Source: Anaerolineales bacterium
GTDB taxonomy: Bacteria; Chloroflexota; Anaerolineae; Anaerolineales; UBA11579
Direction: 5' to 3'
Assembly (NCBI GenBank): GCA_025808555.1
Contig: CP075526.1
Coordinates: forward strand, 1,592,712 to 1,656,711
DNA: 64,000 bases
Numbering within the stretch: position 1 is the first letter of the stretch; each line of letters starts with the position of its first letter. The notes beneath the pieces were generated by a model, which saw nothing but the letters and a program-made list of their open reading frames with translations, was not told the DNA's origin and did no database searches. Made by a program: the position numbers and the translations under genes. Positions 1-64,000 of the stretch are shown piece by piece.

Positions 1-209
1 CTGGCGCTCATCTCACTCTCGTGCCTCGCATCACTCAGCTGATCCAGGCCAATGGACAGGATGATGTGCGTATCTTTGTGGGCGGCATTATTCCCGATGA
101 GGATGTGCCTAAGCTGAAAGAAATGGGTGTATCGGGTGTGTATGGCCCCGGTTCTCCCACCCACGCCATCATTGATGACATTCGCAAACTAGTCAACAAA
201 GACGCCTAA
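1..209 (+). CDS. mcmA2: Methylmalonyl-CoA mutase B12-binding (small) subunit, C-terminal end only
   Basis: The gene enters from outside the window; the first complete codon is at 3 and the TAA is at 207-209. The 68 visible residues are the end of a cobalamin-binding Rossmann domain: GAHLTLVPRI matches the helix that starts the last third of the fold, and GVYGPGSP is the loop closing the B12 site. It is inferred to be the separate small subunit of the split (archaeal-type) mutase that isomerises methylmalonyl-CoA and succinyl-CoA. The catalytic subunit lies at 16760-18439. MeaB starts 9 nt downstream, so the two are probably co-transcribed. The visible part lacks the DxHxxG B12 ligand motif, which would lie upstream. 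Confidence 0.85.
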   Translation, partial: GAHLTLVPRITQLIQANGQDDVRIFVGGIIPDEDVPKLKEMGVSGVYGPGSPTHAIIDDIRKLVNKDA

Positions 210-218
210 CGAGGACGC

Positions 219-1214
219 GTGAGCCTGCAAGACTCCGTCCTTCAGGGCGACCGGCTGGCAACTTCGCGCTTGCTTACCGAAGTGGAGAACGACACCGCCC
301 TCGGCCAGGCCGCCCTCAACGAGCTCTTCACCCACACGGGCAAAGCTCACCTCATCGGCATCACCGGCGCCCCTGGGACCGGCAAATCATCCCTCGTAAA
401 TCAGCTTGCCCTGCACTACCGTAAGGCAGCCCAGCCGCTCAAGGTTGCCATCGTAGCGGTCGACCCCAGCAGTCCGTTCACTGGCGGGGCGGTCTTGGGC
501 GATCGGGTGCGTATGCGTGAGCTATCCGGAGACAGTGGGGTCTTCATCCGTTCCATGGCCACCCGCGGTTCGCTGGGTGGCCTGGCACAAGCCACCGCCG
601 GCATGGCCCAGGTGCTGGATGCAGCTGGCTTTGACGTCATCCTCATCGAGACCGTAGGCGCGGGCCAATCCGAAGTTGAGATCGTTAAGCTGGCTCACAG
701 CGTCCTCGTGGTAGATGTACCCGGCCTGGGTGATGATGTGCAGGCCATCAAAGCCGGCATTCTCGAGATCGCTGACATCCTCGTGCTAAACAAGGCTGAC
801 CGTCCGGGCGTAGAAGCCGCCGAGCGTGCCTTGCTGGGCATGCTGAAGCTGGGCCATCCCACCAAGCATTTGGTGCAGCACCACGGCCGCCTGGAAGAAG
901 TGTTTGCCCCCGCCGATGCCGCTCCCGCGGATGATTGGCTCATCCCCATCCGCCGCACCGTTGCCACCGAGGGCACTGGCTTGCCCGAGTTGCTCGACGT
1001 GCTGGCCGCCCACAAGGCCCATTTGCAAAACAGCGGCGATTGGCAACGCCGCGAGCGCTCCCGCCTGCACACCCAACTGCTGGGCCTGGTCCAGCAGTCC
1101 CTGATGGCAAGCTGGCGCAGCACGGTTACCGATGCGCAATATGCCAGTGCGCTCGACCAGTTGGTGGCGCGCAAGCTCTCTCCGCGTCAGGCCTTGCAAA
1201 CCCTGTTGCCCTGA
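219..1214 (+). CDS. meaB: Methylmalonyl-CoA mutase-associated GTPase MeaB
   Basis: A 331-residue protein, normal for the MeaB/ArgK G3E GTPases, which gate cobalamin loading and protect methylmalonyl-CoA mutase from inactivation. The Walker A loop GAPGTGKSS is at about residues 50-58, the switch-region motif VDPSSPFTGGAVLGDR follows at about 80-97, and NKAD is the guanine-specificity motif. The start is GTG at 219, 9 nt after the mutase small-subunit stop, with a GAGGA-like Shine-Dalgarno sequence just upstream. Position behind the B12-binding subunit supports the chaperone role rather than an arginine-transport role. Confidence 0.95.
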   Translation: MSLQDSVLQGDRLATSRLLTEVENDTALGQAALNELFTHTGKAHLIGITGAPGTGKSSLVNQLALHYRKAAQPLKVAIVAVDPSSPFTGGAVLGDRVRMRELSGDSGVFIRSMATRGSLGGLAQATAGMAQVLDAAGFDVILIETVGAGQSEVEIVKLAHSVLVVDVPGLGDDVQAIKAGILEIADILVLNKADRPGVEAAERALLGMLKLGHPTKHLVQHHGRLEEVFAPADAAPADDWLIPIRRTVATEGTGLPELLDVLAAHKAHLQNSGDWQRRERSRLHTQLLGLVQQSLMASWRSTVTDAQYASALDQLVARKLSPRQALQTLLP

Positions 1215-1284
1215 GACATTACGTTGAAAAAATTCCGCAGTATCATGTGAGCACTATGAGCCCGCAATTGTTGGGAGTGCACGC

Positions 1285-1836
1285 ATGATCTACGGCGCAC
1301 GCGTACGCTTGCGCAGCCCGGAGCAGGCTGATCTGCCCGTATTCGTTTCCTGGCTCAATGACCCCGAAGTTCGTCACAATCTGGCCGCCTATTGGCCCAT
1401 GTCCATGGCGCGTGAAGAGCGCTGGTTTGCTGAGCTGGCAAACCGTCCTGTTCACGAGCATCCTTTAGTGATCGAGATCCAGCGTGCCGATACTTGGATG
1501 ATGGTCGGCAACTGCGGCTTCCATCACATCGATTGGGTGCACCGCAGCGCTGAGCTGGGTATTATGATTGGCGTCAAAGAGCACTGGAATCAAGGCTACG
1601 GCACGGAGGCCATGCAGTTGCTACAGCGAATTGGTTTTGAGACCCTGAACTTGCACCGCTTGTATCTGCGTGCGTTTGAGCGCAACCAGGCTGGCATCCG
1701 CGCCTATGAGAAAGCGGGTTTCCAGTTTGAAGGCCGCCAGCGCCACGCCCACTATGACGAAGGCGTATACTCTGACGTACTGATGATGAGCATCCTTCGC
1801 CCTGAATATGACGCCCTGCAAGGGAGCACAAAATGA
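1285..1836 (+). CDS. GNAT-family N-acetyltransferase (RimJ/RimL-like)
   Basis: A 183-residue single-domain GNAT acetyltransferase. It opens with the RimJ/L-type phrase VRLRSPEQADLPVFVSWLND. The acetyl-CoA pyrophosphate-binding turn is at about residues 101-110 (QGYGTEAM), and the family hallmark RNQAGIRAYEKAGF is at about 134-148. The substrate cannot be told from sequence; relatives modify ribosomal protein N-termini, small amines or antibiotics. The stop overlaps the prs start by 4 nt (ATGA), so the two are translationally coupled. Confidence 0.85.
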   Translation: MIYGARVRLRSPEQADLPVFVSWLNDPEVRHNLAAYWPMSMAREERWFAELANRPVHEHPLVIEIQRADTWMMVGNCGFHHIDWVHRSAELGIMIGVKEHWNQGYGTEAMQLLQRIGFETLNLHRLYLRAFERNQAGIRAYEKAGFQFEGRQRHAHYDEGVYSDVLMMSILRPEYDALQGSTK

Positions 1837-2822
1837 GCCCCGCCGCCCGCAGCACCAAAGGCCTGTATGGCGACATTAAGCTGTTCACTGGTAGCGGCAA
1901 CCCGGAGCTGGCTGAGAAGATCGCTCGGTACCTCAAAGTACCCCTCAGCGGGCGAGACATTGTTGAATTTTCCAATGAGAACATTATGGTTCGCCTTCAC
2001 GGCAGCGTGCGCGGGCAGGATGTATATGTGATCCAGTCCACCAGCCGTCCCGTCCAGCGTAACTGGATGGAACTGCTCATCATGCTGCAGACCCTGCGGC
2101 TGGATTCGGCCGCTCGCATTACCGCCGTCATCCCGTATATGAGCTACGCTCGTTCCGATAAGAAAGACCAGCCCCGTGTGCCCATCGTCGCCCGCCTGAT
2201 GGCTGATATGGTGCAGGTGGCCGGCGCAGACCGTTACATGACGCTTGATCTGCATGCCGGCCAGATCCAGGGCTTCTTCTCTATCCCCGGCGATGTGCTC
2301 ACCGCCTTCCACATCCTCTCCAAGCATGTGGCTCAGCTATGCAAGAAGCTCAAAGACCCCGTTGTGGTCAGCACAGATCTTGGTTTCGCCAAGCGCGCCC
2401 GCAACTTTGCCGAACGGATTGATGTGCCCTTGGCTCTGGTCGAGAAACGCCGCACTCCCCACGACGCCCGCACCGAAGCCATGAGCGTGGTTGGCGATGT
2501 AGTCGATAAAGATGTCATCCTGTTGGACGATGAAGTGGATACGGCTGGCTCGGTCGCCAATGCCATCCAGCTGCTCAAGAAAACCGGCGCCCGCAATGTC
2601 TACCTGGTCTTCGTGCACGCCGTGCTCTCCGGCCCTGCCATCGAGCGCTTGGCTGAACAGCCGCTGGCCGGCATCATCACCACGGATACTGTGCCCATCA
2701 GCGCAGAGGCCAAAGCCAAACTGGGTGACCGGCTCACTATCCTCTCGGTGGATGAGCTGCTGGGCGAGGTCATCTCCCGTGCCCATCGCGGCGTCAGCGT
2801 CGGCCAAATGTTCAACGAGTAG
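1833..2822 (+). CDS. prs: Ribose-phosphate pyrophosphokinase (PRPP synthetase)
   Basis: A 329-residue enzyme of class I length. It makes phosphoribosyl pyrophosphate from ribose 5-phosphate and ATP for purine, pyrimidine, His, Trp and NAD synthesis. The N-terminus has the GSGNPELAEKIA phrase. The flexible catalytic region (YARSDKKDQPR) is at about residues 106-116. The divalent-cation site DLHAGQIQGFF is at about 135-145, and the PRPP-binding loop DDEVDTAGS is at about 228-236. It uses DDEVDTAG where many homologues have DDMIDTAG, a conservative difference. The ATG lies inside the upstream acetyltransferase stop (ATGA overlap). Confidence 0.95.
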   Translation: MSPAARSTKGLYGDIKLFTGSGNPELAEKIARYLKVPLSGRDIVEFSNENIMVRLHGSVRGQDVYVIQSTSRPVQRNWMELLIMLQTLRLDSAARITAVIPYMSYARSDKKDQPRVPIVARLMADMVQVAGADRYMTLDLHAGQIQGFFSIPGDVLTAFHILSKHVAQLCKKLKDPVVVSTDLGFAKRARNFAERIDVPLALVEKRRTPHDARTEAMSVVGDVVDKDVILLDDEVDTAGSVANAIQLLKKTGARNVYLVFVHAVLSGPAIERLAEQPLAGIITTDTVPISAEAKAKLGDRLTILSVDELLGEVISRAHRGVSVGQMFNE

Positions 2823-2838
2823 ACCCTGCTGGCAATCG

Positions 2839-2975
2839 TTGCTCGCCAACGGCGAGCAGATTCGCCCGTGTTGCGGAGCAACGCAAAACACAAAATGAAA
2901 GAATCCCAACCAACCAAGCAGGCAAAGTGTCACCCGCTGCAAGCGGGTAACTTTGCCCGCGCTACGAAGTAGCGC
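2839..2975. repeat. Cluster of three intergenic hairpins between prs and mutM
   Basis: Three inverted repeats lie back to back: TGCTCGCC/GGCGAGCA (2840-2847, 2851-2858), a nested stem GGCAAAGT...ACTTTGCC with inner ACCCGCT/AGCGGGT (2921-2957), and GCGCTAC/GTAGCGC (2959-2965, 2969-2975). The last ends 3 nt before the mutM ATG, where a ribosome-binding site would normally be; no SD is visible there. None is followed by a T-tract, so they are not typical terminators. They may act in RNA processing or translation control of mutM (inference). Confidence 0.5.
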
Positions 2976-2978
2976 AAG

Positions 2979-3797
2979 ATGCCAGAACTCCCCGAAGTAG
3001 AAACCGTAGCCCGCTCCCTGGTCAGCGGCCAGGGCCTCGGTCTGAATGTCGTCGGCCGGCGCTTTGCGCGTGCCAGCGTGCGCTGGCCGCGCAGTATCGC
3101 CGTACCCGGCGCCCGCAGCTTCGGGCGCCAGTTGGCCGGCCGCCAGGTCACCGGGGTGGGGCGGCGCGGCAAGTTCATCCGTATTGACCTTTCGCAGGGC
3201 AGCTTGCTGGTCCACCTGCGCATGAGCGGCGACCTGCTCTTGGGCCGCGGCGAGGCGCGGCTGGGGCGCTTTGCCCGCGTGCAGATGTTCTTTGACGACG
3301 GCGTGCAGCTCAGTTTTGACGATGCCCGCAAATTCGGGCGCCTCTGGCTGCTGGATGACCCGGAGCTGGTGCTCGGCGCCCTCGGCCCCGAGCCGTTCGA
3401 CCCCGCCCTCACGCCCGCCCGCTTCCACCGCATGCTGACCCAGCGCAACCGCCAGCTCAAACCATTACTGCTTGATCAGGCCTTCATTGCCGGCTTGGGC
3501 AACATCTATGCAGACGAAGCGCTGTGGACGGCGCAGTTGCATCCGCTACAGGCCAGCCAGTCAGTAGACAGGGCCGCCGCTGGCAAGCTGTTGCGCGCCA
3601 TCCGCAAAGTGCTCGCCGAGGGCATCAAGCGCAACGGCGCAAGTATTGATTGGGTCTATCGGGGTGGGGAGTTTCAGAATTATTTCAAGGCTTACCAGCA
3701 AACCGGAGAGCCCTGCCCGCACTGCGGTACTCCTATCAGCCGCACCGTCATCGGCCAGCGTAGCACCCACTTCTGCCCGAATTGCCAGCGACTCTAG
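2979..3797 (+). CDS. mutM: Formamidopyrimidine-DNA glycosylase (Fpg/MutM)
   Basis: A 272-residue base-excision repair enzyme that removes 8-oxoguanine and FaPy lesions and nicks the DNA by beta,delta-elimination. It begins MPELPEVE; Pro2 is the catalytic nucleophile after Met removal and Glu3 the second catalytic residue. The conserved Lys is in GRRGKFIRI at about residue 57. The helix-two-turn-helix phrase QAFIAGLGNIYADE is at about 167-180. The C-terminal zinc finger has Cys246, Cys249, Cys266 and Cys269. All diagnostic residues are present. The start is fixed by the need for Pro2. Confidence 0.97.
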   Translation: MPELPEVETVARSLVSGQGLGLNVVGRRFARASVRWPRSIAVPGARSFGRQLAGRQVTGVGRRGKFIRIDLSQGSLLVHLRMSGDLLLGRGEARLGRFARVQMFFDDGVQLSFDDARKFGRLWLLDDPELVLGALGPEPFDPALTPARFHRMLTQRNRQLKPLLLDQAFIAGLGNIYADEALWTAQLHPLQASQSVDRAAAGKLLRAIRKVLAEGIKRNGASIDWVYRGGEFQNYFKAYQQTGEPCPHCGTPISRTVIGQRSTHFCPNCQRL

Positions 3798-3832
3798 CTA
3801 CCTTTCATCGAGAGGAGGCGTAAGTCGCTTAG

Positions 3833-3895
3833 CAATGCGAGGACATGCCCACGATCCCGTCACTGCGAGGACGTGGGCGGCGCGCAAGCCGCTTT
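3833..3895. repeat. Degenerate copies of a TGCGAGGA-type palindromic repeat
   Basis: Two related units sit in tandem: AATGCGAGGACATGCCCACG (from 3834) and GTCACTGCGAGGACGTGGGC (from 3859). GCCCACG (3847-3853) and CGTGGGC (3872-3878) can pair. The core GTCAnTGCGAGG is shared with better-preserved elements at 13597-13640 and 14728-14790. The rest of the mutM to MBL gap holds nothing else recognisable. Confidence 0.5.
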
Positions 3896-4000
3896 ACAAC
3901 GTGGCATCTTTTTTAATCAAGCGGAATCACAAATAAGCCTGCAACACCACCGCATATGCTCGGTCCCATCGTCACCTGCTTTGACTGCTGAGGGCAGCTG

Positions 4001-4840
4001 TCAATTGATGGAGACTGCCTTCACCTTCAGCTTGCCCTCAGTGTCCTGGGTCAGCACACCCACTGGCATGGTCGTGTCATGCTCGAATACCAGGCGGGCC
4101 TGCGTTTCCAGAGCCCAGTCCTGCCAATAGCCCTTGGTACGGATGGTTTCCAGCGGCTCTACATCGTACGCCGTTACCCAGGCGCGCCGCTCCATGTGCA
4201 CTGCATAGCTTGCCAGGTCGGCGACGTACAGCAACGGCGTACTGTCGCCTTCGTATAGCACGCACTGCATGGCCCGCGTGTGGCCAGGTGTCACCACGCA
4301 GCGCACATCCTTGGTCACCTGCGTATCGCCGTGCAGCAGGCGCAGTTTGCCCTGCTCCCATAGTGGCACAAAATTCTCGGGCAAATACGTGGCCCGCGTG
4401 CGTTCATTCGTGTGCATCGCGTCGGCAAACTCCAGGCGCTGCACCCAGTATTCAGCCTTGGGGAAGGTGGCCACCAGTGCACCGTCGGCGAGCGTCGTAT
4501 TGCCGCTGCAGTGGTCGCCGTGCAGGTGCGTATCCAGCACAATGTCCACATCCTGCGGGCGCACGCCGTGTGTCGCAAGGTTCTCGAGCATCGTGCCTTG
4601 CGGGTACTCCAGGTTCCACTGGCGCATGCCCTTCTCGTTCAGCTTGTCGCCCAGCCCTGTATCCACCAGGATGGTCTTGCCCTCTGAGATGATCAGCAGG
4701 CAGGTCAGGTCCATCGCCACTAGGCCGTGCTCATTGGCTTGCTGGCTGCGGCTCCACAAGGAGCGCGGCACCAGGCCAAACGGGCCACCCGGGTCCACCC
4801 ATACACGCCCGGTGGGGATGAGATGCCATTCTGAGGCCAT
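4001..4840 (-). CDS. Metallo-beta-lactamase-fold hydrolase
   Basis: A 279-residue MBL-fold protein. The zinc motif HLHGDH is at residues 105-110, with the preceding DTGLGDK turn at about 60-66. Later histidines include TPGHTRAMQ, and an Asp ligand is in YVADLAS. The pattern resembles AHL-lactonase/AttM-like and related hydrolases, but the lactone, thioester or organophosphate substrate cannot be decided from sequence. No signal peptide is present, so it should be cytoplasmic. Its ATG is 10 nt downstream of the secA stop on the minus strand, so it is likely the last gene of a secA transcript; no functional link to secretion is evident. Confidence 0.85.
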   Translation of the reverse strand: MASEWHLIPTGRVWVDPGGPFGLVPRSLWSRSQQANEHGLVAMDLTCLLIISEGKTILVDTGLGDKLNEKGMRQWNLEYPQGTMLENLATHGVRPQDVDIVLDTHLHGDHCSGNTTLADGALVATFPKAEYWVQRLEFADAMHTNERTRATYLPENFVPLWEQGKLRLLHGDTQVTKDVRCVVTPGHTRAMQCVLYEGDSTPLLYVADLASYAVHMERRAWVTAYDVEPLETIRTKGYWQDWALETQARLVFEHDTTMPVGVLTQDTEGKLKVKAVSIN

Positions 4841-4849
4841 AAGCTTCCT

Positions 4850-7800
4850 TTACTTCTTCTTGCGGCGGCGGCGTTTGCCCTTGCTGCCGCCTTCGGCTGC
4901 AGCTTCCTCCGCAGCGCCGCTGGCTGCAGCTTCCTGGTTCCCATTGCTGCCCGCTGCCGTGGGGCTGCTGGCAGCCGAAGGGTTGGCTCCCCGCGCAATG
5001 TTCTGCACCGCGCCGGGGCCAAAGGTGAACATGCGGTTCACCAGGCTGGTGCGCATATCCGCGAAGAGGGTTTGGAACATCTTGAAGGCTTGCGCCTTGT
5101 ACTCCACCAGCGGGTCACGCTGGGCATACGCTTCCAAACGCACCGAGATGCGCAGCGCTTCCATACGGGTCAAATAGTCCACCCACAGTTCAGAGATTAC
5201 GCGCAGCAGCACCTGGCGATAACTTTCGTTCAGCGCCCGGCGGCCAAGCTCGGCCACCGTCTTGACGCGCGCTTCCTCGGGCAGGCTGCTCAGCGGCTGG
5301 CTGCCCATGCGGGTCGCCGCCTCTTCGCCGATCGCCGCACGCACAGCCTCGCTCGCCTGCGGTGAGAGCTCGGCCAGCGTGCGCCCGGCCACCGCTTCCC
5401 ACGCGCCCGCACCCCACACTGCTTCGGTGGCTCGCCGCGCATTCTTGAGATGGCTCAGGATGCGGTCGCCCGCCTTCTGTTCATCCAACCCTTCAATAAA
5501 GTTGGCCGCATAGTACGTCAGGCTCAGCCGGCGGCGGCGCTGCACCACCTGCTGGTGGCTGCGCTTGTCAAAGCTGGCCACCCGGCTCTCTGGCATCGCC
5601 AGCAGGGCGGCCAGCAGCTTCAGCTCGCTCACTTCGCCGTCACCCAGTGCCTGGGTCACGTCCCTGGCCAGTTGCCCGTCGCCATTGCCGATCAGGCGCT
5701 CCTGGCGGGCGGCGAACTCGGCGTTGACCGCCTCATTCAGCCGCTCGCTGATCTGCGGCCAGTCCTGGCTGGCGAGTTCCGCCGGCTTGATGCCCAGGTC
5801 GCTCTCGAGGCGGCGTTCCACCGCGCCCACTACTCGCGCCACGGCTTGCTCGGTCAGTGCGGTTGCCACCTGCTCGTAGATCTGGTCAGCGGCCGCTTCC
5901 GGGTCCTCGCGCAGCAACTTTTGCAGCCCACCATCCAGCTTCAGCGGCATGTGTAGGGCGTTGCTCAGTTCTGTGCTCAACTCGTTGGCATTGCGCTGCT
6001 GGCCTTCATCCTCCATGCGCATGCCCTGCTTAAAGGTTTCGATCGTTTCAAGACGCTCATCCAGCACCTGGTCAAGCCGCGTTTGGTTGCTTTCCACCAA
6101 CCCGGCCAGGCTGCTCAGCAGGTGCGCCTGCTCCGTTTGCAGGGCGCGTGTCGCCACTTCGTTCAGCGCGGTCTTGGCTTCTTCAATACTCTTGAGGTTC
6201 TTGGCCTTGAGCTCATCCAGCAACAGCTGGAAGGTGAACGAGGGCACCGGCACGCCATTGATGATCAAGGTCGGCTGGATCTGCTCCAGCCAGGCCAGTA
6301 GTTTCCACGCCCCGTCGCTATCTGCCAGTGCGGCAGGCACGCGCAAACTCACTTCCTCTTCCAGCATCTGCAGTACATCGTCGGTCAGGTCGTCCTTGGA
6401 CATGATGCGGTCGCGCTGTGCATACACCGTGGCGCGCTGCGAGTTCAGCACATCGTCATATTCCAGCAGGTGCTTGCGTGCGTCGAAGTTGGCGCCCTCC
6501 ACCCGGGTTTGCGATTGCTCAATGATGCGGCTTACGAGCCCATATTCCAGTGGCAATGCGTCGTCCATGCGCATACGCAGCATGGCGCTCTCAACCTGCT
6601 GCCCGCCGAACAGGCGCATCAGGTCATCCTGCAGCGAAAGATAAAAGCGCGAGGAGCCCGGGTCGCCCTGGCGGGCGGCGCGGCCGCGCAGCTGGTTGTC
6701 GATCCGCCGCGCATCATGCCGCTCGCTGCCGATGACGTGCAGGCCGCCCAGCGTCTTGACCTTGGCCATTTCCTCTACCGACTGCATGAAGTACTCAACT
6801 TCAGACCTATAAATGCCAAAGTCCTCTGGTTTCATCTCCAGCAACAGCTTGCGCTGCTCGTCGTAGGTCAGGGCATATGCGTTGGCGTGCCCGGCTTTGC
6901 GCAGCACGCGGTTGACCGCGCTGGTGACTTCTTCGGCGATCTCGCCGCCCAGCTTGATGTCCACGCCGCGGCCGGCCATGTTAGTGGCGATCGTGACCGC
7001 CCCGAACGCGCCGGCGCCGGCAATGATCTGGCTCTCTTCCGTATGCCTGCGGGCATTCAGCACCTGGTGCGCCACGCCGCCCTGGATCACGTTGCCCAAC
7101 CGCGGCGCATCCTCGGCCCGCAGGCCCAGGATGCTCAGCAGGGTAGGCAGGTTCTCTTCGTTCTGCAAGTTCAGCTGCACGCCCAGGTCGCGCCCAAACT
7201 GGCGCAACTGCGCCACGTTGAGTTTCTCCAGCGGCTCGTACAAGAATTGCAGTTCAGGGATGACAAAACCTTCATCCGTTTTGTTGTTTTTCTGCAGCCA
7301 CATCTGGCGCAGCAGCATCGCCTGCAGCAGACGCTGGATCGGCTCGGCGCGCAGGCGGCCGGAGAGCTGGTCTGAGCGCTCTACCGAGGTGGTGCCCACC
7401 AGGATGGGGCGGCCGATGACATGGATGCTAATGATCTCCTGCACAATGGAGCGTAGCTTGGCTTCCTCGGTGCGGTACACCACATCCGGATAATCTTTGC
7501 GCCGCCACAGGGCCGGCGTCTTCTGCGGGTCATCCCGGAGTGAGAAGTAACTGTAGCGATACCCTTGTTCGTCCTTGGCTTCTACTTCTTCCAGGGTTGA
7601 ATCCTTCCGCGAGGCGGCGTACTCCACCTGCGGTGGCAGCGCCACCACTTCCAGTTTGTAGATCTTGCTGAACTCTTCGGCCTCGGTCAGCGCCGTGCCG
7701 GTCATGCCGGCCAGCTTCTTGTACATGCGGAAGTAGTTCTGGATGGTGATGGTGGCGTAGGTCACATTTTCGCTCTCCACCTTCACCTTCTCTTTGGCTT

Positions 7801-8911
7801 CCGTCGCCTGGTGCAAACCGTCTGACCAGCGCCGGCCGGGCATCAGGCGCCCGGTGTACTCGTCAATGATCACCACCTGGCCACCCTGCACCAGGTAGTC
7901 CTTGTTGCGCTTGAAGAGGAACTGCGCCCGCAGCGCTTGCTCCACAAAGCCCATCGTACGCGCCTGTTCCGGCGTCACGTCCTCGGGGCGCTCCGGGTCG
8001 CTCAACGGCGTGCCCAGCAGTTGCTCCATGTGTGCCGTACCCACTTCGGTCAGGGTGACCGTGCGGTCCTTCTCGTTGATCTCGTAGTCTTCAGGGTTCA
8101 GGCGCTTCACCACATCCGCCATGCGCATGTAGTGCTCGGCCTCGTCGTGGGCCGGGCCTGAGATGATCAGCGGCGTGCGTGCCTCGTCAATGAGCACGTT
8201 ATCCACTTCGTCAATGATGGCGTAATTGTGGCCGCGCTGCACCTTCTCGGCCTGGGTCATACGCATGTTGTCGCGCAAATAGTCAAAGCCAAATTCGCTG
8301 TTCGTGCCGTAGGTAATATCCGCCCGGTAGGCTTCAGCCCGCTCTACCTGGCGCATTTGGTGCTGGTCCTCCTGGGTTGATTCTTTGCCCAAGTCCACAA
8401 TATAGGCCCAGCGCCCGCTGTCGGTGCGCGTGCCCATTTGCAGCACGCCCACGCTCACGCCAAGCAGACTGAAGATCGGGCCCATCCAGCGGGCGTCACG
8501 CCGCGCCAGGTAGTCGTTGACCGTGATGAGGTGGGCGCCTTCGCCGCTTAGCGAGTTCAGATACAGCGGGGCGGTTGCTACCAACGTCTTGCCCTCACCG
8601 GTGCGCATCTCGGCAATCCGCCCCTCGTGCAGGGCCATGCCGCCCATCATCTGCACATCGTAGGCGCGCAGCCCCAAGGTGCGCTTGCCAGCCTCGCGCA
8701 CCGCCGCAAACGCCTCGGGCAGCAGGGCGTCCAGGCTTTCGCCCGCTGCCAGCCGCTGCCGGAACTCGGCGGTCTTGCCGCGCAAAGCCTCCTCTGAAAG
8801 CGCCTCGTACTCCGCTTCCAGTGAATTGATTTTTTCAACGTTCTTGGCGTAGGCTTCTACAGCCTGTTTGTTGGGGTCACCCCCAATGATTTTGGCTATG
8901 TTTTTGAACAT
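4850..8911 (-). CDS. secA: Preprotein translocase ATPase SecA, enlarged
   Basis: The motor of Sec-dependent protein export. The start is taken at ATG 8911 (MFKNIAKIIGGDPN, the usual SecA N-terminus); 14 further in-frame codons upstream look non-coding. It is 1353 residues against about 850-950 usually. The Walker A loop MRTGEGKT is at 102-109, and DEVDNVLIDEARTPLI is at about 234-249. MTGTA is at 403-407, TNMAGRGVDIKLGG at 643-656, and the arginine-finger phrase QLRGRAARQG follows. Extra segments lie at about 160-195, 425-475 and 520-612 inside the ATPase core, with a long enlargement of the helical region after about 800. The end is a basic tail (KGKRRRRKKK) and the SecB-binding Cys zinc motif is absent. 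The catalytic motifs are intact. Confidence 0.95.
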   Translation of the reverse strand: MFKNIAKIIGGDPNKQAVEAYAKNVEKINSLEAEYEALSEEALRGKTAEFRQRLAAGESLDALLPEAFAAVREAGKRTLGLRAYDVQMMGGMALHEGRIAEMRTGEGKTLVATAPLYLNSLSGEGAHLITVNDYLARRDARWMGPIFSLLGVSVGVLQMGTRTDSGRWAYIVDLGKESTQEDQHQMRQVERAEAYRADITYGTNSEFGFDYLRDNMRMTQAEKVQRGHNYAIIDEVDNVLIDEARTPLIISGPAHDEAEHYMRMADVVKRLNPEDYEINEKDRTVTLTEVGTAHMEQLLGTPLSDPERPEDVTPEQARTMGFVEQALRAQFLFKRNKDYLVQGGQVVIIDEYTGRLMPGRRWSDGLHQATEAKEKVKVESENVTYATITIQNYFRMYKKLAGMTGTALTEAEEFSKIYKLEVVALPPQVEYAASRKDSTLEEVEAKDEQGYRYSYFSLRDDPQKTPALWRRKDYPDVVYRTEEAKLRSIVQEIISIHVIGRPILVGTTSVERSDQLSGRLRAEPIQRLLQAMLLRQMWLQKNNKTDEGFVIPELQFLYEPLEKLNVAQLRQFGRDLGVQLNLQNEENLPTLLSILGLRAEDAPRLGNVIQGGVAHQVLNARRHTEESQIIAGAGAFGAVTIATNMAGRGVDIKLGGEIAEEVTSAVNRVLRKAGHANAYALTYDEQRKLLLEMKPEDFGIYRSEVEYFMQSVEEMAKVKTLGGLHVIGSERHDARRIDNQLRGRAARQGDPGSSRFYLSLQDDLMRLFGGQQVESAMLRMRMDDALPLEYGLVSRIIEQSQTRVEGANFDARKHLLEYDDVLNSQRATVYAQRDRIMSKDDLTDDVLQMLEEEVSLRVPAALADSDGAWKLLAWLEQIQPTLIINGVPVPSFTFQLLLDELKAKNLKSIEEAKTALNEVATRALQTEQAHLLSSLAGLVESNQTRLDQVLDERLETIETFKQGMRMEDEGQQRNANELSTELSNALHMPLKLDGGLQKLLREDPEAAADQIYEQVATALTEQAVARVVGAVERRLESDLGIKPAELASQDWPQISERLNEAVNAEFAARQERLIGNGDGQLARDVTQALGDGEVSELKLLAALLAMPESRVASFDKRSHQQVVQRRRRLSLTYYAANFIEGLDEQKAGDRILSHLKNARRATEAVWGAGAWEAVAGRTLAELSPQASEAVRAAIGEEAATRMGSQPLSSLPEEARVKTVAELGRRALNESYRQVLLRVISELWVDYLTRMEALRISVRLEAYAQRDPLVEYKAQAFKMFQTLFADMRTSLVNRMFTFGPGAVQNIARGANPSAASSPTAAGSNGNQEAAASGAAEEAAAEGGSKGKRRRRKKK

Positions 8912-9006
8912 GATGGGGCTAATACTCCGTGAAAAGTGATTATAACCCTCCACAATTTATGAGTTCTCGCCCTAGCATTCTCATATCAAGGTCTTATACT
9001 TTCCCC

Positions 9007-9414
9007 ATGCTCCCCAATCGCTCCATGCCGAATAGCCTTGTCATTCCCACGCTGGCCTATCCAGACGTGCCCACCGCCGCCGATTGGCTGTGCGCCGCCT
9101 TCGGCTTCACCCCGCGCCTGCGCATCGGCGGCCACCGCATCCAGCTCAACGTAGGTGACGGAGGCTGCATCGTTGTCACTCGCGGCGAGCCGGGCGGCGC
9201 AGACCACAGCGTCATGGTGCGCGTGGCCGATGTCAACGCCCACCACGCCCAGGCCAAGGCCGCCGGCGCCAAAATTCTGGCCAGTCCGCAGGATTTTCCT
9301 TACGGCGAGCGCCAATACAGCGTCTCCGACCCCGCCGGCCACGTGTGGACCTTCTCCCAGACCCTGCGCGACTCCGACCCCGCTGAATGGGGTGGCATCC
9401 TGGCCGAGAACTGA
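9007..9414 (+). CDS. VOC (glyoxalase/bleomycin-resistance fold) protein
   Basis: A small beta-alpha-beta-beta-beta protein of 135 residues when started at ATG 9007. A TATACT -10 box at 8995-9000 sits 6 nt ahead, suggesting a leaderless message; upstream codons to 8929 are open but overlap the secA start region. The domain shows the PhnB-like second-half phrase SVSDPAGHVWTF near the end, with the usual His-Trp pair. Substrate and metal use are not predictable. It is divergent from secA. Confidence 0.75.
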   Translation: MLPNRSMPNSLVIPTLAYPDVPTAADWLCAAFGFTPRLRIGGHRIQLNVGDGGCIVVTRGEPGGADHSVMVRVADVNAHHAQAKAAGAKILASPQDFPYGERQYSVSDPAGHVWTFSQTLRDSDPAEWGGILAEN

Positions 9415-9503
9415 ACCTGCCACATCATCCCAATCTTAAAATCCAGCAACTTTAAGCTTGCTGGCTGGTATCACTGTCCTCAGAATGCTAGAATCACCCA
9501 GTT

Positions 9504-9546
9504 GATTGTTGTTCGAATCATCAATCAAAATCATCAGTCAACAATC
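9504..9546. promoter_or_regulatory. dnaE: Inverted repeat in the dnaE upstream region
   Basis: GATTGTTG (9504-9511) and CAACAATC (9539-9546) form perfect 8-bp arms 10 nt upstream of the dnaE start, around repeated ATCATCAATCA-like words. A TAGAAT hexamer at 9489-9494 could be a -10 box. No SD precedes the ATG at 9557. A regulatory role for the repeat is an inference. Confidence 0.4.
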
Positions 9547-9556
9547 AAAAATCCCA

Positions 9557-12500
9557 ATGTCCTCTTCCTTCGTCCACCTCCACGTCCACACTGAGTATTC
9601 CCTGCTGGACGGGTTCAGCAAGATTCCCAAACTGGTGGATCGAGCCAAAGAGCTGGAGATGCCCGCCCTGGCCATCACCGACCACGGCGCGCTCTACGGC
9701 GTAATTGACTTCTTCAACACCGCCCGTGAGCGAGACATCAAGCCCCTCATCGGCATCGAGACCTACCTCGCCTCGCGCACCATGCAGCATCGTGACCCTG
9801 AGGAAGACAAAAAGTCCTTCCACATGCTGCTGCTGGCCGAAAACGCCACCGGCTACCAAAACCTGCTCAAGATCGCCTCGGCTTCTCAGCTGGATGGCTT
9901 CTATTATTTTCCCCGCATTGACCGCGAGTTCCTCGCCGCCCATTCCGAAGGGCTCATCGCTACCTCCGGCTGTCTCTCCGCTGAGGTCCCCCGCGCCATC
10001 CAGAACGAGCAGCTAGCCGAGGCGCGCAAGAAGCTCGATTGGTACTACGAAGTCTTCGGGCCAGATCGTTTCTTCCTTGAAATGCAGCATCACGATATCC
10101 CCGAGTTGCAGCGTGTCAACCGCACCCTGATGGAGCTCGGCTCGCGTTACCAAAGCCGCTTCGTCGCCACCAACGATGTGCACTACGTCAACCAGAGCGA
10201 CGCCCGCCTGCAGGATGTGCTGCTCTGCGTGCAGACCGGCGCACTGCTCAATGATTCGCGCCGCATGAAGATGACCGGCGACTCGTACTACCTGCGCACC
10301 CCGCAGGAAATGGCCGAGCTTTTCTCCGAAGTTCCCGATGCGCTCAGCAATACCCTGCTCATTGCTGAGCGCTGCAACGTAGACCTCAGCACCCAGGGCT
10401 ACCGCCTACCCGAATTCGATGTGCCCACCGGCCACACGCCCGCCACCTACCTGCGCGAACTTTGCGAGGCTGGCCTGCCGCGTCTCTACCCGGGCCGCGA
10501 GCAGGACACTGATGTCCGCACCCGCCTCGACCATGAAATTAACACCATCAATCAGATGGGATTTGCTGCCTATTTCCTCATCGTGTGGGACCTGTGCAAG
10601 TTCGCCGCCGAACAGGGCATTTGGTACAACGCCCGCGGTTCGGCGGCCGGCTCCATCGTTGCCTATTTGCTGGGCATCACCCTCGTAGACCCGTTGGCCC
10701 ATGGCCTCATCTTTGAGCGCTTCCTAAATGTAGACCGCGTCAGCATGCCCGATATTGACCTGGACTTCCAGGACGATAAGCGTTCGCGCATGCTGGAATA
10801 CGCCGCCCGCCGCTACGGCGATGACCGCGTGGCCGCCATCATCACTTTCAACAAGCTCAAAGCCCGCGCCGCTGTGCGCGATGTGGGCCGCGTGATGAAT
10901 GTGCCCCTCAGCGATGTCGACCGCGTCGCCAAGATGATCCCCAACATCCCCGGCAAACCCGTGACCATCACCGAGGCGCTCGAAGAGATCCGTGACCTCA
11001 AGACGGAGTACAACAGCAACCCCCAGTCAAAAGAGTTGCTGAATACTGCCATTCAGATGGAAGGCGTGATCCGTGGCGCGGGCACTCACGCCGCCGGCGT
11101 GGTGATCGCTGACAAGCCCATCATCGAATACGTGCCGCTGCATCGGCCAACCGGCAACGCCACCGAAGACACGCCCATTAAAAAACTGACCCAGTTCGAG
11201 ATGGCGACGCTGGAGTCGCTCGGCCTGCTCAAGGTCGATTTCCTCGGCCTCGCCACCCTAACCATCATGCAGCGCGCCTGCGTCCTCATCAAAGAGCGCC
11301 GCGGGGTAGACCTCAATCTCTACAACATCCCGCTGGATGACCCTGAGACCTTCGAGCTGCTCGGCCGGGGCGAGACCGCCGGCGTCTTCCAGTTTGAAGG
11401 TTCGGGCATGCGCCGCTGGATGGTGGCGATGAAACCCAAAGGGCTCGACAATGCGGTGGCCATGGTGGCCCTCTTCCGCCCCGGGCCAATGGATTTCATC
11501 CCCACCTACATTGCCCGCATGCACGGCAAAGAGCAGGTCAAGTACGCTCATCCCAAACTTGAGAGCATCTTCGCTGAGACCTACGGCATCCCGGTCTACC
11601 AGGAACAATTGATGTTCGCCGTCATGGAGGTGGCCGGTTACACGCCCTCCGAGGCGGACGACCTGCGCAAGGCCATCGCCAAAAAGATCGAATCCAAGCT
11701 GCACAAGCACCGCAAGAAATTTATTGAAGGTGCAGTCAAGCAGGGCATTGCCGAAAAAACCGCCGAGGGTATTTTTGCCGATTGGGAAAACTTTGCCCGC
11801 TACGGTTTCAACAAAGCCCACGCTGCAGACTATGGCCTCATCGCCGTTCAAACCGCCTACCTCAAGACCCACTTTGCTGTTGAGTACATGACAGCCTTGC
11901 TATCCGTCTCCCAAGGCGACACCGACAAAGTGGCTGCCTACATCACTGATTGCCAGCGCATGAACATTGACGTCCTGCCGCCTGACTTGAATTCCAGTGT
12001 GTGGGATTTCGCTGTCGAGGACCGCGAAGACACTGCCGGCGCCATTCGTTTCGGCCTCGGCGCCGTCAAGAACGTTGGCCGCGGCGCCATCGAAGCCATC
12101 ATCGTCGGGCGCGGCGCCCAGCCCTTCCAAAACCTGGGCGACCTTGCCCACCGCGTAGATCTGCGCCATGTCGGCAAACGCCCGCTGGAGAGCCTGGTGA
12201 AGGCAGGCGCCCTGGATGCCTTTGGTGATCGCCACTCGCTGCTCGATGCGGTTGACCAGATCGTGGCCACCAGCGCGGCTCACTTTGCGGCCAAGGAGGC
12301 TGGCCAGCTCAGCATGTTTGCCGCTGGCAGCGGCATGGAGCAGCCCATCACCCTGGCGTCCGCCAACCACGCCGATACTGAATTTGCTCGCCGTGAGCGC
12401 CTCAATTGGGAGCGTGAGGTCATCGGCCTCTACGTATCAGACCATCCGCTCAGCCACATGATGAGCACCATTGCCGAAGTGGTCACCCACAAATCCACCG

Positions 12501-13585
12501 AACTCGGCGAAGCCCAGCATGAGGAACGCGTCCGCGTCGCCGGCCAGGTCAAAACTTTCCGCAGCTTCCAGACCAAGCGCGGCAAAGACATGGCCTTCGT
12601 CACGCTGGATGATGGTTTCGGCCTCATCGAGCTGGTGCTCTTCCCGGAAACCTGGAAGCGTTTCGCCGGCCTGGTGCAGTTGGATAATCTCGTACTGGTG
12701 GAAGGCAAGATCGATGCTGAGAACGCTGAGCCCAAAGTGCTCGCCGATAAGCTCGATACCAACTTCAACATCGTCGAGCCGCTCCGCGCCTCCGCACCTG
12801 CTGCCGGTGCGCAGCCCGCAAACTTGGTCCCGGTCCGCCAGCCCGCCGCCGCTGAACCAGACGGGCTACCTATGCCCGCCATCGCCGAGCCGCCCGCAAC
12901 CGGGCCGCAACCTGCCTACGCATCCTCAGACGAGCCTGATTTTGATCCCAGCCCCGCCGATATGCCCGCTGAGCCTGAAACCTTTGCCGGCGACTGGTGG
13001 GATGTGCAGGCTCAGGACCATTCGCCCATGGTCAAAGTTCCTGTCGAAGCCGCCGATGAGCACACCATTGAAATGGACCTCAGCGAGCCTGCCTACACCG
13101 CCGAGGTTGAACCCGAGCCTCCACTGGACATTGCCCCGGATACCACAGCCGTTAGTGTCGCCGCCACCGAACTTGGCGCCAGCGTCAGTCCAGTGTCTGC
13201 TGCGCCCCCGCAGCCTGCGGCCACCAAGCCCGCTCCCGCCCCAGTGCCCCCGTTGGCTCCGCCCGCACAGGCAAAACCTACCCCGCAGGCGCAGCCCGCC
13301 GCGCCAGCCAAGCCTGGCCAGGAGCGCCGGCCGCGCATCGCTACCATATACCTGCGTAGCCTGGGCGACAAAATGCGCGACATCTTGCACATCCGCCGCG
13401 TCCATGGCGCCATCATCAGCTATCCCGGTAACGACCGCTTCAATTTCTATGTCTTCGAGGGGCGCAGCAGCTACCTCATCGAATTCCCCAACGAAACCAC
13501 CGACCTCAACGATGAGTTGGTTGCCCGACTGGAAAGTCTGCTCGGCCCCAACAACGTCCGCGTCGAAGACTTGAAAATACACTAG
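9557..13585 (+). CDS. dnaE: DNA polymerase III alpha subunit with C-terminal extension
   Basis: The replicative polymerase. The start is ATG 9557 (MSSSFVHLHVHTEYSLLDG), the classical DnaE opening; the 17 codons upstream are a chance extension. The order is PHP domain (HLHVHTEYS at about 7-15), then the palm with catalytic aspartates in PDIDLDF at about 398-404. The fingers and beta-binding region follow, with an OB-fold at about 990-1055 (RVAGQVKTF...). From about 1075 to 1252 there is a Pro/Ala/Glu-rich linker, then a roughly 90-residue folded C-terminal domain starting at RPRIATIYLRS. The total of 1342 residues compares with about 1160 for E. coli DnaE. The PHP histidines near the N-terminus look retained, so proofreading capacity is possible but not shown. 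Confidence 0.96.
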   Translation: MSSSFVHLHVHTEYSLLDGFSKIPKLVDRAKELEMPALAITDHGALYGVIDFFNTARERDIKPLIGIETYLASRTMQHRDPEEDKKSFHMLLLAENATGYQNLLKIASASQLDGFYYFPRIDREFLAAHSEGLIATSGCLSAEVPRAIQNEQLAEARKKLDWYYEVFGPDRFFLEMQHHDIPELQRVNRTLMELGSRYQSRFVATNDVHYVNQSDARLQDVLLCVQTGALLNDSRRMKMTGDSYYLRTPQEMAELFSEVPDALSNTLLIAERCNVDLSTQGYRLPEFDVPTGHTPATYLRELCEAGLPRLYPGREQDTDVRTRLDHEINTINQMGFAAYFLIVWDLCKFAAEQGIWYNARGSAAGSIVAYLLGITLVDPLAHGLIFERFLNVDRVSMPDIDLDFQDDKRSRMLEYAARRYGDDRVAAIITFNKLKARAAVRDVGRVMNVPLSDVDRVAKMIPNIPGKPVTITEALEEIRDLKTEYNSNPQSKELLNTAIQMEGVIRGAGTHAAGVVIADKPIIEYVPLHRPTGNATEDTPIKKLTQFEMATLESLGLLKVDFLGLATLTIMQRACVLIKERRGVDLNLYNIPLDDPETFELLGRGETAGVFQFEGSGMRRWMVAMKPKGLDNAVAMVALFRPGPMDFIPTYIARMHGKEQVKYAHPKLESIFAETYGIPVYQEQLMFAVMEVAGYTPSEADDLRKAIAKKIESKLHKHRKKFIEGAVKQGIAEKTAEGIFADWENFARYGFNKAHAADYGLIAVQTAYLKTHFAVEYMTALLSVSQGDTDKVAAYITDCQRMNIDVLPPDLNSSVWDFAVEDREDTAGAIRFGLGAVKNVGRGAIEAIIVGRGAQPFQNLGDLAHRVDLRHVGKRPLESLVKAGALDAFGDRHSLLDAVDQIVATSAAHFAAKEAGQLSMFAAGSGMEQPITLASANHADTEFARRERLNWEREVIGLYVSDHPLSHMMSTIAEVVTHKSTELGEAQHEERVRVAGQVKTFRSFQTKRGKDMAFVTLDDGFGLIELVLFPETWKRFAGLVQLDNLVLVEGKIDAENAEPKVLADKLDTNFNIVEPLRASAPAAGAQPANLVPVRQPAAAEPDGLPMPAIAEPPATGPQPAYASSDEPDFDPSPADMPAEPETFAGDWWDVQAQDHSPMVKVPVEAADEHTIEMDLSEPAYTAEVEPEPPLDIAPDTTAVSVAATELGASVSPVSAAPPQPAATKPAPAPVPPLAPPAQAKPTPQAQPAAPAKPGQERRPRIATIYLRSLGDKMRDILHIRRVHGAIISYPGNDRFNFYVFEGRSSYLIEFPNETTDLNDELVARLESLLGPNNVRVEDLKIH

Positions 13586-13596
13586 TCCCCAAACTT

Positions 13597-13640
13597 GTCA
13601 TTGCGAGGCGCAGGCAAAGCCTGCGCACGAAGCAATCTCC
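13597..13640. repeat. Palindromic intergenic repeat, GTCATTGCGAGG...GAAGCAATCTCC type
   Basis: The outer conserved ends GTCATTGCGAGG and CGAAGCAATCTCC enclose a perfect 8-bp stem, GCGCAGGC (13608-13615) and GCCTGCGC (13619-13626), with an AAA loop. It lies between dnaE and pfkA, 12 nt after the dnaE stop. The same ends with a different inner stem recur at 14728-14790. Elements with these ends are known as dispersed repeats in several Chloroflexota and other bacterial genomes. Confidence 0.8.
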
Positions 13641-13681
13641 AAGCTCGACCGACTCACTGATAAAATCCAACTGGTGCACCT

Positions 13682-14656
13682 ATGTCTACCATCAAACGTA
13701 TCGCAGTCCTCACCTCTGGCGGCGACGCCCCCGGCATGAACACCTGCATCCGCGCCGTAGCCCGCTGCGCGCTCTTCAACGGCATAGACGTCATCGGTAT
13801 TCGCGACGGCTATGAGGGTATGCTGCGCGGCGATATGGCTCCGCTGGATGCCCGCGAGGTCGGCGGCATCATTCAGCGAGGCGGTACCATCCTCGGTACC
13901 GCCCGCAGCGAAGAGTTTCGCACTGAAGCCGGCCAACTCAAGGCCATGCAGCATCTTGAGCAGCACGGCGTTGATGCCCTCGTCGTCATCGGCGGCGACG
14001 GTTCCATGCGCGGGGCCAGGGCCCTGGCGGCCCGCGGGCTGCCGGTGGTTGGCGTCCCTGGCAGCATTGATAACGATCTGTGGGGCACCAACATGTCCAT
14101 CGGCGTGGATACCGCCCTCAACACCATCTGCGATGCTATAGATAAACTGCGCGACACCGCATCATCGCACCGCCGCGCCTTCCTCATCGAAACCATGGGC
14201 CGCAACTGCGGTTACCTTGCCGTCATGGCCGGGGTGATTGGCGGCGCTGAAGTCGTACTCATCCCCGAAGCGCCTGTCACGATCGAAGAAGTGGCTGCCA
14301 AAGTTGAGGATGCCTACAAGCGTGGCAAGACCCACTCCATCGTGATCGTCTCCGAAGGCGCCAACATCCTCACCACCGAGCTCGCCAGCGCGCTCGACAA
14401 GATGGATGTTGGCTTTAGCACCCGTATCACCATCCTCGGCCATATCCAGCGTGGCGGGCGGCCCAGCGCCTTCGACCGCCTGCTCGCCAGCCGCATGGGC
14501 GTCAAAGCCGTCGACGCCCTGCTCGCCGGCCAGACCGACGTCATGATGGGTCTGCGCGGCCGCGAAGTCGAGCCTGTCCCCCTGGCAGACGTCACCACCA
14601 AACAGCGCGAAGCCAACCTCGACTACTACGAGATGGCCAAGATGCTTGCCTTCTAA
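13682..14656 (+). CDS. pfkA: ATP-dependent 6-phosphofructokinase
   Basis: A 324-residue PfkA of normal bacterial length that phosphorylates fructose 6-phosphate in glycolysis. It has the N-terminal TSGGDAPGMN and the nucleotide loop IGGDGS at about 101-106; Gly rather than Asp after GGD predicts ATP rather than pyrophosphate use. PGSIDND at about 122-128 carries the catalytic Asp, and it also has ETMGRNCGYLA and GHIQRGGRPSAFDR. The ATG at 13682 follows a TAAAAT hexamer at 13661-13666. The stop codon is inside a 19-bp perfect hairpin (14650-14690). Confidence 0.95.
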   Translation: MSTIKRIAVLTSGGDAPGMNTCIRAVARCALFNGIDVIGIRDGYEGMLRGDMAPLDAREVGGIIQRGGTILGTARSEEFRTEAGQLKAMQHLEQHGVDALVVIGGDGSMRGARALAARGLPVVGVPGSIDNDLWGTNMSIGVDTALNTICDAIDKLRDTASSHRRAFLIETMGRNCGYLAVMAGVIGGAEVVLIPEAPVTIEEVAAKVEDAYKRGKTHSIVIVSEGANILTTELASALDKMDVGFSTRITILGHIQRGGRPSAFDRLLASRMGVKAVDALLAGQTDVMMGLRGREVEPVPLADVTTKQREANLDYYEMAKMLAF

Positions 14657-14690
14657 CCAGGCTTGCGCAAAGCGCAAGCCTGGTTAGAAG
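14650..14690. terminator. 19-bp perfect hairpin overlapping the pfkA stop codon
   Basis: Arms 14650-14668 and 14672-14690 are perfectly complementary with an AAA loop, and the pfkA TAA (14654-14656) is inside the left arm. There is no T-tract, so this is not a canonical intrinsic terminator. It could stabilise or process the pfkA 3' end. The AAA loop also occurs in the repeat at 13597-13640. Confidence 0.6.
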
Positions 14691-14727
14691 GCGGGAGTGC
14701 GCAAAAGCAGCGAACCCCACGCTGGCT

Positions 14728-14790
14728 GTCATTGCGAGGAGTGCCAAGAAATCGCATGTTCATGCGATTTCTTGGCTGACGAAGCAATCC
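14728..14790. repeat. Second GTCATTGCGAGG...GAAGCAATC palindromic repeat
   Basis: The same ends as the 13597 element enclose a longer perfect 16-bp stem: GCCAAGAAATCGCATG (14743-14758) pairs with 14761-14776, with a TT loop. Flank plus stem form a near-complete hairpin of 63 nt. It lies between pfkA and the next gene in otherwise featureless sequence. Confidence 0.8.
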
Positions 14791-14900
14791 CCAAGTCGCT
14801 TAAAAGACCTTCGCAACTCAATCCCAACCAGCACCACTTCTTGTAATCTCTTCTACCCTGCGTTACCATTCGCACACTTTAGTGGAAGGAAACGTACGCA

Positions 14901-15524
14901 ATGTCCAATCAACAGATCAATCTCGGCCCGCTGTTCTCGCAGGTGGCCAAAGCCCTTGCCCAGCAGCAAACCCAGCTCAACAAAGCTGACACCCAAAACC
15001 ACGACCATGGCGACAACATGGTCCAGGCCTTTAAGCTTATTAGCCAGGCCATCCAGCAGAAGCAGGGCAGCCCGCAGGCCACCCAGCTTGACTACGCCGC
15101 CCAGCTGCTCTCGCAGCAGAACAGCGGCTCCGCCCAGCTGTACGCCAAGGGCCTGCAGCAGGCCGCCAGCCAGTTCAAAGGCAGCGAGATCAACGCTGGC
15201 AACATCCTTCAGCTCATCCAGTTGCTCATGGGCGGCGGCCAGAAGCCCGCGGCCCAACCGGCTCCTAGTAGTCCATTAGGCTCCATCCTGACCCAGCTCG
15301 CCGGCGGCCAGCAATCCTCCGACACTGACGAGATCACCGCCGCCGACCTGCTCAACGCCGGCATCGCTTACATGAACGCCAAGAACTCAGGCGCCAGCAC
15401 CGGCGAGGCCCTCATCAAGGCCCTCGTCGCCGACAGCGCCATGGCCCCCACACCCCACCGCGCCCAATCTAGCGAGCTGGTCCTCAAAACCCTGCTGGAT
15501 GTCGTCGGCGATCTCAGCAAGTAG
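14901..15524 (+). CDS. Conserved-looking protein of unknown function, weak DhaL/DAK2 resemblance
   Basis: A 207-residue Gln/Ala/Leu-rich, helical protein with no signal peptide or membrane segment. The phrase NHDHGDNM at about 35-42 and the later SGSAQLYAKGLQQA at about 74-87 faintly recall the D-x-D-x-G-x-N-M loop and following helix of DhaL/DAK2 domains, but the match is partial and could be chance. A GGAAGGAAA sequence at 14883-14891 serves as SD for ATG 14901. No function is assigned. Confidence 0.7.
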   Translation: MSNQQINLGPLFSQVAKALAQQQTQLNKADTQNHDHGDNMVQAFKLISQAIQQKQGSPQATQLDYAAQLLSQQNSGSAQLYAKGLQQAASQFKGSEINAGNILQLIQLLMGGGQKPAAQPAPSSPLGSILTQLAGGQQSSDTDEITAADLLNAGIAYMNAKNSGASTGEALIKALVADSAMAPTPHRAQSSELVLKTLLDVVGDLSK

Positions 15525-15536
15525 TTGCCAGTTTCC

Positions 15537-15588
15537 AGTACCCAACCAAAAGCGCAGCGGGGAACCGCTGCGCCTTTGGTTGGGTACT
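15537..15588. terminator. Long near-perfect hairpin after the 14901 gene
   Basis: AGTACCCAACCAAA and GCGCAGCGG on the left pair with CCGCTGCGC and TTTGGTTGGGTACT on the right, with single A and C bulges and a GGAA loop, giving more than 20 bp. It ends 17 nt before the -10 box of the toxin-antitoxin operon. There is no clear T-run, so it may isolate the operon from upstream transcription or be another palindromic repeat. Confidence 0.55.
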
Positions 15589-15605
15589 AATCTGAGTACC
15601 TCTGA

Positions 15606-15629
15606 TATAATGTCTATATATATAGACAT
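15606..15629 (+). promoter_or_regulatory. Toxin-antitoxin promoter with perfect 20-bp operator
   Basis: A consensus TATAAT (15606-15611) runs into the perfect palindrome ATGTCTATATATATAGACAT (15610-15629), which covers the expected transcription start. A GGAGG SD follows at 15634-15638 before ATG 15642. Palindromes in this position are the usual binding sites for antitoxin/toxin autorepression complexes; binding here is inferred. Confidence 0.8.
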
Positions 15630-15641
15630 TTTTGGAGGACA

Positions 15642-15896
15642 ATGAAAACAATCTCCATTGCCGAGGCGCACAACCGCCTTTCTGCGTTGCTGAAGAAGAT
15701 ACGCAAGGGTGCCATCACTCTTACCAGCCACGGCAAGCCTGTGGGCGTGCTGCTAGCGCCCGAGGAATACGAGCGCCTGCGCCAATTCGAGGCCTACGGC
15801 CAAGTGGAGCGACTCTCACACTCCCTACGCGAAAGTGGCTTGACTGCCAGCGAGCTATACGAGGCATCGCGTGACGAATTAGAAGACCGCTCGTGA
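15642..15896 (+). CDS. Phd/YefM-family antitoxin
   Basis: An 84-residue protein with the Phd N-terminal DNA-binding fold: SIAEAHNRLSALLKKI, then GAITLTSHGKPVGVLLAPEEYERL, the family's strand-strand-helix pattern. The C-terminal third is helical and acidic, as expected for the toxin-wrapping segment. SD TTGGAGG is 4-5 nt upstream. It overlaps the toxin gene by 4 nt and probably represses the operon through the 15610-15629 palindrome. Confidence 0.88.
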   Translation: MKTISIAEAHNRLSALLKKIRKGAITLTSHGKPVGVLLAPEEYERLRQFEAYGQVERLSHSLRESGLTASELYEASRDELEDRS

Positions 15897-16300
15897 TCAT
15901 CGACGCTTCCGCGCTCCTGTGCGCCTTCTTCCCCGACGAGGCGCAGGGAGCCGTCCAAGGCCTCTTGCGCGAGCACGCTGCCGGCCGCCGACGCCTGCAG
16001 GCTCCCATGCTGCTGATTTATGAGATGAACAATGCGGTCTGGCAGGCCGAACGCCGCGGCCGTATCAGCAACTTGCAGGCCGCCGAAATCTTGCAGGCTG
16101 TCGATGGGTTGGGCATTGAGCTGCACGCGCCGGAGTGGGGCGACAGTCTGGAACTCGCCCGCCATGTAGGTTGCAGCGTCTACGATGCAACCTATCTGGC
16201 GTTAGGCTACAAACTTAACCAAGATATGTTGACGGCAGACAAGCGGCTCTTCAACAAGTTGGCGGGCAAACTGCCCTGGGTGAGCTTGTTGAAAGGGTAG
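15893..16300 (+). CDS. vapC: PIN-domain ribonuclease toxin (VapC-type)
   Basis: A 135-residue PIN domain. The acidic metal-binding set is complete: Asp4 in IIDAS, Glu in LIYEMNNAVW at about 44, Asp in YDATYLALG at about 99, and Asp in LTADKRLF at about 117. It should cleave RNA (tRNA or rRNA) when freed from its antitoxin. The start is GTG 15893, overlapping the antitoxin stop (GTGA), so translation is coupled. The pairing of a PIN toxin with a Phd antitoxin is common. Confidence 0.9.
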   Translation: MIIDASALLCAFFPDEAQGAVQGLLREHAAGRRRLQAPMLLIYEMNNAVWQAERRGRISNLQAAEILQAVDGLGIELHAPEWGDSLELARHVGCSVYDATYLALGYKLNQDMLTADKRLFNKLAGKLPWVSLLKG

Positions 16301-16759
16301 TTGGCGGGGCTGCTCTCAGCGACTTCACCTGCCGAATCAAGGCGCATCTGAGCCAGTGTTATTAGATAAGTGAGCAAAACATTGACACCTGCCACCAAAA
16401 TCCCTGCTTGCCACCCAAATCGATTAAGGTCCTGTACATCTAAGGCTTAGCTGGAAATCATGTCAAGTTGTAGTGACCCGCTCACCCCGCACTACAACTA
16501 CAGCTTGATAGCCGGAGAGTAGGGGGAAAGTGTCAAGTATTAACCAATTCGTCGGGAAGTTAAAAGTGCAAACTTTACGGGTAAAAGTTTGCACTCAGGT
16601 TAAAACTTTTAGCCCGTCTCTACTTTCGTTGCCCGGCGCCAGCCGCATTGGCGGGTCTCAGGCATGCTTAGTTGTACTACCGCGCGGAGTTTCGTCACCC
16701 GACCTTAGCCGAGTGGCAAACGCCGACGTTTGCAAACTCCAGAGCGTACCTCCGGCACG
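16301..16759. other. Gene-free structured intergenic region (459 nt)
   Basis: It lies between convergent vapC and the mutase gene. It holds an inverted repeat AGTTGTAGTG (16466-16475) and CACTACAACT (16490-16499). It also holds alternative hairpins sharing one arm: GTGCAAACTTT (16566-16576) with AAAGTTTGCAC (16584-16594), or the shared AAAAGTTT with AAACTTTT (16604-16611). A degenerate copy of the ACTCGGC/GCCGAGT repeat is at about 16690-16724 (TTAGCCGAGTGGCAAAC), and CAAACG/CGTTTG follows near 16717-16732. No credible ORF is seen. Confidence 0.5.
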
Positions 16760-18439
16760 CTAAATTTCAGTCGATTCCTCGTACACTCCGAACTCCACCT
16801 TCATCAGCGACATGATCTCACCCAGCGTCGCATACGACCGCACAGCATCCAGCAGGTATGGCATGGTGTTCTCCGTCCCCTGGCAGGCGATCCGCAGCCG
16901 GTCCAGCGCCTGGCCCAGCGCCCCCGCATCGCGCTCCTTGCGCAGCGTCTGCAGGCGCGCCACCTGGCGTCGCTCGCCCTCCGGGTCCATCTCCAGGATT
17001 GGGATGTTATAGCCGGCCTCGTCGCTGTAGGCGTTCACGCCCACGATCAGGCGTTCGTTGGAATCGATCTCGCGCTGGTACTGGTAGGCCGCTTCGGCGA
17101 TCTCGCTCTGGAAGAAGCCGCGCTCGATCGCCGGCAACACTCCGCCCAGGTCCTCTATCTGGCGGAAGTAGTCCAGCGCCGCCTTCTCCATCCGGTCGGT
17201 CATCGCCTCTACAAAGAAGCTGCCGCCCAGCGGGTCCACCGTATTGGTCACCCCGCTCTCCTCGGCAATGATCTGTTGCGTGCGCAGCGCCACCTTCACC
17301 GCGTGCTCACTCGGCAGCGCCAGCGCCTCGTCCATGCTGTTCGTGTGCAGGCTTTGCGTCCCGCCCAGCACGGCAGCCAACGCCTGGATCGCCACGCGCA
17401 CCACGTTGTTCTCCGGTTGCTGTGCCGTCAGCGAGACGCCCGCCGTCTGGGTGTGGAAGCGCATCAGCCAGCTGCGTGGGTTCTTGGCGCCAAAGGTCTC
17501 TCGCATCTCGCGCGCCCAAATGCGGCGGGCGGCGCGGTACTTGGCGATCTCTTCGAAGAAGTCATTGTGCGCATTGAAAAAGAAGCTCAGCCGCGGCGCA
17601 AACTCGTCAATATCCAGCCCGCGGGCGATCCCCCAGCGCACGTATTCGAGGCCATCGGCCAGCGTGAAGGCCAGCTCCTGCGCCGCCGTGCTGCCCGCCT
17701 CGCGGATGTGATAGCCCGAGATGCTGATCGGGTTCCATTGCGGCAAATGCTGCGCCGCATACTCCACCGTGTCCGTCACCAAGCGCATCGAAGGCTCGGG
17801 CGGAAAGATGTACTCCTTCTGCGCAATATATTCTTTCAAAATGTCGTTCTGCAGCGTACCGCGCAGTTGATCCGGGCGTACGCTCTGTTTCTCGGCCGCC
17901 GCGATGTACATCGCCCAAATGATCGAGGCCGGCGAATTGATCGTCATGCTGGTCGAGACCTTGTCGAGCGGGATCCCGTCGAACAGGATCTCCATATCCT
18001 TCAGAGAGGACACCGCCACACCGCACACGCCGAACTCGCCCTCGGCCTCCGGTTGGTCGGTGTCGTAGCCCATCAGCGTCGCCAGGTCAAACGCCGTGGA
18101 GAGGCCGGTCTGCCCCTGTTCCAGCAGGTACTTGAAGCGCTTGTTGGTCTCCTCCGCCGAGCCGAACCCGGCGAACATGCGCATCGTCCACAGTTTGCTG
18201 CGGTACAGGGTGGGGTGCACCCCCCGCGTGAACGGATACTCGCCCGGCAGGCCCAGGTCCTTGGTGTAGTCCAAATGAGCTACATCCAACGGGGTGTATA
18301 TGCGATTAATTGGCTCTGATGAGGTGGTGATGAATTGCTTTTTGCGTTCGGGTAAACGGCTGCTGCCTTGCTGCAGGGTGACTTCTTCCCATTTCTCTTT
18401 TTCTTCGCGGATCTTCTCAATCTTGTCGCGATCGTACAT
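16760..18439 (-). CDS. mcmA1: Methylmalonyl-CoA mutase catalytic (large) subunit
   Basis: A 559-residue TIM-barrel subunit without the B12 domain, the split archaeal-type form; the partner subunit ends at position 209. The start is ATG 18439 ([19 protein letters not shown]), with SD GGAGG 8 nt before it (18447-18451 on the plus strand). An 89-codon upstream open extension overlaps the divergent promoter and is rejected. Family phrases include [43 protein letters not shown] and [31 protein letters not shown] is the substrate region and [13 protein letters not shown] follows. It converts methylmalonyl-CoA and succinyl-CoA in propionate and branched-chain metabolism. Confidence 0.95.
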
Positions 18440-18446
18440 CCAGCAG

Positions 18447-18476
18447 CCTCCAAAAGGGCGGTTTCTTTCGATTATA
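18447..18476 (-). promoter_or_regulatory. mcmA1: Promoter -10 and ribosome-binding site of mcmA1
   Basis: On the minus strand, a consensus TATAAT (plus strand ATTATA, 18471-18476) is followed by GGAGG (18447-18451) 8 nt ahead of ATG 18439. No good -35 box is seen at the matching distance, which would suit an activator- or repressor-controlled promoter. The B12-binding MerR regulator is transcribed divergently from about 95 nt away. Confidence 0.6.
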
Positions 18477-18536
18477 GCCGATGGAGCTGCCCTAAACTTT
18501 TCACAAGTGCGTAGTACCAAAAAACCGTGCAAAACA

Positions 18537-18565
18537 TTGACAAACAGGGCTCTGCTGGATATCAT
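18537..18565 (+). promoter_or_regulatory. Sigma-70 promoter of the B12-binding MerR gene
   Basis: TTGACA (18537-18542), a 17-nt spacer, and TATCAT (18560-18565). The start codon ATG 18575 begins 9 nt after the -10 box, about where transcription should start, and no SD is present. This predicts a leaderless mRNA. Confidence 0.8.
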
Positions 18566-18574
18566 CACTGGGCA

Positions 18575-19855
18575 ATGGAAGAGAACACCTGGTCCCGATT
18601 CAACATGGGTCATGTAGTGGAGCAAACCGGCCTCCCGGCCGATACCGTTCGCGCCTGGCAGCGCCGCTACGGTTTTCCCACCCCCCAGCGCACCGCTGGC
18701 GGTCATCGCCTCTTTTCCCTCAGGGATATTGAGGCGCTGCGCTGGCTAAAGGCGGAAGTTGCCAAAGGCGTCACCATCTCGCAGGCCATCGCCCTCTGGC
18801 GCCAGCGCCAGGCCCAGCTGCACAACTTGCAGCCTGGCCAGCCCGCCACCCAATCCCTCGCCCAGCTGCGCGCTGCTTGGGTGCGCGCCGTCGAATCCTA
18901 TGACGAGCCTGCCGCTGAGCACATCGCCCAGGCCGCCTTCGCCACTTATCCCGCCCCCGATGCTTGCGCAGGCCTCTTCCAGCGCGGCCTCGCCGAGCTC
19001 GGCGAGGCCTGGCACGCCAACCAGCTTACCGTGCAGCAAGAGCACTTTGCCACTGCACTGGTGTTGCGTCATATGTATGTCCTGCTTGATAGCTGCCCCC
19101 CTCCCACCCGTCCCGAGAAAGTACTGGTGGCCTGCGCGCCTGATGAAGAGCATAGCTACCCCGCGCTCTACATCGCCTGGGAACTGCGCCAGCTGGGCTT
19201 TCCAGTCGCATATCTCGGTGCAAACGTCCCGGTCGAGCAGCTAGACAGCGCTGCCCAACGCACACTGCCCGCCGCGGTGGTGCTCACTGCTTCCAGTCTG
19301 GCCACCGCCGCCGGGCTGCAGCAGGCGGCAGCCCGCCTGGCCCCGCTGGGTGTGCGCGTGTACTACGGCGGCCGCCCGTTCGATCAGCTCCCCGCCATTG
19401 CGGGTCAGATTGCCGGCGTCCACCTTGGCAACCAGTTGCACGGTGCCGCGCTTGTCTTGGAGCGCAATCTTGCTCTCCCTTATTCGCCGCCCCCTCGCGC
19501 GGGCCGCAATAAGTACGTACAGCGTGATCTGCGCCAACTCCAGCGTGAGATCGCTAAGGTCGCTAACCAAATGGAGTTTGAATTCCCTAAAGTGAATATG
19601 GATCGTATCAACAACTATTGGCACAATAATCTAAAGGCGGCTGTCGCTCTTGGCGATCTCAATTTTCTTTCAAATGAGCTCAGCTGGGCCGCCAGCTTGT
19701 TGGATAAAGCTGGCGTTCCAGCAGCAGCGCTGCGGCAGTATCTGGATGGCTTCATAAACATGGCTAGGCGCCATCTTCAGCCGCAGTTCCCAATATTCTT
19801 TGAGGACCTCAAATCAGTAGTGAGCCAACATCTTGAAACAAAGGGTGCACAATGA
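18575..19855 (+). CDS. MerR-family regulator with cobalamin-binding domain (CarH/LitR-like)
   Basis: A 426-residue protein. The N-terminal MerR winged helix is at about residues 8-75 ([15 protein letters not shown]...TAGGHRLFS). A helical cap domain follows at about 110-190 with the W...EEH-like segment ([12 protein letters not shown]). A Rossmann B12-binding domain is next, with EEHSYPAL at about 190-197; its His matches the lower-ligand position of CarH-type sensors. A further 100-residue helical C-terminal region is extra to CarH. Relatives are adenosylcobalamin-dependent repressors released by light, or cobalamin sensors. ATG 18575 is favoured by the promoter spacing. It is divergent from the B12-dependent mutase, a plausible target. 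Confidence 0.88.
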
Positions 19856-19895
19856 AAAACCGAACAATTAAACGTAATGAACGGGAGCAAGAAAA

Positions 19896-20732
19896 ATGAA
19901 AGTGGGCATTGTTACTGATTCAACCTGTGATCTGCCAGACGAGCAGATAAAGCAACTGGGCGTAACGGTGGTGCCGTTGTTCATAAACATCGGCGACACA
20001 GGCTTCAAGGATGGCGTTGACATAAGCCGCGAAGAGTTCTACGCCAACCTGCCCTCATATGCTTCGCACCCCACCACGGGCACTCCCGGCACTGCGGCAT
20101 TTGTGCAGGCTTACCAAGCCCTGGCCGCAAAAGGAGTAGAAGCAATCATCAGTATTCACATCTCGCAAGCGCTCAGCGCAGTGCTCGACTCTGCCCGGTC
20201 CGCCGCCAGCGAGTTCTCTGCGGTTCCCGTGCTGGTGCGCGATTCGCGCCAACTCAGTATGGGAACCGGGTTCCAGGTGGAGCTGGCTGCTAAATTGGCC
20301 GCGCAGGGTAAAACCGTTGAGGAAATTTCGTCGGCATTGGATTCGCTGGAGCGCCGTACTTTCGTGGCTGCAGCACTGCACACACTGGAATTCCTGCGGC
20401 GGGGCGGGCGTATGAATGGCGTGATGGCAGGTTTGGGCAGTGTATTGCAGATCAAGCCTATTCTGACCATGCGTGGCGGAGTACCTGGCTCAGAGCGCGT
20501 ACGCACCACGAGCAAAGCGGAAGCACGTTTGCTATCAATGGTGACCGAGCGCGGGCAGATCGAACGCTTGGTATTGTTGCACAGCAATGCGCCTGAACGA
20601 GCGAACAAGCTGCGTACTGCCCTCTTACCTTATGTCTCCGAGATTGATCCACAGCCTATCAGCATCACGCCAGTCATTGGGGCCCATGTAGGCCCGGGTG
20701 CGGCTGGTTTTGCATTGATAACAAAGGACTAA
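19896..20732 (+). CDS. DegV-family fatty-acid-binding protein
   Basis: A 278-residue protein of full DegV length. It opens KVGIVTDSTCDLPDEQ, with the family's Thr/Ser loop, and has the TGTPGTAAF loop at about 60-68. ISIHISQALSAVLDSA is at about 87-102 and HTLEFLRRGGRMN at about 160-172. DegV/FakB proteins bind a long-chain fatty acid and, where a FakA kinase exists, present it for phosphorylation. No fakA is seen in this window. GGGAG SD upstream. It is 40 nt after the MerR gene and possibly co-transcribed. Confidence 0.9.
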   Translation: MKVGIVTDSTCDLPDEQIKQLGVTVVPLFINIGDTGFKDGVDISREEFYANLPSYASHPTTGTPGTAAFVQAYQALAAKGVEAIISIHISQALSAVLDSARSAASEFSAVPVLVRDSRQLSMGTGFQVELAAKLAAQGKTVEEISSALDSLERRTFVAAALHTLEFLRRGGRMNGVMAGLGSVLQIKPILTMRGGVPGSERVRTTSKAEARLLSMVTERGQIERLVLLHSNAPERANKLRTALLPYVSEIDPQPISITPVIGAHVGPGAAGFALITKD

Positions 20733-20735
20733 AAA

Positions 20736-21518
20736 ATGGAATTTACAACACTGCTACTTTACGGGGCACTTGCTACCCTGCTAATGGGCATCCTTTGGTG
20801 GCTACTCAGCCTGCCCATCAAGGATTCCAGCATAGTGGATATGTTCTGGGGCACTGGCTTTGTCACTCTAGCCTGGCTGTACGCCAGCCTCAGCGAAGGC
20901 GCCGGCACCCCGGCCCGTCACTGGCTGCTGCTGGCACTCGTCACCATCTGGGGCTTCCGCCTCGCCATCCACATCGCCCGCCGCAACCACGGCAAAGGCG
21001 AAGACTTCCGCTACGCCGAATGGCGTCGTGAAGCCGGCGCCAGCTGGTGGTGGCGTAGTTTCTTCAAAGTCTTCCTGTTGCAGGGCATCCTGCTGTGGGC
21101 CATCAGCGCTCCGCTGCTGGCCGCTGTGCTCGGCAGCCGTCCCCTCGGCTGGCTCGATGCCCTGGCCGCCGCTCTTTGGCTGGCCGGCTTTTACTTTGAA
21201 GCTGCGGGCGACTGGCAGCTGGTGCGCTTCAAAGCCAACCCCGCCAATAAAGGCAAAGTGCTCGATGAGGGCCTCTGGGCACTTACTCGTCATCCCAACT
21301 ACTTTGGCGATGCCGTTCAGTGGTGGGCCTTCTGGCTGCTGGCTGTCGCCAGTGGCTTCGCCTGGTGGACGGTCTTCAGCCCGATCGTGATGACCTTGCT
21401 TCTGCGCTACGTCTCCGGCGTAGACATGCTTGACCGCGCCCTTGCCAAACGCAAGCCGGGTTACGCCGCCTACATGAAGCGCACTCCGGCCTTCATCCCT
21501 TGGACACGGAAGGGTTAG
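20736..21518 (+). CDS. DUF1295 / steroid 5-alpha-reductase-like membrane protein
   Basis: A 260-residue integral membrane protein with about six to seven hydrophobic segments. It carries the DUF1295 phrases IKDSSIVDMFWGTGF, WGFRLAIHIARRNHGKGEDFRY and GLWALTRHPNYFGDAVQWW. The RHPNYFGD motif is shared with isoprenylcysteine methyltransferases and sterol reductases. A methyltransferase or reductase acting on a lipid is possible, but the substrate is unknown. It starts 3 nt after the degV stop, so it is probably in the same operon, with AAGGA in the degV tail as SD. Confidence 0.85.
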   Translation: MEFTTLLLYGALATLLMGILWWLLSLPIKDSSIVDMFWGTGFVTLAWLYASLSEGAGTPARHWLLLALVTIWGFRLAIHIARRNHGKGEDFRYAEWRREAGASWWWRSFFKVFLLQGILLWAISAPLLAAVLGSRPLGWLDALAAALWLAGFYFEAAGDWQLVRFKANPANKGKVLDEGLWALTRHPNYFGDAVQWWAFWLLAVASGFAWWTVFSPIVMTLLLRYVSGVDMLDRALAKRKPGYAAYMKRTPAFIPWTRKG

Positions 21519-21560
21519 TCATCTGTATTCAAATACTGGTAAAATCCTTTCATATGGGTC

Positions 21561-21668
21561 TTGCGTCACTCGGCGGTAGCCGAGTAGTAAGCCCAACGCG
21601 AGCGGCGTAATACTCGCCGGCAATGGATGTTGCGTGACTCGGCGCCAGCCGAGTAGCAACTCCAACGC
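21561..21668 (+). repeat. Two direct copies of an ACTCGGC/GCCGAGT repeat
   Basis: Copy 1 (21561-21600) and copy 2 (21630-21668) share TTGCGT-ACTCGGCG-AGCCGAGTAG-AA-CCAACGCG. In each, ACTCGGC pairs with GCCGAGT. They differ by complementary or loop changes, as expected of a mobile REP-like element. A short hairpin GCGGCGC/GCGCCGC (21667-21687) follows directly before the tRNA. An inverted third copy is at 21791-21827. Confidence 0.8.
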
Positions 21669-21689
21669 GGCGCTGCTTTTGCGCCGCAA

Positions 21690-21762
21690 GCCCTCATCGT
21701 CTAGTGGCCTAGGACGTGGCCCTCTCAAGGCCAAAACCGGGGTTCGACTCCCCGTGGGGGCA
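21690..21762 (+). tRNA. tRNA-Glu (anticodon CUC)
   Basis: 73 nt. The acceptor stem GCCCTCA pairs with TGGGGGC (one T-G wobble), and the discriminator is A. The D-arm contains TAGTGGCCTAGGA. The anticodon arm TGGCC-CTCTCAA-GGCCA gives anticodon CTC. The T-arm is CGGGG-TTCGACT-CCCCG. CCA is not encoded. It is flanked on both sides by copies of the ACTCGGC/GCCGAGT repeat. No integrase gene is nearby. Confidence 0.96.
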
Positions 21763-21790
21763 TACGTGGCGGCTGGCGCCGCCACTCCTA

Positions 21791-21827
21791 GGAGTTTCTA
21801 CTCGGCTGCGCCGAGTAACGCAACTCC
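21791..21827 (-). repeat. Inverted third copy of the ACTCGGC/GCCGAGT repeat
   Basis: Read on the minus strand it gives GGAGTTGCGTTACTCGGCG then AGCCGAGTAG, matching the two copies upstream of the tRNA. GGAGTT at one end and AACTCC at the other extend the palindrome. A separate GTGGCGGC/GCCGCCAC hairpin (21766-21785) links it to the tRNA 3' end. Confidence 0.75.
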
Positions 21828-21837
21828 ACCGTACATA

Positions 21838-21871
21838 AACAAAAGCCTGCACTGATGTGCAGGCTTTTGTT
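21838..21871. terminator. Bidirectional intrinsic terminator
   Basis: AACAAAAGCCTGCAC and its complement enclose a TGAT loop; the A/T ends give U-tracts in both directions. It sits 3 nt beyond the stop of the minus-strand metal permease gene and downstream of the tRNA, so it can end both transcripts. Confidence 0.9.
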
Positions 21872-21873
21872 GT

Positions 21874-22986
21874 CTAGCGCTTGTCTGCCAGCATCGTAGT
21901 CGCAAGCCCGCGGCCTGCGTCTGTAAGATACAGACCGCCATTCTCCAGCCGCACCAGCCCGCGCTCATCTGCCCGCTGCACCACGCCCTGAGCAAATGCT
22001 GGCTCCCAGCGCAAATGGTCGTGCAAGTGGTCCACGCGGTTCTCCACTTCGGCTTCCGGCGTGCCTTCGTGGTGGAGCAGGTGAATGGTCAGCATGGTCT
22101 GCGCAAATTCCCAGCGTTGGCGTCTTTGTCGAGCGCTCACGGCCAACAGGCCGCGCTGCGGCGCAAACAGCAGGCACAACAGAAACAGCAGGCCAATCAC
22201 CGTCGCCATGGAGCCTGCAATGTTGGCATCCATCAGGTGTGCCATCCAATAGCCCCCGACTGCCCCCAATGCGCCCAAGCCCACGCTATAGAGAAGCATA
22301 CGCTCCAGCTTGTCGGTCAGCAGGTAGCCGGCCGCGGCAGGGGCCACCATGAAGGCCACCACCAGAATCGAGCCTACCGCGTCAAATGCGCCCACAGCTG
22401 TGATGGACACCAGACCCATCAGCCCATAATGAATAAGCGCAGGCGAGAAACCCAGAGCCGCAGCCAATCCGGCGTCAAAGGTTGCCAGCTTCAGCTCCTT
22501 ATAGAAGGCCAGAAGGCAGACCAGGTTGACGATGGCGATGATGCTCATGACCACCAGAGAGCGCGGTAGCAACGCCCCAAGCAGCATTAGCCGGTCGAAC
22601 GGAGCAAAGGCCAGTTCGCCGAGGAGGACAGCATCCGTATCCAGATGGACGCCGCGTGCAAAACGCGAGATGAGAATGACGGCGATGCTGAACAGGGCAG
22701 GGAACACCAGGCCGATCGCCGCATCTTGTTTGACCAGCCGCGTGCGGTTCAGCAACTCTGTAAGGCTCACGGTGAGCAGGCCCATCGCCGCTGCACCAAA
22801 CATTAACCAGGGTGACTCCAGGTCTCCGGTGACCAGAAAGCCAAGCACGATCCCCAGCAGAACCGTGTGGCTGATCGCATCGCTCATCATGGCCATCCCG
22901 CGCAGCACCAGGAACACGCCCGGCAGGGCGCAGGCCGCGGCCACCACAATGCCGATCAATTGAATTTCAATTTGTGCGCTGCTCAT
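21874..22986 (-). CDS. Mn/Zn-type ABC transporter permease with C-terminal winged-helix-like tail (second permease)
   Basis: A 370-residue ABC-3 family permease. The start is ATG 22986 ([16 protein letters not shown]), overlapping the upstream permease stop (ATGA). About eight membrane helices occupy residues 1-280, with family phrases ALPGVFLVLRGMAMMSDAISH near the N-terminus and AVGSILVVAFMVAPAAAGYLL later. The last 85 residues are cytosolic. They look like a winged helix (AQTMLTIHLLHHEGT...RADERGLVRLENGGLYLTDAGR) resembling the DtxR/MntR or wHTH tails found in some Tro/Mts permeases. It is the last gene of the binding protein-ATPase-permease-permease operon. Confidence 0.9.
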   Translation of the reverse strand: MSSAQIEIQLIGIVVAAACALPGVFLVLRGMAMMSDAISHTVLLGIVLGFLVTGDLESPWLMFGAAAMGLLTVSLTELLNRTRLVKQDAAIGLVFPALFSIAVILISRFARGVHLDTDAVLLGELAFAPFDRLMLLGALLPRSLVVMSIIAIVNLVCLLAFYKELKLATFDAGLAAALGFSPALIHYGLMGLVSITAVGAFDAVGSILVVAFMVAPAAAGYLLTDKLERMLLYSVGLGALGAVGGYWMAHLMDANIAGSMATVIGLLFLLCLLFAPQRGLLAVSARQRRQRWEFAQTMLTIHLLHHEGTPEAEVENRVDHLHDHLRWEPAFAQGVVQRADERGLVRLENGGLYLTDAGRGLATTMLADKR

Positions 22987-24119
22987 TTTTTGTCCTTGTT
23001 GGCGGGCTGAAGGTGCGTTTCCGCAGCGCGCACACCCTCCATGGTTAGAGCCCACTTGTTGTCGCTGTGAGGGGTCGCCAGCCCACGGCGCTGCAGTTCC
23101 TCCAACGAGCGGCGAACGTTGCCGGCGCCGCTGACTGCTTCCAGCGCGGTGACCGCATGCGGGTGGCGCGGGTCAGCGTGTTGGGAGCTCATCAAGTAAA
23201 TGTTCTCCAGTACAGCTTCGGTGCGCAGCCGGCTGCGGTTGCTCCATTGCCGTAGGTAATTCCACAACAATCCACGATTGGGCGCTAGAAAGAGCGAGAA
23301 AAGCACGATGATGCTGATGCATAGCACGATCACCGGCCCGGTGGAGAGCCCGGTGCCCAGGCTGCTCAGCAGGGCGCCGGCCACACCGGCCAACGCCCCA
23401 AACAGCGCCGAGAGCAGGGTCATGCGGCCCAAGTGATCGGTCCACTGGCGCGCGGCCGCGCCCGGTGCCACCAGCATGGCGCTCATCAGCACCACGCCCA
23501 CCGCCTGCAGGCCGATCACCACCGCCACCACCAGCAGGGTGGTTAGCAGGATATCAATGCGTGCCATCGGCAGGCCCAGGCTGGCGCCAAATTCGCGGTC
23601 AAAGCTCAATAGCTTGAATTCCTTCCAGAAAACAGCTACCAGCAGCACGGCCAGGCCGCCAAAGACCGCCATGGTCAAGACATCCCGAGTCAGCAGTGTG
23701 GCCGCCTGTCCGAACAGGAAAGTGTTCAAACCGGCCTGGCGTGCATCCGGGTTGCGCTGCAGAAAGGTGAGCAGCAGCAGGCCGAAGCCAAAGAATACCG
23801 AAAGCACAATCCCCAGCACGCTGTCTTCTTTTAGGCGCGTCTGGCGGGTGATATTGATCAACAAGAGGATCGCCAGAATCCCCGCCACACCCGCACCCAG
23901 CATCAACACGATAGGCGATTTGCTTTGGGTCAGCATATAGGCGATCGCCACGCCGGGCAGTGCGGCATGCGAAAGCGCATCACCCAGCAGGCTTTGCTTC
24001 CGCAGCACGGCAAAGCTGCCCAGTACGCCGCTCACCACGCCCAGGGTGGCTGTGCCCAATGCTACGGTGCGCACGGTGTGGTCGAACAGCAGACTGTGGA
24101 GCAGCTCAAGCAGGTTCAT
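22983..24119 (-). CDS. Mn/Zn-type ABC transporter permease with C-terminal winged-helix-like tail (first permease)
   Basis: A 378-residue ABC-3 family permease. The core is about 1-285 with the hallmark [31 protein letters not shown] near the N-terminus. A cytosolic tail at about 290-378 is predicted to be helical with a wing-like end ([29 protein letters not shown]). It overlaps the ATPase gene at its 5' end (14 nt) and the next permease at its 3' end (4 nt). The two permeases should form the heterodimeric channel. Confidence 0.9.
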
Positions 24120-24864
24120 GGTCTTGCCGTTTGTTGAGGAAGCCCACCCGGCCTCCGTAGGCGCTGCGCAGGTTTTCGTCAGTGAAGACTTCGTTGACCG
24201 GGCCGCTGGCGATGCGGCGTACGTTCAGCAGCATCACCCAGTCAAAGTATTCGGGCACGGTTTGCAGGTCATGATGCACCGCCAGTACGGTCTTGCCCTC
24301 GGCGCGCAGATCTTTCAGCAGATCCACAATGGCGCGCTCGGTCGTGGCGTCAACGCCCTGGAAGGGTTCATCCATGAAATAGACTTGCGCATCCTGCATC
24401 AACGCCCGCGCCAGGAAGGTGCGCTGCTGTTGGCCACCGGAGAGCTGGCTGATCTGGCGGTCGGCATAGTCCGCCATGCCCACTTTCTCCAGCGCACTGC
24501 GGGCGGCCTGGCGGTCAGCTGCGCCCGGCCGGCGCAGCCAGCCCAGCTTGCCATAGTTGCCCATCATCACAACGTCCAGCACGCTGGTGGGGAAATCCCA
24601 ATCCACGCTGCCGCGCTGGGGCACATAGCCCACCAGGCCGCGTTGCTGCTGGTATGGCTTGCCAAAGATCGAGACATGCCCCGCGGCGGGCGTCAGCAAG
24701 CCCAGGATCGCTTTCAGCATCGTGGTCTTGCCGGCGCCGTTCGGGCCAACGATGGCCATCAGCACGCCCTTGGGCACTTCCAGGTCCACGTCCCACAAGA
24801 CGGGTTTCTCCTGGTATGCAACCGTCAGGTCAGCTACTTGAACGGCAAGTTCTTGGTTCTGCAT
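24106..24864 (-). CDS. Mn/Zn-type ABC transporter ATPase
   Basis: A 252-residue ATP-binding subunit. The start is taken as ATG 24864 ([18 protein letters not shown]); a 48-codon extension upstream overlaps the binding-protein gene and is rejected. Walker [10 protein letters not shown] is at about 42-50. The Q-loop region has [12 protein letters not shown], typical of manganese/zinc uptake ATPases. The signature is LSGGQQQR, Walker B is VYFMDEP, and the switch is H in AVHHD. It overlaps the next permease gene. Confidence 0.95.
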
Positions 24865-24871
24865 GGCTGCC

Positions 24872-25792
24872 TCAGTTCTCGCCCAGCAAAGCGCCGACGA
24901 TTGTTTCAATATTATGGCGCACCATCCCGATGTAGGTACCCTCCGGCGTATCGGGCGAACCCATCGCATCAGAGAACAGCTGGCCGCCAATCGCGACCTC
25001 GTGCCCACGGGCGCGCACGGCTTCCTGCAACGCTTCCACGGTGCGCACAGGCACCGAGGATTCGATGAACACGGCCGGCACCTGGCGGTCTACGATTGCT
25101 GTCGCCAGGTCTTGCACGTCTGAGGTGCTGGCTTCAGATTGCGTGCTGATGCCTTGCAGCCCCATCACTTCAAATTCATACGCGCGGCCAAAGTAATTGA
25201 AGGCATCATGGGCAGTAATAAGGATGCGCTGCTCAACCGGCAGGCGCTCCGCCTGTTGTTTGACATAAGCGTCCAGCTCATCAAGTTCCGCCAGGTAGGC
25301 AACCGCGTTCGCCTCGAAGGCGGCCGCGTTGGCCGGGTCAGCCGCCATCAAGGTATCGCGCACCTGTTCCACCACGATCCGCCAGAGCTGTACATCAAAC
25401 CATACGTGCGGGTCATGCTCGTCCGGATAAATGGGGGAGGCGAGCAAGCGTTCAGCAGGGATGCTTTCGGCGACGGCCACAACCGTCTTGTATTCGCTGA
25501 TCTGTTCCATGATGCTTACCATCTGGGCTTCAAGGTATAGGCCGTTGTATAGGATCACATCTGCATTTTGCAGGGTAGTCACATCGCCTTCAGAAGCTAC
25601 ATACAAGTGGGGATCCACGCCTGGACCCATCAGTGGATGCACATCAATCAGGTCGCCGCCAATGTTCATGGCGGCGTCGCCGATCTGGCCGATGGTGGTA
25701 ACTACTTGCAACTTGTCGCTGGTGGGTGCGGGGGTGGAGCACGCGCTAAGCGCCAGGCTCAACGCGAACACGATTAGAGCTTTGGTTTTCAC
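24872..25792 (-). CDS. Mn/Zn-type ABC transporter substrate-binding lipoprotein
   Basis: A 306-residue cluster A-I (ZnuA/TroA/MntC-like) metal receptor. It starts at GTG 25792 behind GGAGA. A lipoprotein signal has lipobox LSAC with Cys18. Metal ligands of this family are visible: His in [15 protein letters not shown], His in [14 protein letters not shown], Glu/His in [17 protein letters not shown], and a late Asp in [12 protein letters not shown]. The usual His-rich loop of zinc receptors is missing, and GVDPHLY resembles manganese/iron receptors, so Mn is slightly favoured. It is the first gene of the operon and is preceded by a DtxR-type operator. Confidence 0.9.
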
Positions 25793-25806
25793 ATTCTCTC
25801 CGTAAT

Positions 25807-25849
25807 TTAGGAATACCTAATTATAAAAGCAGTTTATCCCTAATGTCAA
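25807..25849 (-). promoter_or_regulatory. Promoter with DtxR/MntR-type operator for the metal ABC operon
   Basis: On the minus strand: TTGACA (plus strand 25844-25849), an 18-nt spacer, and TATAAT (25820-25825). The palindrome TTAGG-aata-CCTAA (25807-25820) abuts the -10 box and covers the expected start site. TTAGG/CCTAA dyads are characteristic of DtxR-family metalloregulators. Repression by Mn or Fe when metal is plentiful is inferred; no DtxR gene is in the window. Confidence 0.8.
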
Positions 25850-25864
25850 GCCCGAATCCTAGTA

Positions 25865-25971
25865 TTGACAGCCCTGCAAAAATCGCTTTAGAATGGGAAC
25901 GCTCCCAATATCTGACGAAATCGAGAGTTGTTTCCCTGTAATTTTTCCTTGCAAAGTTGGGAACGCTCTCA
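25865..25971 (+). promoter_or_regulatory. Promoter and two LacI/CelR-type operators upstream of the LacI gene
   Basis: TTGACA (25865-25870), an 18-nt spacer, and TAGAAT (25889-25894). Operator 1, TGGGAACGCTCCCA (25894-25907), sits on the transcription start. Operator 2, TGGGAACGCTCTCA (25958-25971), lies 14 nt before the probable start codon. Both differ by only one or two bases from the CelR operator TGGGAGCGCTCCCA known from Thermobifida. Autoregulation by the adjacent LacI-family protein is likely. Confidence 0.8.
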
Positions 25972-25984
25972 GAAAGTTGCGGAT

Positions 25985-26977
25985 TTGAGCACGATCGAAG
26001 AAATCGCCAAAAAAGCAGGAGTATCCCGCTCGACGGTTTCCAGGGTCATCAACAATGACCCTAACGTAAATGAGCAGACGCGTGAGCGTGTGCTTGATGT
26101 GGTTAATTCCAACAACTACGTGCCCAATCGTGCAGCCCGCAAGCTGGCGGGTGGACGCACCGGCGTGATCGGTCTGGTCATCCCCATTGGCGTCTCCCGC
26201 CTGTTTGTAGAGCCTTTCTTCCCTATCCTCATCCAAAGCGTTACCAATCGTTGTAATCAAGTCAATCGTTCCGTGATGTTTTGGCTGGGGGAGCCGGAGT
26301 ACGAGCGCAGGAGTATTACCCAGATTCTTAGCAATGACCTCCTTGACGGGGTCATTGTTTCGTCTCTGAAGGATCAAGACCCCATTGTGGCCGCGCTCCA
26401 CCGCTCACAGATTCCCTTTGTGCTTATCGGCCGCTACCGCGACCTGCCGGTCAACTTTGTCGATATCGATAACGAGAAGTGCGCCCAGATGGCGGTCAAC
26501 TACCTGCTCCAAACCGGGCGCAAGCGCATCGCTACCATCACCGGCGTGGCAGACACGATGGTGAGCCGCGAGCGTTTGGATGGCTACCGCACTACCTTGG
26601 CCAAGGCCGGCTTCACTGTGGACAACAACCTGATCGCCGAAGGCGGCTTTGTCGAAGAGGGTGGTTACGCCGCCATGGCCAAGATCTTCCCGCACAAGCC
26701 GGACGCAGTGTTTGCCACCAACGACGCCATGGCCGTCGGTGCCATCCGCTTCTTGCGTGAGCAGGGCGTGCGCGTGCCGGAGGACGTAGGCGTGGTGGGC
26801 TTCGACGATGCGCCGTTTGCCGCCAGCTATAAGCCGGCCCTCACCACCGTTGCCCAGCCCATTGGCGAGCTTGGCCGCCGGGCCGTGGACATGCTGGTGA
26901 ACGTCATTGAGCAGCAGCCCAATGACGTGACCAACGAGATCTTCGCCTCAGACTTGATTATCCGGGAATCGGCTTAG
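25985..26977 (+). CDS. LacI-family transcriptional regulator, CelR-like
   Basis: A 330-residue regulator if started at TTG 25985 (M/L-STIEEIAKKAG), which gives the standard LacI N-terminus; an upstream TTG at 25928 would add 19 residues across operator 2. The HTH is at about 2-24 (IAKKAGVSRSTVSRVIN) and the hinge has RAARKLAGGRTG. A periplasmic-binding-protein-type sugar domain follows with FATNDAMAVGAIRFL and VGVVGFDDAPFA. The operators in its promoter match the cellobiose regulator CelR. The downstream sugar importer and glycosidases are the presumed regulon. Confidence 0.92.
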   Translation: MSTIEEIAKKAGVSRSTVSRVINNDPNVNEQTRERVLDVVNSNNYVPNRAARKLAGGRTGVIGLVIPIGVSRLFVEPFFPILIQSVTNRCNQVNRSVMFWLGEPEYERRSITQILSNDLLDGVIVSSLKDQDPIVAALHRSQIPFVLIGRYRDLPVNFVDIDNEKCAQMAVNYLLQTGRKRIATITGVADTMVSRERLDGYRTTLAKAGFTVDNNLIAEGGFVEEGGYAAMAKIFPHKPDAVFATNDAMAVGAIRFLREQGVRVPEDVGVVGFDDAPFAASYKPALTTVAQPIGELGRRAVDMLVNVIEQQPNDVTNEIFASDLIIRESA

Positions 26978-27007
26978 CAAAATGAAAAAGCCGATTCTTT
27001 TTCTTTC
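26966..27007 (+). terminator. Intrinsic terminator after the LacI gene
   Basis: GAATCGGCTT (26966-26975) pairs with AAGCCGATTC (26988-26997), followed by a T-rich run. The LacI stop codon (26975-26977) lies at the end of the left arm. It separates regulator from transporter transcription, though leak-through is possible because the run is interrupted. Confidence 0.85.
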
Positions 27008-27117
27008 CTACTCTGTGAAACCAACTTTCAAAATAAAGGAGGTGGTTGCCCTATACAGCGGAAGTTCTAGATCCGTTAATGCAGTTGTTTATTAAACTTT
27101 CAAGAGGAGAAGTGTAC

Positions 27118-28563
27118 ATGAAGAAGCATTTGCTTACTTTGCTGTCGCTGCTGATGGTAGCCTCGTTCGTACTGGCAGCCTGTGGTGGCGGCGCTGCCCC
27201 CACCGCGGCCCCGGCCGACACAGAGGCTGAGGACGACGGCGGCGTGATGGTTGAGCCGGATACGGCTCAGGCTGACCGCGTTCAGATCTACTGGTACATC
27301 GGCCTGGGCGCTGGCGCCCAGCCGCAGCAGATCCCGCTGCAGCGTGAGTTTGTGGAGAAGTTCAACGACTCCCAGGATCACATCCAGCTCATCATGATCG
27401 TCGTGGACAACCAGTTCGCGCGTGACAACCTGACCGCTCAGATCGCGGCCGGTAACGCGCCCGACATCGTTGGCCCCGTCGGCACCGAAGGCCGTGGTTT
27501 CTTCCCCGGCGCCTTCCTGGACCTGCAGCCCCTGGTTGACCAGTTCGACTACGACACCAGCGACATTGACCCGGCCTTCCTGGAGTTCTACAAGGACCAG
27601 GGTGAGTTGATCGGTCTGCCTTTCGCCATCTTCCCGTCTGCGGTGTTCTACAACACTGCCCTGTTCGACGAAGCTGGCCTGGCCTATCCTCCGCACGAAG
27701 TGGGTGAACCCTACGTGCTGGATGGCGCTGAGGTGGAGTGGAACTTTGACACCCTGGCCGAAGTCGCCCGCCGCCTGACGGTGGACGCCAACGGCAACGA
27801 TGCCACCAGCGCTGACTTTGACAGCAGCAACATCGTTCAGTACGGCTTTGACTTCCAGTGGACCAAGGACAGCCCGCGCTGGTTCAGCGCCTACTTTGAG
27901 CCGCACTACCCTGTGGCTGCGGATGGCACCGCCGAGCTCTCGGCTGGCCAGGTTGACGCCATCAAGTGGTACTACGATGCCATGTGGGGCGCTCAGCCCT
28001 TCCTACCCACTCAGGCCGCGATGGACAGCGACCTGATCAGCGGTAACTCCTTCAGCTCCGGCAAGGTTGCCATGGGTCTGACCCACTTGTGGTACACCTG
28101 CTGTATCGACAAGGCTTCCGTGCCCAGCTGGGACGTGGCTGTGGTTCCCTCCTACAACGGTGTGACCACCGCCAAGATGCATGGCGACACCTTCGCCATC
28201 ATGAACACCACTCAGTATCCGGAAGAGGCCTTCGAGGTCTACTCCTACATGCTGGGTGAAGGTTCCGCTGACCTGTACGCCATCTATGGTGGTTTGCCGG
28301 CCCGCACCTCTCAGCAAGCTGCCTTCTTTGAAGGTCAGGCTGCCAACTTTGCCCCCAACGTAGTGGATTGGGACGTCTTCCTGCGTATGATCCCGTACCT
28401 GGAAGTGCCCGGCCACGAGTTGGTGCTGCCCAACATTGCCAAGTCGCACGACGCGTTCCTGCAGTTTGGTAGTGACCTGCGCAGCAACCCGGGCCTGGAC
28501 ATCGACGCTCGTATCGCTCAGTTCCTGACCGATCTGACCGCGATCTACCAGGAAGCTCAGTAA
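27118..28563 (+). CDS. Sugar ABC transporter substrate-binding lipoprotein
   Basis: A 481-residue family-1 extracellular solute-binding protein. The start is chosen at ATG 27118 (MKKHLLTLLSLL), with SD AGAGGAG. The lipobox VLAAC gives Cys22, followed by a Gly/Ala/Pro linker. An in-frame TTG at 27046 behind a strong AAAGGAGGTG would add 24 residues ahead of the signal peptide. The mature part has the hinge phrases NAPDIVGPVG, GLPFAIFPSAVFYNTALFDEAGL and KVAMGLTHLWY. It should capture oligosaccharides for the two permeases downstream. No importer ATPase is in the cluster, so a shared MsiK-like ATPase is inferred. Confidence 0.93.
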   Translation: MKKHLLTLLSLLMVASFVLAACGGGAAPTAAPADTEAEDDGGVMVEPDTAQADRVQIYWYIGLGAGAQPQQIPLQREFVEKFNDSQDHIQLIMIVVDNQFARDNLTAQIAAGNAPDIVGPVGTEGRGFFPGAFLDLQPLVDQFDYDTSDIDPAFLEFYKDQGELIGLPFAIFPSAVFYNTALFDEAGLAYPPHEVGEPYVLDGAEVEWNFDTLAEVARRLTVDANGNDATSADFDSSNIVQYGFDFQWTKDSPRWFSAYFEPHYPVAADGTAELSAGQVDAIKWYYDAMWGAQPFLPTQAAMDSDLISGNSFSSGKVAMGLTHLWYTCCIDKASVPSWDVAVVPSYNGVTTAKMHGDTFAIMNTTQYPEEAFEVYSYMLGEGSADLYAIYGGLPARTSQQAAFFEGQAANFAPNVVDWDVFLRMIPYLEVPGHELVLPNIAKSHDAFLQFGSDLRSNPGLDIDARIAQFLTDLTAIYQEAQ

Positions 28564-28575
28564 CTTTCACTTGAT

Positions 28576-28620
28576 AATTGTCTGGCGGGCTGCAGTTTGG
28601 CCCGCCAGACAATTCTTTCT
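28576..28620 (+). terminator. Strong intercistronic hairpin between binding protein and permease
   Basis: 15-bp arms (28576-28590, 28600-28614) flank a 9-nt loop and are followed by TCTTTCT. Such stems after binding-protein genes usually stabilise the upstream message and partly stop transcription, giving more receptor than permease. That role is inferred here. Confidence 0.8.
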
Positions 28621-28632
28621 CTGAGGTGTAGG

Positions 28633-29592
28633 ATGGCAGATACAACCCAAACGATGGCCGCTGCCCCGGCCAAGGCAAAAGAGAGCAAGCCGCGCAACAA
28701 TTTGATGCGAAGGGAAATTCGCTGGGGTTTGCTGTTTCTTAGTCCCTGGCTGATCGGCTTCCTGATCTTCACCTTGCTGCCAACCCTGGCCTCATTGGCT
28801 TTTTCGTTCACCAACTACAACCCCTTGCATCCAGACCAGATCAGCTTTGCGGGTTTTTCCAACTATGCCCGTCTGTTCACAGACCCCTTTTTCCGTCAGG
28901 CCATTGGCGTGACGCTCCGTTTTGTTGCTATTTCAGTTCCTTTTGGCATCATTATTCCTTTGGGCCTGGCGCTGCTCGTCAATTCTGAGCACCTGCTGGG
29001 CAAGAATATTTATCGAGCTTTGTTCTTTATGCCTTCAATGATCCCTGTGGTGGTCAATGTGATGGTATGGCGCGGCATCATGAGCACTGAGACGGGCTGG
29101 CTCAACCGCATGCTAGGCGTCTTCGGCATTCAAGGCCCCAGCTGGTTCCAGGATGAGAACTGGGTGCTACCCGCCCTGACCCTGATGGGCGTCTGGGGTG
29201 TCGGCAACGCCATGATCATTATGTTGGCCGGCCTGCAAAACGTGCCCACCGAGCTCTATGACGCCGCCAAGGTGGATGGCGCCACCGGCATGCAGCGCTT
29301 TCGCCATGTGACCCTGCCCATCATTTCCCCCATCATCTTCTATCAATTGGTGCTCGCCCTCATCGGCTCCTTCCAATATTTCACCCAGGCCTATATTGTC
29401 AGCAATGGCCGTGGCGATCCAAACGGCTCCACCATGTTCTACAACCTGTATCTCTACCGCACAGCGTTCAACTTCCTGGATATGGGTTATGGCGCTACCT
29501 TGGCCTGGGTCATGTTTGTGGTCGTGCTGCTCATCACCATCTTCCTATTCCGCACGCAGCAACGCTGGGTGTACTACGCAGGAGGCGAATAA
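28633..29592 (+). CDS. Sugar ABC transporter permease (MalF-like)
   Basis: A 319-residue integral membrane protein. The start is ATG 28633 (MADTTQTMAA) behind GAGGTGTAGG; 12 upstream in-frame codons fall in the hairpin and are rejected. Six membrane helices follow an Ala/Lys-rich cytosolic N-terminus. The EAA loop that docks the ATPase is at about 215-235 (TELYDAAKVDGATGMQRFRHVTLPII). It is the first of the permease pair. Confidence 0.93.
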   Translation: MADTTQTMAAAPAKAKESKPRNNLMRREIRWGLLFLSPWLIGFLIFTLLPTLASLAFSFTNYNPLHPDQISFAGFSNYARLFTDPFFRQAIGVTLRFVAISVPFGIIIPLGLALLVNSEHLLGKNIYRALFFMPSMIPVVVNVMVWRGIMSTETGWLNRMLGVFGIQGPSWFQDENWVLPALTLMGVWGVGNAMIIMLAGLQNVPTELYDAAKVDGATGMQRFRHVTLPIISPIIFYQLVLALIGSFQYFTQAYIVSNGRGDPNGSTMFYNLYLYRTAFNFLDMGYGATLAWVMFVVVLLITIFLFRTQQRWVYYAGGE

Positions 29593-29595
29593 CCC

Positions 29596-30672
29596 ATGGC
29601 CGGCCAGTCCCTTAGCGTGCCCTCAAAGCCGCGTTTTCAGTTCAAACCGCGCTTCCGTAAACTGTTGCCTTACCTCGGCATCTCTACCCTTGGCTTGGTG
29701 ATCCTGCTGTTGTTCCTTGCCCCTCTGGGTTACATGTCGCTGACCGCGTTCAAGACCATCGTGCAGGTGCGTGATACGCATTCGCAAGGCTTACCAGCCA
29801 GCCCGATTAACTTTACCTACCAGGGGGCCGAATACCCGCTGCTAATGGTCCCTACGGAAGATGGCGTGCGCGAGCTGGCGCTGGTAAAGCCCGGCCGCGA
29901 AGAGAGCGACTATGTAGACCCCCAAAATCCCGAAGCCGGCACCTTCACGGTGGTGGGTCGCTGGCGCACCTTTGACCCGGTTTACGCCTTCGATCCCACA
30001 TTGGATAACTTTCCAACCTCATGGGAGCAGGTGAATCTTGGGCGGCTGTTCCGCAACACCATTTTCATCGCAACCCTGGGAACCATAGGCACTTTGCTTT
30101 CTTCCATCCTGGTGGCGTATGGCTTCGCACGCTTCAGGGTCCCGGGCATCGGTATTCTCTTCTTAATTCTGATCTCCACCATCATCCTGCCGCGCCAGGT
30201 CACGCTCATTCCCACCTATATCTTCTTTCGCACCATCGGGTGGGGGGGCACCTGGCTTCCGCTCATCGTGCCGCACTTCTTTGCCAACGCCTACAACGTG
30301 TTCCTGCTGCGCCAGTATTTCCGCTCCATCCCGCGTGATCTGGATGAAGCCGCCACGCTGGACGGCGCAACCCCCTGGCAGGTGCTTTGGCACGTGATCC
30401 TGCCGCAGTCCATCCCGGCTCTGATCGCGGTTGGCTTGTTCCACTTCTTCTTCGCCTGGAACGACTTCTTTGAACCGCTGGTCTACCTGCAAGGCCGTGA
30501 GGATCTGTACACGATCTCCATTGGTATGACCCAGTTCAACAACATCTTCAACACCCAGCCGGGCCTCGCCATGGCTGCTTCCATGATGGCCATCGCGCTG
30601 CCGCTGGTGATGTTCTTCCTCGCCCAGCGCGTCTTCGTGCAGGGCATCGTCGTCACTGGTGTAGAGAAATGA
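29596..30672 (+). CDS. Sugar ABC transporter permease (MalG-like) with enlarged external loop
   Basis: A 358-residue permease. The EAA loop is at about 248-270 (DLDEAATLDGATPWQVLWHVILP). After the first helix (about 27-50) there is a roughly 95-residue hydrophilic segment (55-150) before the conserved core; typical MalG-type proteins have a shorter segment there. It is rich in acidic and aromatic residues and should face outside, perhaps touching the binding protein. It starts 3 nt after the first permease and overlaps the next gene by 4 nt (ATGA). Confidence 0.93.
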   Translation: MAGQSLSVPSKPRFQFKPRFRKLLPYLGISTLGLVILLLFLAPLGYMSLTAFKTIVQVRDTHSQGLPASPINFTYQGAEYPLLMVPTEDGVRELALVKPGREESDYVDPQNPEAGTFTVVGRWRTFDPVYAFDPTLDNFPTSWEQVNLGRLFRNTIFIATLGTIGTLLSSILVAYGFARFRVPGIGILFLILISTIILPRQVTLIPTYIFFRTIGWGGTWLPLIVPHFFANAYNVFLLRQYFRSIPRDLDEAATLDGATPWQVLWHVILPQSIPALIAVGLFHFFFAWNDFFEPLVYLQGREDLYTISIGMTQFNNIFNTQPGLAMAASMMAIALPLVMFFLAQRVFVQGIVVTGVEK

Positions 30673-32036
30673 GGCAAGCCGCACAGGTTCGCCTCCGCCC
30701 CTTTCTGGCCTGCCTGTGCGCTGCTTTGCTGCTGGCGGCCTGCGCCCCAGCAGCCCAAGCGCCTGCCGCCGAGGCGACCGACGCCGGGCCGCAGCCTCTG
30801 CCCACTTGGACGCCAACCATCCCCGTTACTCAGCCCGGCCTGTTCGTAGATGCTTCTGTGCCCGCCGGCTCTGTCAGCCCGCTGGTCTATGGCACCAACT
30901 ACGGCCCCTGGCTGTTTGTGCCGCTGCAAATGCAGCCGGCAGCTGAGGCCGCCAACCTAAGCGTCGTCCGTTACCCCGGCGGCAACTGGGGTGACCGCAA
31001 TGACATGGATGAGTGGAACCTGGATCAGTACGTTGCGCTGACCCGCCAGTTCGGCGCCGAGCCATACATCCATGTTCGCCTTCTCAATGGCACCGCCGAA
31101 CGCGCTGCCGAGCATGTGCGCATGCTCAACAGCGAGAAGGGCTATAACATCCGCTTCTGGTCGATTGGTAACGAACCCAATCTGTTCGGCGATGGCTACG
31201 AGACCGATCAGTTTGTGCGCGAATGGCGTGAGTGGGCTGAGGCCATGCGCGCCGTTGACCCCAGCATCATTCTCATCGGCCCAGAAATTAACCAATTTTA
31301 CGAAAACCCCACTCAGCCGCATCAGCTTGAACTCGAACGCTGGATGATTGAGTTTCTACAGGCCAATGGTGATATGGTGGATGTAGTTTCCATCCATCGT
31401 TACCCATTTCCCACTTCGCAACTGGCCGGCCCACCTAGCCCTGACGAGTTGCGTCATGCCTCCGCTGAGTGGGACCTCAAAATCCCCTATCTGCGCGAAC
31501 TGATTCGAGAGCACGCCGGACGCGACATTCCCGTAGCCGTCACCGAGGCCAACTCCAGTTGGGCTGCCAGCAGCGGCGGCGATACCACCATGGATTCGCA
31601 TCTCAATGCCATCTGGTGGGGGGATTCACTCGGCCGCATGATTCGCAATGGCGTCTATATGGTCAACCAGTTTGCCATCGCCGGCAACTTTGGATTGATG
31701 ACCAACTACGAAGTGCGTCCCATCTACAGCGTCTACCTAATGTACAAGGAATTCGGGCAGGAGCTGGTCTACGCCTCCTCTGACGAGGACTTGGTATCCG
31801 TCTTCGCTTCCGTGCGTGAGGATGGCGCCCTGGCGGTGATGGTCATTAACCTGGCCGCTGAAGCCAGGCAAGTTCCGCTTACCCTCAATGGCTGGGATTA
31901 TTCAGGCCAGGCACAGGCGCTGTTGTTTGACAAAGAGCAAGCGGCCGTGGTTCAGCCCCCGCTGCAAGTGAGCAACGAAACCTTGCTTGATCTCAGCCCC
32001 GAGTCAATGCTCCTGCTCATCATCCCTGCTCCCTAA
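30669..32036 (+). CDS. Clan GH-A glycoside hydrolase, lipoprotein
   Basis: A 455-residue surface lipoprotein: lipobox LLAAC with Cys25, then an Ala/Pro/Thr linker to about 55. A TIM-barrel domain has SIGNEPNLF (Asn168-Glu169, the clan GH-A acid/base pair) and VTEANSS (Glu293, probable nucleophile). A C-terminal beta-sandwich at about 360-455 has VMVINLAAEARQVPLTLNG. The arrangement resembles GH39/GH44/GH51-type enzymes, but the family is not certain. The ATG overlaps the permease stop, tying it to the sugar importer. It likely trims polysaccharide outside the cell to feed the importer. Confidence 0.82.
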   Translation: MRQAAQVRLRPFLACLCAALLLAACAPAAQAPAAEATDAGPQPLPTWTPTIPVTQPGLFVDASVPAGSVSPLVYGTNYGPWLFVPLQMQPAAEAANLSVVRYPGGNWGDRNDMDEWNLDQYVALTRQFGAEPYIHVRLLNGTAERAAEHVRMLNSEKGYNIRFWSIGNEPNLFGDGYETDQFVREWREWAEAMRAVDPSIILIGPEINQFYENPTQPHQLELERWMIEFLQANGDMVDVVSIHRYPFPTSQLAGPPSPDELRHASAEWDLKIPYLRELIREHAGRDIPVAVTEANSSWAASSGGDTTMDSHLNAIWWGDSLGRMIRNGVYMVNQFAIAGNFGLMTNYEVRPIYSVYLMYKEFGQELVYASSDEDLVSVFASVREDGALAVMVINLAAEARQVPLTLNGWDYSGQAQALLFDKEQAAVVQPPLQVSNETLLDLSPESMLLLIIPAP

Positions 32037-32044
32037 CTGGCTCT

Positions 32045-33283
32045 ATGACGCAGACACCCCAACCCTTTGTTCTTGGCGCCAATTACTGGCCGCGTCGCAA
32101 GGCTATGTACTGGTGGAGCCAGTTTGACGCTGGCGAAGTGCGCGAGGATTTTGCCTTGCTGCACGATCTAGGCATGAGCGTGGCGCGCATCTTTCTGCTA
32201 TGGGATGACTTCCAGCCGCAGCCTGACCGCGTCTCGCCTGAGGCCTTGGCTCATCTGGAAACCGTCTGCAACCTCGCTGTTGATGCAGGCATTCAGCTGG
32301 ATGTCACCTTCTTCACCGGCCACATGAGTGGCCCCAACTGGTCGCCGCGTTGGCTGCTCGGCGGCCCCTTGCCGCACCACAAGTGGATTCGCCAGGTCGT
32401 CAGCGAAGGCCGCGTGCAGAGCAGCGGCTATCGCAACTTCTTCAATGACCCCGTCGCCCTTGAAGCCGAGCGTTTGCTGCTGCGCACGGTGGTCGAGCGC
32501 TTCAAGCAGCACGACGCCATCTGGATGTGGAACCTCGGCAACGAGCCTGACCTCTTCGCCTGGCCCGCCTCCAATGCTGAGGGCCGCGCCTGGACGCGTG
32601 AGATGACCCAGCTCATCAAGGATATTGACCCCGTGCACCCCGTCACCCTTGGCCTGCACGGCGGCAGCCTGCATGAGCGCAATGGGCTGATGATCAGTGA
32701 TGTCTACGCCGAAACCGATGTGGCCGTCATGCATTCCTACCCCATGTATGTGGATTGGTCTCGCTACCCGCTTGACCCTGATTTTGTCCCATATACCTGC
32801 GCCCTCACTGCCGCGCTGAGCGGCAAACCCGTCTTGATGGAAGAGTTCGGCGGGTGCACTGCAGCCCCCGGCCAGGCCTCATACGATTGGGAATGGGACG
32901 CGCTGGGCCAGCACTACAAGCGCTTCATGGCCTCCGAAGAAGATTTGGCCGAATATTTTCGCCAGGTCCTTCCCAAGCTTCAGCAGATCGGCACCACCGG
33001 CGCCATCACATGGTGCTTTGCTGACTATGTAGAAGAGCTATGGGATAAACCTCCCTGTGACTCCAGCCGCCATGAACGTTTCTTCGGCCTCGTGCGGCCC
33101 GATGGTAGCCTCAAACCGCACGCTGAGGCCATTCGCCAGTTCGCAACCACGAAGCCCACTGTCCAGCCCATCCCCGAATGGGCCAGGCTGGCCGTTGACG
33201 CCGCTGAATTCAATCCCGACCCCAATAAACATGTCCGCGCTTTGTATCCGGGCTATCTCAAAGCGCTGCAAGACGCAAGTTAG
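32045..33283 (+). CDS. GH5-like glycoside hydrolase (mannanase/endoglucanase type)
   Basis: A 412-residue TIM-barrel enzyme with no signal peptide, hence probably cytoplasmic. MWNLGNEPDLF carries Asn166-Glu167 (acid/base) and LMEEFGG carries Glu267 (nucleophile). It also has SVARIFLLWDDFQP and VMHSYPMYVDW. This matches the GH5/mannan endo-mannosidase-like group, though cytoplasmic location suggests action on imported oligosaccharides rather than polymer. It starts 8 nt after the upstream hydrolase stop. GH5 versus a neighbouring clan GH-A family is not settled. Confidence 0.8.
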   Translation: MTQTPQPFVLGANYWPRRKAMYWWSQFDAGEVREDFALLHDLGMSVARIFLLWDDFQPQPDRVSPEALAHLETVCNLAVDAGIQLDVTFFTGHMSGPNWSPRWLLGGPLPHHKWIRQVVSEGRVQSSGYRNFFNDPVALEAERLLLRTVVERFKQHDAIWMWNLGNEPDLFAWPASNAEGRAWTREMTQLIKDIDPVHPVTLGLHGGSLHERNGLMISDVYAETDVAVMHSYPMYVDWSRYPLDPDFVPYTCALTAALSGKPVLMEEFGGCTAAPGQASYDWEWDALGQHYKRFMASEEDLAEYFRQVLPKLQQIGTTGAITWCFADYVEELWDKPPCDSSRHERFFGLVRPDGSLKPHAEAIRQFATTKPTVQPIPEWARLAVDAAEFNPDPNKHVRALYPGYLKALQDAS

Positions 33284-33328
33284 TGTGCCTTCGGGTACGC
33301 ATACATCACAGCTGTTACTAGGAGACAC

Positions 33329-35125
33329 ATGCAATCTGCACAGAACGTAAGCACCGCCGTTGACATGACCCGCGTAGAGGCCTTGCTTAGCCAGATGACC
33401 CTGGCCGAGAAGATAGGCCAACTCACCCTGGTTGAGAAGAACAGCATCACCCTCGATGACGTAGAGACTTACTTCATCGGCGGTCTGCTCAGTGGTGGCG
33501 GTGGTTACCCCAACCCCAACACGGCCGAAAATTGGGCTGACATGGTCAATGACTTCCAGAAGCGCGCCCTTAATACGCGCCTGGCCATCCCCATGATCTA
33601 CGGTGTGGATGCTGTGCACGGGCACAACAACGTATTCGGTGCCACCATCTTCCCGCACAACATCGGCCTGGGCGCCACGCGCAATCCTGATCTGGTGCGC
33701 CGGATCGCGCGTGCCACCGCGGTGGAGATGGCCGCCACCGGCATCTACTGGAACTATGCGCCGGCCCTCTCCGTGCCGCAAGACCTGCGCTGGGGCCGCG
33801 CCTTCGAAGGCTTCAGCGAACGCCCCGAGCTGGTGACCGAGATGGCCATTGCCTACCTGCAGGGCCTGCAAAACCCAGCTGGCGTGCCAGACCTGGCTGC
33901 GCCCACCGCCGTGCTCGGCACCCCCAAGCACTTTGTGGGCGATGGCGGCACCGCCTACGGCTCCTCCACTACCTTCATTATGGTGCAGTACCTGCTTGAT
34001 CAGGGCGTCACCGATGTTGATGAGGCGCTGTTGCGTTCGGTGCATCTGGCGCCCTATTTTGATGCCTTGGCAGCCGGCGCTCGCTGCGTCATGGCTTCGT
34101 TCTCCAGTTGGGGCGGCATGAAGATGCACGCCAACCGCTACCTGCTCACCGATGTGCTCAAGGGCGAAATGGGATTTGAAGGCTTCATCGTCACCGATTG
34201 GGAAGCCATCAATCAGATTACGCCAGACTACTATCAGGCCGTTGTCATTGCCTTCAACGCCGGCATTGATATGAACATGGTGCCCTTTGATTACAAGAGG
34301 TTCATACACTGCTTGACCCAGGCCGTGAACAACGGCGATGTAAGCATGGAGCGCGTTGATGACGCCGTGCGCCGCATCCTCAAGGTCAAGCTTGAGCTCG
34401 GTTTGTTTGATCGCCCGTATGCTGACAAATCCCTGCTGCCGCACGTCGGCAGCCACGAGCACCGCGAGCTGGCCCGGGAAGCCGTGGCGCAGTCCGCCGT
34501 GCTGCTCAAGAACGAGGGTGGCCTGCTGCCGCTCGCCAAGGACACCCGCCTGATCTTCCTCGCTGGCGAGGGTAACGATATCGGCTTGCAATCCGGCGGC
34601 TGGACCATCGAATGGCAAGGCAAGCCTGGCCCCAGCACCACCGGCACCACGGTTCTGGATGCCTTCCTTGACAGCGATTCCACGGACAGCCTGGTGGTCT
34701 TTGACCGCTTCGGCAACTTTGATGACCAGGTCACCGCAGATGGCAAACCGCTGCAGGCAGACGTGGCCGTGCTGATGCTGGCCGAGCAGCCCTACGCCGA
34801 AGGCCGCGGTGACCGCGAGTCGCTCTTGCTCTCAGACGCCGACCGCGAGCTGATCGCCCGCGTGCGGGCGCGCGCCAGGAAGTTGGTCATCGTCCTGTTC
34901 TCCGGCCGCCCGCTCATCATCACGGAGGAGATCAAGCTCGCCGATGCCTTTGTCGCTTCCTTCTGGCCTGGCACCGAAGCGGCCGGCATCACCGATGTGC
35001 TTTTTGGCGATAAGCCGTTCACCGGCAAGCTCTCCTTCACCTGGCCGCGCAGCATGGACCAGATTCCCCTGAAGGATGCCAAAGGCGAGCCGCTCTTCCC
35101 GTTCGGCTTCGGCCTCACGACCTAG
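33329..35125 (+). CDS. GH3 beta-glucosidase
   Basis: A 598-residue GH3 enzyme with the (beta/alpha)8 domain at about 1-340 and the alpha/beta sandwich at about 370-598. The family phrases are MTLAEKIGQLT, IPMIYGVDAVHGHNNVFGATIFPHNIGLGATRNPDLV, PKHFVGDGGTAYGSS and GFIVTDWEAI, where Asp290 is the nucleophile. GRPLIITEEI is in the second domain. No signal peptide and SD GGAG at 33321: an intracellular enzyme that would release glucose from imported beta-gluco-oligosaccharides. It closes the operon and is followed by a terminator at 35178-35228. Confidence 0.94.
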   Translation: MQSAQNVSTAVDMTRVEALLSQMTLAEKIGQLTLVEKNSITLDDVETYFIGGLLSGGGGYPNPNTAENWADMVNDFQKRALNTRLAIPMIYGVDAVHGHNNVFGATIFPHNIGLGATRNPDLVRRIARATAVEMAATGIYWNYAPALSVPQDLRWGRAFEGFSERPELVTEMAIAYLQGLQNPAGVPDLAAPTAVLGTPKHFVGDGGTAYGSSTTFIMVQYLLDQGVTDVDEALLRSVHLAPYFDALAAGARCVMASFSSWGGMKMHANRYLLTDVLKGEMGFEGFIVTDWEAINQITPDYYQAVVIAFNAGIDMNMVPFDYKRFIHCLTQAVNNGDVSMERVDDAVRRILKVKLELGLFDRPYADKSLLPHVGSHEHRELAREAVAQSAVLLKNEGGLLPLAKDTRLIFLAGEGNDIGLQSGGWTIEWQGKPGPSTTGTTVLDAFLDSDSTDSLVVFDRFGNFDDQVTADGKPLQADVAVLMLAEQPYAEGRGDRESLLLSDADRELIARVRARARKLVIVLFSGRPLIITEEIKLADAFVASFWPGTEAAGITDVLFGDKPFTGKLSFTWPRSMDQIPLKDAKGEPLFPFGFGLTT

Positions 35126-35177
35126 CCACGCTGACACCCAGCGAAACTGGGGTAGGCTACGCTTCCTATTGAACTCT

Positions 35178-35228
35178 CTCGGGCGGGCATGATAGACTGT
35201 GAACTATCCTGCCCGCCCGAGCCATTTT
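35178..35228 (+). terminator. Intrinsic terminator of the sugar operon
   Basis: CTCGGGCGGGC (35178-35188) pairs with GCCCGCCCGAG (35211-35221), with an inner GATAG/CTATC stem, then CCATTTTT. The SET-domain gene starts 4 nt beyond the T-run. A weak TTGAAC (35169-35174)/TAGACT (35193-35198) promoter lies inside the structure and could serve the SET gene. Confidence 0.85.
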
Positions 35229-35232
35229 TCCC

Positions 35233-35760
35233 ATGACAAAAACAGAAGATTACAGCCTGCCTTACCCTAATTCGTGGCTTTCCCCCAAACTGGAGATTCG
35301 CCAGGAGAAAACAGTGGAAGGTCGCGGCATGTTCGCAGTGCAGCCCATCAGCAAGGGTGAAACTGTCACCATCTGGGGTGGGGATGTGGTGCCTACCGCC
35401 GTGTTCAAGACGCTGGGCGAGCACCAGAAACGCCAGAGCGCCCAGGTGGCCGATGGCTTCTACCTCGTCTCCAGCAAGCCCGGCCCTGGCGATTACATCA
35501 ATCACAGTTGCGATGGCAATGCGGGTATCCGCGGCCAGATCCTCATCGTCGCCATGCGCGACATTGCCGCGGGCGAGGAAGTCTGTATAGACTATGCCAT
35601 GTGCGACAGCACGCCCGACGAAGACTTTGAGTGCGCCTGCGGCGCGGCCAACTGCCGCGGCACCATCACCAGCGAAGACTGGCGCCTGCCGGAGCTGCGC
35701 CAGCGCTACGCCGGCTACTTCTCCACCTACCTGCAGGACAAGATCGATGCGCTTGCCTAA
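35233..35760 (+). CDS. SET-domain protein (putative protein-lysine methyltransferase)
   Basis: A 175-residue single SET domain. GRGMFAVQPISKGETV is the N-flanking SET motif at about 32-47. YINHSCDGN at about 88-96 contains the NHSC cofactor/active-site motif. IAAGEEVCIDY at about 116-126 holds the catalytic Tyr region. A post-SET cysteine cluster follows: CACGAANCRG at about 137-146 with the NHSC Cys gives a zinc site. Eukaryote-like SET domains are patchily found in bacteria, where known substrates include ribosomal and nucleoid proteins. No SD is visible before ATG 35233. The target is unknown. Confidence 0.85.
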   Translation: MTKTEDYSLPYPNSWLSPKLEIRQEKTVEGRGMFAVQPISKGETVTIWGGDVVPTAVFKTLGEHQKRQSAQVADGFYLVSSKPGPGDYINHSCDGNAGIRGQILIVAMRDIAAGEEVCIDYAMCDSTPDEDFECACGAANCRGTITSEDWRLPELRQRYAGYFSTYLQDKIDALA

Positions 35761-35773
35761 GGTGCCTGCCCCT

Positions 35774-36091
35774 ATGAGCTGGGTCATTCTCTTCGTTGCT
35801 GGCTTGATGGAAGTGTTCTGGGCGCTGATGCTCAAGCAGTCAGACGGCTTCACCAAGCCGGCCTACACCGCCGCCTTTGTGGTTGGCCTGGTCATCAGCA
35901 TGGCCCTGCTCTCACAGGCGCTCAAGACCCTGCCTGTCGGCACGGCTTACGCCGTGTGGACAGGCATCGGCGCCGCGGGCACCGCTATCTTTGGCATGCT
36001 GTGGCTCGATGAACCGCGTGATGCCATCAAGCTTGTCTCGCTGGTCCTGCTGATCGCCGGCATCTTCGGCCTGCGTTTATCCGCAGAATAA
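35774..36091 (+). CDS. SMR-family transporter (SugE/Gdx-like)
   Basis: A 105-residue small multidrug-resistance protein with four membrane helices. ATG 35774 gives MSWVILFVAGLMEVFWALMLK, in which Glu13 is the essential coupling glutamate of the family. The phrase GTAYAVWTGIGAAGTAIFG at about 56-74 is typical of the SugE/Gdx subgroup, which exports guanidinium and some quaternary ammonium compounds. Start 13 nt after the SET gene, suggesting one transcript. The longer upstream open frame is a shadow of the SET gene. Confidence 0.9.
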   Translation: MSWVILFVAGLMEVFWALMLKQSDGFTKPAYTAAFVVGLVISMALLSQALKTLPVGTAYAVWTGIGAAGTAIFGMLWLDEPRDAIKLVSLVLLIAGIFGLRLSAE

Positions 36092-36111
36092 ATCCAACGT
36101 CTCATAGAGGG

Positions 36112-36513
36112 ATGATGCTCAAAGAATTCAAGGAATTTGCTACTCGTGGTAATGCCGTTGATCTTGCCGTGGGCCTGATCCTCGGCACGGCCTTCACCGG
36201 TATCGTCAACACGCTGGTCAAAGGCGTGCTCATGCCGCCTCTCGGCCTGCTGCTCGGCGGTGCTGACTTCAAAGACCTGTACGTGCTCCTCAAACCCGGT
36301 GACCCTGCCGGCCCGTACGCCTCGCTCGAAGCCGCCCAGACCGCCGGCGCCGTCACCCTCAACTATGGCGAATTCGCCAATGCGCTCATCCACTTCCTGA
36401 TCGTGGCCATCGCCCTGTTCTTCCTGGTGCGCGGCCTCAACCGCCTCTACAGCATGGGGCGCCCCGCCGCCGCGCCGGCCAAAGCCAGGGACAAAGCTGC
36501 CAAAAAGAAATAG
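36112..36513 (+). CDS. mscL: Large-conductance mechanosensitive channel MscL
   Basis: A 133-residue MscL, which opens under membrane tension to release osmolytes. It begins MMLKEFKEFATRGNAVDLAVGLILGTAFTGIVNTLVKGVLMPPLG, the family's N-terminal helix and pore-lining TM1. A periplasmic loop follows, then TM2 (FLIVAIALFFLVRGLNRL) and a Lys/Ala-rich cytoplasmic end. ATG 36112 or 36115 could be the start; AGAGGG at 36106-36111 favours 36115 by spacing. Confidence 0.96.
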   Translation: MMLKEFKEFATRGNAVDLAVGLILGTAFTGIVNTLVKGVLMPPLGLLLGGADFKDLYVLLKPGDPAGPYASLEAAQTAGAVTLNYGEFANALIHFLIVAIALFFLVRGLNRLYSMGRPAAAPAKARDKAAKKK

Positions 36514-36547
36514 GCCAGAAGGCGTCTAATCGCTATAATTTCTGCAT

Positions 36548-37096
36548 ATGCTGCAAGCATTACGCTCCCGCTTCAATCGCTCCCGACTGCGCTCAGGGCA
36601 GGGCATGGTCGAATTTGCATTGGCCATCCCGGTTCTGCTGCTCATTATGGTCGGCATCTTTGAGGCCGGGCGCGCGCTGTACGTCTACCAGTCCATCAGT
36701 AGCGCCAGCCGTGAGGCGGCTCGTCTCGGCTCCGGGGCCAGTGATGTCAGCGGCACGCCGCCATACATTAACTGCACCGCCATCCGTAACCGCGCCGTGC
36801 AGCTAGGGCGTCCGGGCAATGTCACTTCCGCCAATGTGCTCATCAGCTATGACCGTGGGCCGGGCACCTCCTCTCTGGGCAACTGCCCGGTCAGTGCCTC
36901 CACCATCGCATTGGGAGACCGTATTATCGTGCAAGTGACCGGCACATTCACCCCCGGTGCACCCATGCCCATATTCCGCTTCCCCACCATGACCTTTACC
37001 ACCATCTCGCGCCGCACCATCGTCAAAGAAGTGGATTTGAGCAGCTGGATCCCTATGCTGGCCTCGCTTGAGATCAGCTTCGCGGAGTCTGAGTAG
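36548..37096 (+). CDS. TadE/TadG-like pseudopilin-type protein
   Basis: A 182-residue protein with a basic N-terminus, then GQGMVEFALAIPVLLLIMVGIFEAGRALYVYQSISSASREAARLG at about 19-63, the TadE-like transmembrane segment with conserved Glu. The C-terminal domain is extracellular, with a Cys pair (Cys76, Cys115). TadE-like proteins are minor components of Flp/Tad pili or cell-surface assemblies; no other tad genes are here. TATAAT at 36534-36539 sits 8 nt before the ATG, with no SD, suggesting leaderless translation. Confidence 0.85.
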   Translation: MLQALRSRFNRSRLRSGQGMVEFALAIPVLLLIMVGIFEAGRALYVYQSISSASREAARLGSGASDVSGTPPYINCTAIRNRAVQLGRPGNVTSANVLISYDRGPGTSSLGNCPVSASTIALGDRIIVQVTGTFTPGAPMPIFRFPTMTFTTISRRTIVKEVDLSSWIPMLASLEISFAESE

Positions 37097-37097
37097 C

Positions 37098-37556
37098 ATG
37101 CGCGCCCCCGGCAGCCGCCGTGAGCGCGGCCAAAGCCTCACCGAGCTGGCCATCTCCTTTGTAGCCTTGCTGTTGGTCCTCTCGGTCGGCGTGGATTCCG
37201 GGCGGGCCTACTTTTCGCTCATCTCCCTGCGTGAAGCTGCCGAAGAAGGCGCGATCTTCGGCTCCTTCCGGCCCACCAACGCCTCAGACATTATTGCCCG
37301 CGTGCGCAGCAGCTCCAGCACCCCGGTCAACCTGGCGGACACCACCAACGTCACTGTCGCCGTCAACGTCTGCGGCGCCACCGGAGCCTGCCCCATCACT
37401 CCGGCGCCCGCCGCATGCGCCGGCCGTCGCCTTAGAGTTCAGGTTACCCATCAGTTCCGTCTCACCATGCCCTTCGTGGGCGCCATTATTGGCACGCAAA
37501 CCATTCCCATCACGGTTTCCTCCACCAGCACCATTCTGCGTCCCCCTTGTCCATAA
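37098..37556 (+). CDS. Second TadE-like protein
   Basis: A 152-residue protein. ATG 37098 is 1 nt after the preceding stop; ten upstream in-frame codons overlap the first tadE and are rejected. RRERGQSLTELAISFVALLLVLSVGVDSGRAYFSLISLREAAEEGAIFG is the TadE-like segment with a Glu shortly before the hydrophobic stretch. The mature domain has Cys residues in VCGATGACP and PAACAGRR. It is presumably a partner of the first TadE-like protein at the cell surface. Confidence 0.82.
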   Translation: MRAPGSRRERGQSLTELAISFVALLLVLSVGVDSGRAYFSLISLREAAEEGAIFGSFRPTNASDIIARVRSSSSTPVNLADTTNVTVAVNVCGATGACPITPAPAACAGRRLRVQVTHQFRLTMPFVGAIIGTQTIPITVSSTSTILRPPCP

Positions 37557-37588
37557 AAAAAAGCCCGCCATTCGGCGGGCTTTTTTTG
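37555..37588. terminator. Bidirectional intrinsic terminator
   Basis: AAAAAAAGCCCGCC and GGCGGGCTTTTTTT enclose an ATTC loop, ending both the plus-strand tadE pair and the minus-strand pepF gene. The same GCCCGCC-ATTC-GGCGGGC hairpin is reused at 56743-56772. Confidence 0.93.
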
Positions 37589-37604
37589 TTATTTTATTTC
37601 CAAG

Positions 37605-39596
37605 CTAGGCCTTGAGGTTGACGTACTCTTCGATCTGTTCACCGATGACGGCCAGGCTGTCCTGCCAGAACTTCTTCTCGCGAATGTTGATACCGAAGCG
37701 CTGCGCCAGGGTGGCCGCATCGCCCAGGCCCGTGCTCGCCAGGAGGTCGCGATAGTCCTTGGTGAACTCCGCGCCGCGCTGCTGGTAGATGGCGTACAAG
37801 CCGGTGCCAAACAGCAAACCGAACGCGTACGGGTAGTTGTAGAACGAGAAGCCGGCATAGTAGTAGTGCGGCTTCCAGGTCCACATGTACTTGTGCAGCT
37901 GCTTGGGGTCCAGGCCGTCGCCGTAGGTAGCCAGCTGAGCTCGTTCCATGATCTCGCACAGCTCATCCGCCGAAAGTTCGGCCTTGTCGCGGCGCTCGAA
38001 CACTTCTTTCTCGAACAGGAAGCGTGAGGTGATATCCACGATCACCTGCGAAGCATTCAGCAGCTGGCTCTCCAGGATCGCCAGCTTCTCGCCCGGGGTC
38101 TGTGCCAACTTGATCGAGGCGTTGGTGATGATCGTCTCGCACATGATCGAGGCGGTCTCCGCCAGAGTCATGGGAGTGATCGCCTGCAGGTAGGGTTTGC
38201 CCACCAGGCATTCGTTGTGATATGCATGGCCCAGTTCGTGCGCCAGCGTGCTCAGCTGCTCCATCGAACCGTCAAAATTGGCCAGAATGCGCGACTCGTC
38301 CACCCCGGGCACATCCATGCAGAACGCGCCGGCGCTCTTGCCTTCGCGCATTTCAGCGTCGATCCAGCCCTTGTCAAAGGCCCGCCGGGCTAGCTCGCGC
38401 AGGTCATCTGAGAAGGTGCCGAACTGCTCCAGGATGAAGTCGCGCGTTTCCTCGTAGGTGTACACGCGGTCCATACTGCCCATCGGGGCGTACAGGTCCC
38501 ACCATGCCAGCGAACTCTTGCCAAGCCGCTTGGCCTTCGACTTGAAATATTTGCGGAACATGGGGAAGCTGTCTTGCATCGCTTCCATCATCGCGTCCAG
38601 CGTCTGGCGGTCGATCCGTGAGGTGTCGATCGAAGAATGCAGCGCGTCGCTGCGCCCGCGACGGTTATTCAGCGTGTTGACTTCGCCCTTCACGCCATTC
38701 ATCGCCGCCGCATACACTTCCTTCACGCTGTCGAAGGCGGCCATCTCGGCTTCGTAGCCGCGGCGGCGCACATCCGGGTTGGCATGGCTGCGCAGGTTGA
38801 TCAGGGCCGGCATCGGCAGCTTCTGCACCTTGCCGTCCAGCTTGAAGTCCACGCTCAGTTGCGAATTGGTGGTGTTCTGCAGCTTGCCCCACGCGTTGGA
38901 GCCGCTCAGCGAAAGCTCAGCCGCCAGCGCCTCCTGCTCAGACTCCATCAGGTACTTGCTCTGTTCGTGCAGCTCTTTCAGATAAAAGGCATGCCCGGCC
39001 AGCGTGCCAGGGCGCTGCGTGATCTCAGCCAGTTGGCTGCTGCTCAGGCTCCCGACCCAGCCGCTGATGGCTACATCGATTTTCTGTAGATTTACGCCAT
39101 ACTGCTCCACCTCAGACTCGATTTTGCGGGCGGCTTGGTTGTATGAATCGGTCGTAGTGTACGAGGCGATGTAGGCGCGTAGCGTGCCGTACAGGCGCGC
39201 CACCGCATTCACTTTGTCCAGCAGGGTCGAGAGTACGTTGGCTTGCTCATCGGTGCTGGTTTGCGCCGGGCCGCTCGCGTTCTTGCGGATCTGGTGCTCG
39301 CCCAGATAGGCTTCGATGCCTTCCAGTTGCGCCTGCAGGTCTACGATGCCGGCCTTGAACTGCTCGCTCTCCAGACCCGGGTACACATTGCTCAGGTCCC
39401 AGCGCGGCACATTGCCCAGGTTGGGGGCCGCAGCTGCCTTCGGCTTGCGGGCGGCCGTCTTCTTGGCGGCCGGCTTGCGCACGGCTTTCTGCACCGTCTT
39501 CTTAGCCGCCTTCTTGGTCACTTTAGCCTTGGCGCCCTTCTTGGCCTTGGCTTTCACTGCTGCTTTCTTTGCGGGCTTCTTTTTCTTTGTAGCCAT
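37605..39596 (-). CDS. pepF: M3-family oligoendopeptidase F with Lys/Ala-rich N-terminal tail
   Basis: A 663-residue zinc peptidase. The start is ATG 39596 (MATKKKKPAKKAA), 6 nt after AAAGG; ATG 39602 would abut the SD. The active-site helix LAHELGHAYHNE (HExxH) is in the last third, with the third ligand in MTLAETASIMCETI. PepF enzymes cut small peptides in the cytoplasm. The first roughly 57 residues are unusual: a run of KKA/AKK/KPAAKK repeats like histone H1 or HU tails, absent from ordinary PepF. The catalytic region is complete from about residue 70. Confidence 0.92.
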   Translation of the reverse strand: MATKKKKPAKKAAVKAKAKKGAKAKVTKKAAKKTVQKAVRKPAAKKTAARKPKAAAAPNLGNVPRWDLSNVYPGLESEQFKAGIVDLQAQLEGIEAYLGEHQIRKNASGPAQTSTDEQANVLSTLLDKVNAVARLYGTLRAYIASYTTTDSYNQAARKIESEVEQYGVNLQKIDVAISGWVGSLSSSQLAEITQRPGTLAGHAFYLKELHEQSKYLMESEQEALAAELSLSGSNAWGKLQNTTNSQLSVDFKLDGKVQKLPMPALINLRSHANPDVRRRGYEAEMAAFDSVKEVYAAAMNGVKGEVNTLNNRRGRSDALHSSIDTSRIDRQTLDAMMEAMQDSFPMFRKYFKSKAKRLGKSSLAWWDLYAPMGSMDRVYTYEETRDFILEQFGTFSDDLRELARRAFDKGWIDAEMREGKSAGAFCMDVPGVDESRILANFDGSMEQLSTLAHELGHAYHNECLVGKPYLQAITPMTLAETASIMCETIITNASIKLAQTPGEKLAILESQLLNASQVIVDITSRFLFEKEVFERRDKAELSADELCEIMERAQLATYGDGLDPKQLHKYMWTWKPHYYYAGFSFYNYPYAFGLLFGTGLYAIYQQRGAEFTKDYRDLLASTGLGDAATLAQRFGINIREKKFWQDSLAVIGEQIEEYVNLKA

Positions 39597-39640
39597 CGTC
39601 ATCCTTTCAACATCCCTGACACACGTCAGAACGCCGAAAA

Positions 39641-39668
39641 TTGTAACAGTCATGTGGGGGCTTATAAT
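39641..39668 (+). promoter_or_regulatory. Promoter of the GAF-ANTAR regulator
   Basis: TTGTAA (39641-39646), a 16-nt spacer, and TATAAT (39663-39668). The GTG start at 39677 is 8 nt after the -10 box and has no SD, so the mRNA is predicted to be leaderless. It is divergent from pepF. Confidence 0.75.
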
Positions 39669-39676
39669 CCGTCCTC

Positions 39677-40387
39677 GTGACGCAGGACGAACTCGTAAAA
39701 CTTGAAAAAGAGCTCGCTTTACTCTACCGAGTAACGCGTGACGTATTTCGCCTGGAATTGGACGAGGTACTCAGCGAGATCGTCACCGTGGCCGAGGAGG
39801 TCAGTGCCGCCGATTCGGTGCTGGTCTACGTTGTCTCCGGCAACGCCAGGGATCTGGTGCTGCGCGCCTCCAAAAACCCCCATCCCGCCCTCCTGCAAAA
39901 GGTCAGCCTGAAGCAGGGCGAGGGCATTACCGGCTGGGTCGCCAGCCAGCAGCAGCCGGTGGCGCTGGCCCAGGGCGCCGGGCAAGACCCGCGCTTCAAG
40001 TACTTCCGCAACCTGCCTGAAGACCGTTTTGAGGCCTTTCTCTCGGTACCCATTGTCGGCAAGCCTGGGGTGGTGGGCGTAATCAACGTTCAGCATCGCC
40101 AGCCGCACACTCACTCTGAGACCGAGATCAACCTGCTCGCCGCCGTCGGCCGCCTGGTCGGCGCCGCCGTGGAAAATGCCCTGCTGATCGAAGAAACCCT
40201 CGCCCTCAAAGAAGCTCTCGAGCTGCGCAAAGTGGTCGAGAAGGCCAAGGGCATCCTGATGAAGCGCCGCAATCTGGATGAAGAAGCTGCCTACAAGCTC
40301 ATCCAGCGCGAAAGCATGGATCGCCGTAAATCCCTCAAAGAGATCTGCGACGCCATCCTGTTGATGGACCAATTGGAGCCGATGTGA
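39677..40387 (+). CDS. GAF-ANTAR RNA-binding antitermination regulator
   Basis: A 236-residue protein. A short coiled N-terminus is followed by a GAF sensor domain at about 20-165 (DSVLVYVVSG..., GEGITGWVASQQQPVAL, FLSVPIVGKPGVVGVINVQHR). A connecting helix leads to an ANTAR domain at about 178-236 (LELRKVVEKAKGILMKRRNLDEEAAYKLIQRESM), with the family's three-helix pattern and conserved AKGILM and A.. residues. ANTAR proteins bind tandem hexaloop hairpins in leader RNAs and block intrinsic terminators. The ligand sensed by the GAF domain is unknown. A matching RNA lies in the glnA leader 1 kb downstream. Confidence 0.92.
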   Translation: MTQDELVKLEKELALLYRVTRDVFRLELDEVLSEIVTVAEEVSAADSVLVYVVSGNARDLVLRASKNPHPALLQKVSLKQGEGITGWVASQQQPVALAQGAGQDPRFKYFRNLPEDRFEAFLSVPIVGKPGVVGVINVQHRQPHTHSETEINLLAAVGRLVGAAVENALLIEETLALKEALELRKVVEKAKGILMKRRNLDEEAAYKLIQRESMDRRKSLKEICDAILLMDQLEPM

Positions 40388-40436
40388 GGCCCGAAGTCGA
40401 GAAAAAGCCAAAGAAGAAGCCCAGCAAGAATAACTG

Positions 40437-40673
40437 ATGGACGCCAACTGTCTGAACACTGTTGGTCTTGCGTTGGATATCGCAGGGGCTGTACTTTTGT
40501 TTAAATACGGTCTTCCATCAGACATCAACGCTACGGGGCATATTGGCATCGCAACTCAGAAGGTAGACCACGAAGGTATTAGGTTAGGGAAAATCTACAA
40601 ACGAAATTCCCGAATTGCTCTTGGTCTGCTGATTGTTGGGTTCTTTATTCAGGCTGTAAGCAACTACGTGTAA
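40437..40673 (+). CDS. Small membrane protein of unknown function
   Basis: 78 residues with two hydrophobic segments, at about 6-24 and 59-76, joined by a polar loop (HIGIATQKVDHEGIRLGKIYKRNS). No family recognised and no clear SD. The base composition is visibly lower in GC than its neighbours, shared with the next gene, hinting at acquired DNA. Confidence 0.6.
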   Translation: MDANCLNTVGLALDIAGAVLLFKYGLPSDINATGHIGIATQKVDHEGIRLGKIYKRNSRIALGLLIVGFFIQAVSNYV

Positions 40674-40740
40674 AGCAAACCCCTTCTTTGAGATTACTAG
40701 AAGTTGATCCTTTGACATTGCCAAGTACAGCAGTCGCCGA

Positions 40741-40774
40741 AAAAAGCGACTCGGAAACGAGTCGCTTTCGTTTA
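40741..40774 (+). terminator. Intrinsic terminator
   Basis: AAAGCGACTCG (40744-40754) and CGAGTCGCTTT (40759-40769) with a GAAA tetraloop, followed by CGTTT. It ends the transcript of the small membrane protein; the A-rich upstream side could also serve the minus strand. Confidence 0.85.
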
Positions 40775-40809
40775 CAATGCGATCGTTCACATTAGACTAG
40801 GAGAGCAAA

Positions 40810-41196
40810 ATGCCCACCAGACTTTGGACAGTTCTCTGCAAAGGGTTGGAAGTTCACCACGAAACTGCCACAGTATCATTACATAATGTGTTTTCAGCAG
40901 TTAGTGGCGATATAGGTGAAAATAGGGTAGCCAAGCTCGAATTATTTTCTATGGTCACCGCGTTCGGTGGCGAGCTAGGAGAGCAATTCACCTTCAACGC
41001 GTCCTTCTTGGACCCCAGCGGTAAACCGTACGGTCCCGTAGGCAGTGACATGAACATCACCATCCGCAGAATACCCGAAATCGTATCGGTTGACTTCGCA
41101 GACTTCCATTTTATGGAGTACGGGGTATTCGGAATCGAAATCAAACTTGACGGAATAACTGTACATGTCGTTCCTTTTTATGTTAAACCCATCTGA
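40810..41196 (+). CDS. Protein of unknown function, beta-rich single domain
   Basis: 128 residues, ATG 40810 with SD AGGAG. No signal peptide. The pattern (ATVSLHNVFSAVSG near the N-terminus, then alternating strands and DGITVHVVPFYVKP at the end) resembles a small DUF6941-like beta-sandwich family, but I am not sure. GC content is low, like the preceding gene, so the pair may be a transferred islet. It sits between the ANTAR regulator and glnA. Confidence 0.7.
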   Translation: MPTRLWTVLCKGLEVHHETATVSLHNVFSAVSGDIGENRVAKLELFSMVTAFGGELGEQFTFNASFLDPSGKPYGPVGSDMNITIRRIPEIVSVDFADFHFMEYGVFGIEIKLDGITVHVVPFYVKPI

Positions 41197-41302
41197 ATTA
41201 GCCATCTAAGCCCCATTTGGGCTTGCCAAGCACATAACTCCCACGAAGATTAGAGCTTTGCCCGCGTGCGTTTGCTAAGTACATAATCACCGCGCTTGCC
41301 TA

Positions 41303-41334
41303 TTGACAAGCGCCTAAAGTTTCCGTACTATAAT
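41303..41334 (+). promoter_or_regulatory. glnA: glnA promoter
   Basis: TTGACA (41303-41308) and TATAAT (41329-41334), spaced 20 nt; a shifted GACAAG (41305-41310) would give 18. The predicted start at about 41341 places the first ANTAR hairpin at the very 5' end of the transcript. Confidence 0.75.
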
Positions 41335-41340
41335 CTCTTA

Positions 41341-41421
41341 TTCGCAACGGCGCGGATAACTAAATACTAGGAAGACAATGGAGTCTCCCGAGTGTGTTCA
41401 ACACCTCGGGAGACTTTTTTT
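41341..41421 (+). promoter_or_regulatory. glnA: ANTAR dual-hexaloop antiterminator and overlapping terminator in the glnA leader
   Basis: Hairpin P1: TTCGC (41341-41345), loop AACGGC (41346-41351), GCGGA (41352-41356). Hairpin P2: GGAAGAC (41370-41376), loop AATGGA (41377-41382), GTCTCCC (41383-41389), with one A-C mismatch. Both loops have six bases with A at position 1 and G at position 4, the defining feature of ANTAR target RNAs. The linker is 13 nt. An intrinsic terminator uses AGTCTCCCGAG (41382-41392) with CTCGGGAGACT (41405-41415) plus seven T. P2 and the terminator share 41383-41389 and exclude each other, so regulator binding to P1-P2 should permit glnA transcription. Confidence 0.88.
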
Positions 41422-41445
41422 GTTTTCAATATCCAAGGAGCTTGA

Positions 41446-42882
41446 ATGGCACTGCCCGCGAACGTCGAGAAGTTGATCAAAGCCCACTCCCCCAAAATGG
41501 TAGACGTGCGTTTTACAGACCCGCTGGGGGTCTGGCAACATTGTTCCGTACCGATAGATGAGCTTGAAGGTGCCCTCAAGAGCGGCATCGGGTTTGATGG
41601 CTCCAGCATCAAAGGCTTCCAGCAGATCTATGACTCTGACCTGTTGCTCACCCTGCAGCCTGACAGCGCCCAGCTGGATCCCTTTTACCAGGCGCCGACA
41701 CTCACCTTCATCGCCACCATTCACGATCCGGAGCAGGGCAAGCGCTACAGCCGTGACCCGCGCTTCATTGCTGAGAAGGCCGAGGCCTTCCTGAAAGAAA
41801 GCGGCATCGCCGAGACCAGCTATTGGGGCCCTGAGGCCGAGTTCTTCCTATTCTCACACCTCTCGTACTCCATCGAGCCGCACAGCATGGGTTTCGACAT
41901 CGACAGCCCCGAAGCCAGCTGGAATACCGGCGCCCGCGAGGATATGACCAACCTCGGCTACCGCGTGCCCACCAAGGGCGGCTACTTCCCCGTCGCGCCG
42001 GTGGACACCCTGCAAGACGTGCGCAGCGAGATCGCCCTGACCCTGGATGCTCTCGGCGCCAAAGTGGAGATGCATCATCACGAGGTTGCCTCCGCCGGCC
42101 AGTGCGAGGTGGACTTGCGCTTTGACAGCCTGGTCTCCATGGCAGATAAGTTGCTCACCTACAAATATGTTGTGCGCAATGTCGCCAAGGCGCATGGCCT
42201 CACAGCCACCTTTATGCCCAAGCCGCTCTTTGGCGACAATGGTTCCGGCATGCATGTGCACAACAGCCTGTGGAGCGGCGGCAAGAATCTCTTCTTCGGC
42301 AAGGGCTCCTACGCCGAGCTCTCTGAGCTCGCCCTGTATTACATTGGCGGCATCCTCACCCATGTCGATAGCTTGCTCGCCTTCTGCGCCCCCACCACCA
42401 ACTCCTACCGTCGCCTGGTGCCGCACTACGAGGCGCCCGTCAATGTAGCCTTCTCCAAGCGCAATCGCAGCGCCATCGTGCGCATCCCCATGTATGCCAG
42501 CGGCGAGGAGAATGCCAAGGCCAAACGCATCGAGTTCCGCGCTCCGGACCCCACCGCCAACCCCTATCTCGCCTTTTCAGCCATCCTGATGGCCGGCCTG
42601 GATGGCATCAAGCGCAAGATCGACCCCACCAAGGCTGGCTACGGCCCGCTCGACAAGAACATCTGGGAGCTTGGCGCCGAAGAGAAGCAAGCCATCCGCA
42701 GTGTTCCCGGCAGCCTCAACGAAAGTGTCGCCGCCCTGGAGAAAGACCACGACTACCTGCTGGACGGTGGCGTCTTCACCGAAGATGTCCTCACCATGTG
42801 GAAGGACCTCAAGCAGAGCGAGATCCACGAGGTCGCGCTGCGCCCTTCTCCCTACGAATTCCACCTCTACTCAGCCATCTAG
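41446..42882 (+). CDS. glnA: Glutamine synthetase type I, without adenylylation tyrosine
   Basis: A 478-residue GSI that makes glutamine from glutamate, ammonia and ATP in a dodecamer. The Asp-50-type region is FDGSSIKGFQQIYDSDLLL, and the metal-ligand helix starts YWGPEAEFFLF. KGGYFPVAPVD, HHHEVASAGQCEVDLRF, GSGMHVHNSLW and the RNRSAIVRIP loop are all present. Length and insertions match GSI-beta. Where GSI-beta has the adenylylated Tyr (NLYDLPPEE), this protein has NIWELGAEE, so GlnE-type control should not work. Control appears to be by leader antitermination. SD AAGGAG at 41435-41440. Confidence 0.96.
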   Translation: MALPANVEKLIKAHSPKMVDVRFTDPLGVWQHCSVPIDELEGALKSGIGFDGSSIKGFQQIYDSDLLLTLQPDSAQLDPFYQAPTLTFIATIHDPEQGKRYSRDPRFIAEKAEAFLKESGIAETSYWGPEAEFFLFSHLSYSIEPHSMGFDIDSPEASWNTGAREDMTNLGYRVPTKGGYFPVAPVDTLQDVRSEIALTLDALGAKVEMHHHEVASAGQCEVDLRFDSLVSMADKLLTYKYVVRNVAKAHGLTATFMPKPLFGDNGSGMHVHNSLWSGGKNLFFGKGSYAELSELALYYIGGILTHVDSLLAFCAPTTNSYRRLVPHYEAPVNVAFSKRNRSAIVRIPMYASGEENAKAKRIEFRAPDPTANPYLAFSAILMAGLDGIKRKIDPTKAGYGPLDKNIWELGAEEKQAIRSVPGSLNESVAALEKDHDYLLDGGVFTEDVLTMWKDLKQSEIHEVALRPSPYEFHLYSAI

Positions 42883-42892
42883 CCTATATGCC

Positions 42893-42931
42893 AAACAAAA
42901 AGCCTCGCTCATTGAGCGAGGCTTTTGTTTG
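42893..42931 (+). terminator. Intrinsic terminator of glnA
   Basis: AAACAAAAAGCCTCGCTC pairs with GAGCGAGGCTTTTGTTT around an ATT loop. It is strongly placed 11 nt after the glnA stop. The 187 nt that follow, up to the MscS gene, show nothing recognisable. Confidence 0.92.
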
Positions 42932-43117
42932 CTTCCGAGAGCGGCATATTTGTCCAGTGGCTTGACGCACCCTTGCGCCGTCCGCTGTTTGAAGCTATAG
43001 ATGCAGCATGCGTGTCCAAGCCTCCAGCGTTAGCTGCCTCCGGGAAAACCCGCCCAAAAGTTGTTACTTATAAGTTTTAACCCCCTCCCTGTTTTGGACA
43101 TAATAACTTTGCAGGGT

Positions 43118-44275
43118 TTACGTGCTCAGGCTGCTGCCAAAGCTGGAGAAATCAGCCCCCGTCGGGTTCTGGAACACTCGTAGCCCAAATTCCGGCGCCA
43201 CAGCCAGCAGATGGTCAAAGATGCTCGCCTGGATCGCCTCATAAGCTTCCCAGGCCGTGGTCGTGGTGAAGATATAGATCTCGATCGGCAGGCCTGTAGG
43301 GCCGGGATCCAGCTGGCGCACCATAATGGTTTGGTCCTTCTTCACATCCGGCCGCTGCCGCAGATAGCCATCCACATAGGCCATGAACACTGAAACATTG
43401 GTCAGCTGGCTGGGCTTGTTGGTGAAGAAATCCTTGAGCAGCTCCATTTGCTTAAGCCGCGCCATCTCTTTTTCATTGCAAAAGCGCACGCTCTGGATAT
43501 CCAGCGAAATGGAGCGCTTCACTCGCCGCCCGCCGCTCTGGCTCATGCCGCGCCAGTTCTTGAAAGACACTTCCAGCAGCTTATGGGTCGGGATCACCGT
43601 AAAGGTCTTGTCAAAGTTCTGGATCTTGACCGTATGCAGAGACATGTTGGTCACATCCCCGTCCGCATTGAACGCCGGCACTTCGATCCAGTCGCCTTCC
43701 TTGACCAGATCATTGGCGGCGATCTGCACACTGGCCACCAACCCCAGGATCGTGTCCTGGAAGATGAGCAGCAGGATCGCCGTCAGCGCCCCCAGCCCAC
43801 CCAGCAGCAGCAGTGGCGAGCGCCCCGTGAACACCGAGATGCTCAGAATGATGCCCACGCCAATGACTAGGATCTTGCCCAGGTCCAGATAGCCTTGGAT
43901 CGCTACACCGCTGTAGTTGGCCCGGCTCTCGTAGATGATATTGGCCGCCGAGAGCAGGGCGTTCAATGTAAGCACCAGGATCCACAGAATAATAAAGAGC
44001 GATACGGATTGCAGCGAGCGTGCGAACTGCGGCCACAGGTACGCAAAGGCGTAGATTACCGCCAGCGGCGCCACCCACGACAGGCGGTTGGGCCGCATGT
44101 GCTTCACCAGCACATCGTCCCACTGGTTCTTGGTGCTGCGCGCCAGCCAGGTCAGCCCGCGGCCTACGACATAGCGGGCAATGATGAAGCTGAACAGGAC
44201 CGCACCCAGCACCACCCAGGGGGCAATGCTTTCGTTGGCTTCCATCCAAAGTCTGATGCTGTTGATCGTGATCAT
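43118..44275 (-). CDS. Mechanosensitive channel, MscS superfamily (YbdG/MscM-like)
   Basis: 385 residues. About five hydrophobic segments lie in the first half, with the pore/TM3 region followed by the MscS beta-domain (DLVKEGDWIEVPAFNADGDVTNMSLHTVKIQNFDKTFTVIPTHKLLEVSFKNW). The extra insertion around ADGDV and the motif FKNWRGMSQSGGRRVKRSI match the YbdG branch, which responds to osmotic downshift. It lies 3 nt downstream of the flavin-reductase gene, as the last gene of a minus-strand cluster. Confidence 0.9.
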   Translation of the reverse strand: MITINSIRLWMEANESIAPWVVLGAVLFSFIIARYVVGRGLTWLARSTKNQWDDVLVKHMRPNRLSWVAPLAVIYAFAYLWPQFARSLQSVSLFIILWILVLTLNALLSAANIIYESRANYSGVAIQGYLDLGKILVIGVGIILSISVFTGRSPLLLLGGLGALTAILLLIFQDTILGLVASVQIAANDLVKEGDWIEVPAFNADGDVTNMSLHTVKIQNFDKTFTVIPTHKLLEVSFKNWRGMSQSGGRRVKRSISLDIQSVRFCNEKEMARLKQMELLKDFFTNKPSQLTNVSVFMAYVDGYLRQRPDVKKDQTIMVRQLDPGPTGLPIEIYIFTTTTAWEAYEAIQASIFDHLLAVAPEFGLRVFQNPTGADFSSFGSSLST

Positions 44276-44278
44276 GGT

Positions 44279-44908
44279 CTAGCTCGCAAGTTGAGAGGGT
44301 GGGCGCTTCATGTCAAAGGTGTCATTGGTACGCGTATAGCCAAAGCCGGAAAGACGTCCGATCGCCTGGAGCTTTTGCGCATCCACATAGAACTTGTCAT
44401 TGATGATCTCGTCGGCCACATGGATATAGACGATCTCCCCGATCATGATCCAAGCCGAGCCTGGCGTGCCATCCCCAATGGGTACCACCTGGCGCAGCTC
44501 GCATTCGAAGCTGACCGGGCTCTCCGCCACCCGCGGCGCCTTGATGCGCACGCAGGCTGCCGGCGTCAGCCGGGCCACTTCGAACTCGTCGCGCTCCGGC
44601 GGCAGCTCGGTCGAGCTCAGGTTCATTGCTTCCGCCAGCGGCTCGCTGACAATGTTGATCGCATACTGCTTGGTGGCAATAATATTCTTGTATGTATCCT
44701 TGACGCCGCCATCCGTGCCGCGCACTTCGATACAGAACAGCAGGGTGGGGGGCTTGTGCGCGGCTACGTTGAAGAACGAGAAGGGCGCCAGGTTGCGCAC
44801 GCCGTTGCTATCCGCCGTGGACACCCACGCGATCGGGCGGGGCACCACCGAACCGTTGATGATCTTGCCCAGCGCTCCGGCCGGGGCATTTTGCGGGTCA
44901 AGTTCCAT
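44279..44908 (-). CDS. Flavin reductase-like FMN-binding protein
   Basis: A 209-residue protein of the flavoredoxin/flavin reductase-like group. It has the N-terminal phrase IINGSVVPRPIAWVSTADSNGVRNLAPFSFFNVAAHKPP, where ser/ala-rich loops bind FMN, and KDTYKNIIATKQYAINIVSE. Such proteins reduce flavin or act as electron donors to monooxygenases. The adjacency to aromatic catabolism genes makes an oxygenase partner possible, but none is identified. Confidence 0.85.
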   Translation of the reverse strand: MELDPQNAPAGALGKIINGSVVPRPIAWVSTADSNGVRNLAPFSFFNVAAHKPPTLLFCIEVRGTDGGVKDTYKNIIATKQYAINIVSEPLAEAMNLSSTELPPERDEFEVARLTPAACVRIKAPRVAESPVSFECELRQVVPIGDGTPGSAWIMIGEIVYIHVADEIINDKFYVDAQKLQAIGRLSGFGYTRTNDTFDMKRPPSQLAS

Positions 44909-44914
44909 CAGCGG

Positions 44915-45559
44915 CTACTTGCGTGCCCGCAGGTGGAAGTTCCACGCCAGCAGAAACAGCCCCACCAGCATGAAGAAAAAGCGCGCCAGCGTAAACCACG
45001 GGCTGGGAAAGGCGTACACCAGCACGCCGAACAGCACATAGCCCAGCCACAAGCTCCAGCGCAAACCGCGCTCCAGCGTTGTCTTATCCGGCAGCACAAA
45101 CGCCATCAAAAAAAAGCTGACGTAGCTGCTATGAAACTTGATCGCGCTCCACAGGGCGCGTGCGTGCACCACCTCGGCGGTGGGCAGTACGCCTTGCTGC
45201 GCCATCTGGATGAAGACCAGCAGCTCATTGTTCTCATGCACGTCCAGGTACGTAGTGATCAGCAAGGCGCCCAGGCCGGCAGCTACCAGCCACATATTCT
45301 CGGCATTCTTCAGCGCCATCGCCAGCAGCACGAACAGCGCCGTGTAGAACAGCACAAACAGGCTGTCCAGCGCCACGTACGTGCGCACCGCCGCCTCATG
45401 TTGCAGCAAGTTGCCTGCATACTCAGCCGGCGGCATGAAGGTGTCAAAGGAGGTCTCGGCTGAGCCCTGCAGCACCATCGCTACCAGCATGGCAGCCAAT
45501 ACCAGCCCGGCTGCCAGCGCCATCCGGGCAATGTTGCGCTCGAGTGCTTTGCCCTTCAT
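44915..45559 (-). CDS. Hypothetical membrane protein
   Basis: 214 residues, predicted with about six membrane segments and a short basic C-terminus (HLRARK). Its ATG overlaps the hmgA stop (TAATG), so it is co-translated with homogentisate dioxygenase. The family is not recognised; an acidic/His segment DVHENNELLVF lies between TM3 and TM4. It may be incidental to tyrosine breakdown. Confidence 0.75.
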   Translation of the reverse strand: MKGKALERNIARMALAAGLVLAAMLVAMVLQGSAETSFDTFMPPAEYAGNLLQHEAAVRTYVALDSLFVLFYTALFVLLAMALKNAENMWLVAAGLGALLITTYLDVHENNELLVFIQMAQQGVLPTAEVVHARALWSAIKFHSSYVSFFLMAFVLPDKTTLERGLRWSLWLGYVLFGVLVYAFPSPWFTLARFFFMLVGLFLLAWNFHLRARK

Positions 45560-46725
45560 TATTCGCCGTCGCCTTCCAGCCAGCTGTCCTGGTATTCAGG
45601 CTTTTCCATCTCCAGCGCGGCCGTGGTGACGTGCAGTGGGTGGAAGGTGTCCACCATCACCGCCAGCTCATCCGTGCGCTGCTTGCCGATCGAGGCCTCG
45701 GTGGCGCCAGGCTGCGGGCCGTGCGGCAAGCCGAAGGGATGCATCGAAATATCGCAACGGTCAATCCCCTTGCGAGACATGAACTCGCCCTCGGCGTAAT
45801 AGATCACTTCGTCAGACTGCACATTCGAGTGGTTGTACGGAGCGGGAATCGCATCTGGATGATAGTCATACAGGCGCGGCACGAACGAGCACAGCACAAA
45901 GCCGCGGCCTTGGAAGGTCTGATGGGTCGGCGGGGGCAAGTGCAGAGCGCCGGTGCGCGGCTCATAGTCGTTGATGTTGAAGATCCACGGATACAGGTAC
46001 CCATCCCAGCCCACCACATCATGCGGGTGATGGTCCAGAATGTGGCGCGTAATGCTGTCGCGCACCTTTACGCGCACTTCGAACTCGCCGCGCTCAGTGT
46101 GCGTGTCCAGTTGGGTAGGCACACGGATGTCGCGCTCGGTGTACGGCGCATGCTCCAGCAGTTGGCCGTATTCGTTGCGGTAGCGGCGCGGCGGCTCAAT
46201 GTGCGAGGGTGTCTCGACCACCAGGAAGCGAGCCTCCGTGCCGGAGAGCTCCAGCTTCCATGTCACTCCGAATGGGATTACCAGATAGTCGCCCTCGCGG
46301 AACTCGAGAACGCCAAACTGGCTGCGCAGCACGCCGCTGCCCTCATGCACAAACCAGCACTCGTAGGCCTGCGCATTGCGGTAGAAGTAATCCATGCTTT
46401 TGGTCGGGCGGCTCAGCCCGATAGTGACATCGTTGTTGCCTAGCAGCTCGCGGCGGGCGGCTACCGGGTCGCCGCCGGCGGGGATATCCGCGGTGCGGAA
46501 GGCGCGGTGGCGGATGGCACCAAAGTCCACGTACTCAGATTTGGCGCTGCCCAGCAGCTCTACCTTCTTGATGCGCGGCGGCAGGAAGTGGTGATACAGC
46601 AGGGATTGGATGCCGGAAAAGCCCTCCAAGCCCATGACTTCTTCGCGGTACAAGCCGCCACTCGGCTTGCGGAATTGCACATGGCGTTTTTGCGGAAATT
46701 CACCAAGGGAATGATAGAAGGGCAT
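45559..46725 (-). CDS. hmgA: Homogentisate 1,2-dioxygenase
   Basis: A 388-residue cupin-fold iron enzyme (the compact bacterial form; human HGD is 445) that opens homogentisate to maleylacetoacetate. The iron-binding HPFGLPHGPQPGATE segment at about 330-344 supplies the His ligands and the Glu region. It also has WKLELSGTEARFLVVETPSHIEPPRRYRNEYGQLLEHAPYTERDIRVP, typical of HGD. SD AAAGGAG on the minus strand precedes ATG 46725. The gene lies downstream of the FAH-family gene and hppD, completing the tyrosine route to fumarate plus acetoacetate. Confidence 0.93.
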   Translation of the reverse strand: MPFYHSLGEFPQKRHVQFRKPSGGLYREEVMGLEGFSGIQSLLYHHFLPPRIKKVELLGSAKSEYVDFGAIRHRAFRTADIPAGGDPVAARRELLGNNDVTIGLSRPTKSMDYFYRNAQAYECWFVHEGSGVLRSQFGVLEFREGDYLVIPFGVTWKLELSGTEARFLVVETPSHIEPPRRYRNEYGQLLEHAPYTERDIRVPTQLDTHTERGEFEVRVKVRDSITRHILDHHPHDVVGWDGYLYPWIFNINDYEPRTGALHLPPPTHQTFQGRGFVLCSFVPRLYDYHPDAIPAPYNHSNVQSDEVIYYAEGEFMSRKGIDRCDISMHPFGLPHGPQPGATEASIGKQRTDELAVMVDTFHPLHVTTAALEMEKPEYQDSWLEGDGE

Positions 46726-46800
46726 GAGGGAGCTCCTTTATCGAGATGGGTAGCTGGCAGCCTTAGCCGCCTTGAAAGTATTCTAATTCAGTCGTCAGAG

Positions 46801-47709
46801 CTAACGCACAGTGTTTTTGAGTGTGCCAATGCGTTCGATTTCGAGCTCAATAGCATCCCCAGCCTTCAGCCACGGGCCTTCGGCCTTGGTCAGTTCCAGC
46901 AGGCAGCCAGTGCCTACCGTACCAGAGCCGATGACGTCTCCCGGCTGCAGGGTTACCCCCTGCGAAGCCCGCGCAATGATTTCCCCAAAGGAGTAATGGA
47001 TATCGGCCCAGTTGCCGCGCGAAAGCTCTTTGCCGTTCACGCGTGCCGTCATCGCCAGGCTGTATACACCCGGCCGGGCGGCACTAACGCTTTCCAGCTC
47101 ATCCGGCGTCACGATCACAGGGCCGAGGCTGGTGGCAAAATCCTTGCCCTTGGCAGGGCCAAGACCCACTTTCATTTCCTTGCGCTGCACATCACGGGCA
47201 GACCAGTCATTCATGATGGTGAAGCCAAAAATGTGCTCCAGCGCATTCTCGGCCGGGATGTCTTTGCCGGGCTTGCCAATGATCGCGGCAACTTCCAGCT
47301 CATAATCCAGCGCTTCGGTGTAACTGGGCTTTTGGATCTCATCATCTGGCCCAAACACCGTCGTGGGATTGGTGAAGTAAAAGACGGGGAACTCGTACCA
47401 TTCCGCCGGCACTTCGCGCCCGCGGTTCTGGTTGGCGGTGCGCACATGCTGCTCAAAAGCATATGCATCACGTATGCTGGGTGGGTTTTGCAACGGCGCC
47501 AGCAGGCGCACCTCATCCAGCGGCCACACAGTCTGGGTCTGGCGCGCCACTTGCGCCGCCAGCCCCCAGGTGGCCGCCCCGGCGCGGATAAAGCTCAGCA
47601 TGTCCTGCGGCAGGTCGCCGCGGCCCAGCGAGACCACGCGGTCTTCTGCAATGAGCGCCCCCAAACGGGGGCGCCCATCACCAGGTGCTTTGAAGGTCAG
47701 ATATCGCAT
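46801..47709 (-). CDS. Fumarylacetoacetate hydrolase-family protein
   Basis: 302 residues. The C-terminal FAH fold has YEFPVFYFTNPTTVFGPDDEI, then YELEVAAIIGKPGKDI with the metal-binding acidic residues, GFTIMNDWSARDVQ and the late EGDV-like QPGDVIGSGTVGTG. Family members hydrolyse fumarylacetoacetate or related acylpyruvates. Its place between hppD and hmgA makes fumarylacetoacetase the likely role, although the fold is also used by other hydrolases and decarboxylases. A maleylacetoacetate isomerase is not seen here. Starts 5 nt after the hppD stop. Confidence 0.9.
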   Translation of the reverse strand: MRYLTFKAPGDGRPRLGALIAEDRVVSLGRGDLPQDMLSFIRAGAATWGLAAQVARQTQTVWPLDEVRLLAPLQNPPSIRDAYAFEQHVRTANQNRGREVPAEWYEFPVFYFTNPTTVFGPDDEIQKPSYTEALDYELEVAAIIGKPGKDIPAENALEHIFGFTIMNDWSARDVQRKEMKVGLGPAKGKDFATSLGPVIVTPDELESVSAARPGVYSLAMTARVNGKELSRGNWADIHYSFGEIIARASQGVTLQPGDVIGSGTVGTGCLLELTKAEGPWLKAGDAIELEIERIGTLKNTVR

Positions 47710-47714
47710 TGGCT

Positions 47715-48851
47715 TTACAGGTTGCCGCGGCGATCTTGCTCGGCTTCCAGCGCTTCGAACAGGGCCTTGAAGTTGCCCTTGCCGAAGCCGCGGCTGCCGC
47801 GGCGCTGGATCACTTCAATGAAAGCCGTGGGGCGGTCCTGAATAGGGCGAGAGAACACTTGCAGCAAATAACCCTCATCGTCCTTGTCCACCAGGATGCC
47901 CAGCTCGTTGATCTTGTCCAACGGTTCTTTGACGATGTCGCCTACGCGCTTAGGCAGCAGTTCGTAGTACTCGTCAGGCACACGCAGGAACTCAATGCCA
48001 TTCGCCTTGAGCTGCGTGATCGTCTCAATGATGTCGCCCGTGGAGAGCGCCAAGTGTTGAACGCCAGGCCCCAGGTAGTAGTCCAGGTACTCCTCGATCT
48101 GGCTGCGGCGCTTGCCGTCGGCCGGCTCATTGATCGGCAGTTTGATGCGGCCGTTGCCATTCTCCATCACTTTGGACATCAAGGCCGAATACTCGGTGCT
48201 GATGTCCTCGTCGTCAAAGTGTTGCAGTTGGCGGAAGCCCATCACGCGGTGATAGAAGTTCACCCAGTGGTTCATCTTGCCCAGCTGAACATTGCCCACA
48301 ATGTGGTCTACCGCGGCCAGGCCCGTGCTCTGTGCTTCGCGCTCGTACGGCTCGTAGCCGGGGGCGAAAGGGCCTTTATAGTCGCTGCGGTCTACGAACA
48401 TGTGCAGCACTTCGCCGTAGGTGTGAATGGCGGAGGTGCGCAGAACGCCGAAGTCGTCCTTTTCCTCACGCGGCGCCCAGGCGCTCTGGCCGCCGCGCGC
48501 GGTGGTCTCTTTGTAGGCTTTCTCCACATCTTCCACTTGCAGGGCTACAACCTTGACCCCGTCGCCGTGGGCCAGGTGGTGGCCGGCGATCTCATGGCTG
48601 GGGCCATACGCAGCCGACACCACAACGCGGATCTTGCCAGACTCCAAAACGTAAGAAGCAAACTCGCGGTTGCCCGTCTCCAGGCCGGAATAGGCTACGG
48701 GCTTGAAGCCCAGACCCTTCCACCAGTAGTGCATGGCTTGTTTTGCATTGCCTACGTAGAAATGTAAATGGTCAATACCCTGGATCGGCAGAAAGTCGCC
48801 TTCTTCCGTCATAGGGCGTGCTTCGGTTTTGGCTTCATTCACTTGCACCAT
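47715..48851 (-). CDS. hppD: 4-Hydroxyphenylpyruvate dioxygenase
   Basis: 378 residues; starts at ATG 48851 (MVQVNEAKTEARP) behind AAAGGAG, while 20 upstream codons precede the SD and are rejected. Two VOC repeats are seen. The Fe(II) ligands are His in AAVDHIVGNVQ, His in GVQHLALST, and Glu in TAFIEVIQRRG near the C-terminus. RGSRGFGKGNFKALFEALE is the HPPD C-terminal signature. It converts 4-hydroxyphenylpyruvate to homogentisate. First gene of the tyrosine operon; a minus-strand TATAAT is at 48882-48887. Confidence 0.95.
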   Translation of the reverse strand: MVQVNEAKTEARPMTEEGDFLPIQGIDHLHFYVGNAKQAMHYWWKGLGFKPVAYSGLETGNREFASYVLESGKIRVVVSAAYGPSHEIAGHHLAHGDGVKVVALQVEDVEKAYKETTARGGQSAWAPREEKDDFGVLRTSAIHTYGEVLHMFVDRSDYKGPFAPGYEPYEREAQSTGLAAVDHIVGNVQLGKMNHWVNFYHRVMGFRQLQHFDDEDISTEYSALMSKVMENGNGRIKLPINEPADGKRRSQIEEYLDYYLGPGVQHLALSTGDIIETITQLKANGIEFLRVPDEYYELLPKRVGDIVKEPLDKINELGILVDKDDEGYLLQVFSRPIQDRPTAFIEVIQRRGSRGFGKGNFKALFEALEAEQDRRGNL

Positions 48852-48959
48852 GGGCGCTCCTTTGGAGATGGGGTAGTTTTCATTATAGTACTTTCGCCCC
48901 CAGCCAGGCAAAGGGTAGGGTGAGCCCGCATGTTAAAATCGCCTTTACCCATTAACAAT

Positions 48960-50366
48960 ATGGCATGGCGCAGAAATCACCTATTGCTACTCACACTGGG
49001 GCTCCTGCTTGTCGCCTGCGCCGCCCCACGCGCCAATTCCGCTTCCAGCACCCCTAGCCCGTATAGCATCGAGCCAGTGTTTGCGGAGTTTTATGCCTTT
49101 CTGGGCGGGCCGCAGCGCGCCGGCGCCGTGATCTCGCCCGGCATTGTTGAAGGCAACATCCAAAAGCAATACATCGAAGCCGGCCTCATGGTCTACAACC
49201 CGGCCTTGGCGCCTAGTGAACAGTACAGTCTGGCCCCATTGGGCCAGCAGCTGGGCGTTTGGGATGCACCCCTGCCGGACATGAATCTGCCCGACGTGCT
49301 TTTTGTCGATGGCTACATTATTTACGAAGGTTTCGAGGATCTCTATCGCCAACTCGGCGGGCAGCGCTACATTGGCAAGCCGCTCACCGGCGTGCGTTTT
49401 ATAGAAGAGCAAAGCCGGGTTGAGCAATACTTTGAGAATCTGGGTTTTTATATGGACCTGGATGAGCCCCAGACCGGCGTACGCCTGATGGACTACGGCC
49501 GCCAGGTCTGCGCCCAGGGCTGCGGCGCACCTGCCAGCAGCCCGGCCGCCGTCATCCAGTCTCAGTTGGCCTATGGCGAGCCGTTCGTGGGCGCTGTGGC
49601 CGCGCTGGGTGACGTGGTAGGCACGCGCCTGGCGGGGCCATATCAGCTGGCCGATGGCAGCATAGAGGTCATCTTCAACAACATGGTGCTCTACACCCCA
49701 GCCGATCAGCCCAGCGCAGTCCTGCCTCGCCCGATCACGGCCCTGCTCGGCATCCTGCCTGATCCGCGCGTCACCCGGGTGGAGAATGCCAATCTCACCT
49801 TCTATGCATTGGATGGCGACTTTGGTTACAACGTGCCTTTAGTTTTCAACGAGTACATCACCCAGCGCGGCGGCTACGAGCTCTTTGGCGCACCGATTGC
49901 AGAGTTGCAACCCACGGATGGCGGCGCAAGCCAGTGCTTTGTGAACGCATGCTTGCGTTATCAAAACGGACAGGTCAGCCCGCTGCCGCTTGGGCTGGAG
50001 TACCGCACAAAGTTTTACGATCAAGCTTCGCCCCAGGTGCAAGCTGCTTTTGAACAGATCCGCATTGATGTGTGGGAGGCGCGCTCGCAGGTTTCCTCCA
50101 CTGAAGGTCAGACCATCTACGCCAGTCTGCACGCCAACGGCCAGTTGCTGGCCGGCTTGCAGCCCTATTTGGAGCTTACCACGCCCTCAGGCGGCAGCCA
50201 GCTCTACACGTTCCCCCCTACGGATGCCAATGGGCAGACCCAGCTAAGCGTGCCACCTGTGCAAGGACAGAATTGGGAGCAGGTGGTCTACAAGGTCTGC
50301 CTGGACGGCCTGCATGAAGCCACCCGTTGCACAACTGACTCATATCGTATCTGGGGTAACCCCTAA
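48960..50366 (+). CDS. Lipoprotein with repeated Gly-Gly/Phe-Gly cell-surface motifs
   Basis: 468 residues if begun at ATG 48960 (MAWRRNHLLLLTLGLLLVAC), which gives a clean signal peptide with Cys20; ATG 48930 would add ten residues. Three or four loosely repeated units share 'Fxx(Y/F)...GG...(A/I)G.P(I/L)...(Q/E)YFE' (at about 42-80, 120-170 and 290-345), a pattern common in Chloroflexota secreted proteins. A C-terminal beta-rich domain at about 360-468 carries Cys pairs. No enzymatic motif is seen; it probably binds a surface polymer or another protein. Confidence 0.75.
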   Translation: MAWRRNHLLLLTLGLLLVACAAPRANSASSTPSPYSIEPVFAEFYAFLGGPQRAGAVISPGIVEGNIQKQYIEAGLMVYNPALAPSEQYSLAPLGQQLGVWDAPLPDMNLPDVLFVDGYIIYEGFEDLYRQLGGQRYIGKPLTGVRFIEEQSRVEQYFENLGFYMDLDEPQTGVRLMDYGRQVCAQGCGAPASSPAAVIQSQLAYGEPFVGAVAALGDVVGTRLAGPYQLADGSIEVIFNNMVLYTPADQPSAVLPRPITALLGILPDPRVTRVENANLTFYALDGDFGYNVPLVFNEYITQRGGYELFGAPIAELQPTDGGASQCFVNACLRYQNGQVSPLPLGLEYRTKFYDQASPQVQAAFEQIRIDVWEARSQVSSTEGQTIYASLHANGQLLAGLQPYLELTTPSGGSQLYTFPPTDANGQTQLSVPPVQGQNWEQVVYKVCLDGLHEATRCTTDSYRIWGNP

Positions 50367-50380
50367 CCAAGGAGATATGC

Positions 50381-50779
50381 ATGACAAACGAAGAAATCCT
50401 GAACCTGATGAACCAATATGTTGACATGAAGTCGAAGGCTGCTCAATTGGAATCAGAAAAACAGCGCATGATTGAGGAAACCATGCCGCCCGATGTGCGC
50501 CAGCGCGTTGCGGATATCGAAGCCGAATTTGCCGGCAAGAGCCAGGCGGCTGAAGAATCACTGGCCGCCTTGGAAGAGAGGATCAAAGCGAGTGTAGTGA
50601 CAGCCCAGGCCAATGTGGCCGTGGAAGGCATGAAGGCCTCATATCATGCCGGCCGTGTCACCTGGGATTCCAAAGGTCTAGAAGATGCCATGACCAGCAA
50701 CCCGCAAGTGGCCGAGGCGATCGCTCAATACAAGAAGCAGGGCAAAGAATATGCTTCGTTTACCTTCCCCAAGGGCTAA
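50381..50779 (+). CDS. Small coiled-coil protein of unknown function
   Basis: 132 residues with SD AAGGAGAT. The first 80 residues are charged heptad-like helices (MKSKAAQLESEKQRMIEETMP... with AAEESLAALEERI). The end has a compact motif SYHAGRVTWDSKGLEDAM then QYKKQGKEYASFTF. The layout vaguely resembles Gam-like or phage scaffold proteins, but no phage genes are nearby. Follows the lipoprotein by 14 nt. Confidence 0.65.
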   Translation: MTNEEILNLMNQYVDMKSKAAQLESEKQRMIEETMPPDVRQRVADIEAEFAGKSQAAEESLAALEERIKASVVTAQANVAVEGMKASYHAGRVTWDSKGLEDAMTSNPQVAEAIAQYKKQGKEYASFTFPKG

Positions 50780-50784
50780 CAGCG

Positions 50785-51570
50785 CTAGGCCAATACTGTA
50801 TACAGCCAGATCCCTGCCGCCACAGCCAGGTTGAGCGAAGTGACCCGCCCGCGCATTGGCATACTGACCACCTGCCTGCAGGTGGTCAGCTGCTCTGGGC
50901 TCAGCCCTTCGCGCTCGCTGCCCAGCAGCAGGGCTGCTGGGCGCGTGTAGGTCACCTCGCGATAGGGAAGCTCGGCTTTGGCCGAGCTGCCGTAGATGCT
51001 CACGCCCTCTGCGGCGGCCCACACCACAAAGTCTGCAAAGCTGGCTTGCACGATCGGCTTGGTGAAGTGGGCCCCCATACCCGCTCGCACAGCCTGCAGG
51101 TGCCAGGGGTCGGCGCCGCCATCCAGTAGCAGCAAGCCCTCGCCGCCTGCCGCGTCCAGCGTGCGCAGCAGGCTGCCCAGGTTCCCGGGGTCTTGCGGAG
51201 CCACCGCCGCCAAATACACCGCCGAGGGATGCACCTGCAGGTTCGCCAGGTGGGTCGCATTCTGGCGGGCAACCGCCAGAATGCCCTGCGGGTTGTCCTT
51301 CTCGCTCAAGCTGGCCATCACATCTTCGTTTGTTTCGATAGTTTCCACGCCCGCCTGCTGCAGCCGCTGCGGCAACCCGTGGGCAAACTCACCGCGCAGC
51401 AGGGTGGGCGCATATAGCGCCATCTCTAATGTTGCTCCAGCCTCCAACGCTGCGCCGATGTGAAACACGCCTTCAACCAGGAATTGGCTGGTTGCCTGCC
51501 GCGTCTTCCGTTCATGCAGGCTGCGTACTAGTTTCACTTTTGGGTTGCTGCGGCTGGTGATGGCGGTCAT
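50785..51570 (-). CDS. TrmH/SpoU-family RNA 2'-O-methyltransferase
   Basis: A 261-residue SPOUT enzyme with an N-terminal substrate-binding domain (SRSNPKVKLVRSLHERKTRQATSQFLVEG, as in RlmB/TsnR-type rRNA methyltransferases) and a C-terminal knotted domain. The knotted domain has DPGNLGSLLRTLDAAG at about 145-160, LLLGSEREGLSPE at about 212-224 and MRGRVTSLNLAVAAGIWLY at about 236-254, which are motifs 1-3 with the N.. and S-N residues. The precise rRNA or tRNA site is not predictable. Converges with the upstream small gene. Confidence 0.92.
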   Translation of the reverse strand: MTAITSRSNPKVKLVRSLHERKTRQATSQFLVEGVFHIGAALEAGATLEMALYAPTLLRGEFAHGLPQRLQQAGVETIETNEDVMASLSEKDNPQGILAVARQNATHLANLQVHPSAVYLAAVAPQDPGNLGSLLRTLDAAGGEGLLLLDGGADPWHLQAVRAGMGAHFTKPIVQASFADFVVWAAAEGVSIYGSSAKAELPYREVTYTRPAALLLGSEREGLSPEQLTTCRQVVSMPMRGRVTSLNLAVAAGIWLYTVLA

Positions 51571-51591
51571 GGTGGCGATTATACGAGGGTG

Positions 51592-51638
51592 CCTAATACA
51601 AAAAAGCCTTTGGCATCGCCAAAGGCTTTTTGTATTAG
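51592..51638 (-). terminator. Intrinsic terminator of the 51652-52614 lipoprotein gene
   Basis: CCTAATACA-AAAAAGCCTTTGGC pairs with GCCAAAGGCTTTTTGTATTAGG, with one bulged A and an ATC loop; the A/T lower stem gives U-tracts both ways. It separates the lipoprotein gene from trmH, both on the minus strand. Confidence 0.88.
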
Positions 51639-51651
51639 GGTTGCTCGCTTT

Positions 51652-52614
51652 TTACATCCCCAGACAGTTGAATGCACCCTGCACTGGGAAAGTGCTGCCA
51701 TCTGGGCGGCGGCCTTCGCCGTAGTAGGAGCCTGACAGTTGGTCAGCGTTTACGGTCACGCTGAGCCAGTTGGTAGTGTACTCGCTACCGCCTACGCGCC
51801 AACTCAATCCGCCGCGCACCGCGGTATCCGGCGTGGCACCGGGTTCCACCACCAGCAAGGCTGCATTCTCGCCACTTCGCCCGCTGCTGATCACGATCTG
51901 GGGAACCGTCTCGCATTGAGCTCCGGTCATATCCACTGGGTGATCGCCAAATACACGCAGCAGACCGGCGATGCAATTGAAGACACCGTTGACATCAATC
52001 ACTTCTTGAACTGGCACACCTTCCACTACCTTGTGCGCAGTACCGGCGAAGCTACCCGAAAACAGGTCGTCGTTTAATGTGATTACAAATAAATCCTGTG
52101 TGGATACCAGGGCACTATCGGTAGCGGCGTCACTGCTTGCCCACACCAGATAGCCGCCGCGAAGGTTGCTTTCATCCGAGGCCGGATAAATGACCAAAGA
52201 GGCGTACGGAGGCGGCGCGTCAAAGACAGCAGGTACGCTGACATAGGTTTCGCCATCCAGCGTGGAACAGGACCCGCCCGTTACCATCAGCGGCAACCCG
52301 CCAGATATTGCGATCGTGGCTGAATTCTCCGCCGATGTATCGCTGGGCAGTGCGCCACTGGGCCGGCTGGCCGGCGGCGCCGCGCCAGCCGGCGCTGCGC
52401 CCAGTACCGGCGCACCCAACCCGGTGGCAGCGTCTACGCTCGCCCCAGGATCAGCGGCCGAGCCGCCGGCGTCCGTCGAGCCGCTTGCGCTCGTGTCGCC
52501 GCCACCACCGCTTGGGGTGGGTGTAGGCGTTGCCGGGGCGCTGGGGCTGCACGCAGCCAGAAGGGTCAGCAGCAATACAAAGCCCCAACTGAGATGCTTA
52601 TGTAAGGGTTTCAT
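51652..52614 (-). CDS. Lipoprotein with two tandem beta-domain repeats
   Basis: 320 residues from ATG 52614 (MKPLHKHLSWGFVLLLTLLAAC), behind GAGGAG; lipobox LLAAC, Cys22. A long low-complexity linker (Pro/Thr/Gly/Ala/Asp) runs to about 110. Two homologous domains of about 85-100 residues follow, each opening with a Cys (GSCST, AQCET), containing GGYLVW / GGLSWR and SGSF / SGSY strands, and closing with GVFNC / GAFNC. Each Cys pair could form a disulphide. The function is unknown; the tandem duplication points to a surface-exposed binding module. Confidence 0.78.
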   Translation of the reverse strand: MKPLHKHLSWGFVLLLTLLAACSPSAPATPTPTPSGGGGDTSASGSTDAGGSAADPGASVDAATGLGAPVLGAAPAGAAPPASRPSGALPSDTSAENSATIAISGGLPLMVTGGSCSTLDGETYVSVPAVFDAPPPYASLVIYPASDESNLRGGYLVWASSDAATDSALVSTQDLFVITLNDDLFSGSFAGTAHKVVEGVPVQEVIDVNGVFNCIAGLLRVFGDHPVDMTGAQCETVPQIVISSGRSGENAALLVVEPGATPDTAVRGGLSWRVGGSEYTTNWLSVTVNADQLSGSYYGEGRRPDGSTFPVQGAFNCLGM

Positions 52615-52737
52615 GATTCTCCTCAAGTTGGCTTGGATTGTCATGGAGAACCTGCTTTTTAGCCACAAATTTCTCCCCACAAACCCCACCCGTTCCTGAT
52701 AGCTTTTGCAAGTACTCCCGCGTATTAATTAGGGTGT

Positions 52738-54030
52738 ATGAGTTCGCCCACTGAAAGCACCTCTCGTATTCCTGGTTTCTATGACCTTTCAATAGAAGAG
52801 CGCCACCAGCGCCTGCGTGGCCTTGGAGTGCTCACTGAGGAACAGTTGGCTGCCCTGGCCGAAGGTGGCATCCACGCCGAAGCGGCTGACCACATGGTCG
52901 AGAACGCCATCGGCGTGCACAGCCTTCCGCTCGGCCTGGGGCTCAACTTCGTAGTCAATGGCCGCGAGGTGCTGGTGCCGATGGCCGTCGAGGAACCCTC
53001 GGTCGTGGCGGGCGCGTCGTTCATGGCCAAACTGGCCCGCGCTGCTGGCGGTTTCACCGCCTCCACCGACGCGCCGCACATGATCGGTCAGATGCAATTG
53101 TTGGACGTGACTGACTTGGATGCCGCCACCGCCGCCATCCAGGCCGCCACGCCTGATTTGCTGGCCGAGGCAGCCCAAATCGACCCTGTCCTCCTGAAGC
53201 TGGGCGGCGGCCCGCGTGAGCTGGTCGTGCGCCGTATTGACGAGTCACCCATTGGGCCGTTCCTGGTGCTGCATCTGATCTACGACGTGCGCGATGCCAT
53301 GGGCGCCAATGCCATCAACACCGCCTGCGAGCGCCTGGCGCCGCGCATCGAAGCCCTCACCGGCGGCCGCGTCCACCTGCGCATCCTCAGCAACCTGGCC
53401 GACCGCCGCCTGGCGCGCGCCGCCTGCACCATCAAGCGCAGCGAGCTCGCCTTCGGTGATTTCTCTGCCGAGCAGGTGCGCGATGGCATCGTGGAGGCCT
53501 GGGCCTTCGCCGCCGCTGACCCGTACCGGGCGGCCACGCACAACAAGGGCATCATGAACGGCATTGATGCCGTGGTCATTGCCACCGGCAATGATTGGCG
53601 CGCCGTGGAAGCCGGCGCCCATGCTTACGCCGCAAGCCGCGGCCGCTACACTTCGCTCAGCACCTGGGGCGTCTCGCCGGACGGTGACCTCGTCGGCAGC
53701 TTGGAGCTGCCGATGGCCGTTGGCATCGTGGGCGGCGCCACCAAGGTTCATCCCACCGCCCAGGCCGCGCTCAAGCTGATGGGCGTTTCCACTGCGGCCG
53801 AGTTGGCAGAGATAATTACCGCCGTCGGCCTGGCCCAAAACCTGGCCGCCTTGCGCGCCCTGGCCACCGAGGGTATCCAACGCGGCCACATGAGCCTGCA
53901 TGCCCGCCAGGTGGCGATTGCCGCTGGCGCACAAGGCGAGCAGGTTGAGAAACTGGCCGCACAGTTGGTTGCCGAAAAAACCGTGCGCGTAGACCGCGCC
54001 GAGCAATTATTAAAGGAATGGTCGCAATGA
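52738..54030 (+). CDS. mvaA: Hydroxymethylglutaryl-CoA reductase, class II
   Basis: 430 residues. Class II features are [24 protein letters not shown] with the catalytic Glu, [24 protein letters not shown]-type dimer signature, [20 protein letters not shown] with the catalytic Lys and Asp, and [11 protein letters not shown] with the His. Class II enzymes often act in the degradative direction, but several organisms use them for mevalonate synthesis. Here the gene overlaps HMG-CoA synthase (ATGA), which argues for biosynthesis of mevalonate and isoprenoids. No SD; TATTAA at 52723-52728 lies 9 nt before the ATG. Confidence 0.95.
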
Positions 54031-55112
54031 CAGAACACATTCACGAGCACGAAACCGCCCGCTTGCTCAAACCGGAGCATCCAGTTGGCATCGTTGGCTA
54101 TGGCGCCTATGTGCCGCGCTACCGTCTGCCAGCCAAAGAAGTGGCCCGTGTGTGGACGGATGGGACAGCTGGTTTGCCCATTGTTGAAAAATCTGTGCCT
54201 GGCTTGGATGAGGACGTCATCACTATGTCGATCGAGGCCGCCCGCAATGCGGTCGCCCGCGCTCAGGTGCCGGTCAAAGAACTGCGCGCCATCTGGGTCG
54301 GCTCCGAGTCGCATCCCTACGCGGTGAAGCCCAGCTCCACGCTGGTAGCCGAAGCCATCGGCGCGTCAACCAGCATTCAGGCCGCCGACTGGGAGTTTGC
54401 CTGCAAAGCTGGCACCGAGGCCATGGTGGCTGCCATGGGCTTCGTCGGCTCGCGCATGGCGCAGTACGCCATGGCCATCGGCATGGACACGGCCCAGGGC
54501 CGCCCGGGCGATGCTTTGGAATACACGGCGGGGGCGGGCGGGGCGGCTTTCATCATTGGCCCGGCCGAAGAATCCGTCGCCGAGATCGAATGCACTTATT
54601 CCTTCGTCACCGATACGCCCGATTTCTGGCGCCGTCAATATGCCAAGTACCCGGAGCATGGCCAGCGCTTCACCGGCGAACCGGCTTACTTCAAGCACAT
54701 CACCACCGCCGGCCAGGCCATGTTCGATGCCACTGGCACAAAGCCTGAAGATTATGCCTACGCCGTCTTCCACCAGCCCAACGCCAAGTTCCCGCAGCGC
54801 GCCGGCCAGATGCTGGGCTTTGCACCTGAGCAGATCCAGACCGGGCTGCTGGTGCCGCGCATCGGCAACACGTACTCCGGCGCGGCCATCATTGGCCTGA
54901 CCGCTATTTTGGATATTGCCAAGCCAGGCGACCGCATCATGCTGGTCTCCTTCGGTTCTGGCGCTGGCTCGGATGCAATGGTGCTGCGGGTGACCGACAA
55001 TATCGCTGGCAAGCCGGCCCTGGCGCCCACCACAGAGCAATACATCCAACGCCGCACCGAGATCGACTATGCCGCATATGTACGTATGCGCGGCAAGTTG
55101 ACAATGAAGTAA
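54027..55112 (+). CDS. mvaS: Hydroxymethylglutaryl-CoA synthase, archaeal type
   Basis: 361 residues from ATG 54027; AAGGA at 54013-54017 fits this start better than ATG 54018. The opening [23 protein letters not shown] is typical of the archaeal/PksG-like branch. The catalytic Glu is in [15 protein letters not shown], the acyl-Cys in [10 protein letters not shown] at about 125-134, and the His in [12 protein letters not shown]. It condenses acetyl-CoA with acetoacetyl-CoA. In archaea this protein works in a stable complex with a thiolase and a DUF35 protein. Those partners are the next gene and 57610-58008. Confidence 0.94.
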
Positions 55113-55119
55113 GGGAATT

Positions 55120-56283
55120 ATGACCAACATCATCATCGCCGGTATCGGGCAGACGCCCGTCAACGAACACTGGAACACCTCGCTGCGCGAGCTGGCCTTC
55201 CACGCCATGGAAGCGGCCATGCAGGATGCTGGCGGCCTGCGCCCCACTGCGCTGTACGTCGGCAACATGCTGGCGGGCCAGCTCTCCAGGCAAGGCCAGC
55301 TCGGCGCACTCTTGGCCGACTTTGCCGGCCTAACGGGTATTGAGGCCACCACGGTGGAAGCCGCCGGCGCCTCCGCCGCCATGGCCCTGCGCGTCGGCAT
55401 GCTGGCGGTTGCCAGCGGCCAGGTAGACGCCGCCATGGTGCTGGGCGTCGAGAAGCTCAGCGAGCAAGTGCCTGCTGAGGTCGAAGCCGCCCTGGCGATG
55501 AGCTCCGACACTGACTACGAAGCCGAGCAGGGCCTCACCCTCACCGCCCAGGCGGCCCTGCTGGCGCAGCGCTATGTGCATGAGCACAAACTGCCAGAGC
55601 ATGCTCTGGCAGGCTTTGCCCTCACTGCCCACGCCAACGGCGCACACAATCCTAATGCCATGTTCCGCAAGGCCATCAAGCCAGAGACCTATACCAAGGC
55701 TGGCATGGTCAGCGCGCCGCTCAATATGTTTGATGTTGCGCCAAATGCCGATGGCGCCGCGGCGCTCATCCTCACGCGCCGTGAGCGTCTGCCCCCCAAG
55801 TTTTCGCACCCCCTGGTTGAGATTATCGGCTCCAGCGCGGTTACCGATACTCTGGCTCTGCATGACCGCCCGGACCCGCTCACCTTCAACGCGGCGCGCC
55901 TCTCCATTGAGCGCGCCTGCGCCCAGGCTGGCATTTTGCCTGGCGATGCTGACCTGTTCGAATTGTTCGATGCTTTCTCCATCTATAGCGCCCTGACGCT
56001 GGAAGCGGCTGGCTTGGCTACCCGCGGCGAGGGCTGGAAGCTGGCCCAGAACGGCGCCATTTCGCTCAACGGCCAGATGCCCATCACGACCCTGGGCGGG
56101 CTGAAGGCCCGCGGCTTCCCGGGCGGCGCTACCGGCGCCTACCAGGCCGCCGAAGCGGCCCTGCAGCTGCGCGGTCAGGCGGGCGGGGCGCAAGTGGCCG
56201 ACGCCAAGACCGCTATCGTGCAGAGCCTGGGCGGGCCTGCCTCGACCGCGGTCACGCATGTTTTGCGCCGATTGGAGAATTAG
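55120..56283 (+). CDS. Thiolase-like protein lacking catalytic residues
   Basis: 387 residues with complete thiolase/SCP2-thiolase domain order and usual length. The acyl-accepting Cys motif (CASG) is instead VEAAGASAAM at about 82-91, where Gly stands at the Cys position. The HDAF motif is FELFDAFSIY at about 285-294 with Phe for His. The C-terminal GHPxGATG is ARGFPGGATG at about 329-338 with Phe for His. Three active-site positions are therefore changed, yet the fold and CoA-side phrases are retained, and no frameshift is seen. It probably cannot make acetoacetyl-CoA and may serve as the scaffold of the HMG-CoA synthase complex (inference). SD AAGGGA; 7 nt after mvaS. Confidence 0.85.
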   Translation: MTNIIIAGIGQTPVNEHWNTSLRELAFHAMEAAMQDAGGLRPTALYVGNMLAGQLSRQGQLGALLADFAGLTGIEATTVEAAGASAAMALRVGMLAVASGQVDAAMVLGVEKLSEQVPAEVEAALAMSSDTDYEAEQGLTLTAQAALLAQRYVHEHKLPEHALAGFALTAHANGAHNPNAMFRKAIKPETYTKAGMVSAPLNMFDVAPNADGAAALILTRRERLPPKFSHPLVEIIGSSAVTDTLALHDRPDPLTFNAARLSIERACAQAGILPGDADLFELFDAFSIYSALTLEAAGLATRGEGWKLAQNGAISLNGQMPITTLGGLKARGFPGGATGAYQAAEAALQLRGQAGGAQVADAKTAIVQSLGGPASTAVTHVLRRLEN

Positions 56284-56715
56284 ATGGATCTGCTTGCTGC
56301 TCGTCTAGATAAAGCTACCACGCTCACCAACGCGCTGGCCGCATCGCTCACCAGCGAGCAGCTAAAGAGCCACAATGGCGCCGCGCCATCCAACACCATC
56401 GGCGCCCAGTTCTGGTGCGTGGTCGGCGCTCGCGAGAGCTATGCGCGTGCTTTTGAAGCCGGCGCCTGGCAAGGTTTCAGTTGCAGCCTGAAGGAACCCG
56501 AAGTGCCCGCCAGCGTGCAGGCGGCCCTGGCCGCTTCACAGGCTGGGCTGCATGCCGCCCTCGCCGCCGCTGAGCAGCCTTGGAACGAGGCGCGCCAGCA
56601 CATCCTTTACGATCTGCTTGAGCACGAAGCCCAGCACCAGGGCCAGCTCATCCGCTATTTCTACGCCAACCGGATCCCGTTCCCGCTAGAGTTTGCCAAG
56701 CGCTACGCGCTGTAG
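56284..56715 (+). CDS. DinB/YfiT-like metal-binding four-helix protein
   Basis: 143 residues. Predicted four helices with HNGAAPSNTIGAQFWCVVGARESY and a C-terminal EHEAQHQGQLIRYFYANRIPFP at about 110-131, the DinB-family HxxxHxxQ ligand pattern. DinB-like proteins include thiol-dependent transferases and many of unknown role. It begins directly at the thiolase stop codon (TAGATG), so it is translationally coupled to the mevalonate genes. Confidence 0.78.
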   Translation: MDLLAARLDKATTLTNALAASLTSEQLKSHNGAAPSNTIGAQFWCVVGARESYARAFEAGAWQGFSCSLKEPEVPASVQAALAASQAGLHAALAAAEQPWNEARQHILYDLLEHEAQHQGQLIRYFYANRIPFPLEFAKRYAL

Positions 56716-56742
56716 TCTTTCCCGAGCAATCCCAAAGCCAAT

Positions 56743-56772
56743 AAAAAGCCCGCCATTCGGCGGGCTTTTTTA
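56743..56772. terminator. Bidirectional intrinsic terminator
   Basis: AAAAAGCCCGCC and GGCGGGCTTTTTT with an ATTC loop. It ends the plus-strand mevalonate operon and the minus-strand map gene, whose stop is at 56770. Same hairpin core as 37555-37588. Confidence 0.93.
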
Positions 56773-57516
56773 AGCTTGGGTCAGGATGATCGGCTTGCCC
56801 TGCGTGATCACGATCGTGTGCTCAAACTGGGCCGCGATCGAGCGGTCACGTGTGCGCAATGACCAGCCGTCGCTATCTTCAGTAATGCGCCCGGATCCTA
56901 CGGCAAGGAACGGTTCCAGGGCCAGCACCAACCCTTCGGTCAGCACGCGTTTGTCGCGTGGGTTAGGCACGTTTAGCACATCGCTCGGGTATTCGTGCAG
57001 TTTGCGCCCAATGCCATGGCTGGCCAACTCGGCGATCGTGTTGTAGCCCCGCTGACGCGCTTCGCTCTGCATGGTGCGTCCCAGCTCGCTGATGAGTACT
57101 CCCGCCTTGGCGGTCGCCAGTGTCTTTTTTAACGTCTCTTTGGTTGCTTCCAGCAGGGCGCTGATATCCTGGCTCTTCTTGCCCACCTGCATCGATGCGC
57201 CGGTGTCTGCGAAGTAACCATCTTTTTCGGCAGATACATCAATATGGATAAGGTCGCCCGCCTGCAGTACATAATCCCCCGGCACCCCGTGGGCAATCAC
57301 CGGCGCAACACTGATGCAGGTAGCGCACGGGAACTGGTACATGACCTCTGGCGCCGAGGCCGCGCCCTGGGCTTCCAGGAAGCCGCGGCCTAGCTCGTCT
57401 AATTCCCGCGTGGTCATGCCCGGCTTGGCGGCCGCCATCATTTTGCGCAGGGTTGCGGCACAGATCTTACCGATCGCCTTCAACGCTTGCAGTTGTTCGT
57501 CAGATTCCACGGTCAT
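56770..57516 (-). CDS. map: Methionine aminopeptidase, type I
   Basis: 248 residues, a compact MetAP-I that removes N-terminal Met from nascent proteins. The five metal ligands are visible: Asp in IHIDVSAEKDGYFADTG (two Asp), His in SHGIGRKLHE, Glu in LALEPFLAVG and Glu in AAQFEHTIVIT. The catalytic His is in VAPVIAHGVPGD. The N-terminal Cys-rich SH3-binding extension found in some types is absent. It interrupts the mevalonate genes on the opposite strand. Confidence 0.96.
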   Translation of the reverse strand: MTVESDEQLQALKAIGKICAATLRKMMAAAKPGMTTRELDELGRGFLEAQGAASAPEVMYQFPCATCISVAPVIAHGVPGDYVLQAGDLIHIDVSAEKDGYFADTGASMQVGKKSQDISALLEATKETLKKTLATAKAGVLISELGRTMQSEARQRGYNTIAELASHGIGRKLHEYPSDVLNVPNPRDKRVLTEGLVLALEPFLAVGSGRITEDSDGWSLRTRDRSIAAQFEHTIVITQGKPIILTQA

Positions 57517-57609
57517 AGCTGCTGGATTATAGGCGCATTAATCACCGCCAATTTGATAGTTTCTGAGAGTCTGGCCCAATTACAGTAAGCTCGACAGGAG
57601 AAACAAAAG

Positions 57610-58008
57610 ATGGATATTCCGCGCCATTGGAGACTTAAGAAACAGCGCTACTCGCTCACCGGCGAGGTATGCGAGCATTGTGACGCCAAACTGTTCCCGC
57701 CGCGTGACATCTGCCCCGAATGTGGCGAAGAGGCCAAGACCCTCTTCCAGTTCAGCGGCAAGGGCGAGGTCTACTCTTTCACCACCGTGTACGACGCACC
57801 CGAAGGCTATGCCGAGCAGGCGCCCTACACCTTGGCCATGGTCAAGCTGGTCGAAGGCCCGCTGGTCACCGCTCAACTCACTGACCTGGGTGAGCAAACC
57901 CCTGCCATCGGCATGCCGGTGGAAATGGTCACCCGCCTGCTGCGCTCCGCCACCGATGAGCGCGGCATGCTAATCTACGGTTACAAGTTCCGACCGGCTG
58001 TCGCTTAA
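57610..58008 (+). CDS. DUF35-type OB-fold/zinc-ribbon acyl-CoA-associated protein
   Basis: 132 residues. An N-terminal rubredoxin-like zinc ribbon has CEHC and CPEC (Cys21, 24, 35, 38 approximately), then an OB-fold (GKGEVYSFTTVYDAPEGYAEQAPYTLAMVKLVEGPLVTAQLT). In archaea DUF35 proteins bridge thiolase and HMG-CoA synthase and carry the shared CoA path. Here the gene is 1.3 kb from the thiolase, across dinB and map. SD AGGAG at 57595-57599. Confidence 0.9.
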   Translation: MDIPRHWRLKKQRYSLTGEVCEHCDAKLFPPRDICPECGEEAKTLFQFSGKGEVYSFTTVYDAPEGYAEQAPYTLAMVKLVEGPLVTAQLTDLGEQTPAIGMPVEMVTRLLRSATDERGMLIYGYKFRPAVA

Positions 58009-58019
58009 CTCCACCAAGC

Positions 58020-58385
58020 ATGAACCCCAGCTTGCGCGTTGGTTCCATCGTCTTTCGGGTGGAGCATTTACCGCGCATGGAAGCCTTCTGGACCGCTGCT
58101 TTGGATTATGTGCCACGCGAAGGGTCTCGCAGCGCTGATTTTATTGTGCTGCATCCGCGCAACGGCGCTGGCCCCAATATTTCGCTCGACCAGCATTACT
58201 CGGCCTACGAGCTGCCGCCGCGCATCCATCTCGACCTTTACACGGAAGACCAGGCCGCCGAAGTAGCTCGCCTGAAGGCGCTGGGCGCCACCGAAGTGCA
58301 GTGGAACAAGCGCCCGCCCACTGCCGATTACATCATCATGCAAGACCCTGAAGGCAATCGTTTCTGCGTGGTGGATATAAGTTAA
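58020..58385 (+). CDS. VOC-family protein (glyoxalase-like)
   Basis: 121 residues, one VOC domain: SIVFRVEHLPRMEAFWTAALDY, then RIHLDLYTEDQAAEVARLKALGA and IMQDPEGNRFCVVD at the end. This DPEGN form is typical of glyoxalase/bleomycin-resistance-like proteins. The expected His in strand 1 is replaced by Arg/Val, so metal use is doubtful. It lies 11 nt after the DUF35 gene with no distinct promoter. Substrate unknown. Confidence 0.8.
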   Translation: MNPSLRVGSIVFRVEHLPRMEAFWTAALDYVPREGSRSADFIVLHPRNGAGPNISLDQHYSAYELPPRIHLDLYTEDQAAEVARLKALGATEVQWNKRPPTADYIIMQDPEGNRFCVVDIS

Positions 58386-58433
58386 TCTCCAATCTCTTCA
58401 AGCAGTTTCTGATTTCCAAGTACCATTCTCCGC

Positions 58434-59429
58434 ATGGAACAATTCATCAAAGACCGTTTCAATGATGCCATCTTGCACCAGGCGGCTCAACGCTACGGCG
58501 TAGAGCCTGCAGCGGTCAAGATGTTGGATAGCTTTGAAAGCTTCATCTTTGAATTCCCGCGGGATGGCAAGGAATACATCCTGCGCATCGGCCACAGCCA
58601 CCGCCGTAACCAGACCTTGATCGAAGGCGAGACGGAGTGGATCAACTACCTCGTCGCTGGCGGTGTCTCTGCCGCCCAGGCGATCCACTCCATCAACGAT
58701 AAGCTGGTCGAGTCCATCCCGGATGGACATGGTGGTGATTTCCTGGCTGTCGCTTTCGCCAAGGCGCCTGGCGGCCCCGCCCGCGGCCGCTGGACGCCAG
58801 AGCTATACCAGACCTACGGCGAGACCATTGGCCGCATGCACAAACTTACCCAGGCCTATACCGCGCCGCCCAAGCGCCCGCAGTGGGATGACCCCATCTT
58901 TGACTTTGTGAACACTTTCCTGCCCGACAGCGAACACGAAATCAAACAGCGCTACAAGCAAGTCTGCGACTATGTGCGCACGTTACCTAAAGACGCCCAG
59001 TCTTACGGGCTAACTCACCAGGATGCCCACAGCGGCAATCTCTTCATTGATGACGATGGCCGCATTACCCTGTTTGACTTCGATGATTGCGGCTACAACT
59101 GGCTGGTCAACGATATCGCTATGGTGCTTTTCTACATGGCCAGCACCGCCGAGGACAAAGCAGCCTTTACGGCCGAATTCATGCCGCCCTTCCTGCGCGG
59201 TTACGCCAGCCAGTGCACGCTTGAACCCAAGTGGTTGCGGGAAATGCCGTACTTCATGAAGATCCGAGAACTTGAGCTGTATGCCGTAATCCACCGCGAC
59301 TTTGACCTCGAGAACATTGATAATCCCTGGATCGCCAATTTCATGCGCGGCCGCCGCGAGCGTATCGACGCCGGCCAGCCCTACATTGAGTTCGATTTCG
59401 CAACACTCGAGCCGCTGCTCAGTAGCTGA
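58434..59429 (+). CDS. APH-family phosphotransferase
   Basis: 331 residues, a protein-kinase-like phosphotransferase of the aminoglycoside/homoserine/choline kinase group. EFPRDGKEYILRIGHSHRR carries the ATP-binding Arg/Lys, GLTHQDAHSGNLF at about 195-207 is the catalytic loop with Asp and Asn, and TLFDFDDCGYNW at about 213-224 is the metal-binding DFD. The family phosphorylates diverse small molecules; no resistance context supports an antibiotic role. TACCAT at 58421-58426 is 7 nt before the ATG. Confidence 0.85.
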   Translation: MEQFIKDRFNDAILHQAAQRYGVEPAAVKMLDSFESFIFEFPRDGKEYILRIGHSHRRNQTLIEGETEWINYLVAGGVSAAQAIHSINDKLVESIPDGHGGDFLAVAFAKAPGGPARGRWTPELYQTYGETIGRMHKLTQAYTAPPKRPQWDDPIFDFVNTFLPDSEHEIKQRYKQVCDYVRTLPKDAQSYGLTHQDAHSGNLFIDDDGRITLFDFDDCGYNWLVNDIAMVLFYMASTAEDKAAFTAEFMPPFLRGYASQCTLEPKWLREMPYFMKIRELELYAVIHRDFDLENIDNPWIANFMRGRRERIDAGQPYIEFDFATLEPLLSS

Positions 59430-59612
59430 GGCTTGCTTGCGTCCAAACTGCACCCAGGCGAAAACTGACCTCAATCGGCAGTGAACTCGGCTTTGCCGAA
59501 TATTCCTTCTATCGCTGCTACGAAGCAGCGCACATTGCCAGCCCGCTTCGCTTGACGCTCAATTTTGCGTATGCTAGTATCGCGATCTGACTGGAATGGA
59601 TGTTCTGAAACC

Positions 59613-60248
59613 ATGAGAAAACGCTCGTTTGCGCTCCTGATCGCACTTCTTGGCCTGCTGCTGGCCGCCTGCACGCGTTCCGCCACCACGGATCCTGTGG
59701 CCGGCTCGGCTACTGAAGACCCGTTTGTCTCCATCTTCAACACCATGGCCACCCAAACCGCGCTGGCTGCGCAGGACAAGGCGGGCACGCTGCCCACCCT
59801 GGAGCTGAGCCCCACGCCCCTCTTTGGCGACACGGCCACCGTGCAGCCCAGCGCCACACCCGAGCCCACCGCCACCACCACCCCCGCGCCCATCACCCAA
59901 TTAGCCGTGCCCAGCAGTTACACCCTGCACGAGGGCGAATGGCCCTATTGCCTGGCGCGCCGTTTTGACATTAATCCGGATGCGCTGCTTTCTGCCAACG
60001 GTCTGAATGCCAACAACGCCAACAGCCTCAGCGTCGGCACCACCATCACCATCCCCAGCGGAGTGGGTAGTTTCGGGGGTGTGCGTTCCCTCCGCGCCCA
60101 CCCTGCCACCTACGTGGCCTCCGGCGCTGATACCTTCTACAGCATCGCCTGCGCCTTTGGCGACGTTTGGCCCGAGCACATTGCCGAAGCCAACAGCATG
60201 AGTCTTGACCAGAATATTCCTGGCGGCACACAGCTGCACATCCCCTAA
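59613..60248 (+). CDS. Lipoprotein with two LysM domains
   Basis: 211 residues from ATG 59613 (MRKRSFALLIALLGLLLAAC), Cys20; 16 upstream codons precede the signal peptide and are rejected. A Thr/Pro/Ala-rich linker at about 60-105 leads to LysM 1 (SYTLHEGEWPYCLARRFDINPDALLSANGL, about 110-139) and LysM 2 (YVASGADTFYSIACAFGDVWPEHIAEANSM, about 165-194). It is anchored to the membrane and should bind peptidoglycan or other glycan. Two Cys in the LysM units may pair. Confidence 0.88.
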   Translation: MRKRSFALLIALLGLLLAACTRSATTDPVAGSATEDPFVSIFNTMATQTALAAQDKAGTLPTLELSPTPLFGDTATVQPSATPEPTATTTPAPITQLAVPSSYTLHEGEWPYCLARRFDINPDALLSANGLNANNANSLSVGTTITIPSGVGSFGGVRSLRAHPATYVASGADTFYSIACAFGDVWPEHIAEANSMSLDQNIPGGTQLHIP

Positions 60249-60261
60249 ACCGAACGCGAAC

Positions 60262-60294
60262 CCAAAAGGGCTGGAGCAATCCAGCCCCTTTTGC
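60262..60294 (+). terminator. Intrinsic terminator after the LysM lipoprotein gene
   Basis: CAAAAGGGCTGGA and TCCAGCCCCTTTTG pair around a GCAA loop, followed by CTTTG. It ends 14 nt after the stop. Confidence 0.85.
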
Positions 60295-60322
60295 TTTGCG
60301 CAAATATGTTAGAAAAGGCTAA

Positions 60323-62914
60323 ATGAAACGCCCCCTTCACCATTGGCTGCGCATATGGCTACAGGCCGCCGCCTTTGGCGCCCTGCTGGCCGTTGGGCTG
60401 GTCTTCGCCCAGCCCAGCCAGCAAGACGCCGCGCTGCTGCTGGGCCTCTCGCTCGCCCGCTTGGCCTTGGTGGCCTTGTTATTGGGACTGGCGGCGGGCT
60501 GCACAGCGTTGGCGCGTGCTGAGGCCGGGCTGCGTTCTATTGCTCATGCTCTAACTTCCCGCCCAATACGTTTGCATGTGCTTCTGGTGTTGGCGGCCAT
60601 CGTCTTCGTGCTGGCCTTGTATCTTGTGTTGTTCAGCCTGCGTATCACGGATGCGTTTGCTCAGGCGCGCTTGCTGCGCATCTTGCCGCTCAGCGCCTGG
60701 CTGGCCTGGGCCGCCGCCGGCGCGGTGATATTGTGGCCGCGGCTGCGTCCCACGCTGAGGTGGGGCGCCGAGCGCAGCGTGCTGCGTGTCGCGGCACCGG
60801 CGTTGGCCACTATGTTGCTGGTCGTCATCGTCATGGTGCTCACTGGCTTAGGCCTTTCGCCAGACCGCACCGGCTGGGATACGCCGGGCGCTCCGATACT
60901 CAACACGCAGGTCCTGCTATCTTGGCTGGCTGCCGTGCTGCTGGCTACCGCCGGCGCCTGGGCTGTCCGCCGCTCAGGCTGGCGCCAAAGCCGCCTGGAC
61001 GCTGTTGTCGCCATCGGCCTGTGGCTGCTGGCGGTCCTGCTTTGGACCGCCGAGCCGTTGCGTCCCACGCATTTCTCGCCCGCGCCGTCCGCACCCAACT
61101 GGGAGTACTACCCGAACTCAGACGCGGCTACCTTGGATATTGCCGCGCAAAGCTTCCTGACCGGCAACCGCTTCACTGACATTATTGAGAAGCCGCTGTA
61201 CGGCATCTTTCTCGTGGGGTTGCACGCCGTTGCCGGGCAGGAATATGCGGATGTGGTCAATACGCAGATCCTTGTCCTCGCCCTCTTTCCAGTGGTGCTC
61301 TATTTCATCGCTGCCCAGCTTCATCACCGGTTTTCGGGCATCCTGCTGGCTTTGCTCATCATCTTTAGGGAAGTCAACACCCTGGCGCTCTCCAACCGCA
61401 TTCTGGTCTCGCATTCCAAGTTGCTGATGACTGACTTGCCTACTGCGCTGGGCCTGGCCGCTCTCACGTTGTTCGTGCTGCACTGGTTGCAGCATAAACA
61501 GCACAGCCCGCGCGCCGCGCTGTGGGTGGGGGCGGCTCTGGGCCTGCTGTTCCTGTTGCGCTCACAAACCTTGATCTTCCTGCCAGTACTGCTTTTGCTG
61601 GCCGCAATGCGCATTCCCGGCGGCTGGCGCAGCCTCCCCATTTGGCGTATGCGCGCCACGCTGGGAGGGCTGCTGCTGCTTGGTTTTGTGCTCGCCGCCG
61701 TGCCCTGGATGCTGCGCAATGGTGCCCGCACGGGCGAGTTCGGCTACTCGCAGCCGTACCAAGCGCTCTACATGGCTCGCCAGTACAGCCTCACCCCAGA
61801 AAGCAATGACCCCGGTTTTGATGTTGAGACTACATCGGTGGATGAGTATGCGAGCCTGGGCTTCGCTAATGTGCGTCAGTTTGTGCTTGAGCATCCTGTG
61901 GAAGTGACCCGCTTCATCACCGCCCACTTCCTCCATAACGAAGTGGCTTCTTTTCTTGCGCTGCCCGCTCGCTTTGACCTCACCGACCGTCTGGTGGAGT
62001 TCTACAACCTGCGCCCCTACTGGCCGCAACGTGAGGCGCAGCTTTGGACACACTGCTGCTCCCTCAGCGCCTATATTGACAACACGCCCTACTGGGCTGA
62101 CTGGGATGGCATCATCCCGCCAGACCTGGCTTGGCCGCTGACCATCAACATGGCTCTGGTCGCTCTGGGCATCGGCGCCGCCTGGCGCCGGGTCGGCTGG
62201 CTGACCCTTATCCCGCTCGGCCTGCACTTGCTTTACAGTGCCAGCACCGCGCTGGCGCGTGTTTCCGGCTGGCGCCTGATCCTGCCGGCTGATTGGGTAC
62301 TCATCCTCTTCTATGCGCTGGGCATCGGCCAGCTCACCTTGTGGGCTGCCCGCTACCTGTTTGGCTTCCAGGCGGCTACACCCGCCGTCCAGCCTGCCAA
62401 GCCGCCGGCTCGCCTTAAGCTGCACCGCGGCCTGGTGTGGACTGCGGTGCTGGCTCTGTTGGCGGGCAGCTTCATTCCGCTGGCCGAGGGGCTGCTCCCC
62501 AACCACTATGCCAGCCTAACCCAGGCCGACGCGTTGCAGCGCCTGCAGGCTTCGCCTGCCATCGCTGCCAGCGGCCTCGACCCGGCCGCCTTCCTCAGCC
62601 AGCCTGGTGCTGGGCTGTATTGGGGCCGTGCCATGTACCCGCGCCACCAAGGCGCCGGTACACCTGCCGAGATTGCCGTCGGTGACGGTCTTCCTTTTGA
62701 TCACACCGAGTTCCGGTTGGTTGGCCCGCAAGGCCACTTCCTCATGGCCTTGCCGGGCGGGGTCCACCCATTCCCTAATGCTGCCGATGTGATCGTGCTG
62801 GCCTGCCAGCACGAAGGCTACTTTTATGTAGCCGCAGTCCATTTCCTGCAAGCTGCGGCCACAGATGCATTGGCTCCTTACGCCGCCAGCCTGCAGTGCA
62901 GCTCGCTGCCATAA
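60323..62914 (+). CDS. GT-C-type membrane glycosyltransferase-like protein
   Basis: 863 residues with more than ten hydrophobic segments and a C-terminal soluble domain of about 150 residues. After a membrane N-terminus comes an external loop at about 260-290 (NWEYYPNSDAATLDIAAQSFLTGNRFTD), whose acidic pair fits the catalytic loop of ArnT/PMT-like enzymes; LSNRILVSHSKLLMTDLPTALG and LLFLLRSQTLIFLP follow. Such proteins transfer sugars from polyprenyl carriers outside the membrane. The C-terminal part (SLTQADALQRLQASPAI...) carries no recognised domain. The assignment is by fold pattern only. SD-like AAAAGG at 60313. Confidence 0.75.
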   Translation: MKRPLHHWLRIWLQAAAFGALLAVGLVFAQPSQQDAALLLGLSLARLALVALLLGLAAGCTALARAEAGLRSIAHALTSRPIRLHVLLVLAAIVFVLALYLVLFSLRITDAFAQARLLRILPLSAWLAWAAAGAVILWPRLRPTLRWGAERSVLRVAAPALATMLLVVIVMVLTGLGLSPDRTGWDTPGAPILNTQVLLSWLAAVLLATAGAWAVRRSGWRQSRLDAVVAIGLWLLAVLLWTAEPLRPTHFSPAPSAPNWEYYPNSDAATLDIAAQSFLTGNRFTDIIEKPLYGIFLVGLHAVAGQEYADVVNTQILVLALFPVVLYFIAAQLHHRFSGILLALLIIFREVNTLALSNRILVSHSKLLMTDLPTALGLAALTLFVLHWLQHKQHSPRAALWVGAALGLLFLLRSQTLIFLPVLLLLAAMRIPGGWRSLPIWRMRATLGGLLLLGFVLAAVPWMLRNGARTGEFGYSQPYQALYMARQYSLTPESNDPGFDVETTSVDEYASLGFANVRQFVLEHPVEVTRFITAHFLHNEVASFLALPARFDLTDRLVEFYNLRPYWPQREAQLWTHCCSLSAYIDNTPYWADWDGIIPPDLAWPLTINMALVALGIGAAWRRVGWLTLIPLGLHLLYSASTALARVSGWRLILPADWVLILFYALGIGQLTLWAARYLFGFQAATPAVQPAKPPARLKLHRGLVWTAVLALLAGSFIPLAEGLLPNHYASLTQADALQRLQASPAIAASGLDPAAFLSQPGAGLYWGRAMYPRHQGAGTPAEIAVGDGLPFDHTEFRLVGPQGHFLMALPGGVHPFPNAADVIVLACQHEGYFYVAAVHFLQAAATDALAPYAASLQCSSLP

Positions 62915-62937
62915 CCAATCACCACATGGCCGCTAGG

Positions 62938-62943
62938 TATAAT
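62938..62943 (+). promoter_or_regulatory. -10 box upstream of the radical SAM gene
   Basis: Consensus TATAAT, 42 nt ahead of ATG 62986. No clear -35 box at 16-18 nt. There are few other AT-rich signals in the 71-nt gap. Confidence 0.45.
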
Positions 62944-62985
62944 TAATCTTTCGCACTCATTGCGCACGGCAGTGGGGCGCACCCT

Positions 62986-64000
62986 ATGTCAGTTTTGCTA
63001 ATCAACCCCAATCTGGTAGCGCAACGCAACGACCCGCTGACCACTGGCATCGTCTATATGCCCATCAGCCTGGCTTACCTTGCCGCCAGCCTGCGGGCTG
63101 CTGGCCACCCGGTGCAAGTGCTCGATGCCTATGCCGCCGCGCCGCGCCAGGCGCGCAACCAGGGGGAGTTTTACGTCTACGGGCTTTCGCCAGCCGAGCT
63201 GGCCGCCCAGATCCCCGCCGATAGCCGCATCATCTTCGTCTACGCCATTAACCTGACCAACCACATGTCCACCATGGAAATGGTGCGCGCCGCCCGCCAC
63301 GCCGCGCCGCAAGCCACCCTGGTGGTCGTCGAGAATACGCAGGCCGTCACCGCCTATGCCCTCTCGCATGTCGCCGCCGAATTTTATGCGGCCGGGGCAC
63401 ACTACATCCTCACCGGGGAGCCAGAGCGCCGCGCCCTGCGCCTGCTGGATGCGCTGCAAGCTGGTGATGCTGCTGCTGTTCGCGCCATTGATGGGGTGGG
63501 CGGGCCAGACTTTTACACTCTCCCCGCCGGGTTCATGGATGAAGCTGAGCTCAGCGCGCTACCTTTCCCCGCTTGGGATCTGTTCCCGCTGCACAACTAC
63601 TGGAGCCTCGGTTTTGCCCACGGCCCGCTCTCAGCGGAGCGCTATCTGCCGTTGCTCACCTCGCGCGGCTGCCCGTACCCCTGCGGCTTCTGTGTGGTTC
63701 CCGCCACCAACCGCCAGCGCTGGCGCCCGCGTTCAGCCGCCAACGTGGTGGATGAGATCGAGCATTTCCAGCGCACACTGGGCGTGAGCGAGTTTCACAT
63801 TGAAGACCTTGACCCCACCATCTCTGATGAGCGTATCCGTGCCATCTGTGCTGAGATCATCCGCCGCGGCCTCAAGATCACTTGGAAGATCGCCGCTGGC
63901 ACCAAGGTTGAGACGATGCTCAACGAAGAGACGATTGACCAAATGGCCGCTGCCGGCTGCCGCTACATATCCATTTCGCCGGAAACCGGCTCGCCGCGCC
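62986..64000 (+). CDS. B12-binding-domain radical SAM enzyme, truncated by the window end
   Basis: 338 codons are visible without a stop. N-terminal cobalamin-binding-like Rossmann domain (SVLLINPNLV..., ISLAYLAASLRAAGHPVQVLDAYA) at about 1-150, then a radical SAM barrel with the cluster motif RGCPYPCGFC (Cys-x3-Cys-x2-Cys) at about 228-236 and EFHIEDLDPTISDERI. The last visible phrase is YISISPETGSPR. Class B enzymes modify lipids, hopanoids, bacteriochlorins or peptides; no product can be named. The ATG at 62986 is the first in frame. Confidence 0.9.
   Translation, partial: MSVLLINPNLVAQRNDPLTTGIVYMPISLAYLAASLRAAGHPVQVLDAYAAAPRQARNQGEFYVYGLSPAELAAQIPADSRIIFVYAINLTNHMSTMEMVRAARHAAPQATLVVVENTQAVTAYALSHVAAEFYAAGAHYILTGEPERRALRLLDALQAGDAAAVRAIDGVGGPDFYTLPAGFMDEAELSALPFPAWDLFPLHNYWSLGFAHGPLSAERYLPLLTSRGCPYPCGFCVVPATNRQRWRPRSAANVVDEIEHFQRTLGVSEFHIEDLDPTISDERIRAICAEIIRRGLKITWKIAAGTKVETMLNEETIDQMAAAGCRYISISPETGSPR

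Follow-up and report, generated by a model that had tools for sequence, protein, structure and literature searches.

The closest described relatives of the locus analysed here are leader RNAs controlled by ANTAR proteins. In Enterococcus faecalis, the eut leaders recognized by EutV contain two hairpins whose hexaloops carry A at position 1 and G at position 4 (A1/G4), and the second hairpin (P2) overlaps an intrinsic terminator (PMC3369931; PMC8934654). The nasF and amiE leaders, controlled by NasR and AmiR, are likewise examples of dual-hexaloop antitermination of a nitrogen gene. The work that defined the ANTAR RNA motif reports it before many nitrogen genes, including those for glutamine synthesis, and the glutamine/glutamate synthase leaders that it lists belong to the same RNA class and also serve nitrogen assimilation (Ramesh 2012, PMC3369931). 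In Clostridium saccharobutylicum, the ANTAR protein NitR regulates glnA (Stutz 2007, cited in PMC6316151) and, by the citing paper's account, controls GS/GOGAT genes by antitermination under nitrogen limitation. The clostridial NitR and the 2012 survey thus provide precedents for the regulation of glnA by ANTAR proteins.

We analysed a stretch of Anaerolineales DNA (64 kb, hereafter the window) in which glnA is preceded by a leader of the same architecture (Table 1). On the strength of sequence comparisons, we consider it highly likely, with a probability of about 0.93, that this leader is an ANTAR-controlled transcription antiterminator acting on glnA. As in the eut leaders, two A1/G4 hexaloop hairpins are present and P2 overlaps the terminator; the 10 nt between the full stems lies within the 5-12 nt linker range of EutV/eut, and the residues through which EutV contacts RNA are mostly shared by the regulator encoded in the window. 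The two systems differ in that EutV receives its input through a phosphorylated receiver, whereas the input domain here is a GAF domain, and in that the target here is glnA, with the regulator gene beside its single detected target. NasR and AmiR also differ from the window system in their inputs (NIT or pseudo-receiver domains) and targets (nitrate assimilation or amidase). NitR comes from a different phylum, and its likeness to the window system lies in target and protein class as given by the paper that cites the original work.

Stewart and van Tilbeurgh (PMC3369936) name Actinobacteria, Bacteroidetes, Firmicutes and Proteobacteria and leave Chloroflexota and Patescibacteria unnamed, and as of 2012 no GAF-ANTAR protein had been characterized (PMC3369931). 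In the literature on 'GAF-ANTAR' we found passing mention only and no later characterized example, and titles and abstracts on ANTAR with Chloroflexi or Patescibacteria did not describe such leaders. Several features look new relative to these sources: a GAF-ANTAR protein with an assignable target, the range of ANTAR leaders in Chloroflexota and Patescibacteria, what appears to be a transfer between phyla, the presence of two deeply divergent GlnA lineages downstream of one type of leader, and an ANTAR-glnA system in a host without detectable PII or Amt. A GAF-ANTAR protein would thereby gain a clear, predicted RNA target, and ANTAR antitermination would extend to two groups whose gene regulation is little known. 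The system is also minimal (one regulator, one RNA, one gene) and could serve for studying how a signal passes from GAF to ANTAR.

Table 1 Features of the glnA regulatory region in the window (L054, the relative with 98% GlnA identity)
Feature	Positions	Strand	Parts	Basis
GAF-ANTAR regulator gene, GTG start codon, product of 236 aa	39677-40387	+	GAF, residues 27-166; ANTAR, residues 176-228	Pfam ANTAR and GAF
Insertion, ~0.9 kb, 46% GC, between regulator and leader	about 40381-41295			BLASTN against L054
Promoter TTGACA-N17-TACTAT	41303-41331	+	TTGACA 41303-41308; TACTAT 41326-41331	Read directly
P1 hairpin, 8 bp, hexaloop AACGGC (A1, G4)	41338-41359	+	core stem 41341-41345/41352-41356; full 8-bp stem 41338-41345/41352-41359; loop 41346-41351	Read directly, folding
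P2 antiterminator hairpin (predicted), hexaloop AATGGA (A1, G4)	41370-41389	+	stem 41370-41376/41383-41389; loop 41377-41382	Read directly, folding
Intrinsic terminator, U7	41382-41421	+	left arm 41382-41392, AGTCTCCCGAG; right arm 41405-41415, CTCGGGAGACT; U run 41415-41421	Stepwise folding
Ribosome binding site AAGGAG	41435-41440	+		Read directly; outside P2 and terminator
glnA, type I glutamine synthetase, 478 aa, gene under control (predicted)	41446-42882	+		TIGR00653, Gln-synt_C

A first-pass annotation of this DNA had described P1 with a 5-bp stem and P2 with seven stem positions and one mismatch, both with A1 and G4 in the loop, and had noted that the right arm of P2 is shared with a strong terminator. 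Direct reading and folding bore this out in full, and the stem of P1 could be extended to 8 bp. From position 41338, P1 reads UUAUUCGC-AACGGC-GCGGAUAA in RNA letters; after a ten-base linker (41360-41369), P2 reads GGAAGAC-AAUGGA-GUCUCCC, with an A-C mismatch, and is followed by GAGUGUGUUCAACACCUCGGGAGACUUUUUUU. The linker is inside the range of about 2-25 nt given for ANTAR RNAs (PMC8164766), and the leader has the features that define this class, namely two A1/G4 hexaloop hairpins with stems of at least 3 bp. Because the right arm of P2 is contained in the left arm of the terminator, the two structures are mutually exclusive. The fold of the whole leader had a z score of -6.4, with 0 of 200 shuffles equally stable. 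A scanner for this anatomy (P1 and P2 with A1/G4 hexaloops plus an overlapping terminator, both strands) found exactly one site in the window; 40 simulated windows matched to it in dinucleotide composition contained no such site.

Stepwise folding gave P1 at -8.2 kcal/mol once position 41360 was reached and P1 with P2 at -13.9 kcal/mol at 41389, after which the terminator displaced P2 between 41408 and 41414 (-31.1 kcal/mol); P2 would thus not last unaided, which is the behaviour anticipated for a default-off switch. The promoter boxes, which lie 17 bases apart, place the expected transcription start close to 41338, where the P1 stem begins, and, as the ribosome binding site lies outside the switch, control is expected to operate through termination and not through a block of translation. 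That position also argues against a riboswitch that binds a metabolite and against an attenuator governed by translation, as does the small size of the leader (just ~85 nt, with two small hairpins), although a leader-terminator layout is common to riboswitches and glutamine riboswitches exist (PMC6316151). An Rfam search of the leader returned no ANTAR family match and no relevant riboswitch match; its sole match was a microRNA model, mir-2755, over the terminator hairpin (41367-41430, 29.8 bits against a gathering threshold of 76), which we dismissed as chance. We regard a riboswitch or translational attenuator as scarcely credible here, and ANTAR-controlled antitermination as the reading to be preferred.

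The regulator gene was found at the coordinates first given for it, with matches to Pfam ANTAR (E = 2e-20, 72.7 bits against a cut-off of 27.3) and GAF_2 (E = 4e-16). It encodes the sole ANTAR protein that we found in the 2.24 Mb genome, as the single PF03861 match. The structure of EutV with RNA identifies the residues that touch the hexaloop (PMC8934654), and 8 of 11 of these are identical in the regulator in a gap-free alignment: EutV R142, K143, K147 and K149 correspond to R184, K185, K189 and K191, and E160, Y164, M172 and R175 to E202, Y206, M214 and R217. The remaining three positions differ (R168 to Q, N173 to D and R177 to S), although Rv1626 shares the Q at the first of them and the D at the second.

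In the model that fits these features, the leader hairpins and the stop signal are, very probably, an on/off switch operated by the neighbouring RNA-binding protein. Transcription would start at the foot of P1, and by default the nascent leader would fold P1, then briefly P2, then the stronger terminator, which captures the right arm of P2 and leaves glnA off. The active GAF-ANTAR protein would bind the hexaloops of P1 and P2 and keep P2 closed, allowing RNA polymerase to read through into glnA; activation would presumably occur under nitrogen limitation. Protein binding, read-through and the default-off state are proposed here by analogy with what is known of the family.

Among 60 relatives, six besides the window genome encode this GAF-ANTAR protein, in every case directly upstream of an orthologous glnA, and all seven of these Anaerolineales genomes have one P1-P2-terminator leader before glnA. 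The leaders of the genus repeatedly show a TTGACA box that is followed, 17-18 nt further on, by a TANNAT box. Genus members without this regulator (G001, G002, G004, G007 and G008) yielded no glnA match, and G001 had an ANTAR match below threshold only. A covariance model, R1, run on 400 genomes of the order matched exactly those seven, once each, in a sample in which 33 of 400 genomes encode any ANTAR protein above the cut-off. The leader RNA and this GAF-ANTAR protein co-occur exactly across the 400 sampled genomes. A second R1 match in the window's own genome (18.5 bits), considered as a sign of a wider regulon, was judged to be chance because the region resembles coding sequence on the opposite strand, which by eye we take to be RNase Z.

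We also scanned GTDB genomes with the regulator as query. Candidatus Gottesmanbacteria and Roizmanbacteria yielded relatives with 58-64% identity, whereas those from other Patescibacteria, Elusimicrobia and Acidobacteria were more distant; relatives were not found in viral contigs. At 15 Patescibacterial loci glnA lies downstream of the regulator, mostly at 140-510 nt and at 1.2-2 kb in L069 and L082, and at two Elusimicrobial loci it is nearby on the opposite strand. The leaders at these loci have two hexaloops and an overlapping terminator as in the window, except for L066 (Roizmanbacteria), in which P2 is clear and P1 was not found under a 4-bp rule. The pattern that would speak against an ANTAR switch, namely homologous glnA leaders that keep the terminator and lose the loops, was looked for, and the opposite was seen: all leaders of the genus keep P1 and P2, and all linked Patescibacterial and Elusimicrobial leaders keep P2, with P1 also kept outside L066.

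When 22 P1+P2 cores (21 distinct leaders) were aligned without gaps, 93.3% of cells were paired compared with a shuffled mean of 79.8%, the covariation score was 0.468 compared with 0.192, and 31 cells had changed on both sides compared with 9.4; for the latter two measures, none of 500 shuffles scored as high. Four of the five P1 core pairs had changes on both sides across the 21 distinct leaders, and the closing pairs of P2, GAC/GTC, were invariant in 21 of 21. G4 was kept in 22 of 22 P1 loops and 22 of 22 P2 loops, with some selection bias in the P1 figure because the loop was visible when P1 hairpins were picked by their stem and distance; when candidates were listed irrespective of loop sequence, the hexaloop hairpin closest to P2 on its upstream side usually had G4. 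Loop position 1 was mostly A, and a few leaders from Patescibacteria and Elusimicrobia had G there. In one Elusimicrobial leader (L071) we observed a third G4 hexaloop hairpin, GGTTCGC-GTTGAC-GCGGACC, between P1 and P2. Another locus (L096:4637-4695) has a P1/P2/terminator element (GGCATAC-AAAGTT-GTGTGCC; AGGAC-AAAGAC-GTCTT) about 300 nt upstream of a GAF-ANTAR gene, with an ORF of about 75 aa between them, and may possibly represent autoregulation of that gene.

Since the training set of R1 had included the window leader, we built an independent model, R2, from 14 Patescibacterial leaders alone, without Chloroflexota. With this leave-one-phylum-out model, the top match in the 2.24 Mb genome was the window leader (27.7 bits, a modest E-value of 0.003; next match, 16.0 bits), and all other Chloroflexota leaders were recovered. 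In the Gottesmanbacteria family, R1 matches outside the training set were found upstream of amt (L157) and three glnA genes (L159-L161). A further match in this family (L158:1501-1555, in G408) is a good P1/P2/terminator element (TTCGC-AATGAA-GCGAA; AGAC-AAGGGA-GTC), downstream of which we found no recognizable gene on the same strand.

These comparisons bear on the possibility that the leader is an ordinary intrinsic attenuator or promoter-proximal terminator, in which a pair of hairpins arose by chance and no ANTAR protein takes part. The terminator is strong by itself and would function without P1 and P2. However, the retention of G4 in every P1 and P2 loop while the P1 stems covary, the exact co-occurrence of RNA and regulator in 400 genomes, and the placement of held-out model matches on nitrogen genes all argue against an ordinary attenuator, which we consider very improbable. 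Covariation, the leave-one-phylum-out model and co-occurrence instead support the original interpretation of GAF-ANTAR antitermination of glnA, and its description as a complete circuit is fair in the anatomical sense.

The nature of the signal is a separate question. The best curated-family matches of the GAF domain were to PtsP (E = 5.6e-18) and NifA (E = 2.7e-10), although in each case the score fell far short of the whole-protein cut-off of the family, and its best PDB matches included PtsP GAF structures. The GAF domain of EI-Ntr (PtsP) serves to sense the glutamine/2-oxoglutarate ratio (PMC5024086), and the NifA GAF domain binds 2-oxoglutarate (PMC8219145). Given this resemblance, our leading guess, a tentative one by analogy, is that the GAF domain may directly sense glutamine or 2-oxoglutarate. 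A different case would be an ANTAR leader whose protein answers a non-nitrogen signal, for example redox through GAF; GAF ligands are diverse, and GAF-ANTAR proteins were uncharacterized as of 2012 (PMC3369931), but the targets across phyla are glnA and amt and the GAF domain is closest to the nitrogen-sensing PtsP and NifA models, making a non-nitrogen signal unlikely. In the window's own genome we did not detect PII (PF00543) or an ammonium transporter (PF00909), an absence that is not certain as the genome is 95% complete; control searches for PF00909 and PF00543 were positive in 14 and 13 of 14 genomes, respectively.

The GlnA of the window (TIGR00653, E = 1.7e-178; Gln-synt_C, E = 5e-126) stands apart from other Anaerolineales GlnA proteins, with at most 59% identity to them compared with 72% to that of a Gottesmanbacteria locus (L067). 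In quick trees made without bootstrap, it grouped with L067 (support 100) and then with L057 and L069 (99), and the regulators formed one clade of 19 (98) with the seven Chloroflexota rows as a single group (97). In most Gottesmanbacteria, a leader of this kind precedes a GlnA with only about 35% identity. The most straightforward interpretation of these findings would be that the cassette was transferred across phyla and that glnA was exchanged behind the leader, with the proviso that the Patescibacterial sequences are MAG contigs, in which binning error is possible for single cases. One may go further and speculate that GAF-ANTAR, leader and glnA together make up a self-sufficient and portable cassette for nitrogen control, passed between Gottesmanbacteria-like Patescibacteria and one Anaerolineales lineage and combined with two deeply different GlnAs, which would act as the main nitrogen-status sensor in hosts lacking PII and Amt, its GAF domain binding glutamine or 2-oxoglutarate directly; we hold this fuller picture to be possible and somewhat doubtful.

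The regulator had been described as lying 1 kb upstream of the leader, which is true of the window and does not hold as a trait of the circuit, the spacing being due to a recent insertion not seen in the closest relative. Against that locus (L054), only 39601-40380 and 41296-41500 align by BLASTN, and in L054 the two blocks are 25 nt apart. The inserted segment, low in GC compared with the window mean of 60%, contains two ORFs, one of them DUF6941-like (40810-41196, below cut-off) and the other small, as well as a hairpin near 40740-40772, and by this comparison is dispensable for the circuit. We considered the DUF6941-like ORF as a circuit part and rejected it because the closest relative lacks the insertion.

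R1 had no matches at the glnA loci of order-mates with receiver-ANTAR proteins, which led us to a separate class of hairpin, C1. Nine such genomes (G024, G025, G026, G037, G038, G039, G044, G045 and G050) share a single conserved hairpin, GGC-[CANGAM]-GCC, with a right arm that doubles as the left arm of a terminator (L009:657, L010:718, L011:1346, L012, L013:477, L014, L015:1344, L016 and L047:2032). It stands before glnA operons or, in the case of G038, also before a glutamine synthetase-like gene; the loop has C at position 1 and retains G4, and no hexaloop P1 was seen upstream. The C1 hairpins are a candidate single-hexaloop ANTAR leader class, with weak covariation in the stem. A C1 model, R3, matched 15 of 400 genomes of the order, and an ANTAR protein was detected in three of the six newly matched genomes. 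Outside the training set, and apart from some matches left unassigned, R3 matches fell before two ammonium transporter genes (L177 and L179) and two glnA genes (L171 and L173).
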